From: Halothiobacillus sp.
GTDB taxonomy: Bacteria; Pseudomonadota; Gammaproteobacteria; Halothiobacillales; Halothiobacillaceae
Assembly: GCA_020061705.1 (NCBI GenBank)
Contig: JAGUXT010000036.1
Coordinates: 1-35,534, forward strand
DNA length: 35,534 nucleotides
Direction: 5' to 3'
The translations under genes were made by a program, and so were the position numbers. This document shows, in pieces, positions 1 through 35,534 of this stretch. The notes under the pieces are model-generated. The model did not search any database. It was not told where the DNA came from and saw only the letters and a list, made by a program, of their open reading frames with translations. Every line of letters starts with the position of its first letter. Within the stretch, counting starts at the first letter, position 1.

Positions 1-503
1 CCGCTGGCATCGGTGGGGACGACCGCTGCGCCAAAGCGCGCACGACCTTCGCGGATGGGCGCGTCCAAGGCAGCCTTTTTGGGCGGTTTGTAGAGGATGG
101 TCATCGGCCACTGGCTGGAGCAGTACAGGCCGCCCAGTTCCCATGCGCCGAAATGTGGTGTGAGCAGGACAATGCCGCGTCCTTCGGCGTGTGCCTGACG
201 GACGGCTTCAATCCCGGGCGTTTCACGTACCAGGTCGAGCACCGTTTTGCGCGGCTTGCGCCAGAAGATCGGCGCTTCGCACAGCGTCTTGCCAGTTTCG
301 ATCAGGCTTTGCCTTTCCAGGCGGCGGCGCTCAGGCAGGCTTATGTGCGGAAAGCACAGCGCCAGATTGCGCCGGGTCACTTCACGCATACGGTTGGGAA
401 AGGCGGCGGCAACCAGGCCAAGCATGACGCCAAGCGTGTGAGCCACGGATAGGGGCAGGCGACCCGCCAAACCGAAAACTCGACGCACACCCTGCTCGGT
501 CAT
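1..503 (-). CDS. lpxL: Lipid A biosynthesis lauroyl/myristoyl acyltransferase (LpxL/HtrB family), 3' part outside window
   Basis: Only the first 167 codons are present; the gene runs off the left edge. The family transfers an acyl chain from acyl-ACP to the Kdo2-lipid A precursor at the inner membrane. The visible protein starts MTEQGVRRVFGLAGRLPL, has a hydrophobic N-terminal segment (about residues 13-35), the conserved NRMREVTRRNLALCFP stretch (residues 37-52) and the HX4E catalytic motif HFGAWE with H117 and E122. The ATG at 503 overlaps the ttcA stop codon in an ATGA arrangement, so the two are probably co-transcribed. LpxL versus the paralogues LpxM/LpxP cannot be decided from half a protein, so the symbol is tentative. 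Confidence 0.85.
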   Translation of the reverse strand, partial: MTEQGVRRVFGLAGRLPLSVAHTLGVMLGLVAAAFPNRMREVTRRNLALCFPHISLPERRRLERQSLIETGKTLCEAPIFWRKPRKTVLDLVRETPGIEAVRQAHAEGRGIVLLTPHFGAWELGGLYCSSQWPMTILYKPPKKAALDAPIREGRARFGAAVVPTDAS

Positions 504-1321
504 GCTGCCTCGCCCTCCTCATTCCAGGTTCTGCGCCCTGCGCCGCTGGCGGGCGGGATGGCGGCGATGGCGCGCTCCAGGCCATCTTCCATAATCGGAC
601 GCAAGGCTTGGCTGAGACTTTTGAATAACATGGCGTGCTGGCTTTCTTCATCGGCCAGCAACATTTTAAGCCGCTGGCGCTCGGTGGGTTTGGAAAAGCA
701 GGCCGGGCAGTTTTCGATAATCACTGGCAGGCGCGCTTCGGCGGCAAAATCACGCAACTGGCGTTCGCGCACAAAACCCAGCGGGCGGATGATGCGCACA
801 TCGTCGGCATCGTTCAGATAATGCAGTTTCATGGTGTTGAGCTTGCCGCCGTGGAAGGCGGACATGAGAAAACTTTCCGCAATATCATCCAGATGCTGCC
901 CCAGCGCGAGCACGTTGTAACCCAGTTCGCGCGCGGTTTTGTACATCAGTCCACGCTTCATGCGTGCGCAAAAGGCGCAATACGAATCACCGCGCATGTG
1001 CTCATTCGCCAGTTCGACAATCGGCGCTTCGACGTAGTGATAAGTCACGCCGAGCTTGTCCATGTACTCCTTGAGCGCGGCGGGCGAGAAGGTATCCACT
1101 TGCGGATCAATGGTGATCGCCGCCAGTTCAAAGCGAAACGGCGCATGTTTTTGCACATGACGCAGAATGTGCAACAAGGTGAGCGAGTCCTTGCCGCCGG
1201 ACACGCCGAGCAGCACGCGGTCGCCTTCGTTAATCATGCGGTAGCGCGCCATGGTACGGATGGCGGTTTTGATGAGCTTTTTGGGTAATTTAAGCACTGG
1301 GCTTGAGAGTACAGCGGTCAT
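500..1321 (-). CDS. ttcA: tRNA 2-thiocytidine(32) synthetase TtcA
   Basis: ATP-dependent thiolation of cytidine 32 in tRNA by an iron-sulfur enzyme. The 273-residue protein carries the PP-loop SGGKDS at residues 41-46, the CAFC pair (C115, C118) and the downstream CPAC (C205, C208), matching the cysteines that hold the [4Fe-4S] cluster in TtcA. The family is about 270-310 residues, so it is full length. I chose the ATG at 1321; a TTG at 1336 in the same frame would add five residues but has no better ribosome binding site. It overlaps the acyltransferase gene by 4 bp. Function is secure from motifs; start is moderately secure. Confidence 0.93.
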   Translation of the reverse strand: MTAVLSSPVLKLPKKLIKTAIRTMARYRMINEGDRVLLGVSGGKDSLTLLHILRHVQKHAPFRFELAAITIDPQVDTFSPAALKEYMDKLGVTYHYVEAPIVELANEHMRGDSYCAFCARMKRGLMYKTARELGYNVLALGQHLDDIAESFLMSAFHGGKLNTMKLHYLNDADDVRIIRPLGFVRERQLRDFAAEARLPVIIENCPACFSKPTERQRLKMLLADEESQHAMLFKSLSQALRPIMEDGLERAIAAIPPASGAGRRTWNEEGEAA

Positions 1322-1402
1322 GTCTGGGGTATTCAATCAGGTTGCGCATTGTAGCGCGTTGTTTGGAGCCTGTATGAATAGGCTGAATTGATGCTAAATT
1401 AA

Positions 1403-1425
1403 GCACCAAATTGATATTGGAGTGC
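1403..1425 (+). promoter_or_regulatory. Candidate operator upstream of the Phd/RelE pair
   Basis: An imperfect inverted repeat, GCACCAA (1403-1409) facing TTGGAGTGC (1417-1425), lies directly in front of the GTG start of the antitoxin. Its right arm includes the ggag ribosome binding site at 1419-1422. Phd antitoxins normally repress their own operon by binding such dyads, so this is the likely binding site. Inferred from position and symmetry only. Confidence 0.4.
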
Positions 1426-1431
1426 TGATTT

Positions 1432-1677
1432 GTGGATACGATTCTTGCGAATGCGACGGTCAGCGTGACGGAGCTGAAGCGTAATTTCAGCAGCATCCTG
1501 CGTGCCGCCGACGATCAGCCGATTGCGGTACTCAATCACAATCGTCCGGAAGCCTATCTGCTTTCGGCGGCGCATTACGAGCGCCTGATGGCTTATCTTG
1601 AAGACCTTGAGGATGCGCGTCTGGTGCGTGAGCGCCAGGATGGCCCGTTTGTCGAGGTGGCTTTGGATGAGCTATAA
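1432..1677 (+). CDS. Type II toxin-antitoxin system, Phd/YefM-family antitoxin
   Basis: An 81-residue protein with the Phd/YefM fold signature: an N-terminal DNA-binding half (VSVTELKRNFSSILRAAD, residues 11-28, then IAVLNHNRPEAYLLS, residues 31-45) and an acidic C-terminal tail that should wrap the toxin. The start is GTG at 1432, preceded by ggag at 1419-1422. The last 11 bp overlap the toxin gene, a usual sign of translational coupling in these modules. It should neutralise the RelE-like toxin encoded next and repress the operon through the dyad just upstream. Assignment to the superfamily is firm; the exact subfamily is not. Confidence 0.85.
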   Translation: MDTILANATVSVTELKRNFSSILRAADDQPIAVLNHNRPEAYLLSAAHYERLMAYLEDLEDARLVRERQDGPFVEVALDEL

Positions 1678-1951
1678 GCTGCAATTTCAGATTGCCGCAC
1701 TGGATGAGTGGCGGCGACTGGATGGCAGTATACGGGAGCAGTTCAAGAGAAAGTTGAGCGAGCGCTTGCAGATGCCGCGAGTCCCGTCCGCTGTGCTGCA
1801 TGGAATGCCGGATTGCTACAAAATCAAGTTGCGTAGCGCCGGGCTGCGTTTGATTTATCGCGTGGATGATGCGGTGGTTACGGTGTTCGTGCTTGCTGTG
1901 GGCAAGCGTGAGCGCAATCAGGTGTATGTCTCAGCACAGCAACGTATTTAA
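1667..1951 (+). CDS. RelE/ParE-family toxin
   Basis: A 94-residue RelE-like protein starting MSYKLQFQIAALDEWRRLD. It has the features of the RelE ribosome-dependent mRNA endonuclease fold: an N-terminal strand followed by ALDEWRRLD, a basic helix (QFKRKLSERL), the AVLHGMPDCYKIKLRSAG turn, GLRLIYRVDD and the C-terminal VFVLAVGKRERNQVY segment with conserved basic residues. The ATG at 1667 lies inside the antitoxin gene, out of frame, giving an 11-bp overlap. An upstream in-frame start would place 23 unrelated residues in front of the fold and was rejected. A short inverted-repeat element follows three bases after the stop codon. Confidence 0.88.
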   Translation: MSYKLQFQIAALDEWRRLDGSIREQFKRKLSERLQMPRVPSAVLHGMPDCYKIKLRSAGLRLIYRVDDAVVTVFVLAVGKRERNQVYVSAQQRI

Positions 1952-1953
1952 TG

Positions 1954-2049
1954 TTAGGACTTACGCAAAACTGCCCCAGCGCTGTTGAAGCACTAGGTGT
2001 ATTGTCTTCGGCGCTTTGCCTTGCTGGAACACTTTTGCGTAAGTCCTAA
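1954..2049. mobile_element. 96-bp MITE-like element with 17-bp perfect terminal inverted repeats
   Basis: The ends TTAGGACTTACGCAAAA (1954-1970) and TTTTGCGTAAGTCCTAA (2033-2049) are perfect inverted repeats around about 62 bp with no gene. A diverged second copy lies at 32757-32858 and shares the segment cttgctggaacacttttgcg and the right terminus. Two copies of a small gene-free element with terminal inverted repeats suggest a non-autonomous transposable element. No transposase is present in the window. The element ends 21 bp before the pip start codon. Confidence 0.7.
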
Positions 2050-2070
2050 ATGTATCAAGGAGTTCCCATC

Positions 2071-3030
2071 ATGCGCACGCTTTATCCACCCATTTCGCCC
2101 TATAACCATTTCATGTTCCCGGTGAGCGCGCTGCATACGCTGTATGTCGAGGAATGCGGCAATCCGAGCGGCATCCCCGTGGTGTTTTTGCATGGCGGGC
2201 CGGGGGCGGGGTGTACGGTGAATCACCGGCGTTATTTTGATGCCGAGCGTTATCGCATCGTGTTGTTCGATCAACGTGGTTGCGGGCGCTCAACGCCACA
2301 TGCTTCGCTGGAAGACAACACCACTTGGGATCTGGTGGCTGACATCGAGCGCATCCGCGAACATCTGGGCATTGAAAAATGGCTGGTGTTCGGCGGTTCC
2401 TGGGGCAGCACGCTGGCGCTGGCGTATGCCGAAACGCATCCCGAGCGGGTAAGCGGCTTGATTCTGCGCGGCATTTTCCTCTGCCGCCCGCGTGATATTC
2501 ACTGGTTTTATCAGGACGGCGCGAACGCGATTTTTCCGGATTATTGGCAGGACTATCTTGCGCCGATTCCTGAGGACGAACGTGGTGACTTGCTGCATGC
2601 CTTCCATCGCCTACTGACCGGCGCGGACGAGTTGCGGCGCATGGCGGCGGCCAAGGCCTGGGCGGTGTGGGAAGGGCGCACGGTGACGTTGCTACCCGAT
2701 CACGCCACCACCGATTATTTCGGCGACCCGCATGTGGCCTTGAGTCTGGCGCGCATCGAGAACCATTATTTCGTCAATCACGCCTTTCTCGAACCCGACC
2801 AGCTTTGCCGCGACGCGGGGCGGCTGGCGGACATACCGGGCATCATCGTGCACGGGCGTTACGATGTGGTCTGCCCGCTGGAGCAGGCGTTTGCCCTTGC
2901 ACAAGCCTGGCCGCAGGCCAAGCTGAATATCATCCCGGATGCAGCTCATGCTGCCACCGAGCCGGGCATTGTCGATGCGCTGGTGCGCGCCACCGAGCAA
3001 TTTGCCGACTTTTTGGAGGCCAAGGCGTGA
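2071..3030 (+). CDS. pip: Proline iminopeptidase (alpha/beta hydrolase, peptidase family S33)
   Basis: Releases N-terminal proline from peptides in the cytoplasm. The 319-residue protein has the oxyanion-hole motif HGGPG (residues 41-45), the DQRGCGRS stretch, and the nucleophile elbow GGSWGS with S110; an aspartate in HGRYDVVCP and a histidine in DAAHAATEPG would complete the triad. Length matches the family (310-320). The ATG at 2071 was chosen because aaggag at 2057-2062 precedes it with 8-bp spacing; an earlier ATG at 2050 touches the inverted-repeat element and has no ribosome binding site. The stop overlaps the start of dtd, so the two form an operon. Confidence 0.92.
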   Translation: MRTLYPPISPYNHFMFPVSALHTLYVEECGNPSGIPVVFLHGGPGAGCTVNHRRYFDAERYRIVLFDQRGCGRSTPHASLEDNTTWDLVADIERIREHLGIEKWLVFGGSWGSTLALAYAETHPERVSGLILRGIFLCRPRDIHWFYQDGANAIFPDYWQDYLAPIPEDERGDLLHAFHRLLTGADELRRMAAAKAWAVWEGRTVTLLPDHATTDYFGDPHVALSLARIENHYFVNHAFLEPDQLCRDAGRLADIPGIIVHGRYDVVCPLEQAFALAQAWPQAKLNIIPDAAHAATEPGIVDALVRATEQFADFLEAKA

Positions 3031-3476
3031 TCGGATTGTTGCAACGAGTTTCAAATGCCCGCGTCGAGGTCGATGGCAAGGTGGTGGGCGAAATCGGGCG
3101 TGGCCTGTTGGTGCTGGTCGGGGTGGAAAAGGGCGATGCCGAAGTCGAGGCGGAGCGCCTGCTGGATCGTTTGCTGGACTACCGCGTGTTTCCTGACGAA
3201 GCAGGCAAGATGAACCGCTCCTTGCGCGATATTCAAGGCGGCCTGTTGCTGGTTCCGCAATTCACCCTGCTGGCCGATACGCGCAATGGCAGTCGGCCTG
3301 ATTTTGCGCCCGCCGCCAAGCCGGAGGTGGCGCGCTGGCTGTTTGAGTACATGGGCGTGCGCGCCAACAGCCAGTACCCGCATGTCGCCAGCGGGATTTT
3401 CGGCGCCAACATGCAGGTCAGTCTGACCAACGATGGGCCGGTGACGTTCTGGTTGCAGGTGACCCCTGATGCGTAA
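3027..3476 (+). CDS. dtd: D-aminoacyl-tRNA deacylase
   Basis: Hydrolyses D-amino acids (and glycine) mischarged on tRNA. The 149-residue protein begins MIGLLQRVSNARVEV, has the PQFTLLAD motif (residues 77-84) with NGSRPDF after it, and the NDGPVTFWL motif with the cross-subunit Gly-Pro pair at residues 137-138 that gives the enzyme its chirality check. Length equals that of E. coli Dtd within a few residues. The start is GTG at 3027, overlapping the pip stop as GTGA, with ggagg at 3015-3019 as ribosome binding site. Co-transcription with pip is very likely. Confidence 0.95.
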   Translation: MIGLLQRVSNARVEVDGKVVGEIGRGLLVLVGVEKGDAEVEAERLLDRLLDYRVFPDEAGKMNRSLRDIQGGLLLVPQFTLLADTRNGSRPDFAPAAKPEVARWLFEYMGVRANSQYPHVASGIFGANMQVSLTNDGPVTFWLQVTPDA

Positions 3477-3526
3477 CACTTAAATTTTTATGGGTATAAA
3501 AACCCTGAAGCATAAGCGGCGCTTGG

Positions 3527-3562
3527 TTTATGATTGAATGCGCTTGCAACATAAATCATAAA
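3527..3562 (+). promoter_or_regulatory. Inverted repeat upstream of the SQR-like gene
   Basis: TTTATGATT (3527-3535) and AATCATAAA (3554-3562) form a perfect 9-bp dyad with an 18-bp spacer, ending 16 bp before the ATG of the flavoprotein gene and next to its aggggag ribosome binding site. It could be an operator. The regulator is unknown, and no regulator gene is adjacent. Confidence 0.35.
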
Positions 3563-3578
3563 AAGCAGAGGGGAGTCT

Positions 3579-4895
3579 ATGTCGTCATCTGAAAACAAGC
3601 CCGATCACGGGCGACGCAATTTTCTGCTGGGCAGTGCTGCCATGGCAGCAACCCTGGCGGGACTGGAGACTGCTGCCGCCAGCATGAGCAGCGATAAAAA
3701 CGTACACGTCGTCATCGTGGGCAGCGGTTCGGCGGGCATCAGCCTGGCCAATCGCCTGTCGCGTGCCCTGCCCAACGGCAAGGTCACAGTCATCGACCGC
3801 AAGGAGCCGCACACCTACTGGCCGGGCCTGACTCTGGTGGCGACCGGGCTGTGGCCGAAGGACAAGGTGGTGCTGGCCAATGCCGACTTCCTGCCCTCGA
3901 ATATCACCTGGATCAAGGAAATGGTCACCGGTTTTGATCCAGAGAACAACACCGTGATAACCGACAGCGGCCAAAAGGTGAAATACGACTTCATGGTGGT
4001 CGCCATGGGTATTGAGTACAACTACGGCGCGATTCAGGGCATGGATGTTGAGGCTATCGGCACCAACGGCCTGGCCAGCGTGTATCACAGCCCGGACAAG
4101 GCCGCACAAAGCTGGGTTGCCATCCAGAAATACTCTGTCGAAGGCGGCAACGGCATCTTCACCCTGCCACCCACCGCCATCCGCTGCGCAGGCGCACCGT
4201 TGAAAATGACCTTCCTGACGCTGGACCGTCTCAAGCAAAACGGCGGTTTTGAAAAGGCCAAGATGAATTTCTATTCATCCACAGGCGGTGTCTTCGGCCT
4301 GCCCTGGTTTAACGATTTCGTGATCAAGCGCTTTGGCGAAAACGGCATGGACGTCAAGTTCAAGACCCAGCTCAAGGCCGTGGACATTGGTGCCCGCAAA
4401 GCCACCTTTGCTACTGAAAACGGCGATATCGAAGCACAATACGAGCTGCTGCACGTTGTACCGCCGATGCGTGCGCCCCAGCCGGTGCGTGAATCCGTTC
4501 TTGCCTGGCAGGATGGCAGCTTCAAGGGCTGGCTGGCCGTGGACAAGGAAACCCTGCGCCACATGGATCACCCGAACGTCTTTGGTTGCGGTGATGTCAA
4601 TGGCACCCCACTGGGCAAGACTGCCGCCACCGTCAAACTAAGCGTACCGGTTGTGGTTGCCAACCTGCTGTCGGTCATCGACGGCAAAGATCCGCAAGTC
4701 AAATTCAACGGCTACACCTCCTGCCCGCTGATTACCCGTTTCGGCTCGGCCATGCTGATCGAATTCGATTACAAGAAGGAACTCATCCCGACCTTCTCCT
4801 TTATCGATCCGAAGCAGGAATCCTGGTTTGCCTGGGTGATGAAAGAGCAAATGCTCAAGCCCACCTACCTCGAAATGCTGCAAGGCCACGTTTAA
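3579..4895 (+). CDS. Tat-exported sulfide:quinone oxidoreductase-like flavoprotein
   Basis: A 438-residue FAD-binding oxidoreductase of the SQR/flavocytochrome c sulfide dehydrogenase superfamily. It begins with a twin-arginine signal (GRRNFLLGS at residues 11-19, then a hydrophobic stretch to about 30), followed by the FAD dinucleotide-binding motif VIVGSGSAG (residues 45-53). Two redox cysteines are in the contexts IRCAGAP (C203) and GYTSCPL (C382), which match the pair used by type II SQRs such as mitochondrial SQOR. The third cysteine found in type I enzymes is absent. Sulfide oxidation with electron transfer to quinone is the expected role; the Tat signal places it outside the cytoplasm, which resembles FCSD flavoproteins. 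A small membrane protein follows 18 bp later and may anchor it. Substrate not proven. Confidence 0.8.
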   Translation: MSSSENKPDHGRRNFLLGSAAMAATLAGLETAAASMSSDKNVHVVIVGSGSAGISLANRLSRALPNGKVTVIDRKEPHTYWPGLTLVATGLWPKDKVVLANADFLPSNITWIKEMVTGFDPENNTVITDSGQKVKYDFMVVAMGIEYNYGAIQGMDVEAIGTNGLASVYHSPDKAAQSWVAIQKYSVEGGNGIFTLPPTAIRCAGAPLKMTFLTLDRLKQNGGFEKAKMNFYSSTGGVFGLPWFNDFVIKRFGENGMDVKFKTQLKAVDIGARKATFATENGDIEAQYELLHVVPPMRAPQPVRESVLAWQDGSFKGWLAVDKETLRHMDHPNVFGCGDVNGTPLGKTAATVKLSVPVVVANLLSVIDGKDPQVKFNGYTSCPLITRFGSAMLIEFDYKKELIPTFSFIDPKQESWFAWVMKEQMLKPTYLEMLQGHV

Positions 4896-4913
4896 GTTCA
4901 CGGAGATATTTGT

Positions 4914-5258
4914 ATGGGCAATCTGAATTTTATGTTCTGGATGATGATCGGCTGGATGCAGCAAAACATGATGCTGGTTATTGCGCTGGTCGTGTTGGCC
5001 GTATTGGCCTATGGCGCACTCGCAATCTCCAGGCGCAACTGGTGGAGCGCCAAGGCCTTGGGCGGCGGTTTTGTCGCTGCTGTACTGGTGACCGCCGTAA
5101 TGGCACTAAGCCTGCCCGCGCTGACTGGATCATCCATGGCGCAAGTCACCTACATCACTGACTGGGTCATGTTGGTGTTGATGGCGGCAGGCTTTGGTGG
5201 CGTGGCTTTTGTCATCGTTTACCCAATGCTGGTGCTGATGCAGAAGAAAAGAGCCTGA
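4914..5258 (+). CDS. Small multi-spanning membrane protein downstream of the SQR-like gene
   Basis: A 114-residue protein with three predicted membrane segments, at about residues 18-39, 51-70 and 84-107, and a short basic C-terminus (MQKKRA). I do not recognise a characterised family; it resembles uncharacterised small proteins encoded next to SQR-type genes, but I cannot confirm that here. The start has cgga at 4901-4904 upstream. Together with the preceding flavoprotein it forms a two-gene operon closed by a terminator at 5285-5314. A plausible role, by context only, is membrane attachment or quinone access for the exported flavoprotein. Confidence 0.75.
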   Translation: MGNLNFMFWMMIGWMQQNMMLVIALVVLAVLAYGALAISRRNWWSAKALGGGFVAAVLVTAVMALSLPALTGSSMAQVTYITDWVMLVLMAAGFGGVAFVIVYPMLVLMQKKRA

Positions 5259-5284
5259 CTTTTATACGCGTCATGCGCTGAATG

Positions 5285-5314
5285 AAAAACGCCCCGGATT
5301 CGGGGCGTTTTTTT
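5285..5314 (+). terminator. Rho-independent terminator after the SQR operon
   Basis: An 8-bp GC-rich stem, ACGCCCCG (5289-5296) with CGGGGCGT (5301-5308), a 4-base loop and a run of seven T. The A-rich 5' flank lets it also work on the minus strand, where the Nif11-like gene ends at 5334. Confidence 0.9.
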
Positions 5315-5333
5315 GTGCCGTATTTTTCGCACA

Positions 5334-5552
5334 TTACTGGCGTAAAAGCGCCTTGGCCATACGTGTTGAAAGCTGATCTTCAGTGAACTGCGGCTCATTC
5401 GGCGGATACAGGGTGTCTTCGATGAATTCAAAGCCATTCGCCTTGGCCAGAGCCAGCAACTCCTTCATTTTTTCGCAAGCCTTGAGTTGTTCGGCCAGCG
5501 CGGCATCGCTGCGTGCCTTGGCCGAGAATGCGGCAATTTGTTTGATCGACAT
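5334..5552 (-). CDS. Stand-alone Nif11-like domain protein
   Basis: A 72-residue protein, start MSIKQIAAFSAKARSD, whose residues 1-45 fit the Nif11 domain pattern: an N-terminal helix, the AALAEQLKAC helix, then LLALAKANGFEF. Nif11 domains are best known as long leader peptides of ribosomal natural products and as small proteins in nitrogen fixers. Here no double-glycine cleavage site, no cysteine- or serine-rich core and no modifying enzyme is seen nearby, and the C-terminal part (YPPNEPQFTEDQLSTRM) does not look like a core peptide. The ATG at 5552 has gagagga just upstream. Function unknown; it is convergent with the SQR operon and shares its terminator. Confidence 0.75.
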   Translation of the reverse strand: MSIKQIAAFSAKARSDAALAEQLKACEKMKELLALAKANGFEFIEDTLYPPNEPQFTEDQLSTRMAKALLRQ

Positions 5553-5786
5553 GGTTTCCTCTCATAGTGGTTGACACAAACATCTGCCCCAGCCGACGCG
5601 CAGGTCATGTGCCGGAACCCAATAAACAAAGCAAAAGCCATGCCGTTTTTACTTAAAAAAAAGATCATATAAAACAATAGGATGGGAATTGAATTTTTAG
5701 CATTGCCTATTGCGGGTGTGTGTGGATGTCGTAAATCCGACAGGCGTGTGCTGGGGGCGGCGTGAGTGGGGGCGACAAAGAGTGTC

Positions 5787-5821
5787 TTGACAGTATGTAG
5801 CCAAAGGGATACGTTTATCCC
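5787..5821 (+). promoter_or_regulatory. higBA promoter with palindromic operator reaching the start codon
   Basis: A -35 box TTGACA (5787-5792), 17-bp spacer and -10 box TACGTT (5810-5815) precede the ATG at 5822 by only six bases. The palindrome GGGATA-cgtt-TATCCC (5806-5821) covers the -10 region up to the start codon and is a natural HigA binding site. Transcription should start at or beside the A of the ATG. Confidence 0.65.
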
Positions 5822-6118
5822 ATGATTGAAATTCGCAAAACGGCTGTTTTTGCGCAGTGGCTTGATGAACTGCGCGACATCAAGGCAAGAGCACGTGTTC
5901 AAATAAGGATTGAACGACTCGCGGCGGGAAACCCCGGAGATGTTGAACCCGTCGGTGAAGGTGTTTCCGAGTTGCGCATCAACTACGGCCCCGGTTACCG
6001 GGTGTATTTTAAGCAGCAGGGGCAGGAACTGATTATTCTGCTGGCCGGTGGCGACAAATCGACTCAAGCCAAGGACATCAAGGCTGCTTTGCGCCTTGCA
6101 CATCATCTTTTGGAGTAA
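5822..6118 (+). CDS. higB: HigB-type toxin (RelE/ParE superfamily, phage-derived Gp49-like)
   Basis: A 98-residue toxin beginning MIEIRKTAVFAQWLDELRD, with the basic helix ARARVQIRIERLAAGNPGD, the ELRINYGPGYRVYFKQQGQ strand pair and the GGDKSTQAKDIKAALRLA tail. This is the addiction-module killer family in which the toxin gene precedes the antitoxin gene. Members of the wider superfamily cleave mRNA on the ribosome. There is no ribosome binding site at usable distance, and the promoter spacing suggests a leaderless mRNA. The antitoxin follows 5 bp after the stop. The symbol reflects the HigBA-like order; specificity is not established. Confidence 0.87.
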   Translation: MIEIRKTAVFAQWLDELRDIKARARVQIRIERLAAGNPGDVEPVGEGVSELRINYGPGYRVYFKQQGQELIILLAGGDKSTQAKDIKAALRLAHHLLE

Positions 6119-6123
6119 GCAGC

Positions 6124-6423
6124 ATGGACAAAACCTTGACCACTCGCTATGACGTTGCCGAACACCTCAGAACGCCTGAGGAAATGGCCGCCTATTTTGA
6201 AGCCAGCCTTGAAGAAGCCAACGGGGATGCGGCATTCATTGCCAAAGCGCTCGGTGATATTGCGCGCGCCAAGGGCATGTCCCAAGTCGCGCGCGATGCG
6301 GGCTTATCCCGTGAAAGTCTGTACAAGGCGCTTTCCGGTGAGCGCAGCCCTAGTTTCGACACCATTCTTAAAGTTATAGGCGCGCTTGGGTTGAAGTTGC
6401 ACGCCGAAGCGATTCAATCCTGA
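6124..6423 (+). CDS. higA: HigA-type antitoxin with HTH domain
   Basis: A 99-residue protein of the addiction-module antidote family. Residues 1-35 (YDVAEHLRTPEEMAAYFEAS) form the toxin-binding N-terminus, and residues 38-95 an HTH domain: DIARAKGMSQVARDAGLS followed by RESLYKALSGERSPSFDT and ILKVIGALGLKL. It should bind the palindrome at 5806-5821 and repress the pair. The gene begins 5 bp after higB, with gtaagc in between and ggag in the end of higB acting as ribosome binding site. Confidence 0.9.
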   Translation: MDKTLTTRYDVAEHLRTPEEMAAYFEASLEEANGDAAFIAKALGDIARAKGMSQVARDAGLSRESLYKALSGERSPSFDTILKVIGALGLKLHAEAIQS

Positions 6424-6463
6424 TTGGGGCGGGTGGCGTGGTCTGACCCCGATTCCCTCCCTC

Positions 6464-6502
6464 GCCATTCGGCGCAATACGCTCCGCTATTGCGTCCTAC
6501 GC
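6464..6502. repeat. 39-bp palindromic repeat, copy 1 (left of brnTA)
   Basis: GCCATTCGGCGCAATACGC followed by a short spacer and GCTATTGCGTCCTACGC. The inner part GGCGCAATA/TATTGCGTCC is an imperfect hairpin. A second copy at 7143-7181 differs at about five of 39 positions and is in the same orientation. Related gctgacccc-type flanks (ctgaccccga at 6443 and 7194) accompany both copies. The brnTA pair lies between them. Confidence 0.75.
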
Positions 6503-6540
6503 GAGCTGACTCCGATTAACAGTTCGAGTCAAAGAAAGAC

Positions 6541-6568
6541 TTGACGCCGTTTATTTTGTAGCTACGAT
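6541..6568 (+). promoter_or_regulatory. brnTA promoter and probable operator
   Basis: TTGACG (6541-6546) and TACGAT (6563-6568) with a 16-bp spacer form a sigma70-type promoter. The perfect palindrome GTAGCTAC (6558-6565) overlaps the -10 box and is a candidate site for BrnA autorepression. Confidence 0.55.
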
Positions 6569-6575
6569 AAATTAA

Positions 6576-6848
6576 ATGAACGTCGAATTTGACCCCGTGA
6601 AACGTGACAAGACAATGGCTGAACGAGGCTTGGATTTTGCCCGTGCGGGTGAAGTGTTCGCCGGGCGGCACTTTACCTCCGAAGATGTCCGCGAAGATTA
6701 CAGCGAGGTGCGCCTTATCACGGTTGGCACGCTGGAGGGGCGCATGGTGGTGATCGTTTGGACACAACGCGGCGAAGTGCGTCGCATAATCAGCATGAGG
6801 AAAGCCAATGAACGCGAATATGCACGCTACGCCAAGCACCTGGGTTGA
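6576..6848 (+). CDS. brnT: BrnT-type ribonuclease toxin
   Basis: A 90-residue protein of the BrnT family, RelE-like ribonucleases. Recognisable elements are the start MNVEFDPVKRDKTMAERGLD, then FARAGEVFAGRHFTSEDVRED, the GTLEGRMVVIVWTQRGE strand pair and the terminal RRIISMRKANEREYARY, which matches the conserved BrnT C-terminus with its catalytic basic residues. It is full length. The last 41 bp overlap brnA, the usual arrangement for this module. The ATG at 6576 lies 7 bp after the -10 box, so the 5' leader is very short. Confidence 0.93.
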   Translation: MNVEFDPVKRDKTMAERGLDFARAGEVFAGRHFTSEDVREDYSEVRLITVGTLEGRMVVIVWTQRGEVRRIISMRKANEREYARYAKHLG

Positions 6849-7074
6849 CCCGGACGATGCGCCAGAACTGACCGATGCCTTTTTTGAACAGGCCGATGAA
6901 TTTGTGGGCGAGCGTCTTGTGAAACGCGGCAGGCCGCGTGCGGAGTCGCGCAAGGTGCAACTGACCGTACGCTACGATGTCGAGGTGGTGGAAGCCTTCC
7001 GCGCCACGGGAGCGGGCTGGCAGGCACGCATGAATGATGCACTGAAAGAATGGCTGAAACAGCGGGCGGCTTAA
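6808..7074 (+). CDS. brnA: BrnA-type antitoxin
   Basis: An 88-residue antitoxin. The N-terminal part (WVDPDDAPELTDAFFEQAD, residues 12-30) is the toxin-contacting region of BrnA; the C-terminal half (RGRPRAESRKVQLTVRYD, then ATGAGWQARMNDALKEWL) is the ribbon-helix-helix DNA-binding domain. gagg in front of the ATG at 6808 supports this start; an in-frame ATG at 6820 is possible. It should neutralise BrnT and repress the promoter at 6541-6568. Confidence 0.93.
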   Translation: MNANMHATPSTWVDPDDAPELTDAFFEQADEFVGERLVKRGRPRAESRKVQLTVRYDVEVVEAFRATGAGWQARMNDALKEWLKQRAA

Positions 7075-7142
7075 ATGGACGGATTAGCGAGTGTAGGGCA
7101 GGTTAGCGCAACTTAACCTGCCGGAGACAACACCGCCGTAAT

Positions 7143-7181
7143 GCCATTCGGCGCAATACGCGGTGCTATTACGCCCTACGC
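7143..7181. repeat. 39-bp palindromic repeat, copy 2 (right of brnTA)
   Basis: Same orientation as the copy at 6464-6502: GCCATTCGGCGCAATACGC is identical, and the remainder (GCTATTACGCCCTACGC) differs by two bases in the outer arm plus the spacer. With copy 1 it forms direct repeats framing the toxin-antitoxin pair. Confidence 0.75.
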
Positions 7182-7215
7182 AGGTTTTCAAAGACCTGAC
7201 CCCGAGTTTCTGTGA

Positions 7216-7731
7216 TTAGAACACTGGCACCATGGCATAGCCTTGTGCTTGATAACCAATCAGCGATACAAAGCCATCGCCAATCACGGTCATTTCAGGG
7301 AACAGAGTGGAGTTATCAATACCAAACACCTTGGTGGCAATACTGCACACTTCCTGGTGCACACCAAGTTCTTTCAGCTTTTTGGATGTGGCTTGCATTT
7401 GCTTAATCGTCTCTCCCGCTTCCATTTCAACTTCAATGCTGGGTCTGGTGGTGAGGAATTTAACCGAAGGACCAATGTAAACAACCACCATTTCAGGCTT
7501 AACACCCTGGCGAGTGAGGTTCCGGTGCGTACCGGCAATAATCTCCATGTAGAAGGCTTGCTTCTTTGCATCGCCCATATCGACAAGAAAAACAGCTTTG
7601 CCCGTGCTCATCTTGGCGATGGCACGTTTGTCATGATAAGCAGGTGCCTCAGTTCCTTGAGCCTGTATGGGGTGCACGATGGCAAGCGTCAAGGTTAGCA
7701 ACGTCAATACTGAGGTCATCGGTTTCATCAT
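7216..7731 (-). CDS. Exported DsrE/DsrF-like protein
   Basis: A 171-residue protein with an N-terminal signal peptide (MMKPMTSVLTLLTLTLAI, cleavage expected after the IQAQG region). The mature part has DsrE-like features: KAVFLVDMGDAKKQ, a helix with HRNLTRQGVKPEMVVVYIG, and a cysteine in HQEVCSIATKVFGI. DsrE-family proteins handle protein-bound sulfur in sulfur oxidisers or relay it in tRNA thiolation; a periplasmic member is more likely tied to sulfur compound metabolism. The ATG at 7731 follows ggag at 7737-7740; the adjacent ATG at 7728 is equally possible. It stands alone between brnTA and lplT. Confidence 0.75.
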   Translation of the reverse strand: MMKPMTSVLTLLTLTLAIVHPIQAQGTEAPAYHDKRAIAKMSTGKAVFLVDMGDAKKQAFYMEIIAGTHRNLTRQGVKPEMVVVYIGPSVKFLTTRPSIEVEMEAGETIKQMQATSKKLKELGVHQEVCSIATKVFGIDNSTLFPEMTVIGDGFVSLIGYQAQGYAMVPVF

Positions 7732-7873
7732 TTCATCTCCTGATACTAAATCAAAGGGGCGGATTGATTGAGCAATCACACCGTGGGTTGCCAGTTAAAG
7801 TCTTGTGGCCAAGCCAAAGATACAGTCATTTCCATGTTCCGCAACCCCGTTGCACACTCCGAAAGCAAGCCAG

Positions 7874-9070
7874 TCAAGCCCTCACCGTCCGCTTCAACCG
7901 CAGCCAGCTAATCCCCCCGGTCAACACCAACAACAGCGCACCGAAGATAAACAAATTGGCGGTAATCGACACGCTCATTTGGCTTAGCAGCAAATACAAG
8001 CCGACAAACAACAGCATGGCCATGTTTTCCCACAGGTTTTGTACGGCGAGGGCGCGGCCTGCGCCGATGGTGCGGTGGCCGGCGTCTTGTAGCATGGCGT
8101 TCATGGGAACCACGAACATGCCGCCCGCTGCGCCGAGGGCGATGAGCAGTGCGACGGCGACGGGCAGGCTTTGGGTGAGCGCCAGCAACATGACCAGTGG
8201 GCCGAGCAGCAAGCCGCCGATCAGTGCGCGGTTGACCTTGTGCAGCGGGATGAGGAAGCCGGCAATCGCCGCGCCGAACACGATGCCGATGGAGACGGCA
8301 CCCATCAGATTGGACGGGGTGCTGTTGTCGAGCGTGCCGAGGGCGACCGGCACCCAGGCGAACAGCATCAGGCGCATGGTCGAGCCCAGTCCCCAAAAGG
8401 TGGTGGTGGCGAGCAGGGAGGCGCGTGCGTCGGTGATGTTGAAGAGCGTGACGAGGTCGCGCCCGAAGCTGCGCAGGGTGGCGCCGAGGTGGTGATCCTT
8501 GAGCGGGGACTCAATCGGCAGGCGCGGGATGAGCAGGTTGACCAGGGCGGCGAGGGCGAACAGGGCGATGACGCTGCCCAGAGCCAGATCGGGGTTGTAG
8601 TCGGTGAGCAGGCCGCCGATAAATACGCCGAGCAGGATGGCGACGATGGTCGAGCCTTCGAGCAGGCTGTTGGCACGCACCAGCTTTTCGGGTGGGAAGA
8701 GCTGGGTCAACATGCCGAATTTGGCGGGGGAGTAGAGCGCGGCGCCGATACCGGCGATGCCGTAGGCGACGATGGGGTGCGCGCCGATCAGCAGGCTGAG
8801 CGCGCCGAGCAGTTTGATGGCGTTGCCCGCCAGCAGCACGCGGTTTTTCGGCAGGGCATCGGCCAGTACGCCGACGAAGGGCGCGAGCAGGATAAAGGGC
8901 AGCACGAAGGCGATTTGCAGCCAGGGCACATTGCCCGCTTCGAGTTGCGCCTTGAGGGTGGCGATAGCGACGATCAGCAGGGCGTTGTCGGCCAGCGCGG
9001 AGAGGAATTGCGCCACCAGCAGGGCGAGCATGGCGCGGTTGTGCAGCATGGGAAGGTGGATGGTGTTCAT
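7874..9070 (-). CDS. lplT: Lysophospholipid transporter LplT (MFS)
   Basis: A 398-residue major facilitator protein with about 12 hydrophobic segments. The protein opens MNTIHLPMLHNRAMLALLVA and contains QFLSALADNALLIVA, FAPFVG-like LLAPFVGVLADALPKNR and GAALYSPAKFGMLTQL, typical of LplT. LplT flips lysophospholipids across the inner membrane for re-acylation by Aas, whose gene lies immediately upstream on the same strand. In some bacteria the two are fused; here they are separate with a palindromic hairpin between them. ATG at 9070 was preferred over a start 16 codons upstream because the upstream residues are proline-rich and unlike the family. Confidence 0.9.
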   Translation of the reverse strand: MNTIHLPMLHNRAMLALLVAQFLSALADNALLIVAIATLKAQLEAGNVPWLQIAFVLPFILLAPFVGVLADALPKNRVLLAGNAIKLLGALSLLIGAHPIVAYGIAGIGAALYSPAKFGMLTQLFPPEKLVRANSLLEGSTIVAILLGVFIGGLLTDYNPDLALGSVIALFALAALVNLLIPRLPIESPLKDHHLGATLRSFGRDLVTLFNITDARASLLATTTFWGLGSTMRLMLFAWVPVALGTLDNSTPSNLMGAVSIGIVFGAAIAGFLIPLHKVNRALIGGLLLGPLVMLLALTQSLPVAVALLIALGAAGGMFVVPMNAMLQDAGHRTIGAGRALAVQNLWENMAMLLFVGLYLLLSQMSVSITANLFIFGALLLVLTGGISWLRLKRTVRA

Positions 9071-9139
9071 GGGTGGCCTTGGGTTGGGGAGGGTTGTCGG
9101 TGCGACACATTTGCACACTATCAGCGCCGTGTTGGAATT

Positions 9140-9163
9140 GTTCCCACGCTCCAGCGTGGGAAC
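9140..9163. repeat. Palindromic hairpin between aas and lplT
   Basis: GTTCCCACGCT (9140-9150) and AGCGTGGGAAC (9153-9163) are perfect 11-bp arms with only two bases between them. It has no T-run, so it looks like an intergenic REP-type palindrome rather than a terminator. It could protect mRNA ends and tune lplT relative to aas. Confidence 0.65.
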
Positions 9164-9175
9164 GATAAACAGTCC

Positions 9176-11329
9176 TTAAGCATTGATAGCCATCGTTTTC
9201 AGCCGCACATAATCCACTTTGCCAGTGGGCAGCAGGGGCAGTTCAGCCAGCGGAATGATCTGGCGCGGGATGGCAAGTTCGGGTTGGCCGAGTTGCTGGG
9301 CGGCGGCGAGCAGGCGTTCGCGGGCAAGCGTGGCGTCGGTGGTGAATAGCACCAAGGCTTCGCCGCGTATTTCATCGACCCGGCTGCTGGCGGCGTGCGC
9401 AAACTCGGGGGAGGCGGTGGTGGCGATGCGTTCCACGCTTTCCAGCGAGATCATTTCGCCGCCGATTTTGGCAAAGCGTTTGACGCGGCCTTCGATGCGT
9501 ACAAAGCCATCTTCGTCCAGGCTTACGATGTCGCCGGTGTCGTACCAGCCGGTGCCCACGCTGGAGACGGGCGGTTCGAGTACGCCGGGCGCGCTGCTGC
9601 GCAAATAACCGGACATCAGGTTGGCGCCGCGCACATGCAGTTGCCCGCCTTGTTGAATGCCGGGAACGGGCACAAGTTGATGTTCGATGCCGGGCAGGAA
9701 CTGGCCGACCGTGCTGGGGCGGTAGGCCATCGGCGTGTTGACGGCCAGCACGGGGGCGGTTTCGGTCGCGCCATAGCCTTCGTAAATGCGGATGCCGAAC
9801 TTGTCGAACCAGGTGGTGCGCACGCTGTTACTGAGTTTTTCTGCTCCGGCGACCACGTAACGCAGGCGGAAGAAGTCGTAGGGATGAGCGAAGCGCGCGT
9901 AATAACTCAGGAAGGTGTTGGTGCCGAACAGCGCGGTGCAACTGCGATCGTAGATGATTTCGGGGATCACGCGGTAGTGCAGCGGGCTGACGTAGAGGAA
10001 TACCGGGATGCCGGAGAGCAGCGGGTAGAGCGTGCCTGCGGTCAGGCCGAAGCTGTGGAACATGGGCAGGGCATTGAAGATGCGATCCAGACGGTTGAGG
10101 TCGATCACTGCGCGGATCTGCGCCACGTTGGAGAGCAGGGCGCGGTGCGACAACACCACGCCTTTGGGCGCGCCTTCGGAGCCGGAGGTGAACAGGGTGA
10201 CGGCTTCATCGTCCACTGAGGCTTCCGTGATGAAGCGATCAGGCAAGTAACTGGCGATCAACACCCAGAGTTTGTCCTTGAGGCTCAGGCCGGGGCGCAG
10301 GTCTTCGAGGTAGAGGAATTCGACTTCGGGCAGGGCATCCAGCGTGGCTTGCAGCCCGGCTTTTTCGACAAAGGCGCGTGCAGTGATAATGTGCTGAATC
10401 TGTGCAGCGGCGATGGCGTGGCGCAAATTCTCTGCGCCTGCGGTGGGGTTGAGAATGGCGATATGCCGTCCGAAAGCGGTCGCGCCGATCAGACTGGCGG
10501 CAGTGATGGCCAGATTGGGCAGCAACATGCCGATGCGCTCGCCGGGTGCGCTGTGTGCGGCCAGGTAGCGCCCGGCGCCAAGGCTGAGGCGCAACATCTG
10601 GCGGTAGTTGAACGGGGTTTGACGCACGTCTTCAATGATCGGCGTGCTCCAGCCATGCGTGCGGCCTGCGTCGGCCAAGGCCTGAAACAGCGGGCGAATG
10701 GGCGCGCTGGCAAACATCATGTGCTGCATGATGCGGCGCATGGCCTCGCCCGCATGTTGGCGGCGTGCGCGTGAGGTTCCCCCCTCGGGCAGGCTGATGC
10801 GGGTGGGCGGCAAGATGCTGATGCGTACACGCGGAAACCACTGGCGACGCGCTTCACCGCGCAGGCGGGCAAAGGTGCTGCGCGCCGGGCCGTCCAGACG
10901 CACCGGAATCAGGGTGGCGCCAGTGCGTGCGGCGACGAAGGCCGGGCCGTCGTACACCTTCATCAAACCGCCGGTGACGGTAAGGCGGCCTTCGGGGAAG
11001 ATTACAATCGGGCGGCCTTGCTGCACCAGCTTGAGGATGCTTTTGATCGCCATCGGGTTGGAAGGGTCGACGGTGACGTAATCAATCAGCGACAGCGCCA
11101 GCTTGAACATCGGCTGGCGGGCAATGGCGGTATGCACCACGAACACCGGGTTGACCGGCAGAAACAGACCGATCAGCAAGCCATCAATAAAGGACTCGTG
11201 GTTGGCGATAATCACCACGCGAGAGCTTCCCTGGGTGTCGAAGTTGCCTTCGACCTTGACGCTAAACAGCAGGCGCATGATCGGGCGCAGCAGGATGCGC
11301 AGAAACGAGGCGAGCATTCGACGGATCAT
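9176..11329 (-). CDS. aas: Bifunctional lysophospholipid acyltransferase / acyl-ACP synthetase Aas
   Basis: A 717-residue two-domain enzyme, equal in length to E. coli Aas. Residues 1-190 are a PlsC-type acyltransferase with the HX4D motif HESFID (H44, D49) and FPEGR (111-115). The rest is an AMP-forming ligase with the P-loop LFTSGSEGAPKG, the GYGATETAP motif, YDTGD and the C-terminal PTGKVDYVRLK lysine. It activates fatty acids onto ACP and transfers them to 2-acyl-lysophosphatidylethanolamine at the inner membrane. Gene order regulator-aas-lplT supports a lysophospholipid salvage operon. The start is ATG at 11329, 39 bp after the ArsR-type gene. Confidence 0.93.
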   Translation of the reverse strand: MIRRMLASFLRILLRPIMRLLFSVKVEGNFDTQGSSRVVIIANHESFIDGLLIGLFLPVNPVFVVHTAIARQPMFKLALSLIDYVTVDPSNPMAIKSILKLVQQGRPIVIFPEGRLTVTGGLMKVYDGPAFVAARTGATLIPVRLDGPARSTFARLRGEARRQWFPRVRISILPPTRISLPEGGTSRARRQHAGEAMRRIMQHMMFASAPIRPLFQALADAGRTHGWSTPIIEDVRQTPFNYRQMLRLSLGAGRYLAAHSAPGERIGMLLPNLAITAASLIGATAFGRHIAILNPTAGAENLRHAIAAAQIQHIITARAFVEKAGLQATLDALPEVEFLYLEDLRPGLSLKDKLWVLIASYLPDRFITEASVDDEAVTLFTSGSEGAPKGVVLSHRALLSNVAQIRAVIDLNRLDRIFNALPMFHSFGLTAGTLYPLLSGIPVFLYVSPLHYRVIPEIIYDRSCTALFGTNTFLSYYARFAHPYDFFRLRYVVAGAEKLSNSVRTTWFDKFGIRIYEGYGATETAPVLAVNTPMAYRPSTVGQFLPGIEHQLVPVPGIQQGGQLHVRGANLMSGYLRSSAPGVLEPPVSSVGTGWYDTGDIVSLDEDGFVRIEGRVKRFAKIGGEMISLESVERIATTASPEFAHAASSRVDEIRGEALVLFTTDATLARERLLAAAQQLGQPELAIPRQIIPLAELPLLPTGKVDYVRLKTMAINA

Positions 11330-11368
11330 GGTGGGCGCTCCAGTGGATTTGATGGGGGGGCCGGTGGA

Positions 11369-11686
11369 TTAGGGATAGTGGTGTAGATCAAGAAAACCGA
11401 GCACGCGGTTTAGTGCTTCACGAATGGTCGGACTGTTGACGCGGTAGCGCACTTCCTTGCCGCTGCGCTCAAAGCTCAGGACTTGAGCCGTGGCAAGGAC
11501 GTTGAGGTGATGCACCACGGCTGAGCGCGACAGCGGCAGGGCGGCAACAATTTCGCTGATGCTCAATGTTTCTTCCGGCGAAAACATCAGCAAAATGCGC
11601 TGACGCTGCGTATCGCCAAGCGCGGTGAATACTTTGGCATAGGCTTCCCAGTCGGTTGGGAGCGGGTCGTTGGGATGAATCTTCAT
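11369..11686 (-). CDS. ArsR-family winged-helix regulator without cysteines
   Basis: A 105-residue ArsR/SmtB-type regulator: FTALGDTQRQRILLMFSPEE (the first helices), LSISEIVAALPLSRSAVVHH as the recognition helix-turn-helix, then LNVLATAQVLSFERSGKEVR and YRVN as the wing. It contains no cysteine, so it cannot use the thiol metal sites of ArsR or the persulfide switch of SqrR/BigR; the ligand is unknown. It lies 39 bp upstream of aas on the same strand and probably controls aas-lplT and itself. Its promoter ends seven bases before the ATG, and there is no ribosome binding site, which suggests a leaderless mRNA. Confidence 0.88.
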   Translation of the reverse strand: MKIHPNDPLPTDWEAYAKVFTALGDTQRQRILLMFSPEETLSISEIVAALPLSRSAVVHHLNVLATAQVLSFERSGKEVRYRVNSPTIREALNRVLGFLDLHHYP

Positions 11687-11693
11687 GACTATA

Positions 11694-11722
11694 AATCTAG
11701 TTAATTAGTTGTTTGGTGTCAA
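11694..11722 (-). promoter_or_regulatory. Promoter of the arsR-aas-lplT set
   Basis: On the minus strand TTGACA (11722-11717), a 17-bp spacer and TAGATT (11699-11694) form a near-consensus sigma70 promoter. The spacer holds the AT-rich partial dyad ctaattaactag, a possible ArsR-type operator. The -10 box lies seven bases from the ATG at 11686. Confidence 0.7.
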
Positions 11723-11742
11723 GCGGATTTTTCGTTGGGCAT

Positions 11743-11764
11743 AAAAAAACCCGGCACCGCCGGG
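11743..11764 (-). terminator. Rho-independent terminator downstream of the 33-residue protein gene
   Basis: On the minus strand CCCGGC (11764-11759), a 3-base loop and GCCGGG (11755-11750) are followed by seven T (11749-11743). It closes the small gene at 11799-11900 and separates it from the arsR promoter. Confidence 0.88.
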
Positions 11765-11798
11765 TAGAGAAAGTTTGCGCACAGTCTCAGCTTGTAGC

Positions 11799-11900
11799 TT
11801 ATTTCAGGAAGCGATAAATGGCATACACACCGCCGACCATCAGAATAGTCATGACAACAATGCTTCCCCAGGCCGCGGGGCTATTCAAAATAAGATCCAT
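11799..11900 (-). CDS. 33-residue single-span membrane protein
   Basis: A very short gene encoding a protein that starts MDLILNSPAAWGSIVVMTIL and ends VGGVYAIYRFLK. It is one membrane helix (about residues 10-29) with a basic end. The ATG at 11900 is preceded on the minus strand by gagagg at 11912-11907, and a clear terminator lies 35 bp past the stop, so the gene is well bounded on both sides. The layout (acidic-hydrophobic start, NSPAAWGS, single helix, FLK end) resembles the small DUF3149-type proteins found in proteobacteria; that match is from memory. Function unknown. It lies between acs and arsR. Confidence 0.72.
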   Translation of the reverse strand: MDLILNSPAAWGSIVVMTILMVGGVYAIYRFLK

Positions 11901-12039
11901 GGAGCACCTCTCATCAACGGGTTTGCGTCAACGCCCGGGTAATAACCCTAACGTATGCAGACATTAATCCTGTAGGTGAATTGTGGCAAGTCCATTTTGT
12001 TTTTATGGTATTTGAAGATGGTTGCACCGCGCGGAGGGT

Positions 12040-13998
<1,959 letters not shown>

Positions 13999-14082
13999 GG
14001 GTGGCTCCTTCGGGTTGGTGCATCAATAAATTTGTCACATAGTCTAGCTGGGGTTGGGTGCTCGGGTCACGCGGCGGGAAAT

Positions 14083-14487
14083 TTATTTTCCTGATGGCAA
14101 TACGCCAGTTTGAACATAAGTTTCGTACCGAGAACAATGCGTTGTGGTTTCATACCGCGTTGTTTCGGAGTGCAGACTTGCGTCCGTGTTCTTCCATTCC
14201 TGACAGGCTTGATGAAGACGGACTCCGTGGGGGTCTAATGCGCGCTGCTTTTGCATTGATTCTTGCTGCTGGGCATTGAGCAGAGCTTTTCTTTGCGCTG
14301 CGGCAGTCGCTTCGGCTTTGGCTTGAGAATTTTGTGCCTGAATGGCTCTGGTTGCCTCTGCAATGGCCGCTTGCGCTTGATGCTCGATCACTTTAGCGGT
14401 TATCAACGTTGATAACAGATTACCAATTGTGACTCCTAGGATAATAACGATAAGCAGGGGGAAGTAATTCGGTTCTCGGTCGCTCAT
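14083..14487 (-). CDS. Membrane-anchored coiled-coil protein of unknown function
   Basis: A 134-residue protein with one N-terminal membrane segment (YFPLLIVIILGVTIGNLLST, residues 8-27), then an alanine/glutamine-rich coiled coil from about residue 34 to 80 (IAEATRAIQAQNSQAKAEAT), and a polar C-terminal domain with two cysteines in VRLHQACQEWKNTD and THCSRYETYV. The topology suggests a periplasmic C-terminus. I do not recognise a family. It lies 84 bp upstream of acs on the same strand, with no terminator seen between, and 39 bp downstream of the DUF1345 gene. Confidence 0.7.
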   Translation of the reverse strand: MSDREPNYFPLLIVIILGVTIGNLLSTLITAKVIEHQAQAAIAEATRAIQAQNSQAKAEATAAAQRKALLNAQQQESMQKQRALDPHGVRLHQACQEWKNTDASLHSETTRYETTTHCSRYETYVQTGVLPSGK

Positions 14488-14526
14488 GATCTTGCCTATG
14501 GTGCGTGCGTTGCTCTTGCGTGGATA

Positions 14527-15216
14527 TTAGCCCAGCGCCCCCGCCAATAAATTCAGCGTCATGGCCAGCACGAGGATGTTGTAAGTGAACGAGGTCAGGC
14601 CGTGCAGCATGGCGAGGCGGCGCATCCGGGTGTTGGCAATGTTGATGTCGGCAGTTTGCGAAGTCATGCCGATGACGAGCGCGAAGTAGGCGAAATCGGT
14701 GTAGCCAGGCTGGGCTCCGCCGGGAAAAATCAAGCCCTCAACGGTGTCGCTGATTTCTGGCGTGGTGTCGTCGGGCGCGTAGTACAGGCGGGCGTAATGC
14801 AGGGTGAAGATGGTTTGAATCAACAGCCAGTTCATCGCCAACGCAGCAAGTGCGAGGGCAATGTGCAGTCCGCGTGTGAGTCCTACGCTGCTGCGTGCCG
14901 CCTCGCTGATGACCAGGATGCCGGCCAGGCTGACAAATACGGTCACGATCAAAATCAGGTAGACGGCGGTGGCACCGGGATCGTCGCGTTGCGCTCGCCA
15001 GCGCGAAAGATGGGCATCCAGCTTGCCCAATCCCAGGATCAAGAGGGCAAGATAGCTGATGCCCGCCGCCAGCCAGATGATGAGCACATGGCTGCCCCAG
15101 TCACTGACCAGATGCTGGCCTTGTAGCAACAGTGCGGTGATGACGGCTGCAATGCCCGCGAGGCTCAGGCGTTGCCAGGCGTGGAGGTGGGCGAATGGGT
15201 GAACGTTATGCGTCAT
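14527..15216 (-). CDS. DUF1345 family membrane protein
   Basis: A 229-residue integral membrane protein with five or six hydrophobic segments. The family signature is at the C-terminal side: PGYTDFAYFALVIGMTSQTA followed by DINIANTRMRRLAMLHGL and a last helix FTYNILVLAMTLNLLAG. No biochemical role is known for DUF1345 proteins. Its ATG overlaps the stop codon of the upstream GNAT gene in an ATGA arrangement, so it is translated as part of a minus-strand operon beginning with the DUF6790-like gene. Confidence 0.88.
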   Translation of the reverse strand: MTHNVHPFAHLHAWQRLSLAGIAAVITALLLQGQHLVSDWGSHVLIIWLAAGISYLALLILGLGKLDAHLSRWRAQRDDPGATAVYLILIVTVFVSLAGILVISEAARSSVGLTRGLHIALALAALAMNWLLIQTIFTLHYARLYYAPDDTTPEISDTVEGLIFPGGAQPGYTDFAYFALVIGMTSQTADINIANTRMRRLAMLHGLTSFTYNILVLAMTLNLLAGALG

Positions 15217-15677
15217 GGCAGGGACAGACGCATGGGCAGCATGCTTGATAGGGCGAATCCGTGCTTTTCATAAAATCCTTGCGCCGCCTCATTATCCACG
15301 TCGGTGAGTAATGTAATCCTCTGGCAGCCTTGAGTGCGGGCGAAGGCAATGGCTTGGGTCAAAAGTTGCGAGCCAATGCCTGTTCCACGCGCCTGCGGCG
15401 TGACCACCATGTCCTCCAGCAGTGCAACCCGTTCGCCGAGAGCGGTGGATACGGTGAACAACAGATTGACCATGCCCAGGATACTTTCCGCATCGCTCGC
15501 CACCAGAATGGTGCCAAGTTCAGGGTCGCCGATGATGCGCGCCAAGCCCTTGGCGTGTGCCTCGGGGTTGGGCGTGAACTCGGCTTCCTGCGCAAACAAC
15601 ACCGATAACAAGGCGCTCAGGGCGGGGATGTCGGCGAGGGTTGCCTGTTCAATGCGTGTCGGCATGGGGGGGCTCAT
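15213..15677 (-). CDS. GNAT-family N-acetyltransferase
   Basis: A 154-residue acetyltransferase of the GNAT fold. Visible elements: IEQATLADIPALSALLSVLF (motif C/D region), LLEDMVVTPQARGTGIGSQL with the acetyl-CoA-binding RGTGIG loop, TQAIAFARTQGCQRITLL and the NEAAQGFYEKHGFA C-terminal motif. The substrate cannot be told. The start is uncertain: ATG at 15677 or 15665 both fall inside the end of the upstream gene and neither has a clear ribosome binding site, so translation is probably coupled. The stop overlaps the DUF1345 start. Confidence 0.88.
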   Translation of the reverse strand: MSPPMPTRIEQATLADIPALSALLSVLFAQEAEFTPNPEAHAKGLARIIGDPELGTILVASDAESILGMVNLLFTVSTALGERVALLEDMVVTPQARGTGIGSQLLTQAIAFARTQGCQRITLLTDVDNEAAQGFYEKHGFALSSMLPMRLSLP

Positions 15678-16200
15678 GGCTTGGGCGGGGCGGGGCGGTG
15701 CGATTGCTACGGTAGTGCAGCCAAAGCAGGACGAAACCAAGCACGGGTAATGCAATGTCGGTGTAGAGGATCATGCCCGCATTTCCCGGTGCGAGATTGC
15801 CGGTTTTGATGATTTCGTAGATATGCCCACCCGCTGCACCAAGCAGAAAGAAGGCCGGGCCGACGATTGCGGCAAGACGCAGATCAAAGCTGCCACGAAA
15901 GGCCAAAAAGCCGACCATGGCAAAGCCCAGGCTGGCAAAACCGACTTCACGCTGAAACGGGCTATCTGCCCAACCAATGAAATGCGCCACCATCTCGCCG
16001 AAAAAGACGTGCATGACGAAGTTGTAAAAATAGCCAAGACCAATGGAGAACAGGATGAAGTAGGCGAGGATCGCTTCGATCATGTCGTGGGCTGTCAGTG
16101 GCCGTGATTTGAATAACAATGACATTCCAGAAGCCATGAGGCCGAGTATAAGTAATGTCAGGGTGATGTTTTCAAGCAGAGTGCGAATAATGGTGTCCAT
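15649..16200 (-). CDS. DUF6790-like membrane protein
   Basis: A 183-residue membrane protein starting MDTIIRTLLENITLTLLIL, with about five membrane segments at residues 7-24, 35-56, 85-102, 107-130 and 147-163, and the loop YNFVMHVFFGEMVAHFIGWA then DSPFQREVGFASLGFA that looks conserved. It resembles the DUF6790 group; I give this from memory with moderate confidence. The ATG at 16200 has a strong ggaggtt ribosome binding site, which rules out the longer reading frame start. First gene of the overlapping trio with the GNAT and DUF1345 genes. Confidence 0.75.
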   Translation of the reverse strand: MDTIIRTLLENITLTLLILGLMASGMSLLFKSRPLTAHDMIEAILAYFILFSIGLGYFYNFVMHVFFGEMVAHFIGWADSPFQREVGFASLGFAMVGFLAFRGSFDLRLAAIVGPAFFLLGAAGGHIYEIIKTGNLAPGNAGMILYTDIALPVLGFVLLWLHYRSNRTAPPRPSHEPPHADTH

Positions 16201-16284
16201 GAAACCTCCGAAGCGAGATTCTTTGAAGCGAGTGTAGCCGAGGCGGAGGCACATTGATTGTTTAGTGTTTTGACAGGCCTGCAT

Positions 16285-16317
16285 AAAAAAAGCCCCCAGG
16301 ATGTGGGGGGCTTTTTT
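16285..16317. terminator. Bidirectional terminator between the CoA-transferase and DUF6790-like genes
   Basis: A-run (16284-16290), GCCCCC/GGGGGC hairpin and a run of six T (16312-16317). On the minus strand it ends the CoA-transferase transcript; the symmetrical A and T runs allow it to work either way. Confidence 0.85.
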
Positions 16318-16378
16318 GCACTGTGTCAGTTGATCGATCCTTTGTGCAGCCTCTAAGGAAAAATCAGAGGATCAATCC

Positions 16379-17812
16379 CTACCACTCCAGCTTGGAGGAA
16401 CCAAGTGGTTGCGGGCCACGCACAAAGCCGGGTTTGATGTCAGTCATTTCCAACAGCGTGGGCAGGTAGGTGATCTCGCCAAAGGGACTGTCGATGGTTT
16501 TCAGGGAATCTTCGGCCAATTTGGCGACATCGGCAAAGGGCAGGGTGCCATTCAGCGCGCTGTGATCGAGTAATCCCAGTTCCTTTGCCCACATGGCCAT
16601 GCGAGTGAGTGAAACCCTTACCTGGTAGCTTCCACCCTCAGTCGCTCGTAGCTTCAATGCGGCTGCAATGGCAGCCGAGCCAACATAAGCGGCCAAGTAG
16701 TCCGCATAAATGACCTGAAGCGGCATCAAGGGTGCATCGGCCGCACCTTCATCCACCACGTAGCCGGACACGGTCACGGCCATCATGTCAAAGCCCCTGA
16801 AATTGGCCCATTCACCTTCAAAATCAAAACACCTGAGCTCGTGAGCAATGATGCCCGGCTTGGCATCGGCGAGGCGCTTGGGCGAAATGCCCTTCTGATC
16901 CAGATTCAGGTAAGAGCAGGTGAAAACGTCAGCAGATTGCAGCAGTTCGAAGAACTTTTTGGTATCCGCTTCATCGTTGAAATCGCAATAGGCTGCGCGC
17001 TTTCCGATGTCGGTTTCCATGCGCCAGTTCATGTGATCCGGGTAATCAGGCTTGGAAAGGTGCAGCACATCGGCACCGAATTCCGCCAGGGTTCTGCCGG
17101 TGATTGGGCCGCCAATCACATGCGTGCAGTCCAAAACCTTGATGCCCGACAACACCTTGTCAAGCCCTTCGGGTAGAGGAATGGGCTCGCTTTCGCCAAT
17201 CTTGATAAGTTCGACCACCGGCTTGGCAGCAAGTCGGCGACCCACCGGGTGCGCAAGCCATTCTTCGGAAGTGCGCACGACACCGATGGCACCGGATTCT
17301 TCGCGAACGGCGAGTTCGAGGGCTTCGGCATCCCATTGCATAATGGCGGCTTCAATTGCCCGCTGGGTCGGGGCACATTTCAACACTTTATATACCGCGT
17401 CGCGAAGTCGGGGATAGTAGAACTCCATCTTGACGAACTTGCCGTCACGGGTCGGATAAAACTCACCGCTGATCGGTGAATCCACCCCGCCCGCCGCACT
17501 GTAGTCGGTAAAGCCTAGTGCCCGGTCATTTTGACGTAGATAATGTACACCGTGGTGTTGGTGCACACCCTTGATTACGTCGGTATGAATATCCTGGGGT
17601 TTTCCTCCCTTGAGCTCCCACAGGTTGCCCAGCGCCATGCCAAAGGCCGCTTGTGCCGCCGCCATCACTTCTCCGGGACGATGCCTTGAGGCGATGACCG
17701 GATCCTTGCCCGAGATAGTTATCTTGCCGTTGTAGTGGTCTTCTTTCAGTCCAATGGCCGATAACATCATGTCCAGTGCTTGTTGAGCGGTTTTTGACTC
17801 TGTGGTTGCCAT
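16379..17812 (-). CDS. CaiB/BaiF-type (class III) CoA-transferase with permuted-looking subdomain order
   Basis: A 477-residue protein. Residues about 225-477 hold the part that normally begins a class III CoA-transferase: GIKVLDCTHVIGGPITGRTL, AEFGADVLHLSKPD, and the catalytic-aspartate region GFDMMAVTVSG. Residues about 40-215 hold what normally ends it: a helix with EVMAAAQAAFGMALGNLWEL, FYPTRDGKFVKMEFYY and the terminal-type segment RTSEEWLAHPVGRRL. So the two halves appear in reversed order relative to FRC or CaiB. It probably moves CoA between carboxylic acids; the substrate is unknown. It is a single gene with a start at 17812 preceded by agagag, divergent from the MoxR gene. Confidence 0.8.
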   Translation of the reverse strand: MATTESKTAQQALDMMLSAIGLKEDHYNGKITISGKDPVIASRHRPGEVMAAAQAAFGMALGNLWELKGGKPQDIHTDVIKGVHQHHGVHYLRQNDRALGFTDYSAAGGVDSPISGEFYPTRDGKFVKMEFYYPRLRDAVYKVLKCAPTQRAIEAAIMQWDAEALELAVREESGAIGVVRTSEEWLAHPVGRRLAAKPVVELIKIGESEPIPLPEGLDKVLSGIKVLDCTHVIGGPITGRTLAEFGADVLHLSKPDYPDHMNWRMETDIGKRAAYCDFNDEADTKKFFELLQSADVFTCSYLNLDQKGISPKRLADAKPGIIAHELRCFDFEGEWANFRGFDMMAVTVSGYVVDEGAADAPLMPLQVIYADYLAAYVGSAAIAAALKLRATEGGSYQVRVSLTRMAMWAKELGLLDHSALNGTLPFADVAKLAEDSLKTIDSPFGEITYLPTLLEMTDIKPGFVRGPQPLGSSKLEW

Positions 17813-18157
17813 ACGTTCTCTCTTAATTGCATTCAGCTTGTATTGAGGCCGTGCTTCGTGTGTGGGTTGATTCGGTTATTCAAGCGGGTAACCAAGACCT
17901 GTGGTGTGCGATAGGTTCCCGCACGTCACCGGAAAAATTCGCTCACGCAAGCGAGCATGAATGTAGACGACGCATGAAGTTACAGCAATGCAGCTTGTTT
18001 TTATGGGGGATAAGCGATCGTCTATGCTAAGGCGAGCCCTTCAAGTTAGTGGTTTTCCTGACCGCCTGCTGGCTATGGGTTTGTGAGGCCGGCGCGGATT
18101 GTTGGTAAGCTTTGGCATGTTCGCCAACGTTGGGGCATTTTTGAGGTCATTACAGGT
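17813..18157. other. Intergenic region between divergent CoA-transferase and MoxR genes
   Basis: 345 bp without a convincing gene, terminator or repeat. It should contain the divergent promoters of the CoA-transferase gene and the MoxR-type gene, but I could not identify clear -35/-10 pairs. Confidence 0.5.
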
Positions 18158-19177
18158 ATGCGCGCAGGACAGCTAGGCCGTTTATTGACCCGTGAAATTG
18201 AAGCCGCCATGCAGGGCGCACACACGCCAGTGATGCTGTGGGGCGCGCCGGGTGTGGGCAAATCGGCACTGGTGGCGAAGGCGGCACGGGCGTGCGGCGT
18301 ACCGATGATTGATCTGCGCCTCTCGCAGCTTGAACCTTCGGATTTACGCGGGATGCCATATCAAAAGGATGAGCGGGTGGAATGGGCGATTCCGTCCATG
18401 TTGCCGGATGCAATGCGCCACGGCGCGCGCGGGGTGCTGTTTCTGGATGAGATCAATGCAGCCTTGCCACAAGTCGCGGCGGCGGCGTATCAACTGATTC
18501 TTGACCGGCGTTTGGGCGATTACCGTTTGCCCGAGGGCTGGGCGATTCTGGCGGCGGGCAACCGGCTGGGGGATCGGGGGGTGACGTATGCTATGCCCTC
18601 GCCGTTAGCGAATCGCTTTACGCATGTTGAATTGGAGCCTTCGATTGATGACTGGTTGGCCTGGGCAGCGGAGGCCGGGGTGGATGCGCGTTTGTGTGGC
18701 TTTCTGCGTCAACGGCCTGATTTGTTGATGGTGTTTCCCGAGCGCGCCAATGTGTATGCCTTTCCCAGTCCGCGTAGCTGGGCATTTGCCGACCGCGCCT
18801 TGCGCAAGTTCGCCTCGGATGCCGATCTGCTGGAGCCTGCATTGATCGCCTGCGTCGGTGAAGTGGCGGGCATGTTGCTGCTCGCCTATCTGCAACGCCC
18901 TACACTCGATCTGGATGCGCTACTGGCGATGGATAAGCCGATGTTGCCGGATGATGTCGATGCACGCTGGGCGGTGCTGGATGCGGCCTTGGTGCGGGTA
19001 CTGGGGCTGAATGCGCAAGATGAGGCGACAGCCAGTGCCTTGCTGCGTCTGGCTGCCGCGTTTGAGCCGGTCATGGGCGAGCGTCTGGTACGTGCCTTGC
19101 ACGAGCGTTTGGGCGAAGGCTTGTACGCGCTGGATGCGTTTGATGACTGGGCAGTGGCACGGGGTTCCCATGTCTAG
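18158..19177 (+). CDS. MoxR-family AAA+ ATPase
   Basis: A 339-residue AAA+ ATPase. It has Walker A GAPGVGKS (residues 29-36), Walker B VLFLDEIN (93-100), the sensor-1 type AAGNRLGDRG and the arginine-finger-type region PLANRFTHVELEPS. MoxR ATPases act as chaperones that remodel or activate partners, usually together with a VWA-domain protein, which is the gene that follows. ATG at 18158 was chosen over an in-frame start 25 codons upstream because the fold begins at MRAGQLGRLLTREIE. Its TAG stop lies inside a copy of the CTAGCAGCC inverted repeat, so insertion or recombination there may have set the C-terminus (ARGSHV). Confidence 0.9.
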   Translation: MRAGQLGRLLTREIEAAMQGAHTPVMLWGAPGVGKSALVAKAARACGVPMIDLRLSQLEPSDLRGMPYQKDERVEWAIPSMLPDAMRHGARGVLFLDEINAALPQVAAAAYQLILDRRLGDYRLPEGWAILAAGNRLGDRGVTYAMPSPLANRFTHVELEPSIDDWLAWAAEAGVDARLCGFLRQRPDLLMVFPERANVYAFPSPRSWAFADRALRKFASDADLLEPALIACVGEVAGMLLLAYLQRPTLDLDALLAMDKPMLPDDVDARWAVLDAALVRVLGLNAQDEATASALLRLAAAFEPVMGERLVRALHERLGEGLYALDAFDDWAVARGSHV

Positions 19178-19192
19178 CAGCCTGTCGGACTT
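19174..19192. repeat. Single arm of the CTAGCAGCC inverted repeat
   Basis: CTAGCAGCCTGTCGGACTT, identical to the outer 19 bp of the elements at 23188-23252 and 33538-33592. Here only one arm is present, followed by unrelated sequence, so this is a half element. It supplies the TAG stop codon of the MoxR-type gene. Confidence 0.75.
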
Positions 19193-19208
19193 TGGAATAA
19201 TCGGCTGC

Positions 19209-19304
19209 AAATCCCCCTCGATCCCCCTTTTTCAAAGGGGGAGGTGGCAGCGCTTGACACCGTGTGTTCATCCCCTCTTTGAAAAGGGGGGCAGGGGGGA
19301 TTTG
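19209..19304. repeat. C-rich/G-rich inverted-repeat block (copy V)
   Basis: AAATCCCCCTCGATCCCCC plus tttttcaaaggggg on the left, and CCCCTCTTTGAAAAGGGGGG then caggggggatttg (ending 19304) on the right: nested hairpins with outer inverted ends. The core carries agcgcttgacacc, similar to agagcttgacagt in the block at 26928-27063. The block ends four bases before the ATG of the VWA gene and holds no gene of its own. Confidence 0.8.
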
Positions 19305-19308
19305 CACG

Positions 19309-20394
19309 ATGAATGAACTTGTAATGCGTCTTGCGCATATTCAGCGCACTTTGAGCCGCGCGCACCCTGTGCTTGGGCGACTGGCAAGTTTTCTTGAGTT
19401 GTCGGTTGAAGAAGGCTTGGGTTGCGCGGTGGCAAGCGGGGCACAGGCGCTACGTTTTGATACGGATTACTGCCGCACGGCGACGGATGAAGCTTTGCGC
19501 TTCTGGCTGGCACATGCAGCTCTGCACGCGGCCTTGCTGCATTTTGCGCCGCCACCCGGCAAGCCGGAGGTTTGGTCGCAGGCATGTGATGCCAAGGTGA
19601 ATGCCCTGTTGCGCCAACTTGGCTTGTTTGTGGCGCAGTCCGAGGGGCTTGAGCGGCATGTCTGGTGGGACGATTTGAGTGAAGAGACAGGTGCGGCTGC
19701 TCAGCAACGGATGGGCGGGGCGCTTGCCGATGTTGAGCCGAGTGCGGCTTTACACCAATCAATAACGCAGCAATGGCGGCTGCGGGTGCGTCAGGCGGTG
19801 GGCGAGGCGCTGGGTGCTGGTGAAGCGGATGGCGTGCTGCTGCGCGAGTTACTCGGTCATGCGCCGCAAGCGTCCGGGCAGGATTGGCGGGCTCGGCTTG
19901 CGGCATTTTTGCAGCGTTGGCATCGTGCCGAAGCGCATTATGGGCGGGTTTCGCGGCGGGCGCTGGCACCGTTTTTAATGCCTGCGCTACGTCCGGCAGC
20001 GGCGCATGTGTTGGTGGCGGTCGATACCAGTGCGTCGATCAAAGAGGTGCAATTGCAGCAATTTTGGGTTGAAATTCAAAGCTTTGCCGGACAGGTGACA
20101 ATGCAGCTCACCTTGTTGGCGGCGGATACGAAATTAGCCGAGGGCGCGCCGTGGGTGTTTGCGCCGGGCGAAGTGCCGCAATGGCCGCATCCGCATGGGC
20201 AGGGCGGCACGGATTTCCGTCCGGTGTTTGCGTGGCTGGAACAGTACGGTGAGGGCGTGGATGCTGTGATTTATTTTACCGACGGCAAGGGTGACTATCC
20301 GGCCTACGCACCGAGCGTGCCGGTGATGTGGGTACTTGCGGGCGAGGGTGGGGATGTGCGCAGGCCGCCATTCGGTGAGGTGGTTTTGTTATGA
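19309..20394 (+). CDS. VWA-like protein with degenerate metallopeptidase-type N-terminal domain (DUF2201-like)
   Basis: A 361-residue protein. The C-terminal domain is von Willebrand factor A-like with a complete MIDAS: DTSAS (residues 239-243), T301 in GGTDF and D325 in YFTDGKGDY. The N-terminal domain resembles the DUF2201 putative metallopeptidase domain, but where a HExxH zinc motif is expected it reads HAALH (H69-H73, then H78), so the catalytic glutamate is an alanine. With the preceding MoxR ATPase it forms the usual MoxR-VWA pair, likely a metal-dependent protein-remodelling module. ATG at 19309 is preferred; an in-frame ATG at 19264 would add residues encoded by the repeat block. The stop overlaps xerD as ATGA. 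Confidence 0.85.
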   Translation: MNELVMRLAHIQRTLSRAHPVLGRLASFLELSVEEGLGCAVASGAQALRFDTDYCRTATDEALRFWLAHAALHAALLHFAPPPGKPEVWSQACDAKVNALLRQLGLFVAQSEGLERHVWWDDLSEETGAAAQQRMGGALADVEPSAALHQSITQQWRLRVRQAVGEALGAGEADGVLLRELLGHAPQASGQDWRARLAAFLQRWHRAEAHYGRVSRRALAPFLMPALRPAAAHVLVAVDTSASIKEVQLQQFWVEIQSFAGQVTMQLTLLAADTKLAEGAPWVFAPGEVPQWPHPHGQGGTDFRPVFAWLEQYGEGVDAVIYFTDGKGDYPAYAPSVPVMWVLAGEGGDVRRPPFGEVVLL

Positions 20395-21323
20395 GCCGTG
20401 GCGTGCGACCGATACATATTGATATTGCCGACGACGAGCAAGCCCTGCTTGATCGCGTGGTGCAGCAGTTTTGGCTGGAGCAGGGCTTGTCACGGCACAC
20501 GCTGAACGCCTATGAAACCGATTTACGTGTGTTTGCGGCGTGGTTGGCTTTGCATGAAAAAGCGTTATTGCGTGCTCAACGAGCCGATATTCTGGCCTAT
20601 CTTGCGGAGAAAATGAGCGAAGGAAAGCAGGCGCGCAGTTTGGCGCGCATGTTGTCGGCGGCGCGGCGTTTTTATGGCTGGTTGGTGGCGCACGGCGAGT
20701 TGATGTTTGATCCGACCCTGGATATTCCACCGCCCGGCATGGGGCGACCCTTGCCCAAATCCCTGAGCGAGAGTGATGTGGTGGCCTTGATTACGGCGCC
20801 ATCGCTCGACACCTCGCTGGGTCTGCGCGACCGGGCGATGCTGGAAACCTTGTATGCCACCGGGTTGCGGGTGAGTGAACTGATTAACCTGAGTCTCGGT
20901 CAGATGAGTCTCACGTCCGGCGTGGTACGTGTGTTGGGCAAGGGGCGCAAGGAGCGTCTTGTGCCCTTGGGCGACGAGGCGGTGCATTGGATTGAGCGTT
21001 ATCTTGCCGATGCGCGCCCCATCTTGCTGGATGGGTTGGGTGAGTGTGCCGCGCTGTTCGTCACCCGGCGCGGCGCGGGCATGACCCGGCAGATGTTCTG
21101 GATTTTGATTAAACGATACGCGGCGCAGGCGGGCTTGACGACGGAGCTGTCGCCGCACACCCTGCGTCATGCCTTCGCCACGCATTTGTTAAATCATGGT
21201 GCCGACCTGCGTGTGGTACAAATGCTGTTGGGACACTCCGATTTATCAAGTACGCAGATTTATACCCATGTGGCGCGGGCAAGGCTCAAAGCCTTGCATC
21301 ACGAGCATCACCCACGTGGGTAA
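20391..21323 (+). CDS. xerD: Tyrosine recombinase XerD
   Basis: A 310-residue site-specific recombinase that, with XerC, resolves chromosome dimers at dif. The N-terminal SAM-like domain (residues 20-110) contains WLEQGLSRHTLNAYETDLRV. The catalytic set is complete: R160 (ATGLRVSEL), K184 (GKGRKER), H256 and R259 (SPHTLRHAFATHLL), H282 (GHSDLSSTQ) and the nucleophile Y291 (IYTHV). The short linker IPPPGMGRPLPKSLSE is typical of XerD rather than XerC. It overlaps the VWA gene by 4 bp. dsbC following directly is also the order in E. coli (xerD-dsbC), which supports the name. Confidence 0.93.
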   Translation: MSRGVRPIHIDIADDEQALLDRVVQQFWLEQGLSRHTLNAYETDLRVFAAWLALHEKALLRAQRADILAYLAEKMSEGKQARSLARMLSAARRFYGWLVAHGELMFDPTLDIPPPGMGRPLPKSLSESDVVALITAPSLDTSLGLRDRAMLETLYATGLRVSELINLSLGQMSLTSGVVRVLGKGRKERLVPLGDEAVHWIERYLADARPILLDGLGECAALFVTRRGAGMTRQMFWILIKRYAAQAGLTTELSPHTLRHAFATHLLNHGADLRVVQMLLGHSDLSSTQIYTHVARARLKALHHEHHPRG

Positions 21324-21368
21324 TTTGTATTTGAAACCTTTTATTTTGAAACCTTGAGGAAAAAACGC

Positions 21369-22100
21369 ATGAAGCGTGTTGTGGCGATTTCGAGTTTGGT
21401 TTTGACAATGGGTTTAGCGGCAATGCCGCTTGCTTGGGCGGATGCAGCGGGCGACGCTTTGGCGGCCAAGCTCAAGGCGGCGATGCCGGGCATTCCGCTA
21501 ACCTCGGTCACGCCCACACCGGTGGCTGGGATTTATGAAGTGGTGGCCGGGTCGGACGTGATCTACATGAGCGCCGATGGCAAATACATGTTCCAGGGCG
21601 TGCTGGTGGATTTCGATGCGCGCAAGAACCTGACCGAAGCGCGCAGGGGAGGGATTCGTGCCGAACTTTTGAAACAACTTAAGGACGAAGACACCATCAT
21701 TTACGCGCCGATGGGCACACCCAAGCACACAATCACAATTTTCACCGACCCCAGTTGCCCGTATTGCCGCAAACTCCACGCCGAAGTGCCTGAGTTGGTT
21801 AAAAACGGGGTGAAGGTGCGTTATGTACTCTACCCGCGCGCGGGATTGGATTCTCCCATTGGAAAAACCAGCATCGGCATTATGTGCGCGAAGGATCGCA
21901 AGGCAGAGATGGATAAATCCCTCGCCGGTCAGACCTTGAGTTTGCCAGTTTGTGATAGCCACCCCCTGGCTAAACAGCTTGAGCTAGGCGGCGCGTTGGG
22001 GCTGGAAGGTACACCATACATCGTGACCGATGGCGGCGTGGTGATTTCCGGCTACCGCCCAGCGGCGGATATTCTGAAAGTGCTGGATAGCAAAAAATGA
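21369..22100 (+). CDS. dsbC: Thiol:disulfide interchange protein DsbC
   Basis: A periplasmic disulfide isomerase. The 243-residue precursor has a signal peptide (MKRVVAISSLVLTMGLAAMP, cleavage near AWA-DAAG), the N-terminal dimerisation domain (PGIPLTSVTPTPVAGIYEVV, YMSADGKYMFQG), a helical linker and a thioredoxin domain with the active site CPYC (C130, C133) in FTDPSCPYCRKLHAEV and the cis-proline loop EGTPYIV. Two further cysteines (IMCAKD, PVCDSH) form the structural pair. ATG at 21369 has gagg at 21356-21359 upstream. It follows xerD by 45 bp and probably shares its transcript. Confidence 0.95.
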   Translation: MKRVVAISSLVLTMGLAAMPLAWADAAGDALAAKLKAAMPGIPLTSVTPTPVAGIYEVVAGSDVIYMSADGKYMFQGVLVDFDARKNLTEARRGGIRAELLKQLKDEDTIIYAPMGTPKHTITIFTDPSCPYCRKLHAEVPELVKNGVKVRYVLYPRAGLDSPIGKTSIGIMCAKDRKAEMDKSLAGQTLSLPVCDSHPLAKQLELGGALGLEGTPYIVTDGGVVISGYRPAADILKVLDSKK

Positions 22101-22154
22101 TTTAGTTGAACAGGCCGAAAAGGCTGTTTTGAATCATGTTTGAGCCGTCATTGA

Positions 22155-22196
22155 AAGGGCGGGTATTGCGCATTTAATTGCGTAATACCCGCCCTT
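22155..22196. terminator. Long hairpin between convergent dsbC and cnoX-like genes
   Basis: AAGGGCGGGTATT (22155-22167, the first A at 22155) pairs with AATACCCGCCCTT (22184-22196) and the inner TGCGCA/TGCG bases extend the stem. It is followed by the T-rich ttgatttattt. Position between convergent genes fits a bidirectional terminator, although the T-run is weak. Confidence 0.65.
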
Positions 22197-22287
22197 GATT
22201 TATTTGGCTTCTCGTTACTACGCTCCGGCGCGGGAATCTTCAGAAAGGGGCAGTTAAGGCCGGGACACAAGTTAAAACACTACCGAT

Positions 22288-23145
22288 TCAATGCAACATG
22301 CCAAACATCTTGCGGCGATACGGTAAGGTCAGCGGGTGGCTGTCGCCCAGCATTTCAAAAATCTGCATCATGCCCTTGCGCCCCGCGCCGTCGTTGTAAC
22401 TGCGATCCGTCTGCATGATCTGTAAAAACTGCTGCAAGGCGGCTTCATGTTGTCCTTGGGTGATAAGGAGTATGGCGAGCTTTTCCCGCGCCTCGCAATC
22501 CGCCGGATTCGCCTCAATCCGTGCAAGCAGTGCATCCGCATCGCCCAAGTTTTGCGCTTTCTGGTTGAAGTAAATCTGAGCCTTGAGTTCACGCGCCATG
22601 CCCGCTTCAGCAGCGTTATCGGGAATGGAGGCCAACATGCTGAGCGCTTGTTCAGTTTTTCCGCTATGCGCCGCAAAGCGCGCCAGAACAAACAGCACCG
22701 CCGAATTTTTTGGGTCAAGCTCATGCGCCAGTCGCAGCAGTTCCAATGCCTCGGCCTCGTGATTTTGCTCAAGCAGCGACATGGCCTGGTGCAACATCAA
22801 ATCCGACTCGCGCACAACGTGCTTATCAATCAATGCACGTATGGCCGACTCCGGCTGCGCGCCCATAAATTGATCGACCACTGCGCCATCCTTGAACAAC
22901 ATCACCGTCGGCAGGCTGCGAATGCCGAATTGTGCTGCAAGGTTCTGCTCGGCGTCGGTGTCCACGTAGGCCAAATGCACCTCGCCGTTGTAGCTTTCCA
23001 CCACGCGCTTGAGTAGCGGTTTCAGCACTTGGCAGGGTTGGCACCATGATGCCCAAAAATCCACCAGCACAGGGTGTTTCATTGAAGCTTGGATGACTTG
23101 TTCTGCAAAGGTGAGTTCATTCGCATCAAAAACGTAATCAGTCAT
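22288..23145 (-). CDS. cnoX: Thioredoxin-TPR chaperone (CnoX/YbbN family)
   Basis: A 285-residue protein: an N-terminal thioredoxin domain (residues 1-110) with WASWCQPCQ (C35, C38) and the cis-proline loop IRSLPTVMLFKDG, followed by TPR-like helices to the C-terminus (LHQAMSLLEQNHEAEALELL, FVLARFAAHSGKTEQALSML, and the final NDGAGRKGMMQIFEMLG). This is the domain plan of CnoX, a holdase that protects unfolding proteins from oxidation and hands them to GroEL/DnaK. E. coli CnoX lacks the first cysteine, whereas this protein keeps a full CXXC and so may be redox active. The ATG at 23145 follows aggatttccc. Confidence 0.88.
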   Translation of the reverse strand: MTDYVFDANELTFAEQVIQASMKHPVLVDFWASWCQPCQVLKPLLKRVVESYNGEVHLAYVDTDAEQNLAAQFGIRSLPTVMLFKDGAVVDQFMGAQPESAIRALIDKHVVRESDLMLHQAMSLLEQNHEAEALELLRLAHELDPKNSAVLFVLARFAAHSGKTEQALSMLASIPDNAAEAGMARELKAQIYFNQKAQNLGDADALLARIEANPADCEAREKLAILLITQGQHEAALQQFLQIMQTDRSYNDGAGRKGMMQIFEMLGDSHPLTLPYRRKMFGMLH

Positions 23146-23187
23146 GGGAAATCCTCGTGGTCGCCTTGTTTAGATTAGGTATGTAGC

Positions 23188-23252
23188 CTAGCAGCCTGTC
23201 GGACTTGAGCGGCTTTTGCAGCCAGATCGTCACAAGTCCGACAGGCTGCTAG
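23188..23252. repeat. 65-bp element with 20-bp perfect inverted ends (CTAGCAGCC family)
   Basis: CTAGCAGCCTGTCGGACTTG (23188-23207) and its exact reverse complement (23233-23252) enclose a 25-bp core starting agcggctt. The same arms and agcggct core recur at 33538-33592 and one arm at 19174-19192. It sits in the intergenic region upstream of the cnoX-like gene. Confidence 0.85.
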
Positions 23253-23396
23253 ATGAAGCGTAGCGGAATCCGAGAACTGGTGCGCCAATCGTGTGGTTTG
23301 TCCCGAACTGGCATTCGGGCTACCTAATTCTGTAGCCAATACACTACGCTCAAATCAGCTGTGCTGGGATTAAATCACAAAATCGTCACAAAACTG

Positions 23397-23424
23397 TTGA
23401 CACCCCGTAAAACCTGTATAGAAT
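23397..23424 (+). promoter_or_regulatory. Promoter of tRNA-Glu
   Basis: TTGACA (23397-23402), a 16-bp spacer and TAGAAT (23419-23424), followed by a GC-rich discriminator gcgccccc as in stringently controlled stable-RNA promoters. The tRNA begins 31 bp after the -10 box. Confidence 0.85.
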
Positions 23425-23455
23425 GCGCCCCCGTCAACACACGTTGATGACCTGC

Positions 23456-23531
23456 GTCCCCATCGTCTAGAGGCCTAGGACATTGCCCTTTCACGGCAGT
23501 AACTGGGGTTCGAATCCCCATGGGGACGCCA
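23456..23531 (+). tRNA. tRNA-Glu (anticodon TTC)
   Basis: A 76-nt tRNA with CCA encoded in the gene. The acceptor stem GTCCCC (23456-23461) pairs with GGGGAC (23522-23527), followed by G and CCA. The anticodon loop CTTTCAC (23488-23494) puts TTC at 23490-23492; the T arm is GGGGTTCGAATCCCC. It closely resembles E. coli tRNA-Glu. It is a single tRNA, not part of an rRNA operon here. Confidence 0.97.
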
Positions 23532-23784
23532 CTATTCTCTCGGTCCGGATAAGAAGTCCGGGCGTCATCGAAATCTAGCCCTCCTGTCCCGTCTAAAATT
23601 TAGACGATGAGTCTCTCCGCACACAATCATGTGATGCTTCAACAGACTTGGTGTGACGATCGTTGGTTCGGCTTCGATGCTGAAGTTATCGCCAACGAAC
23701 GCGGCCTGCTCCAAAAGCAATTCCGTACTCTGAAAGCTATCGCCGAGAGTCCCTTATTGTCTTTTGTCCAGCAGGAAAAACTCC
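23532..23784 (+). other. Leader region between tRNA-Glu and rhlE
   Basis: 253 bp with two dyads: CCGGA/TCCGG at 23545-23561 and the perfect CGTCTAAA-a-TTTAGACG at 23590-23606. No terminator separates the tRNA from rhlE, so rhlE may be read from the tRNA promoter. A 75-codon open frame from ATG 23607 to 23834 overlaps the start of rhlE in another frame; it lacks a ribosome binding site and I do not call it as a gene. Long structured leaders are known for some DEAD-box helicase mRNAs, so this could be regulatory. Confidence 0.35.
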
Positions 23785-25338
23785 ATGACAACCCAAACAA
23801 TCACCGACAAAACTTTTGCCGAACTAGGCATTAACGAGCAAATTGTAGCCAACCTGGCTGCTCTTGGTTTAACCAAGCCCACCCCTGTCCAGGCAGAAGC
23901 TATTCCGGTGCTGCTGCAAGGCCGCGACCTCATTGCCAAGGCCCCCACAGGAACCGGCAAAACCGCCGCCTTTCTGTTGCCCGGCATGAATCGCATCATT
24001 GCAGAGCAGAAAGAAGGACGTGGTCCGCGCGTTCTTGTGCTTGCGCCGACGCGTGAGCTTGCCCAGCAAGTCACCAAGGCGGCCATCAGCTTTGGTCGTG
24101 GTCTGCGCGGTGCACGCGTGGTCTGCATCACCGGCGGCGAACCCTATCCAATCCAGAACCGTGAGCTTTCCAAGCCTTACGACATTCTGGTGGCTACCCC
24201 AGGTCGCCTGCTTGACCAAATGAACAACGGTCGCGTGCATTTTGAGCGTATCGAAATGCTGGTTCTTGACGAAGCCGACCGTATGCTTGACCTCGGCTTT
24301 GCCGACGACATGCGCGCCATTGCCGATGCCATGCCGCAAGAGCGTCAAAGCGTGTGCTTCACCGCCACCTTGTCCTCCAGTGTCGTGCGTTTGGCCAGCG
24401 ATTTGTTGAACAACCCGGAAAAACTCGAAGTTGCTCAACAAGAGTCCAACCGTGACTCGATTGATCAACAAGTCATCTTCGTCGATCACGTCGATCACAA
24501 GCGTGAACTGCTCAACCATCTGCTGAACGATGTCACCGTTAATCAGGCCATTGTCTTCACCGCGACCAAGCGTGATGCCGATCAGCTTGCGCTGGAACTG
24601 GAAGATGCCGGTCAAGCTGCTGCTGCCCTGCACGGCGATCTGAATCAGCGTCAGCGTACCCGTATGCTCGACCAACTGCGCAGTGGCCGTTGCCGCGTAC
24701 TGGTTGCCACCGATGTGGCCGCGCGTGGTATCGACGTCGCAGGCATTACTCACGTCTTCAACTTCGATCTGCCACGTCAGGCCGAAGATTATGTGCACCG
24801 CATCGGTCGTACCGGCCGTGCCGGCGCAACCGGAACCGCCATCTCCTTCGTCAGTCGTCGCGATATCGGCATTCTGCGCAACATCGAACATTATGTTGGC
24901 GACAAGGTGCGCGTCACCGAAGTCGAAGGCCTCGAAGCGCGCTTCAAGCCGCAAGAAGGCGATCGTGGTCATGCGCCGCGTGGTCATCACGCGCGTCCGG
25001 GCAGCACCGGCGGCGGTTACCGTGGTGCACATCGTAGCGAAGGCAGCGGCAATGGCGGCGGCTACCGTGGTGGCAACCGCAATGAAGGCAGTGGCAACGG
25101 TGGTGGTTATCGCGAAGCCGGCGCAGGCAATGGCGAAGGTCGTTCATATGGACGCGGCGGCGCAGGTGGCGGTTATGCGGGCAACGGTAATGGCAACGCA
25201 GCCGGCGCGCGCAGCAATGGCGGTGGCAACAGCTACAGTGATGCTCCGCGTCGCGCCTACGGCGATACACCACGCCCAGCGGCGCGCCCGCCCGTCCGTG
25301 ACGGCGCAGGCGTACCCCGCCGCAAGTTCTACGACTAA
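23785..25338 (+). CDS. rhlE: DEAD-box RNA helicase RhlE with glycine-rich tail
   Basis: A 517-residue ATP-dependent RNA helicase. Motifs in order: Q-motif region FAELGINEQIVANLAALGLT, motif I APTGTGKT (residues 53-60), PTRELAQ, motif II DEAD (162-165), motif III variant FTATLSSS, motif V ATDVAARGIDV and motif VI HRIGRTGR (338-345). The tail from about residue 385 is low-complexity, rich in Gly, Arg, Asn and Ser with repeated GNGGGYRG units, as in RNA-binding RGG-like tails of RhlE. It acts in RNA turnover and ribosome assembly. ATG at 23785 follows agga at 23772-23775; a TTG seven codons upstream was rejected. Confidence 0.92.
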   Translation: MTTQTITDKTFAELGINEQIVANLAALGLTKPTPVQAEAIPVLLQGRDLIAKAPTGTGKTAAFLLPGMNRIIAEQKEGRGPRVLVLAPTRELAQQVTKAAISFGRGLRGARVVCITGGEPYPIQNRELSKPYDILVATPGRLLDQMNNGRVHFERIEMLVLDEADRMLDLGFADDMRAIADAMPQERQSVCFTATLSSSVVRLASDLLNNPEKLEVAQQESNRDSIDQQVIFVDHVDHKRELLNHLLNDVTVNQAIVFTATKRDADQLALELEDAGQAAAALHGDLNQRQRTRMLDQLRSGRCRVLVATDVAARGIDVAGITHVFNFDLPRQAEDYVHRIGRTGRAGATGTAISFVSRRDIGILRNIEHYVGDKVRVTEVEGLEARFKPQEGDRGHAPRGHHARPGSTGGGYRGAHRSEGSGNGGGYRGGNRNEGSGNGGGYREAGAGNGEGRSYGRGGAGGGYAGNGNGNAAGARSNGGGNSYSDAPRRAYGDTPRPAARPPVRDGAGVPRRKFYD

Positions 25339-25342
25339 ACCA

Positions 25343-25427
25343 GTAGCCCGGATGAAGCGAAGCGCAATCCGGGGATGGTCGTGCCTGTGGTGATGTCGGC
25401 TCTGGATTGTCATCCAGACTACGAAGA
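25343..25427. repeat. REP-like inverted pair downstream of rhlE
   Basis: GTAGCCCGGATGAAGCG at 25343 faces CATCCAGACTAC near 25412-25423, and within it lie the dyad CCGGATgaagcgaagcgcAATCCGG and the perfect CTGGAT-tgtc-ATCCAG. Related sequence (aggattgtcatccgg and cttcatccgggttgc) recurs at 31604-31712. Typical of intergenic REP-type palindromes. Confidence 0.6.
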
Positions 25428-25436
25428 CAACGTTAA

Positions 25437-25464
25437 AACCCCTTGGTAACACAAGGGGTTTTTT
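25437..25464 (+). terminator. Rho-independent terminator of rhlE
   Basis: AACCCCTT (25437-25444) pairs with AAGGGGTT (25453-25460) around an 8-base loop, followed by a run of six T. Confidence 0.9.
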
Positions 25465-25479
25465 GTGGGTGACGCTTTC

Positions 25480-25612
25480 TGTAGGAGGGGATTTATCCCC
25501 GACCACCACGCAACCCTAATGCACCAACCCATGCCGTTGGCATAACCCCACCAAGCGAGGCAGGTTTGCGCCGTAGGTGGGAGGCTGTGTCGGGGATAAA
25601 TCCCCTCCTACA
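25480..25612. repeat. 133-bp element with 24-bp perfect inverted ends, each end itself a palindrome
   Basis: The left arm 25480-25503 (TGTAGGAGGGG, ATTTATCCCC, GAC) is exactly repeated in reverse complement at 25589-25612. Each arm contains the internal dyad GGGGAT-tt-ATCCCC. The 85-bp core has no open frame of note. A degraded single arm lies at 31719-31741. The layout is like a REP doublet (BIME). Confidence 0.8.
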
Positions 25613-25648
25613 AAATCATGTGCTTGTTGCACTATAGCAACGCATAAG

Positions 25649-25678
25649 TTGCACCGTGATAAAGCGCTTGTGTATAAA
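25649..25678 (+). promoter_or_regulatory. Candidate promoter of the porin gene
   Basis: TTGCAC (25649-25654), an 18-bp spacer and TATAAA (25673-25678), 59 bp before the ATG. It fits sigma70 with one or two mismatches per box. Confidence 0.5.
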
Positions 25679-25737
25679 GACTCCCGTGACCCCGATACTG
25701 TTCGGGAAGTCCTTCCAAACCTCCAGGAGATACCTCA

Positions 25738-26835
25738 ATGAAGAAGCACATTATTGCTGTTGCAGTGGCCGCCGCCTTTGCAGCCCCGGTCGCTATGGCC
25801 GATACCACCCTTTACGGCTTGGCCAACATGTCACTCGATTATATCGATGTAGGTGATGGCCAGACCTACAAGCAAAATGCAAACGGCACTTTCACAAATG
25901 ACAAGATTGTTGCAGGTAGCAGCAACATCAACGTCCAGTCTGGTTCTTCACGCTTGGGCGTGAAGGGCAGCGAGAAAATCAGCAACGATCTGTCAGCTGT
26001 GTATCAGGCTGAGTTCGGTGTACAGATGTCTGACGGCACCACCGCACTGACCAACCGTAACCAGTATGTTGGTCTGAGTAGCAAGAGCTTCGGTACTTTC
26101 ATTGCTGGTCGTCACGACACCCCAATGAAGCTGGCTTGGTCCAAGTATGACCTGTTCGGCGATCAGATTGGCGATAACGGTAACATGTCAGGTCACAAGT
26201 ATGGCACCAGCGCCGGTTTCAACCTGCGTACCCCGAACACCGTGGCTTACCTGACCCCGAACCTGGCTGGCTTCGAAGCGACCTTGGCTTATGTTGCCGA
26301 CCACGATGCGGTTGATGCCACAGCTGGCTACGATAACAACAACAACCAGGCGTTCTCTGGGTCTGTAGGTTACACCTTCAAGAAGTTGTTCAGCGTTGTT
26401 GCTGCTTACGAGAACCACCAGCAAAAGGCTCCTGCTGTCAGCACCAAGAGCACCTCTGAAGATGCGTGGATGATCGGCGGTGGTTTGACCATGGCTGGCT
26501 TCACAGTTAATGCTCAGTACATGGGAATCGAGAACTTTGACGATGTTAAGGCTGATATCTGGGGCTTGGGCGCGGCTTACACCTTCGGCAAGAAGCACAC
26601 TGTCAAGGGTCAGTACTACAATGCTGAGTTCGACGGCTACGCTGATGGCAAGAACATGTTTGCCTTGGGTTACGACTTCGCTATGAGCAAGCAAACCACT
26701 CTGTTCGCTGCTTATGCTTACGGTGACAACGGTCAAACTACCTGGGGCGACGGCCACGAAGGCAAGACCCCGATCTCTACTATGAGCGATCAAGACTCCA
26801 ACGTCTTCTCTGTAGGCATGAAGTACAAGTTCTAA
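25738..26835 (+). CDS. Gram-negative general porin (16-strand type)
   Basis: A 365-residue outer-membrane porin. The signal peptide MKKHIIAVAVAAAFAAPVAM is followed by cleavage at AMA-DTTLYG, and the mature N-terminus DTTLYGLANMSLDYIDVG is the classic first strand of this family. Internal marks are SSRLGVKGSEKISNDLSAVY, RNQYVGLSSKSFGTFIAGRH and the final aromatic residue in VFSVGMKYKF, needed for BAM recognition. Members form trimeric channels for small solutes. aggag precedes the ATG. Codon use is strongly biased (GGT, AAC, CTG), as expected for an abundant protein. The gene is monocistronic, with two hairpins downstream. Confidence 0.95.
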   Translation: MKKHIIAVAVAAAFAAPVAMADTTLYGLANMSLDYIDVGDGQTYKQNANGTFTNDKIVAGSSNINVQSGSSRLGVKGSEKISNDLSAVYQAEFGVQMSDGTTALTNRNQYVGLSSKSFGTFIAGRHDTPMKLAWSKYDLFGDQIGDNGNMSGHKYGTSAGFNLRTPNTVAYLTPNLAGFEATLAYVADHDAVDATAGYDNNNNQAFSGSVGYTFKKLFSVVAAYENHQQKAPAVSTKSTSEDAWMIGGGLTMAGFTVNAQYMGIENFDDVKADIWGLGAAYTFGKKHTVKGQYYNAEFDGYADGKNMFALGYDFAMSKQTTLFAAYAYGDNGQTTWGDGHEGKTPISTMSDQDSNVFSVGMKYKF

Positions 26836-26842
26836 TCATGAC

Positions 26843-26867
26843 GTAAGCCTTCTTGGTGAAGGCTTAC
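26843..26867 (+). terminator. First hairpin after the porin gene
   Basis: GTAAGCCTTC (26843-26852) and GAAGGCTTAC (26858-26867) form a perfect 10-bp stem just after the stop codon, without a T-run. It probably stabilises the mRNA end rather than terminating. Confidence 0.6.
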
Positions 26868-26891
26868 TCTGGTTAAAACCTGTGATTCAAT

Positions 26892-26919
26892 AAAAAGCGA
26901 CCCTCGGGTCGCTTTTTTT
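26892..26919 (+). terminator. Rho-independent terminator of the porin gene
   Basis: AAAAAGCGACCC, a 2-base loop and GGGTCGCTTTTTTT: a GC stem bordered by A and T runs. Confidence 0.92.
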
Positions 26920-26927
26920 ATGCGGTT

Positions 26928-27063
26928 AAATCCCCCCTAGCCCCCCTTTTTCAAAGGGGGGGAACAGAGCTTGACAGTCTTTTCAAAGGGGTACGCAACT
27001 GGCGATTTTTCAATGATTTGGATTAACCCTCCCCCTTTGTAAAAGGGGGACTGAGGGGGATTT
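26928..27063. repeat. C-rich/G-rich inverted-repeat block (copy L)
   Basis: Left half AAATCCCCCCTAG, CCCCCCTTTTTCAAAGGGGGG (26928-26961); right half CCCTCCCCCTTTGTAAAAGG then ggactgagggggattt (27027-27063). Each half is a hairpin and the outer ends are inverted. The core contains agagcttgacag and a gatttttcaatgatttgg stretch that has a counterpart in block R (ttttcatggatttgg). The DUF559 gene starts two bases after the block. Confidence 0.85.
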
Positions 27064-27064
27064 G

Positions 27065-27448
27065 ATGGAACTCTACAGCCCAAAACTCAAAGATAACTCC
27101 CGCAAGCTTAGAGCCAACATGACCGACGCTGAGCAGTTGTTGTGGTATCGCCTTCGACGCAAGCAAATACACGGTGTGCAGTTTTACAGGCAGAAACCGT
27201 TGCTCAACTTCATCGTGGACTTTTATTGTCCATCTGCAAAATTGGTCGTTGAGCTTGATGGTGGCCAGCATTTTGAAGATAAACATCAAGCCAAGGATGA
27301 TGCGCGGGATTTTTCACTGATGGAGTTGGGTTTGCGTGTACTGCGATTTGATAATCGACAGGTTTTGTTGGAAACGGATTCGGTGTTGGAGATGATCGGT
27401 CGGGTGGTTGAGGAGCGAATTTTGAAGCTAAATCCAAATCCCCCCTAG
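27065..27448 (+). CDS. DUF559 family protein, Vsr-like putative endonuclease, embedded in repeats
   Basis: A 127-residue protein with the DUF559 fold, related to very-short-patch-repair endonucleases. Signatures: RANMTDAEQLLWYRLRRKQI, GVQFYRQKPLLNFIVDFYCP, KLVVELDGGQH with the acidic residues of a PD-(D/E)XK-like site (D in IVDFYC, E and D in VELDGG), and LRVLRFDNRQVL. No substrate is known for the family. ATG at 27065 lies directly after the repeat gggggatttg; the TAG stop is the one inside AAATCCCCCCTAG of the next block, so the last residues NPNPP are encoded by the repeat edge. It is the only gene between two copies of the block, a sign of a mobile or repeat-associated unit. Confidence 0.88.
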   Translation: MELYSPKLKDNSRKLRANMTDAEQLLWYRLRRKQIHGVQFYRQKPLLNFIVDFYCPSAKLVVELDGGQHFEDKHQAKDDARDFSLMELGLRVLRFDNRQVLLETDSVLEMIGRVVEERILKLNPNPP

Positions 27449-27543
27449 CCCCCCTTTTTCAAAGGGGGGGGAACAGAACGGGCAGTTTTCATGGATTTGG
27501 ACTTGTTTTCCCCCTTTGAAAAGGGAGGACTAAGGGGATTTAC
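27436..27543. repeat. C-rich/G-rich inverted-repeat block (copy R)
   Basis: Left half AAATCCCCCCTAG, CCCCCCTTTTTCAAAGGGGG (27436-27470), identical to block L over about 34 bp; right half cccctttgaaaagggaggac then taaggggattta (27511-27543), more diverged. The first 13 bp overlap the end of the DUF559 gene and give its stop codon. Confidence 0.85.
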
Positions 27544-27556
27544 ATGAAACGGAGAA

Positions 27557-28228
27557 TCACTCGCCGATTTTGCGCACGCCATCCTTGCCCGCCAGAATCA
27601 AGACATCCGCTGGGCGAATGGCGAATATGCCGACCGTAACGATGCCCGGCAGATTGTTGAGCTGCGCTTCGAGTTTTGCGGGTTCCATGATTTCGAGGTT
27701 GTGAACGTCGAGAATCTGATTGCCGTTGTCGGTGACAAAGTCGTCACGGTAGACCGGGTTGCCGCCGAGTTTGACCAGTTCGCGTGCAATCATGCTGCGT
27801 GCCATGGGGATGACTTCAATCGGCAGGGGGAATTTGCCGAGCATCGGCACAAGCTTGCTTTCATCGGCAATGCAGACAAAGGTTTTGGCCAGGTGGGCGA
27901 TGATTTTTTCGCGGGTGAGTGCGCCGCCGCCGCCTTTGATGAGTTGCAGATATTGGTTGGTTTCGTCTGCGCCATCAACATACACCGGGATTTCGCTGAC
28001 TTCGTTGAGGTTGAAGACCGTGATGCCGTATTTGCGTAAGCGTTCGGTGGAGGCGTTGGAGCTGGAAACCGCACCTTCGATGGTGTGTTTGATGGTGGCG
28101 AGGCCGTCAATAAAGTGGTTGACGGTGGAGCCGGTGCCCACGCCGACAATCATGCCGGGTTTGATGTATTCAAGGGCGGCAAGGGCGGCTTGGCGTTTGA
28201 GGTCGTCTGGGTTGATGGCTGTGCTCAT
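27557..28228 (-). CDS. rpiA: Ribose-5-phosphate isomerase A
   Basis: Interconverts ribose 5-phosphate and ribulose 5-phosphate in the pentose phosphate pathway. The 223-residue protein (E. coli: 219) has the phosphate loop [13 protein letters not shown], the [18 protein letters not shown] segment, the active-site [20 protein letters not shown] with the catalytic lysine/glutamate region, and [14 protein letters not shown] at 28228; agaaacaccATG gives only a weak ribosome binding site. It ends next to repeat block R and is preceded by the Uma2-like gene on the same strand. Confidence 0.96.
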
Positions 28229-28258
28229 GGTGTGTTTCTCGTGTGGGTCAAAGATGGA

Positions 28259-28885
28259 TTAAATGAGTTCGTCTTCAGAAGGGACGGGCGGCAGGTCGGG
28301 CAGGATGGAGGGTATGAATTGATCCCATTCGATGCAGACCGGAATAACGCTGGCGCAGCTTTGCCCGCGCAGGGACTGGATGTCGGTGTCATAACGCTCG
28401 CCATTGTGGCGGTAGATAAACACCATGCCGTCAATGGGGTGGATAACCCAGTATTCGCGTACGCCAACACGTTCGTAGAGTGCGCGCTTGGTGATTTGGT
28501 CGTAGCTGGCGCGGCCCGGTGAGAGGATTTCGATAATCCAGTCGGGTGCGCCAACCACGCCGCGTTCGTCAATTTTGCTTGGGTCGCAGACGACGAGGAT
28601 ATCGGGTTGCACCACGCGGTCGGTTTCTCCATCGCGGTCGTTGGGATGTTTGGGTAAGCGCACATCCAGTGGGGCGACGAAGGGATGGCAGGCCGTGTTG
28701 GCGAGTTGGCTCAAAATTTGTGCATACGTCCGTCCGGCAATGTCTTGATGGCGCACGCTGGGCGCGGCGGCCATGGCGTAGGCTTTGCCGTCGATCAGTT
28801 CATAGCGCGGCGTATCAGGCCAGGTGAGGTAGTCGGCGTAGGTGTAGCGCGCTTCAGGTGTGATGCGTTTTTGGACGCGATTCAT
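28259..28885 (-). CDS. Uma2 family (DUF820) putative endonuclease
   Basis: A 208-residue protein of the Uma2/DUF820 group, PD-(D/E)XK-fold proteins abundant in cyanobacteria and some proteobacteria. Marks: YTYADYLTWPDTPRYELIDG, ASAPSVRHQ-like AAAPSVRHQDIAG, VVQPDILVVCDPSKID (first acidic residue), GAPDWIIEILSP (Glu) and KRALYERVGVREYWVIHP (Lys and the conserved YW). The nuclease residues appear intact, but no substrate is known. ATG at 28885 was preferred over one 24 codons upstream since the family begins close to there. It lies between ilvA and rpiA on the same strand. Confidence 0.88.
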   Translation of the reverse strand: MNRVQKRITPEARYTYADYLTWPDTPRYELIDGKAYAMAAAPSVRHQDIAGRTYAQILSQLANTACHPFVAPLDVRLPKHPNDRDGETDRVVQPDILVVCDPSKIDERGVVGAPDWIIEILSPGRASYDQITKRALYERVGVREYWVIHPIDGMVFIYRHNGERYDTDIQSLRGQSCASVIPVCIEWDQFIPSILPDLPPVPSEDELI

Positions 28886-28957
28886 GGCAATGAACTCGTA
28901 TCGGGGTATTGCCGGGATTGTGGCGCAGCTTGGTAGTTGTGCCAAGGGTTTATGCAT

Positions 28958-30481
28958 TCATGCCAGAAACAGGCTGTAAGCCGGGTTGTCGGTTTCGTCC
29001 CAGTAGGGGAAGCCGAGGTCTTTGAGGAAGCCTTCGAAACCCTGGCGTTCGGCAGATGGAACCTGGATGCCGACGAGGACGCGGCCATAGTCGGCGCCGT
29101 GGTTGCGGTAGTGAAACAGGCTGATGTTCCATTCCGCGCCCATGCGGGTGAGAAATTGCAACAGTGCGCCAGGGCGTTCAGGAAATTCAAAGCGGTAGAT
29201 GATTTCGTGTTCGACGCGCTGGGCGTGGCCGCCGACCATGTGACGCATGTGCAGCTTGGCCATTTCGTTGCCGCTCATGTCTAGCACAGGGTAGTGCTGG
29301 GCTTGAAGTTCGTGAATCAGCGTTTCCTTTTCGCTGGCGCCAGCGTTGAGCTGGACGCCGACAAAAATGTGGGCATCACGGCGGTCGTTGTAACGGTAGT
29401 TGAATTCGGTAATGGAGCGGCGGCCCAGTGTGTTGCAAAAGCTCAGGAAGCTGCCGGGGCGTTCGGGAATGGTGACGGCAAACAGGGCTTCGCGTTGCTC
29501 ACCCAGGTCTGCGCGCTCGGCAATATGACGCAGGCGGTCGAAGTTCATGTTGGCGCCGGAGTTGATGGCGATCAGGGTTCCGGTTGCGTTGTTGGTGCGC
29601 GCGGCATAGCGCTTTAAGCCGGCAATCGCCAAGGCTCCGGCAGGTTCGGCAATGGCGCGGGTGTCATCGAAAATGTCTTTGATGGCAGCGCTCATTTCGT
29701 CGGTGCTGACGAGGATGATTTCATCCACACAGGCGCGTGCAATGCGGAAGGTCTCTGCCCCGGCTTGTTTGACCGCCACGCCGTCCGCAAACAGGCCGAC
29801 TTGCGGCAGGATGACGCGCTCATCGGCGGCAAGTGCGGCGTGCATACAGGCGGCATCTTCAGGTTCGACACCGATCACGCGGGTGTTGGGGCGCAGGTGT
29901 TTGATGTAGGCGGCGACACCGGCAATCAGTCCGCCACCACCGACAGGGACGAAGACGGCTTCAATCGGGTCGGGGTGTTGGCGCAGGATTTCCATGCCGA
30001 TGGTGCCTTGTCCGGCAATGATGTCGGGGTCGTCAAAGGGGTGAATAAAGCTCAGGCCTTCGTGTTCAGACAGTTGGCAGGCGTGGGCGTAGGCTTCGTC
30101 ATAGGCATCACCGTGCAGCACAACCTCGCCGCCACGGCGGCGCACCGCGTTGACTTTGATGGCCGGGGTGGTGGTGGGCATGACGATGACGGCACGCAGG
30201 CCGAGACGTTGCGCGGCGAGAGCGACACCTTGGGCATGATTGCCCGCACTGGCGGCAATCACGCCGTTTTGGATTTCGCCACGCAAGCGCATGTGGTGAA
30301 TTTTGTTGTAGGCACCACGCAGCTTGAAGGAGAACACCGGTTGCAGGTCTTCGCGCTTGAGCAGTACGTTGGCGTTCATGCGGGTGGAGAGCAGGGGCAT
30401 GGCATCGAGCGGACTTTCAATCGCCACGTCGTAGACACGGGCGATAAGGATGCGGTCGAGGTAGTCGCGGGTGATGCTCAT
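28958..30481 (-). CDS. ilvA: Threonine ammonia-lyase, biosynthetic (IlvA)
   Basis: A 507-residue PLP enzyme that deaminates threonine to 2-oxobutanoate, the first step to isoleucine. The catalytic domain has the PLP lysine in FSFKLRGAYNK (K53), AASAGNHAQGVA, and the phosphate loop PVGGGGLIAG. The C-terminal third holds two ACT-like regulatory domains (FAVTIPERPGSFLSFCNTLG and IYRFEFPERPGALLQFLTRM), as in the isoleucine-inhibited long form. ATG at 30481 overlaps the stop of the EVE gene as ATGA; an in-frame start 11 codons upstream was rejected. Likely co-transcribed with the EVE gene. Confidence 0.96.
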   Translation of the reverse strand: MSITRDYLDRILIARVYDVAIESPLDAMPLLSTRMNANVLLKREDLQPVFSFKLRGAYNKIHHMRLRGEIQNGVIAASAGNHAQGVALAAQRLGLRAVIVMPTTTPAIKVNAVRRRGGEVVLHGDAYDEAYAHACQLSEHEGLSFIHPFDDPDIIAGQGTIGMEILRQHPDPIEAVFVPVGGGGLIAGVAAYIKHLRPNTRVIGVEPEDAACMHAALAADERVILPQVGLFADGVAVKQAGAETFRIARACVDEIILVSTDEMSAAIKDIFDDTRAIAEPAGALAIAGLKRYAARTNNATGTLIAINSGANMNFDRLRHIAERADLGEQREALFAVTIPERPGSFLSFCNTLGRRSITEFNYRYNDRRDAHIFVGVQLNAGASEKETLIHELQAQHYPVLDMSGNEMAKLHMRHMVGGHAQRVEHEIIYRFEFPERPGALLQFLTRMGAEWNISLFHYRNHGADYGRVLVGIQVPSAERQGFEGFLKDLGFPYWDETDNPAYSLFLA

Positions 30482-30945
30482 GCGTGGTGTTCTAGTTCGA
30501 GGATGGTGTGCCAATCGGATTCGGTCACGGGCATGACGGAGAGGCGGTTGCCTTTGCGTACCAGCGGCATGTGTTCGAGCTGGGGCAGGGCTTTCATTTC
30601 CTGCAGCGTGATGTTGCGTTTGAGATGTCGCACAAAACGCAAGTCGACCATGTCCCAGCGCGGTTTGTCAGGGGTGCTTTTGGGGTCGTAATACTTGCCT
30701 TCGGGGTTATCCCAGGCGGTGTGGTCGGGGTAAGCTTCGCGCACGATTTCGGCGATACCGACAATACCCGGCTCTTTGGTGTTGGAGTGATAGAAAAACA
30801 CCAGGTCGCCAATTTTCATGCTGCGCATGAAGTTGCGTGCTTGGTAGTTGCGTACTCCATCCCAGCCTTCGGTTTGCGTTGGGCGGCTGGCAAGGTGGTC
30901 GATGCCAAAAACATCGGGTTCGGATTTCATGAGCCAATAGGCCAT
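30478..30945 (-). CDS. EVE domain protein
   Basis: A 155-residue protein made of one EVE domain, a PUA-like fold thought to bind modified bases in DNA or RNA. Signatures: MAYWLMKSEPDVFGIDHLA, WDGVRNYQARNFMR, MKIGDLVFFYHSNTKEPGIV, and YPDHTAWDNPEGKYYDP. This is the thymocyte nuclear protein 1-like group common in proteobacteria; cellular role unknown. It is preceded by aagga and overlaps ilvA by 4 bp. fau lies 24 bp upstream on the same strand. Confidence 0.93.
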   Translation of the reverse strand: MAYWLMKSEPDVFGIDHLASRPTQTEGWDGVRNYQARNFMRSMKIGDLVFFYHSNTKEPGIVGIAEIVREAYPDHTAWDNPEGKYYDPKSTPDKPRWDMVDLRFVRHLKRNITLQEMKALPQLEHMPLVRKGNRLSVMPVTESDWHTILELEHHA

Positions 30946-30969
30946 ATCAGCGTTTCCTTCAATACAACC

Positions 30970-31560
30970 TTAAATACGTTGGAACAAGCGTAACCCGTGT
31001 TCGGTCACGATGCCATCTAACGGGATGTCCCATGCGGCGGCGGGGAGGGGGGGGCAGCGTTGCAGTTCAAACGCCACGCCAATCAGCAGCGGTTTGCGCC
31101 AGCTGCGGCGGGCATGACGGAAGGCAAAGCTGCGATCATAAAAGCCACCCCCCATGCCGAGGCGGTTGCCATGCTCGTCAAAGCCGACGAGAGGCATGAG
31201 GACGGCATCAAGTTGAGTGGGGCGCAGTAACTTGCGTGGATTGACGCGGGGCTCGGGAATGCCGAAATGGTTGAAATGCAAGCTGGATGAAGCTGTCCAC
31301 GGTGCAAAGCGTAAGCGTGAACCGCGCACAAGTATGGGCAGGTAGCGTTGTTGTGCAGCACCCATGTTTAATAGCGGGCGCAGATCAACTTCGCCATCGT
31401 TGGGCCAGTACAGGGCAAGGTGGCGCAGACGCTTAAGGCGCGGGTGTTGGGTGATTGAGCGCAGAATCGTCGCCTCTTTTTCAGTACGCGCCGAGCCCTG
31501 CAGCTCGCGGCGGGCTTGGCGTAGGGTTTGGCGAAGTACCTTGCGGGAGAGCGATTGCAT
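30970..31560 (-). CDS. fau: 5-formyltetrahydrofolate cyclo-ligase
   Basis: Converts 5-formyl-THF to 5,10-methenyl-THF using ATP. The 196-residue protein has an N-terminal arginine-rich helix (RKVLRQTLRQARREL), LALYWPNDGEVDLRPLL with the substrate-binding glutamate, and the signature MPLVGFDEHGNRLGMGGGFY followed by DRS. Length matches the family (about 180-200). Downstream of zapA and 6S RNA on the same strand, as in E. coli where fau (ygfA) follows ssrS. The 6S terminator-like hairpin at 31768-31791 and REP sequences lie between ssrS and fau. Confidence 0.93.
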   Translation of the reverse strand: MQSLSRKVLRQTLRQARRELQGSARTEKEATILRSITQHPRLKRLRHLALYWPNDGEVDLRPLLNMGAAQQRYLPILVRGSRLRFAPWTASSSLHFNHFGIPEPRVNPRKLLRPTQLDAVLMPLVGFDEHGNRLGMGGGFYDRSFAFRHARRSWRKPLLIGVAFELQRCPPLPAAAWDIPLDGIVTEHGLRLFQRI

Positions 31561-31603
31561 GATGTGTGGTTAAATCACGAAAAAACGATGAGTCCGAAAA
31601 ATG

Positions 31604-31741
31604 CTCATGTAGCCAGGATTGTCATCCGGGGCAGGCTCCACAACAGGCGCGATTTCTTCTGGATTCCGCTGAACGCGAAGCTGACGAAGTCCGCTTCATC
31701 CGGGTTGCGAAACTGGTGTCGGGGATAAAACTCCTCCTACA
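31604..31741. repeat. REP-like sequences between fau and 6S RNA
   Basis: aggattgtcatccgg (31616 region) and ccgcttcatccgggttgcg (to about 31712) are related to the REP-like pair at 25343-25427. They are followed by gtcggggataaa-ctcctcctaca (31719-31741), a degraded single arm of the element at 25480-25612. The same two families also lie side by side after rhlE. Confidence 0.6.
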
Positions 31742-31767
31742 AAATCACCGTCGGGCTCCAAATACAA

Positions 31768-31791
31768 AAGGCCGAGCTTTACGCCGGCCTT
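31768..31791 (-). terminator. Probable terminator downstream of 6S RNA
   Basis: On the minus strand AAGGCCG, a 10-base loop and CGGCCTT followed by ttgtattt. It begins about 18 bp after the estimated 3' end of 6S RNA. Moderate T content only. Confidence 0.6.
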
Positions 31792-31808
31792 GTGCTACGA
31801 ATTCAGGG

Positions 31809-31992
31809 GTCTTCCAGATGCGGCGTTGCTGGCTACTTACCTTGAACCGAGCGGTTCAAGTCGGGGAAGGTGAATTAAATCGTTAGGCTTTCCGTTCAGG
31901 ACGGACATGCACACGGACTTGAATACGCCAGCCCCTGAGGGATGCATTAAGGCTCAAGGGGATTGAACCAGTGAGCGCACGCCCTAGAAGAC
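31809..31992 (-). ncRNA. ssrS: 6S RNA
   Basis: About 184 nt on the minus strand between zapA and fau, the conserved ssrS position. The 5' GTCTTC (31992-31987) pairs with 3' GAAGAC (31814-31809), giving the closing stem. The 3' part reads CTTGAACCgctcGGTTCAAG, then GCCAGCAACGCCGCATCT, closely like the E. coli 3' region (TTGAACC...GGTTCAAGG, CGGCGGCATCT). The middle has the matching ggtccgtcc-like gtccgtcct and AGCCTTAA-like segments, and the central bubble is flanked by CCCCTTGAGCC and CAGGGGCTGG. 6S RNA binds sigma70 RNA polymerase in stationary phase. Ends are estimated by pairing. Confidence 0.88.
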
Positions 31993-32000
31993 TTGATTGC

Positions 32001-32028
32001 AGTTTAATCTCTCTGACGGGCTTTGCAA
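32001..32028 (-). promoter_or_regulatory. Promoter of 6S RNA
   Basis: Minus-strand TTGCAA (32028-32023), 16-bp spacer and TAAACT (32006-32001). The predicted start, about 7 bases downstream, agrees with the 5' end deduced from the closing stem. Confidence 0.6.
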
Positions 32029-32073
32029 TCCCTTAGTAATGAATCGGGGCGATAGGCATGTTGGTGTGTGGGT

Positions 32074-32439
32074 CTAGCTTTTCAGAGCATCCTGCATGCG
32101 TTGGTGCAGAGCTTCGGCCTCGTGTTGTACGGAATGAGTAATGAGACTTTGACCATCGGGAAGTGTGTTTTCCTGTGTGGCAGGGCTGTGAGATGCCTTC
32201 GCAATGAGGCGATTGTAATCGTCCTGCAATTGGAGCAATTCATGAGTCAGGTTAATCGCTGCCATGACAGCAACTCGATCATTACCGATGACTTTGCCGC
32301 TGTGGCGAATTTCGCGCATTTTGCTATCGAGGTGGCGGGCTGCTCGCACCAGAGAATCGCGCTCTTGCGGGGGGCAGGCAATGCGAAATTCTTTGTCGAG
32401 TACCGTGACGCTGACGGGTGTGGCGGCTTCTTGATTCAT
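32074..32439 (-). CDS. zapA: Cell division protein ZapA
   Basis: A 121-residue FtsZ-ring-associated protein. The N-terminal globular part (VSVTVLDKEFRIACPPQERD, SLVRAARHLDSKMREIRHSG) and VIGNDRVAVMAAINLTHELL are characteristic, followed by a coiled coil for tetramerisation (LQLQDDYNRLIAKASHS). It cross-links FtsZ protofilaments. The start overlaps the ZapB-like gene stop by 4 bp (ATGA), and 6S RNA lies 82 bp downstream, as in E. coli. Confidence 0.93.
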   Translation of the reverse strand: MNQEAATPVSVTVLDKEFRIACPPQERDSLVRAARHLDSKMREIRHSGKVIGNDRVAVMAAINLTHELLQLQDDYNRLIAKASHSPATQENTLPDGQSLITHSVQHEAEALHQRMQDALKS

Positions 32440-32639
32440 GCGGGATCATCCTGTTGGCTAAGAAGTTTTTCCAAAATGGGGCCTAAGCGCACTTCGGTAC
32501 TGATGAGGAGGTTGAGTAAAAATTCCTTATCTTCGAGCAATAGTTGGTTGTGTTGCTTGAGTTTGGCGTTCAGCTCAATGAGTTGCTGAATGTCGGCTTG
32601 CAGCAGCAGCCAAGTGTCTTCGCTGAGTATGCGTTGCAT
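32436..32639 (-). CDS. ZapB-like coiled-coil protein (TIGR02449 type)
   Basis: A 67-residue, almost wholly coiled-coil protein (DTWLLLQADIQQLIELNAKL, KQHNQLLLEDKEFLLNLLIS) that overlaps zapA by 4 bp. The small proteins encoded upstream of zapA in many gammaproteobacteria belong to a family related to ZapB and are expected to act in the Z ring with ZapA. The ATG at 32639 is preceded by gtgaacccct, with no strong ribosome binding site. Function inferred from coupling with zapA. Confidence 0.85.
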   Translation of the reverse strand: MQRILSEDTWLLLQADIQQLIELNAKLKQHNQLLLEDKEFLLNLLISTEVRLGPILEKLLSQQDDPA

Positions 32640-32756
32640 GAGGGGTTCACGGCTGAAATAAGTTGAAACTGTATTGGATCATAGCCCAATCAACAAGAAT
32701 GTTGGTGTTTTTATAGGCTTAGCGTTACATGCGTGAGTGGCGTGTTAGGATTCGTC

Positions 32757-32858
32757 GGACTTGCACGAAATCGCCCCAGCGGCGCTCAAGCACCCCGCTG
32801 TACTAGTGTGTACGGTCTTCGGTGCTTTGCCTTGCTGGAACACTTTTGCGTAAGTCCT
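32757..32858. mobile_element. Second, diverged copy of the 96-bp MITE-like element
   Basis: The right terminus TTTTGCGTAAGTCCT (32844-32858) and the inner cttcggtgctttgccttgct match the element at 1954-2049 with one change over about 40 bp. The left end (ggacttgcacgaaatcgccc) is altered, so the terminal inverted repeat is damaged. It lies between the divergent zapB-like and ygfB genes. Confidence 0.65.
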
Positions 32859-32896
32859 GATTCAATGGGTTTCGTAGTCTGAGCAAGGAGTCATTT

Positions 32897-33520
32897 ATGG
32901 TGAGTTTTGATCAGGTTGATACGGCGTTACGTGATGCGGATATGCAGGCGGCGGAAGCGCACGGGACGTTGGTTGGGATGATGTGTGCCGCAGGGCAGAC
33001 TCCTGTGCAGGATTGGTGGGCGCAAGTGTTTGAACCTGCTGAAGACCAAGGCGTGCCCTTGCGATCGGAGCTGATCGACACGATGTATTCCGAGACGGTG
33101 AATAGCCTGCTGGAAGGAGCGGGATCGTTTGATTTGATGTTGCCCGACGATGATGAGGCGCTTGAGTTGCGTACTGATGCGCTGCATGAATGGTGTCATG
33201 GTTTCCTCTATGGCTACGGGATCGCGAGTGGGCGTGATGTGTCGCTTTTGCCCGAGGAGGCTGCCGAAGTGATGCGCGATATGGGGCAATTTGCGCAGGC
33301 GCGTTTTGAGTTGGGCGAGGACGCAGAAGAAGATGAGCTGTCATACAGCGAGTTGGTAGAGTATCTGCGGGTGGGCGTGATGTTGCTTTTTGAGACGCTG
33401 TATCCACGTGAACACGTTGCCAGGCCGGCCATGCCCCTGGATGATGATGAGCCCTTGGATATTGAGGATTTGTGGGCGCAGATCGCCAAGGCCAAGGCCA
33501 AGGCGCAGACCCTGCATTGA
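32897..33520 (+). CDS. ygfB: UPF0149 family protein YgfB
   Basis: A 207-residue, acidic, mostly helical protein. Family marks: AEAHGTLVGMMCAAG, the central LMLPDDDEALELRTDALHEW followed by CHGFLYGYGIA, and the C-terminal SYSELVEYLRVGVMLLFETL. YgfB-type proteins have been linked to regulation of the cell-wall response in Pseudomonas, but no general biochemical function is fixed. aaggag at 32885-32890 sets the start. The extended KAKAKAQ tail is lineage-specific. The ygfB-pepP-ubiH order is conserved in gammaproteobacteria; here a 298-bp gap with a repeat separates ygfB from pepP. Confidence 0.9.
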   Translation: MVSFDQVDTALRDADMQAAEAHGTLVGMMCAAGQTPVQDWWAQVFEPAEDQGVPLRSELIDTMYSETVNSLLEGAGSFDLMLPDDDEALELRTDALHEWCHGFLYGYGIASGRDVSLLPEEAAEVMRDMGQFAQARFELGEDAEEDELSYSELVEYLRVGVMLLFETLYPREHVARPAMPLDDDEPLDIEDLWAQIAKAKAKAQTLH

Positions 33521-33537
33521 CGGAGCAATAAAAGCTA

Positions 33538-33592
33538 CTAGCAGCCTGTCGGACTTGAGCGGCTGAAGCGAAAAAGTCCGACAGGCTGCTAG
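33538..33592. repeat. 55-bp element with 19-bp perfect inverted ends (CTAGCAGCC family)
   Basis: CTAGCAGCCTGTCGGACTT (33538-33556) and its exact reverse complement (33574-33592), core gagcggctgaagcgaaa. Same family as 23188-23252 and 19174-19192, with a shorter core. It starts 17 bp after the ygfB stop codon, where it could end transcription, though no T-run follows. Confidence 0.85.
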
Positions 33593-33818
33593 AGATACGG
33601 AGTGGGTGGGATTCGTTTTCGACACCCGCAACGCAAACTGCACGGCTTCTGGTTGGTATCTGTCCCTTTTCTGCATACATGACCTGTGCAAAGCCAAGTC
33701 AGCACGTTCAGTTCTTCGCTGTTTCCAAAGCTGATAGGGTAGGTGGTGAGGCGTTTATCTTGCGGATGAACTTCTGTGTTCTCTGTGGCAAAAATGGTTT
33801 TGGAAAGTGGAGTAAAAC

Positions 33819-35141
33819 GTGTCGATTCATCCCGTGTTGAATAAAAAGCATTTTGCCAAGCGGCGTAAGCGTGTACTGGCGGCCTTGGGTGAGCAGGCTG
33901 TGGCGATCATTCCGGCGGCCAGTGAGCAGTTGCGCAATCGGGATACGCATTTCCCCTTCCGACAGGCGAGCGATTTTCGCTACCTGACCGGCTTTGATGA
34001 GCCGGATGCGTTTCTGGTGCTGGTGCCGAAACACGAGCTGGGTTCCTGCATCCTTTTCGTGCGCCCGCGTGATGCTGCGCGCGAGCAGTGGGAGGGGCGG
34101 CGCGCCGGTGTTGCGGGCGCGCTCAAGCTGTACGGCGTCGATCAGGCGTTCACCCTGGACGAGATGGATGCCAAGCTGCCGGAGTTGCTGGCCGGGCGGG
34201 AGCAGGTGTTTGCGCCACTGGGCGAGGATATGGGCTTTGCCCAGCGTCTGTTCGGCTGGCTGGTGGCGGTGCGACGTTTGCAACGTACCGGCGTGAAGGC
34301 ACCGGGTACATGGCAGGATAGCTCGCAGTTGCTGCATGAAATGCGCCTGTTCAAGGATGAGGATGAGTTACAGGTTCTGCGCGAGGCGTGCCGCATCAGT
34401 GAACTTGGGCATGTCGCGGCCATGCGAGCCTGCCGCCCCGGAGCGGCAGAATATGCCCTGGAGGCGGAGTTGCTGCATACCTTCCGTCAGCATGGTGGCG
34501 AGACGGCGTTCCCGTCGATAGTGGCGGGTGGGCAAAATGCCTGCATCCTGCATTACACCGAGAACCGTGATCGCTTGAAAAAAGGCGAGCTGGTGCTGGT
34601 GGATGCCGGGTGCGAGTGGGGCGGCTATTGCGGCGATATCAGCCGGACTTATCCGGTCAGCGGGCGTTTTTCATCTGCGCAGCGCGATGTTTATAGCGTG
34701 GTGCTGGCCGCGCAGCAGGCGGCGATTGACGCGGTGCGTCCGGGCGCGAGCTACGATCAGCCGCATCAGGCCGCCGTGCAGGTGTTGACCGAGGGCTTGG
34801 TGGATTTGAAGCTGCTCAAGGGCAAGGTGAGCAAGCTGATCGAGAAAGAAGCCTACAAGCGTTTTTACATGCACCGCACGGGGCATTGGCTGGGTATGGA
34901 TACGCACGATGTTGGCAATTACAAGGTGGATGGCGCATGGCGACCACTGGAGCCGGGCATGGTGCTGACGGTGGAGCCGGGGCTGTATATCGACGCGGGG
35001 CGCGATGTGCCCAAAGAGTTGCGCAACATGGGTATTCGCATTGAAGACGATGTGCTGGTTACCCGCGAAGGCAGCGAGGTGTTGACCGCCGCCGCGCCGA
35101 AGACCATCGAGGCCTTGGAGGAGTGCGTACCCAATGAATGA
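33819..35141 (+). CDS. pepP: Xaa-Pro aminopeptidase PepP
   Basis: A 440-residue M24B metallopeptidase that removes the N-terminal residue before a proline, same length as E. coli PepP. The N-terminal domain includes FPFRQASDFRYLTGFDEPDA. The pita-bread catalytic domain has the metal ligands in VDAGCEWGGYCGDISRTYP (two Asp), HRTGHWLGMDTHD (His), TVEPGLYI (Glu) and IRIEDDVLV (Glu). Start is GTG at 33819 with ggag at 33809-33812. The stop overlaps ubiH by 8 bp, so the two are co-transcribed. Confidence 0.95.
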   Translation: MSIHPVLNKKHFAKRRKRVLAALGEQAVAIIPAASEQLRNRDTHFPFRQASDFRYLTGFDEPDAFLVLVPKHELGSCILFVRPRDAAREQWEGRRAGVAGALKLYGVDQAFTLDEMDAKLPELLAGREQVFAPLGEDMGFAQRLFGWLVAVRRLQRTGVKAPGTWQDSSQLLHEMRLFKDEDELQVLREACRISELGHVAAMRACRPGAAEYALEAELLHTFRQHGGETAFPSIVAGGQNACILHYTENRDRLKKGELVLVDAGCEWGGYCGDISRTYPVSGRFSSAQRDVYSVVLAAQQAAIDAVRPGASYDQPHQAAVQVLTEGLVDLKLLKGKVSKLIEKEAYKRFYMHRTGHWLGMDTHDVGNYKVDGAWRPLEPGMVLTVEPGLYIDAGRDVPKELRNMGIRIEDDVLVTREGSEVLTAAAPKTIEALEECVPNE

Positions 35142-35534
35142 GTCACATCAAGCCGGTCTTTTTGATGTAGCCATTGTTGGCGGTGGGCCGGTGGGGGCGA
35201 TTCTGGCGCATGTGCTGGCACAGGAAGGCTTTTCAGTGGTGGTGCTGGAACGCGAAACCCCGCCCGCTCAAGCTGCCGTGGGCGTGTCGGGATTTGATGG
35301 CCGGGCGATTGCGCTGGCCGAAGGGGGACGGCGCTTGCTGGCCGGTTGGGGGCTGTGGAGTCAGCTTGCGGCGCAGGCTGAACCGATCCGCACGATTCAT
35401 GTGAACCTGCGCGGCGCACTGGGCGCGGCGCGATTTTCTGCCCGCGAGGAAGGCGTGGACTCGCTGGGGCAGGTGCTGGATTCGGCGCGCATGGAGCCGG
35501 TGCTGTTGCAGGCGGCCAGGGATAGCGGGGTGGC
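35134..35534 (+). CDS. ubiH: 2-octaprenyl-6-methoxyphenol hydroxylase (UbiH), 3' part outside window
   Basis: The first 133 codons of a flavin-dependent aromatic hydroxylase of ubiquinone synthesis. It has the FAD-binding motif DVAIVGGGPVGAILAHVLAQ (residues 11-30), the acidic end of the second strand in VVLERE and the DGRAIALAEGG signature of UbiH/COQ6 enzymes. The ATG at 35134 lies inside the end of pepP, an 8-bp overlap. The paralogues UbiF and UbiI are similar, but directly after pepP the gene is normally ubiH. The gene runs off the right edge. Confidence 0.9.
   Translation, partial: MNESHQAGLFDVAIVGGGPVGAILAHVLAQEGFSVVVLERETPPAQAAVGVSGFDGRAIALAEGGRRLLAGWGLWSQLAAQAEPIRTIHVNLRGALGAARFSAREEGVDSLGQVLDSARMEPVLLQAARDSGV

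Follow-up and report, generated by a model that had tools for sequence, protein, structure and literature searches.

A DUF559 nuclease as candidate enzyme for the spread of G/C-rich intrastrand-triplex repeats

In a 35,534-nucleotide stretch of DNA from Halothiobacillus sp. (the whole of which was analysed and is referred to as the window), a gene for a small DUF559 protein is packed so tightly between two repeat blocks that one touches its start and the other supplies its stop codon, which raises the question of whether its product could drive the spread of the repeats that enclose it. The gene (27065–27448, + strand, 127 aa; PF04480, E 2e-35, 121 bits versus a cut-off of 20.6) is the only DUF559 gene in the 2.27-Mb genome (62 contigs). 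Each block is an inverted pair of arms, a and a', the latter being the reverse complement of the former, so that the overall order is a – a' – gene – a – a'. In the left block, arm a is C-rich (26928–26962, - strand, with the triplex motif CCCCCCTTTGAAAAAGGGGGGCTAGGGGGGATTT on that strand) and arm a' (TCCCCCTTTGTAAAAGGGGGACTGAGGGGGATTT) spans 27030–27063 on the + strand, its final GGGGGATTT ending at 27063; the ATG follows two positions later, at 27065, and another possible start codon, a TTG at 27062, lies within the arm. In the right block, arm a (27436–27470, - strand) begins with AAATCCCCCCTAG (27436–27448), to which the TAG stop of the gene (27446–27448) belongs, and arm a' (27510–27541, + strand) has a mutated stem (AAGGGAGG). 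The two left arms are identical (35/35 bp), and a third block (19209–19304) has the same arms (a, 19209–19243, - strand, 83% identical to the other left arms; a', 19272–19304, + strand) and no gene. These coordinates bear out the layout proposed in a first-pass annotation of the window, including the gene-less block and the identity of the left halves, which it had put at about 34 bp; the motifs that it saw shared between the block cores amount to a weak similarity.

The window carries other repeats and RNAs as well. A family defined by CTAGCAGCCTGTCGGACTT has three copies (19174, 23188 and 33538), one of which lies immediately upstream of the block that lacks a gene; another small family of palindromes, GTCGGGGATAAATCCCCTCCTACA, occurs as inverted and direct repeats at 25477–25503, 25589–25615 and 31716–31747; and a 51-nt direct repeat (94%) links 1997–2047 to 32808–32858, with an inverted partner at 1954–1980. 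A 6S RNA (RF00013) lies at 31807–31993 on the - strand and a tRNA at 23456–23528.

Arm a consists of AAATCCCCCCTAG followed by a hairpin, CCCCCCTTT-TTC-AAAGGGGGG. The same plan is found in the arms of all clades that we compared: stem, loop, stem, short linker and a second G run, the linker usually being two pyrimidines (variants TT, CT, CC and TTG). We noticed that the linker resembles C^TWGG, the Vsr site; the linkers are too varied for this to be claimed. Judged by its sequence, the arm is the published G/C-rich intrastrand triplex motif, made of a C-stem, a loop, a G-stem, a 3-nt loop and another G-stem (Holder et al. 2015, PMC4666352). When the window was scanned with a matching criterion (C-stem, loop, G-stem, short loop and G-third, with G.G-C and A/T.A-T triads and at most one mismatch), the only matches were the three blocks, five of the six arms fitting the motif and the exception being the mutated arm at 27510–27541. 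Genome-wide, the hairpin pattern has 38 hits per strand compared to 0 for a reversed control pattern, which, together with the restriction of the window matches to the three blocks, shows that the arm pattern is not due to chance.

These arms occupy about 16 sites of the genome, as inward pairs (a..a'), outward pairs (a'..a, with hairpin starts 74–77 bp apart) or single arms, and arm a' at 27030–27063 has a copy with 100% identity on another contig (G000:C11). Gene-less blocks are found at gene ends or within coding sequence: one lies near the start of a gspJ-like gene (G000:C4:6670–6780) and one alters the end of murG (G000:C11:23073–23165). Within the family of the window's organism, four genomes have a DUF559 gene of the same type (clade A) and all are arm-rich, three further genomes have arms without the clade-A gene, and the other 20 have neither.

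To see how general the arrangement is, we scored the flanks of 172 DUF559 genes drawn from named relatives (Gallionella, Nitrosomonas, Thiobacillus, Methylomonas, Chlorobi, Desulfobulbaceae, Acinetobacter and others), from a class sample and from plasmid-collection records (Neisseria, E. coli, Azospirillum, cyanobacteria, Deinococcus, Sinorhizobium, Photobacterium and Sphingomonas). A hairpin with a pyrimidine/purine stem is present within about 220 bp of 168 of the 172 genes, a sample that is biased to stand-alone, strong-scoring DUF559 proteins and whose members are phylogenetically non-independent, compared to 28/262 other genes in the same loci and 1/344 shuffled flanks (Fisher p 9e-50 for DUF559 versus other genes in the named subset). 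The pattern extends from beta- and gammaproteobacteria to cyanobacteria, Deinococcus and E. coli ycjD, and nearly all of the named relatives have the same arms, often placed so that they touch the ATG and the stop codon. Triplex motifs likewise flank 154/172 DUF559 genes, as opposed to 17/263 control genes, 0/344 shuffled flanks and 0/30 genes for Y1 transposases. A control geometry in which the third strand is parallel (a direct copy) is found at 140/172 DUF559 genes, so these counts do not tell the triplex geometry apart from a G run that is simply repeated in direct orientation. The orientation of the arms is conserved: the nearest upstream arm is a' rather than a in a ratio of 81:19 and the nearest downstream arm a rather than a' in a ratio of 109:29, the G run being directed towards the gene. 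A simple score for upstream/downstream inverted repeats separates DUF559 genes from controls only partly (27/77 above the 99th percentile of controls), because many loci have a downstream block alone. At seven loci (L046, L057, L067, L073, L077, L078 and L086) the DUF559 gene directly follows the end of an hsdM-like (type I restriction-modification) gene and has downstream arms alone; at two Thiobacillus loci (L050 and L053) the preceding gene is vapC-like and overlaps it by TGATG, the hsdM-like and vapC-like identities having been judged from sequence only.

The first-pass annotation had named two observations that would speak against a repeat family with a resident enzyme. One, DUF559 homologues devoid of flanking repeats, is seldom made, the hairpin being absent from only 4 of the 172 flanks. 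The other, repeats just as common beside unrelated genes in genomes devoid of DUF559, is partly borne out: the sister genome G025 contains more than 30 arms and no DUF559 gene, and 26 of the 67 repeat-positive genomes of the class sample have no strong DUF559, one of them being G184 with 172 copies; G276, G244 and G123, with 98, 22 and 20 copies, respectively, are likewise repeat-rich and devoid of DUF559. DUF559 is therefore unnecessary for the persistence of the repeats.

The stems vary with the enzyme. Clade A DUF559 genes, the type found in the window, are accompanied by CCCCCTTT stems, and those of other clades by CCCCTCTCCC, CCCTCCCCC, CCTTCCCCC, CTTCTCCCC or CCCCTCCTT, or by CCCCCAATTCTGGGGG in cyanobacteria. 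Outside clade A, the match between upstream and downstream stems is 0.91 within a locus and 0.68 between loci, and none of 2000 permutations gave a within-locus match as high. The correspondence extends to whole genomes in a class sample of 276, 60 of which have a strong DUF559 (repeat presence being defined as three or more copies, and counts ignoring kinship): the CCCTCTCCC hairpin is present in 56 genomes, 36 of them with a strong DUF559 (odds ratio 14.7, p 2e-15, kinship ignored), and the CCCCCTTT hairpin in 19, 10 of them with a strong DUF559 (p 0.002, again with kinship ignored). The stem beside the resident DUF559 gene predicts the repeat type of the genome (20/25 versus 8/26, and 5/5 versus 3/46). 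The plan that the first-pass annotation had likened to that of REP sequences and RAYT transposases is found again in different phyla, with stems that are specific to the enzyme, and the presence of each DUF559 beside its own version of the repeat in many bacteria makes this protein the best candidate for the enzyme that spreads the repeats.

Is the protein suited to such a role? A structure model built from 42 relatives (pLDDT 84.7; a single-sequence prediction, with a pLDDT of 38, was useless) matches the DUF559 protein NGO0050 (PDB 3hrl), then the catalytic domain of I-Bth0305I, PvuRts1I/AbaSI and Vsr. The match to I-Bth0305I (PDB 3r3p) is recovered both by profile (E 5e-4) and by structure (Foldseek E 1.7e-4; TM-score 0.82 by target length). 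The window protein is thus predicted to be a Vsr-like PD-(D/E)XK nuclease, in agreement with the PF04480 profile and with the first reading of the gene. The active-site residues E23, D52, E63, D65, H69 and D78 are invariant across clades, and the median dN/dS of DUF559 is 0.11, indicative of purifying selection. A report that Caulobacter VsrA, a DUF559 protein, causes DNA damage in vivo and an SOS response in cells that lack a cytosine methylase (PMC12907096) is consistent with nuclease action in vivo.

Some genome comparisons bear on mobility. Between murG and murC (G000:C11) lies a gene-less a – a' block that G023, a genome of the same genus, does not have, its sequence being uninterrupted at this place (GGCGAGA|TGGACGCG); G025 shares the insertion. 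The block has terminal inverted repeats, the a ... a' arms (AAATCCCCC/GGGGGATTT), and no target-site duplication is seen at this site, the only clean insertion found for an arm pair. The gene itself is present or absent at orthologous places. At the window site, G025 has kept arms, including the right block, and lacks the gene and the a' that precedes it, which shows gain or loss of the gene, without clean composite boundaries. In Deinococcus psychrotolerans, an a-DUF559-a' unit separates paaD from paaZ; in Deinococcus sp. QL22 the two genes are neighbours with no DUF559 between them, and the intergenic DNA is not alignable. Both sites speak to gene gain or loss, not to chemistry. No clean empty site was found for a gene-containing unit in the comparisons made in Sinorhizobium meliloti Ak57 and Deinococcus; the apparent empty site of Ak57 is in fact a gene with an internal deletion. 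Likewise, the outward pairs on contigs C57 and C1 have no clean empty counterpart, the G023 sequence there being unrelated. The Acinetobacter genes, which might have passed for many insertions, mostly belong, according to a genome search, to one syntenic neighbourhood with variable neighbours and were therefore dropped as evidence of mobility.

On balance, we regard it as somewhat probable that DUF559 is an arm-specific nuclease whose cutting leads to copying of the arm. The enzyme, of the Vsr/EDxHD type, would be specific for its cognate arm, with its C-rich stem, loop, G-rich stem, short pyrimidine-containing linker and second G-rich run, and would most likely recognise the arm in a folded form (single strand, hairpin, triplex or cruciform), perhaps nicking the hairpin, and cut at or beside the linker. 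Repair or re-insertion would then copy arm pairs, and occasionally the arm-bordered gene too, to new sites; movement of the unit as a composite of two blocks, which the first-pass annotation had envisaged, is also conceivable. Gene-less arm pairs would be non-autonomous copies moved in trans, and arms would stay behind after loss of the gene.

The same nuclease could, conversely, be a homing enzyme that cuts pre-existing arms or arm pairs, the gene being copied in by repair from a gene-bearing locus; arms would then be landing sites, and their spread would have another cause. That the homing endonuclease I-Bth0305I comes first among the non-orphan structural relatives, that the gene always lies between or against arms, that the window site of G025 bears arms and no gene and that a genome has about one gene for tens of arms all fit this scheme. 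We nevertheless consider it unlikely, as it accounts neither for the arm pair that was cleanly inserted, without a gene, at a virgin site nor for the genome-wide stems that track the resident enzyme.

Still less credit is given to the idea that the arms spread by other means (replication slippage, recombination or another transposase) and that DUF559 is a passenger moved by recombination between them, despite the repeat-rich genomes without DUF559, the known instability of the arms, which are tied to genome instability (PMC4666352), and a local tandem block duplication in G025 (about 280 bp containing an outward arm pair; G025:C180, L273:1850–2420). Indeed, comparable bordering is rare for other genes (28/262), stem and enzyme covary, and Y1_Tnp is absent from seven repeat-rich genomes and none of the 30 Y1 genes of our panel is flanked by triplex arms, which led us to reject a RAYT as the driver. 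Finally, it seems very improbable that the arms are terminators, attenuators or insulating parts of a host or defence nuclease, such as a Vsr-like repair enzyme or a modification-dependent restriction enzyme. An arm does overlap the stop codon and another abuts the start codon, several copies of the gene follow hsdM-like or vapC-like genes, the predicted fold is close to those of PvuRts1I/AbaSI and Vsr, and there is a weak PADLOC match; however, many sites far from any DUF559 gene carry these same arms, the E. coli motifs were found to have neither promoter nor terminator activity (PMC4666352), and the layout is kept in distant clades despite different stems.

Both the repeats and the nuclease family are already known; the link between them is one that we did not find in the open-licence literature (an earlier notice elsewhere is possible). 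The intrastrand triplex repeats share with our arms their motif plan, multiple copies, intergenic location and frequent arrangement in inverted pairs; TMECO, which has 23 loci in E. coli K-12, forms a triplex in vitro, and potential motifs of all classes number 988,588 in 5,246 records (scrambled genomes yield about 28% as many), while those of the G/C-rich E. coli type occur 3,610 times in 262 proteobacterial genomes (PMC4666352). No mobility enzyme was described there, the authors having found no mobility activity near their motifs, whereas we find an association with DUF559, a match between stem and enzyme, and further stems. In E. coli MG1655, TMECO no. 9 (1,351,204–1,351,239) is situated between fabI and ycjD, a DUF559 gene, at 168 bp from the latter. 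Other strains have this sequence after ycjD too, and 3,364/5,426 E. coli genomes contain the gene together with its flanks. The sapF-fabI site (L267/L268) is occupied either by ycjD and its repeats or by the eef efflux operon, as also described elsewhere (PMC12817139).

REPtrons (REP with RAYT/TnpA-REP; PMC8266576) resemble this system in their short palindromes arranged in inverted pairs, their dispersed non-autonomous copies, and a single resident enzyme gene flanked by cognate repeats with which the enzyme covaries. Here, however, the enzyme is a PD-(D/E)XK/Vsr-like nuclease and not a Y1 HUH protein, and perfect C/G-rich stems with a second G run are found in place of a GTAG-type guide tetranucleotide. 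The EDxHD homing endonucleases (I-Bth0305I) share the nuclease fold, by profile and by structure, with DUF559, itself a candidate selfish nuclease; on the side of the differences, no intron or intein was seen at the locus by inspection, and DUF559 has no extra DNA-binding domain and is flanked by multi-copy repeats. Vsr and the DUF559/YcjD proteins (PMC1189080; VsrA, PMC12907096; NGO0050) belong to the same family, PF04480, and share its fold. With classical IS or MITE elements the arm pair has terminal inverted repeats in common, but not, at the one clean empty site, a target-site duplication. A wider proposal, which we put forward tentatively and at somewhat less than an even chance, is that DUF559 and its arms form a pan-bacterial class of mobile elements, independent of REP/RAYT, in which the enzyme recognises the arm in a folded state, possibly with three strands, and causes it to spread with no duplication of the target, and that DUF559 is the missing enzyme behind the intrastrand-triplex repeats. 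These repeats are among the commonest small repeats of bacteria and were previously without an enzyme; DUF559, which laboratory E. coli has as ycjD, is a specific candidate, and in such a role it would show what a large and so far uncharacterised protein family does.
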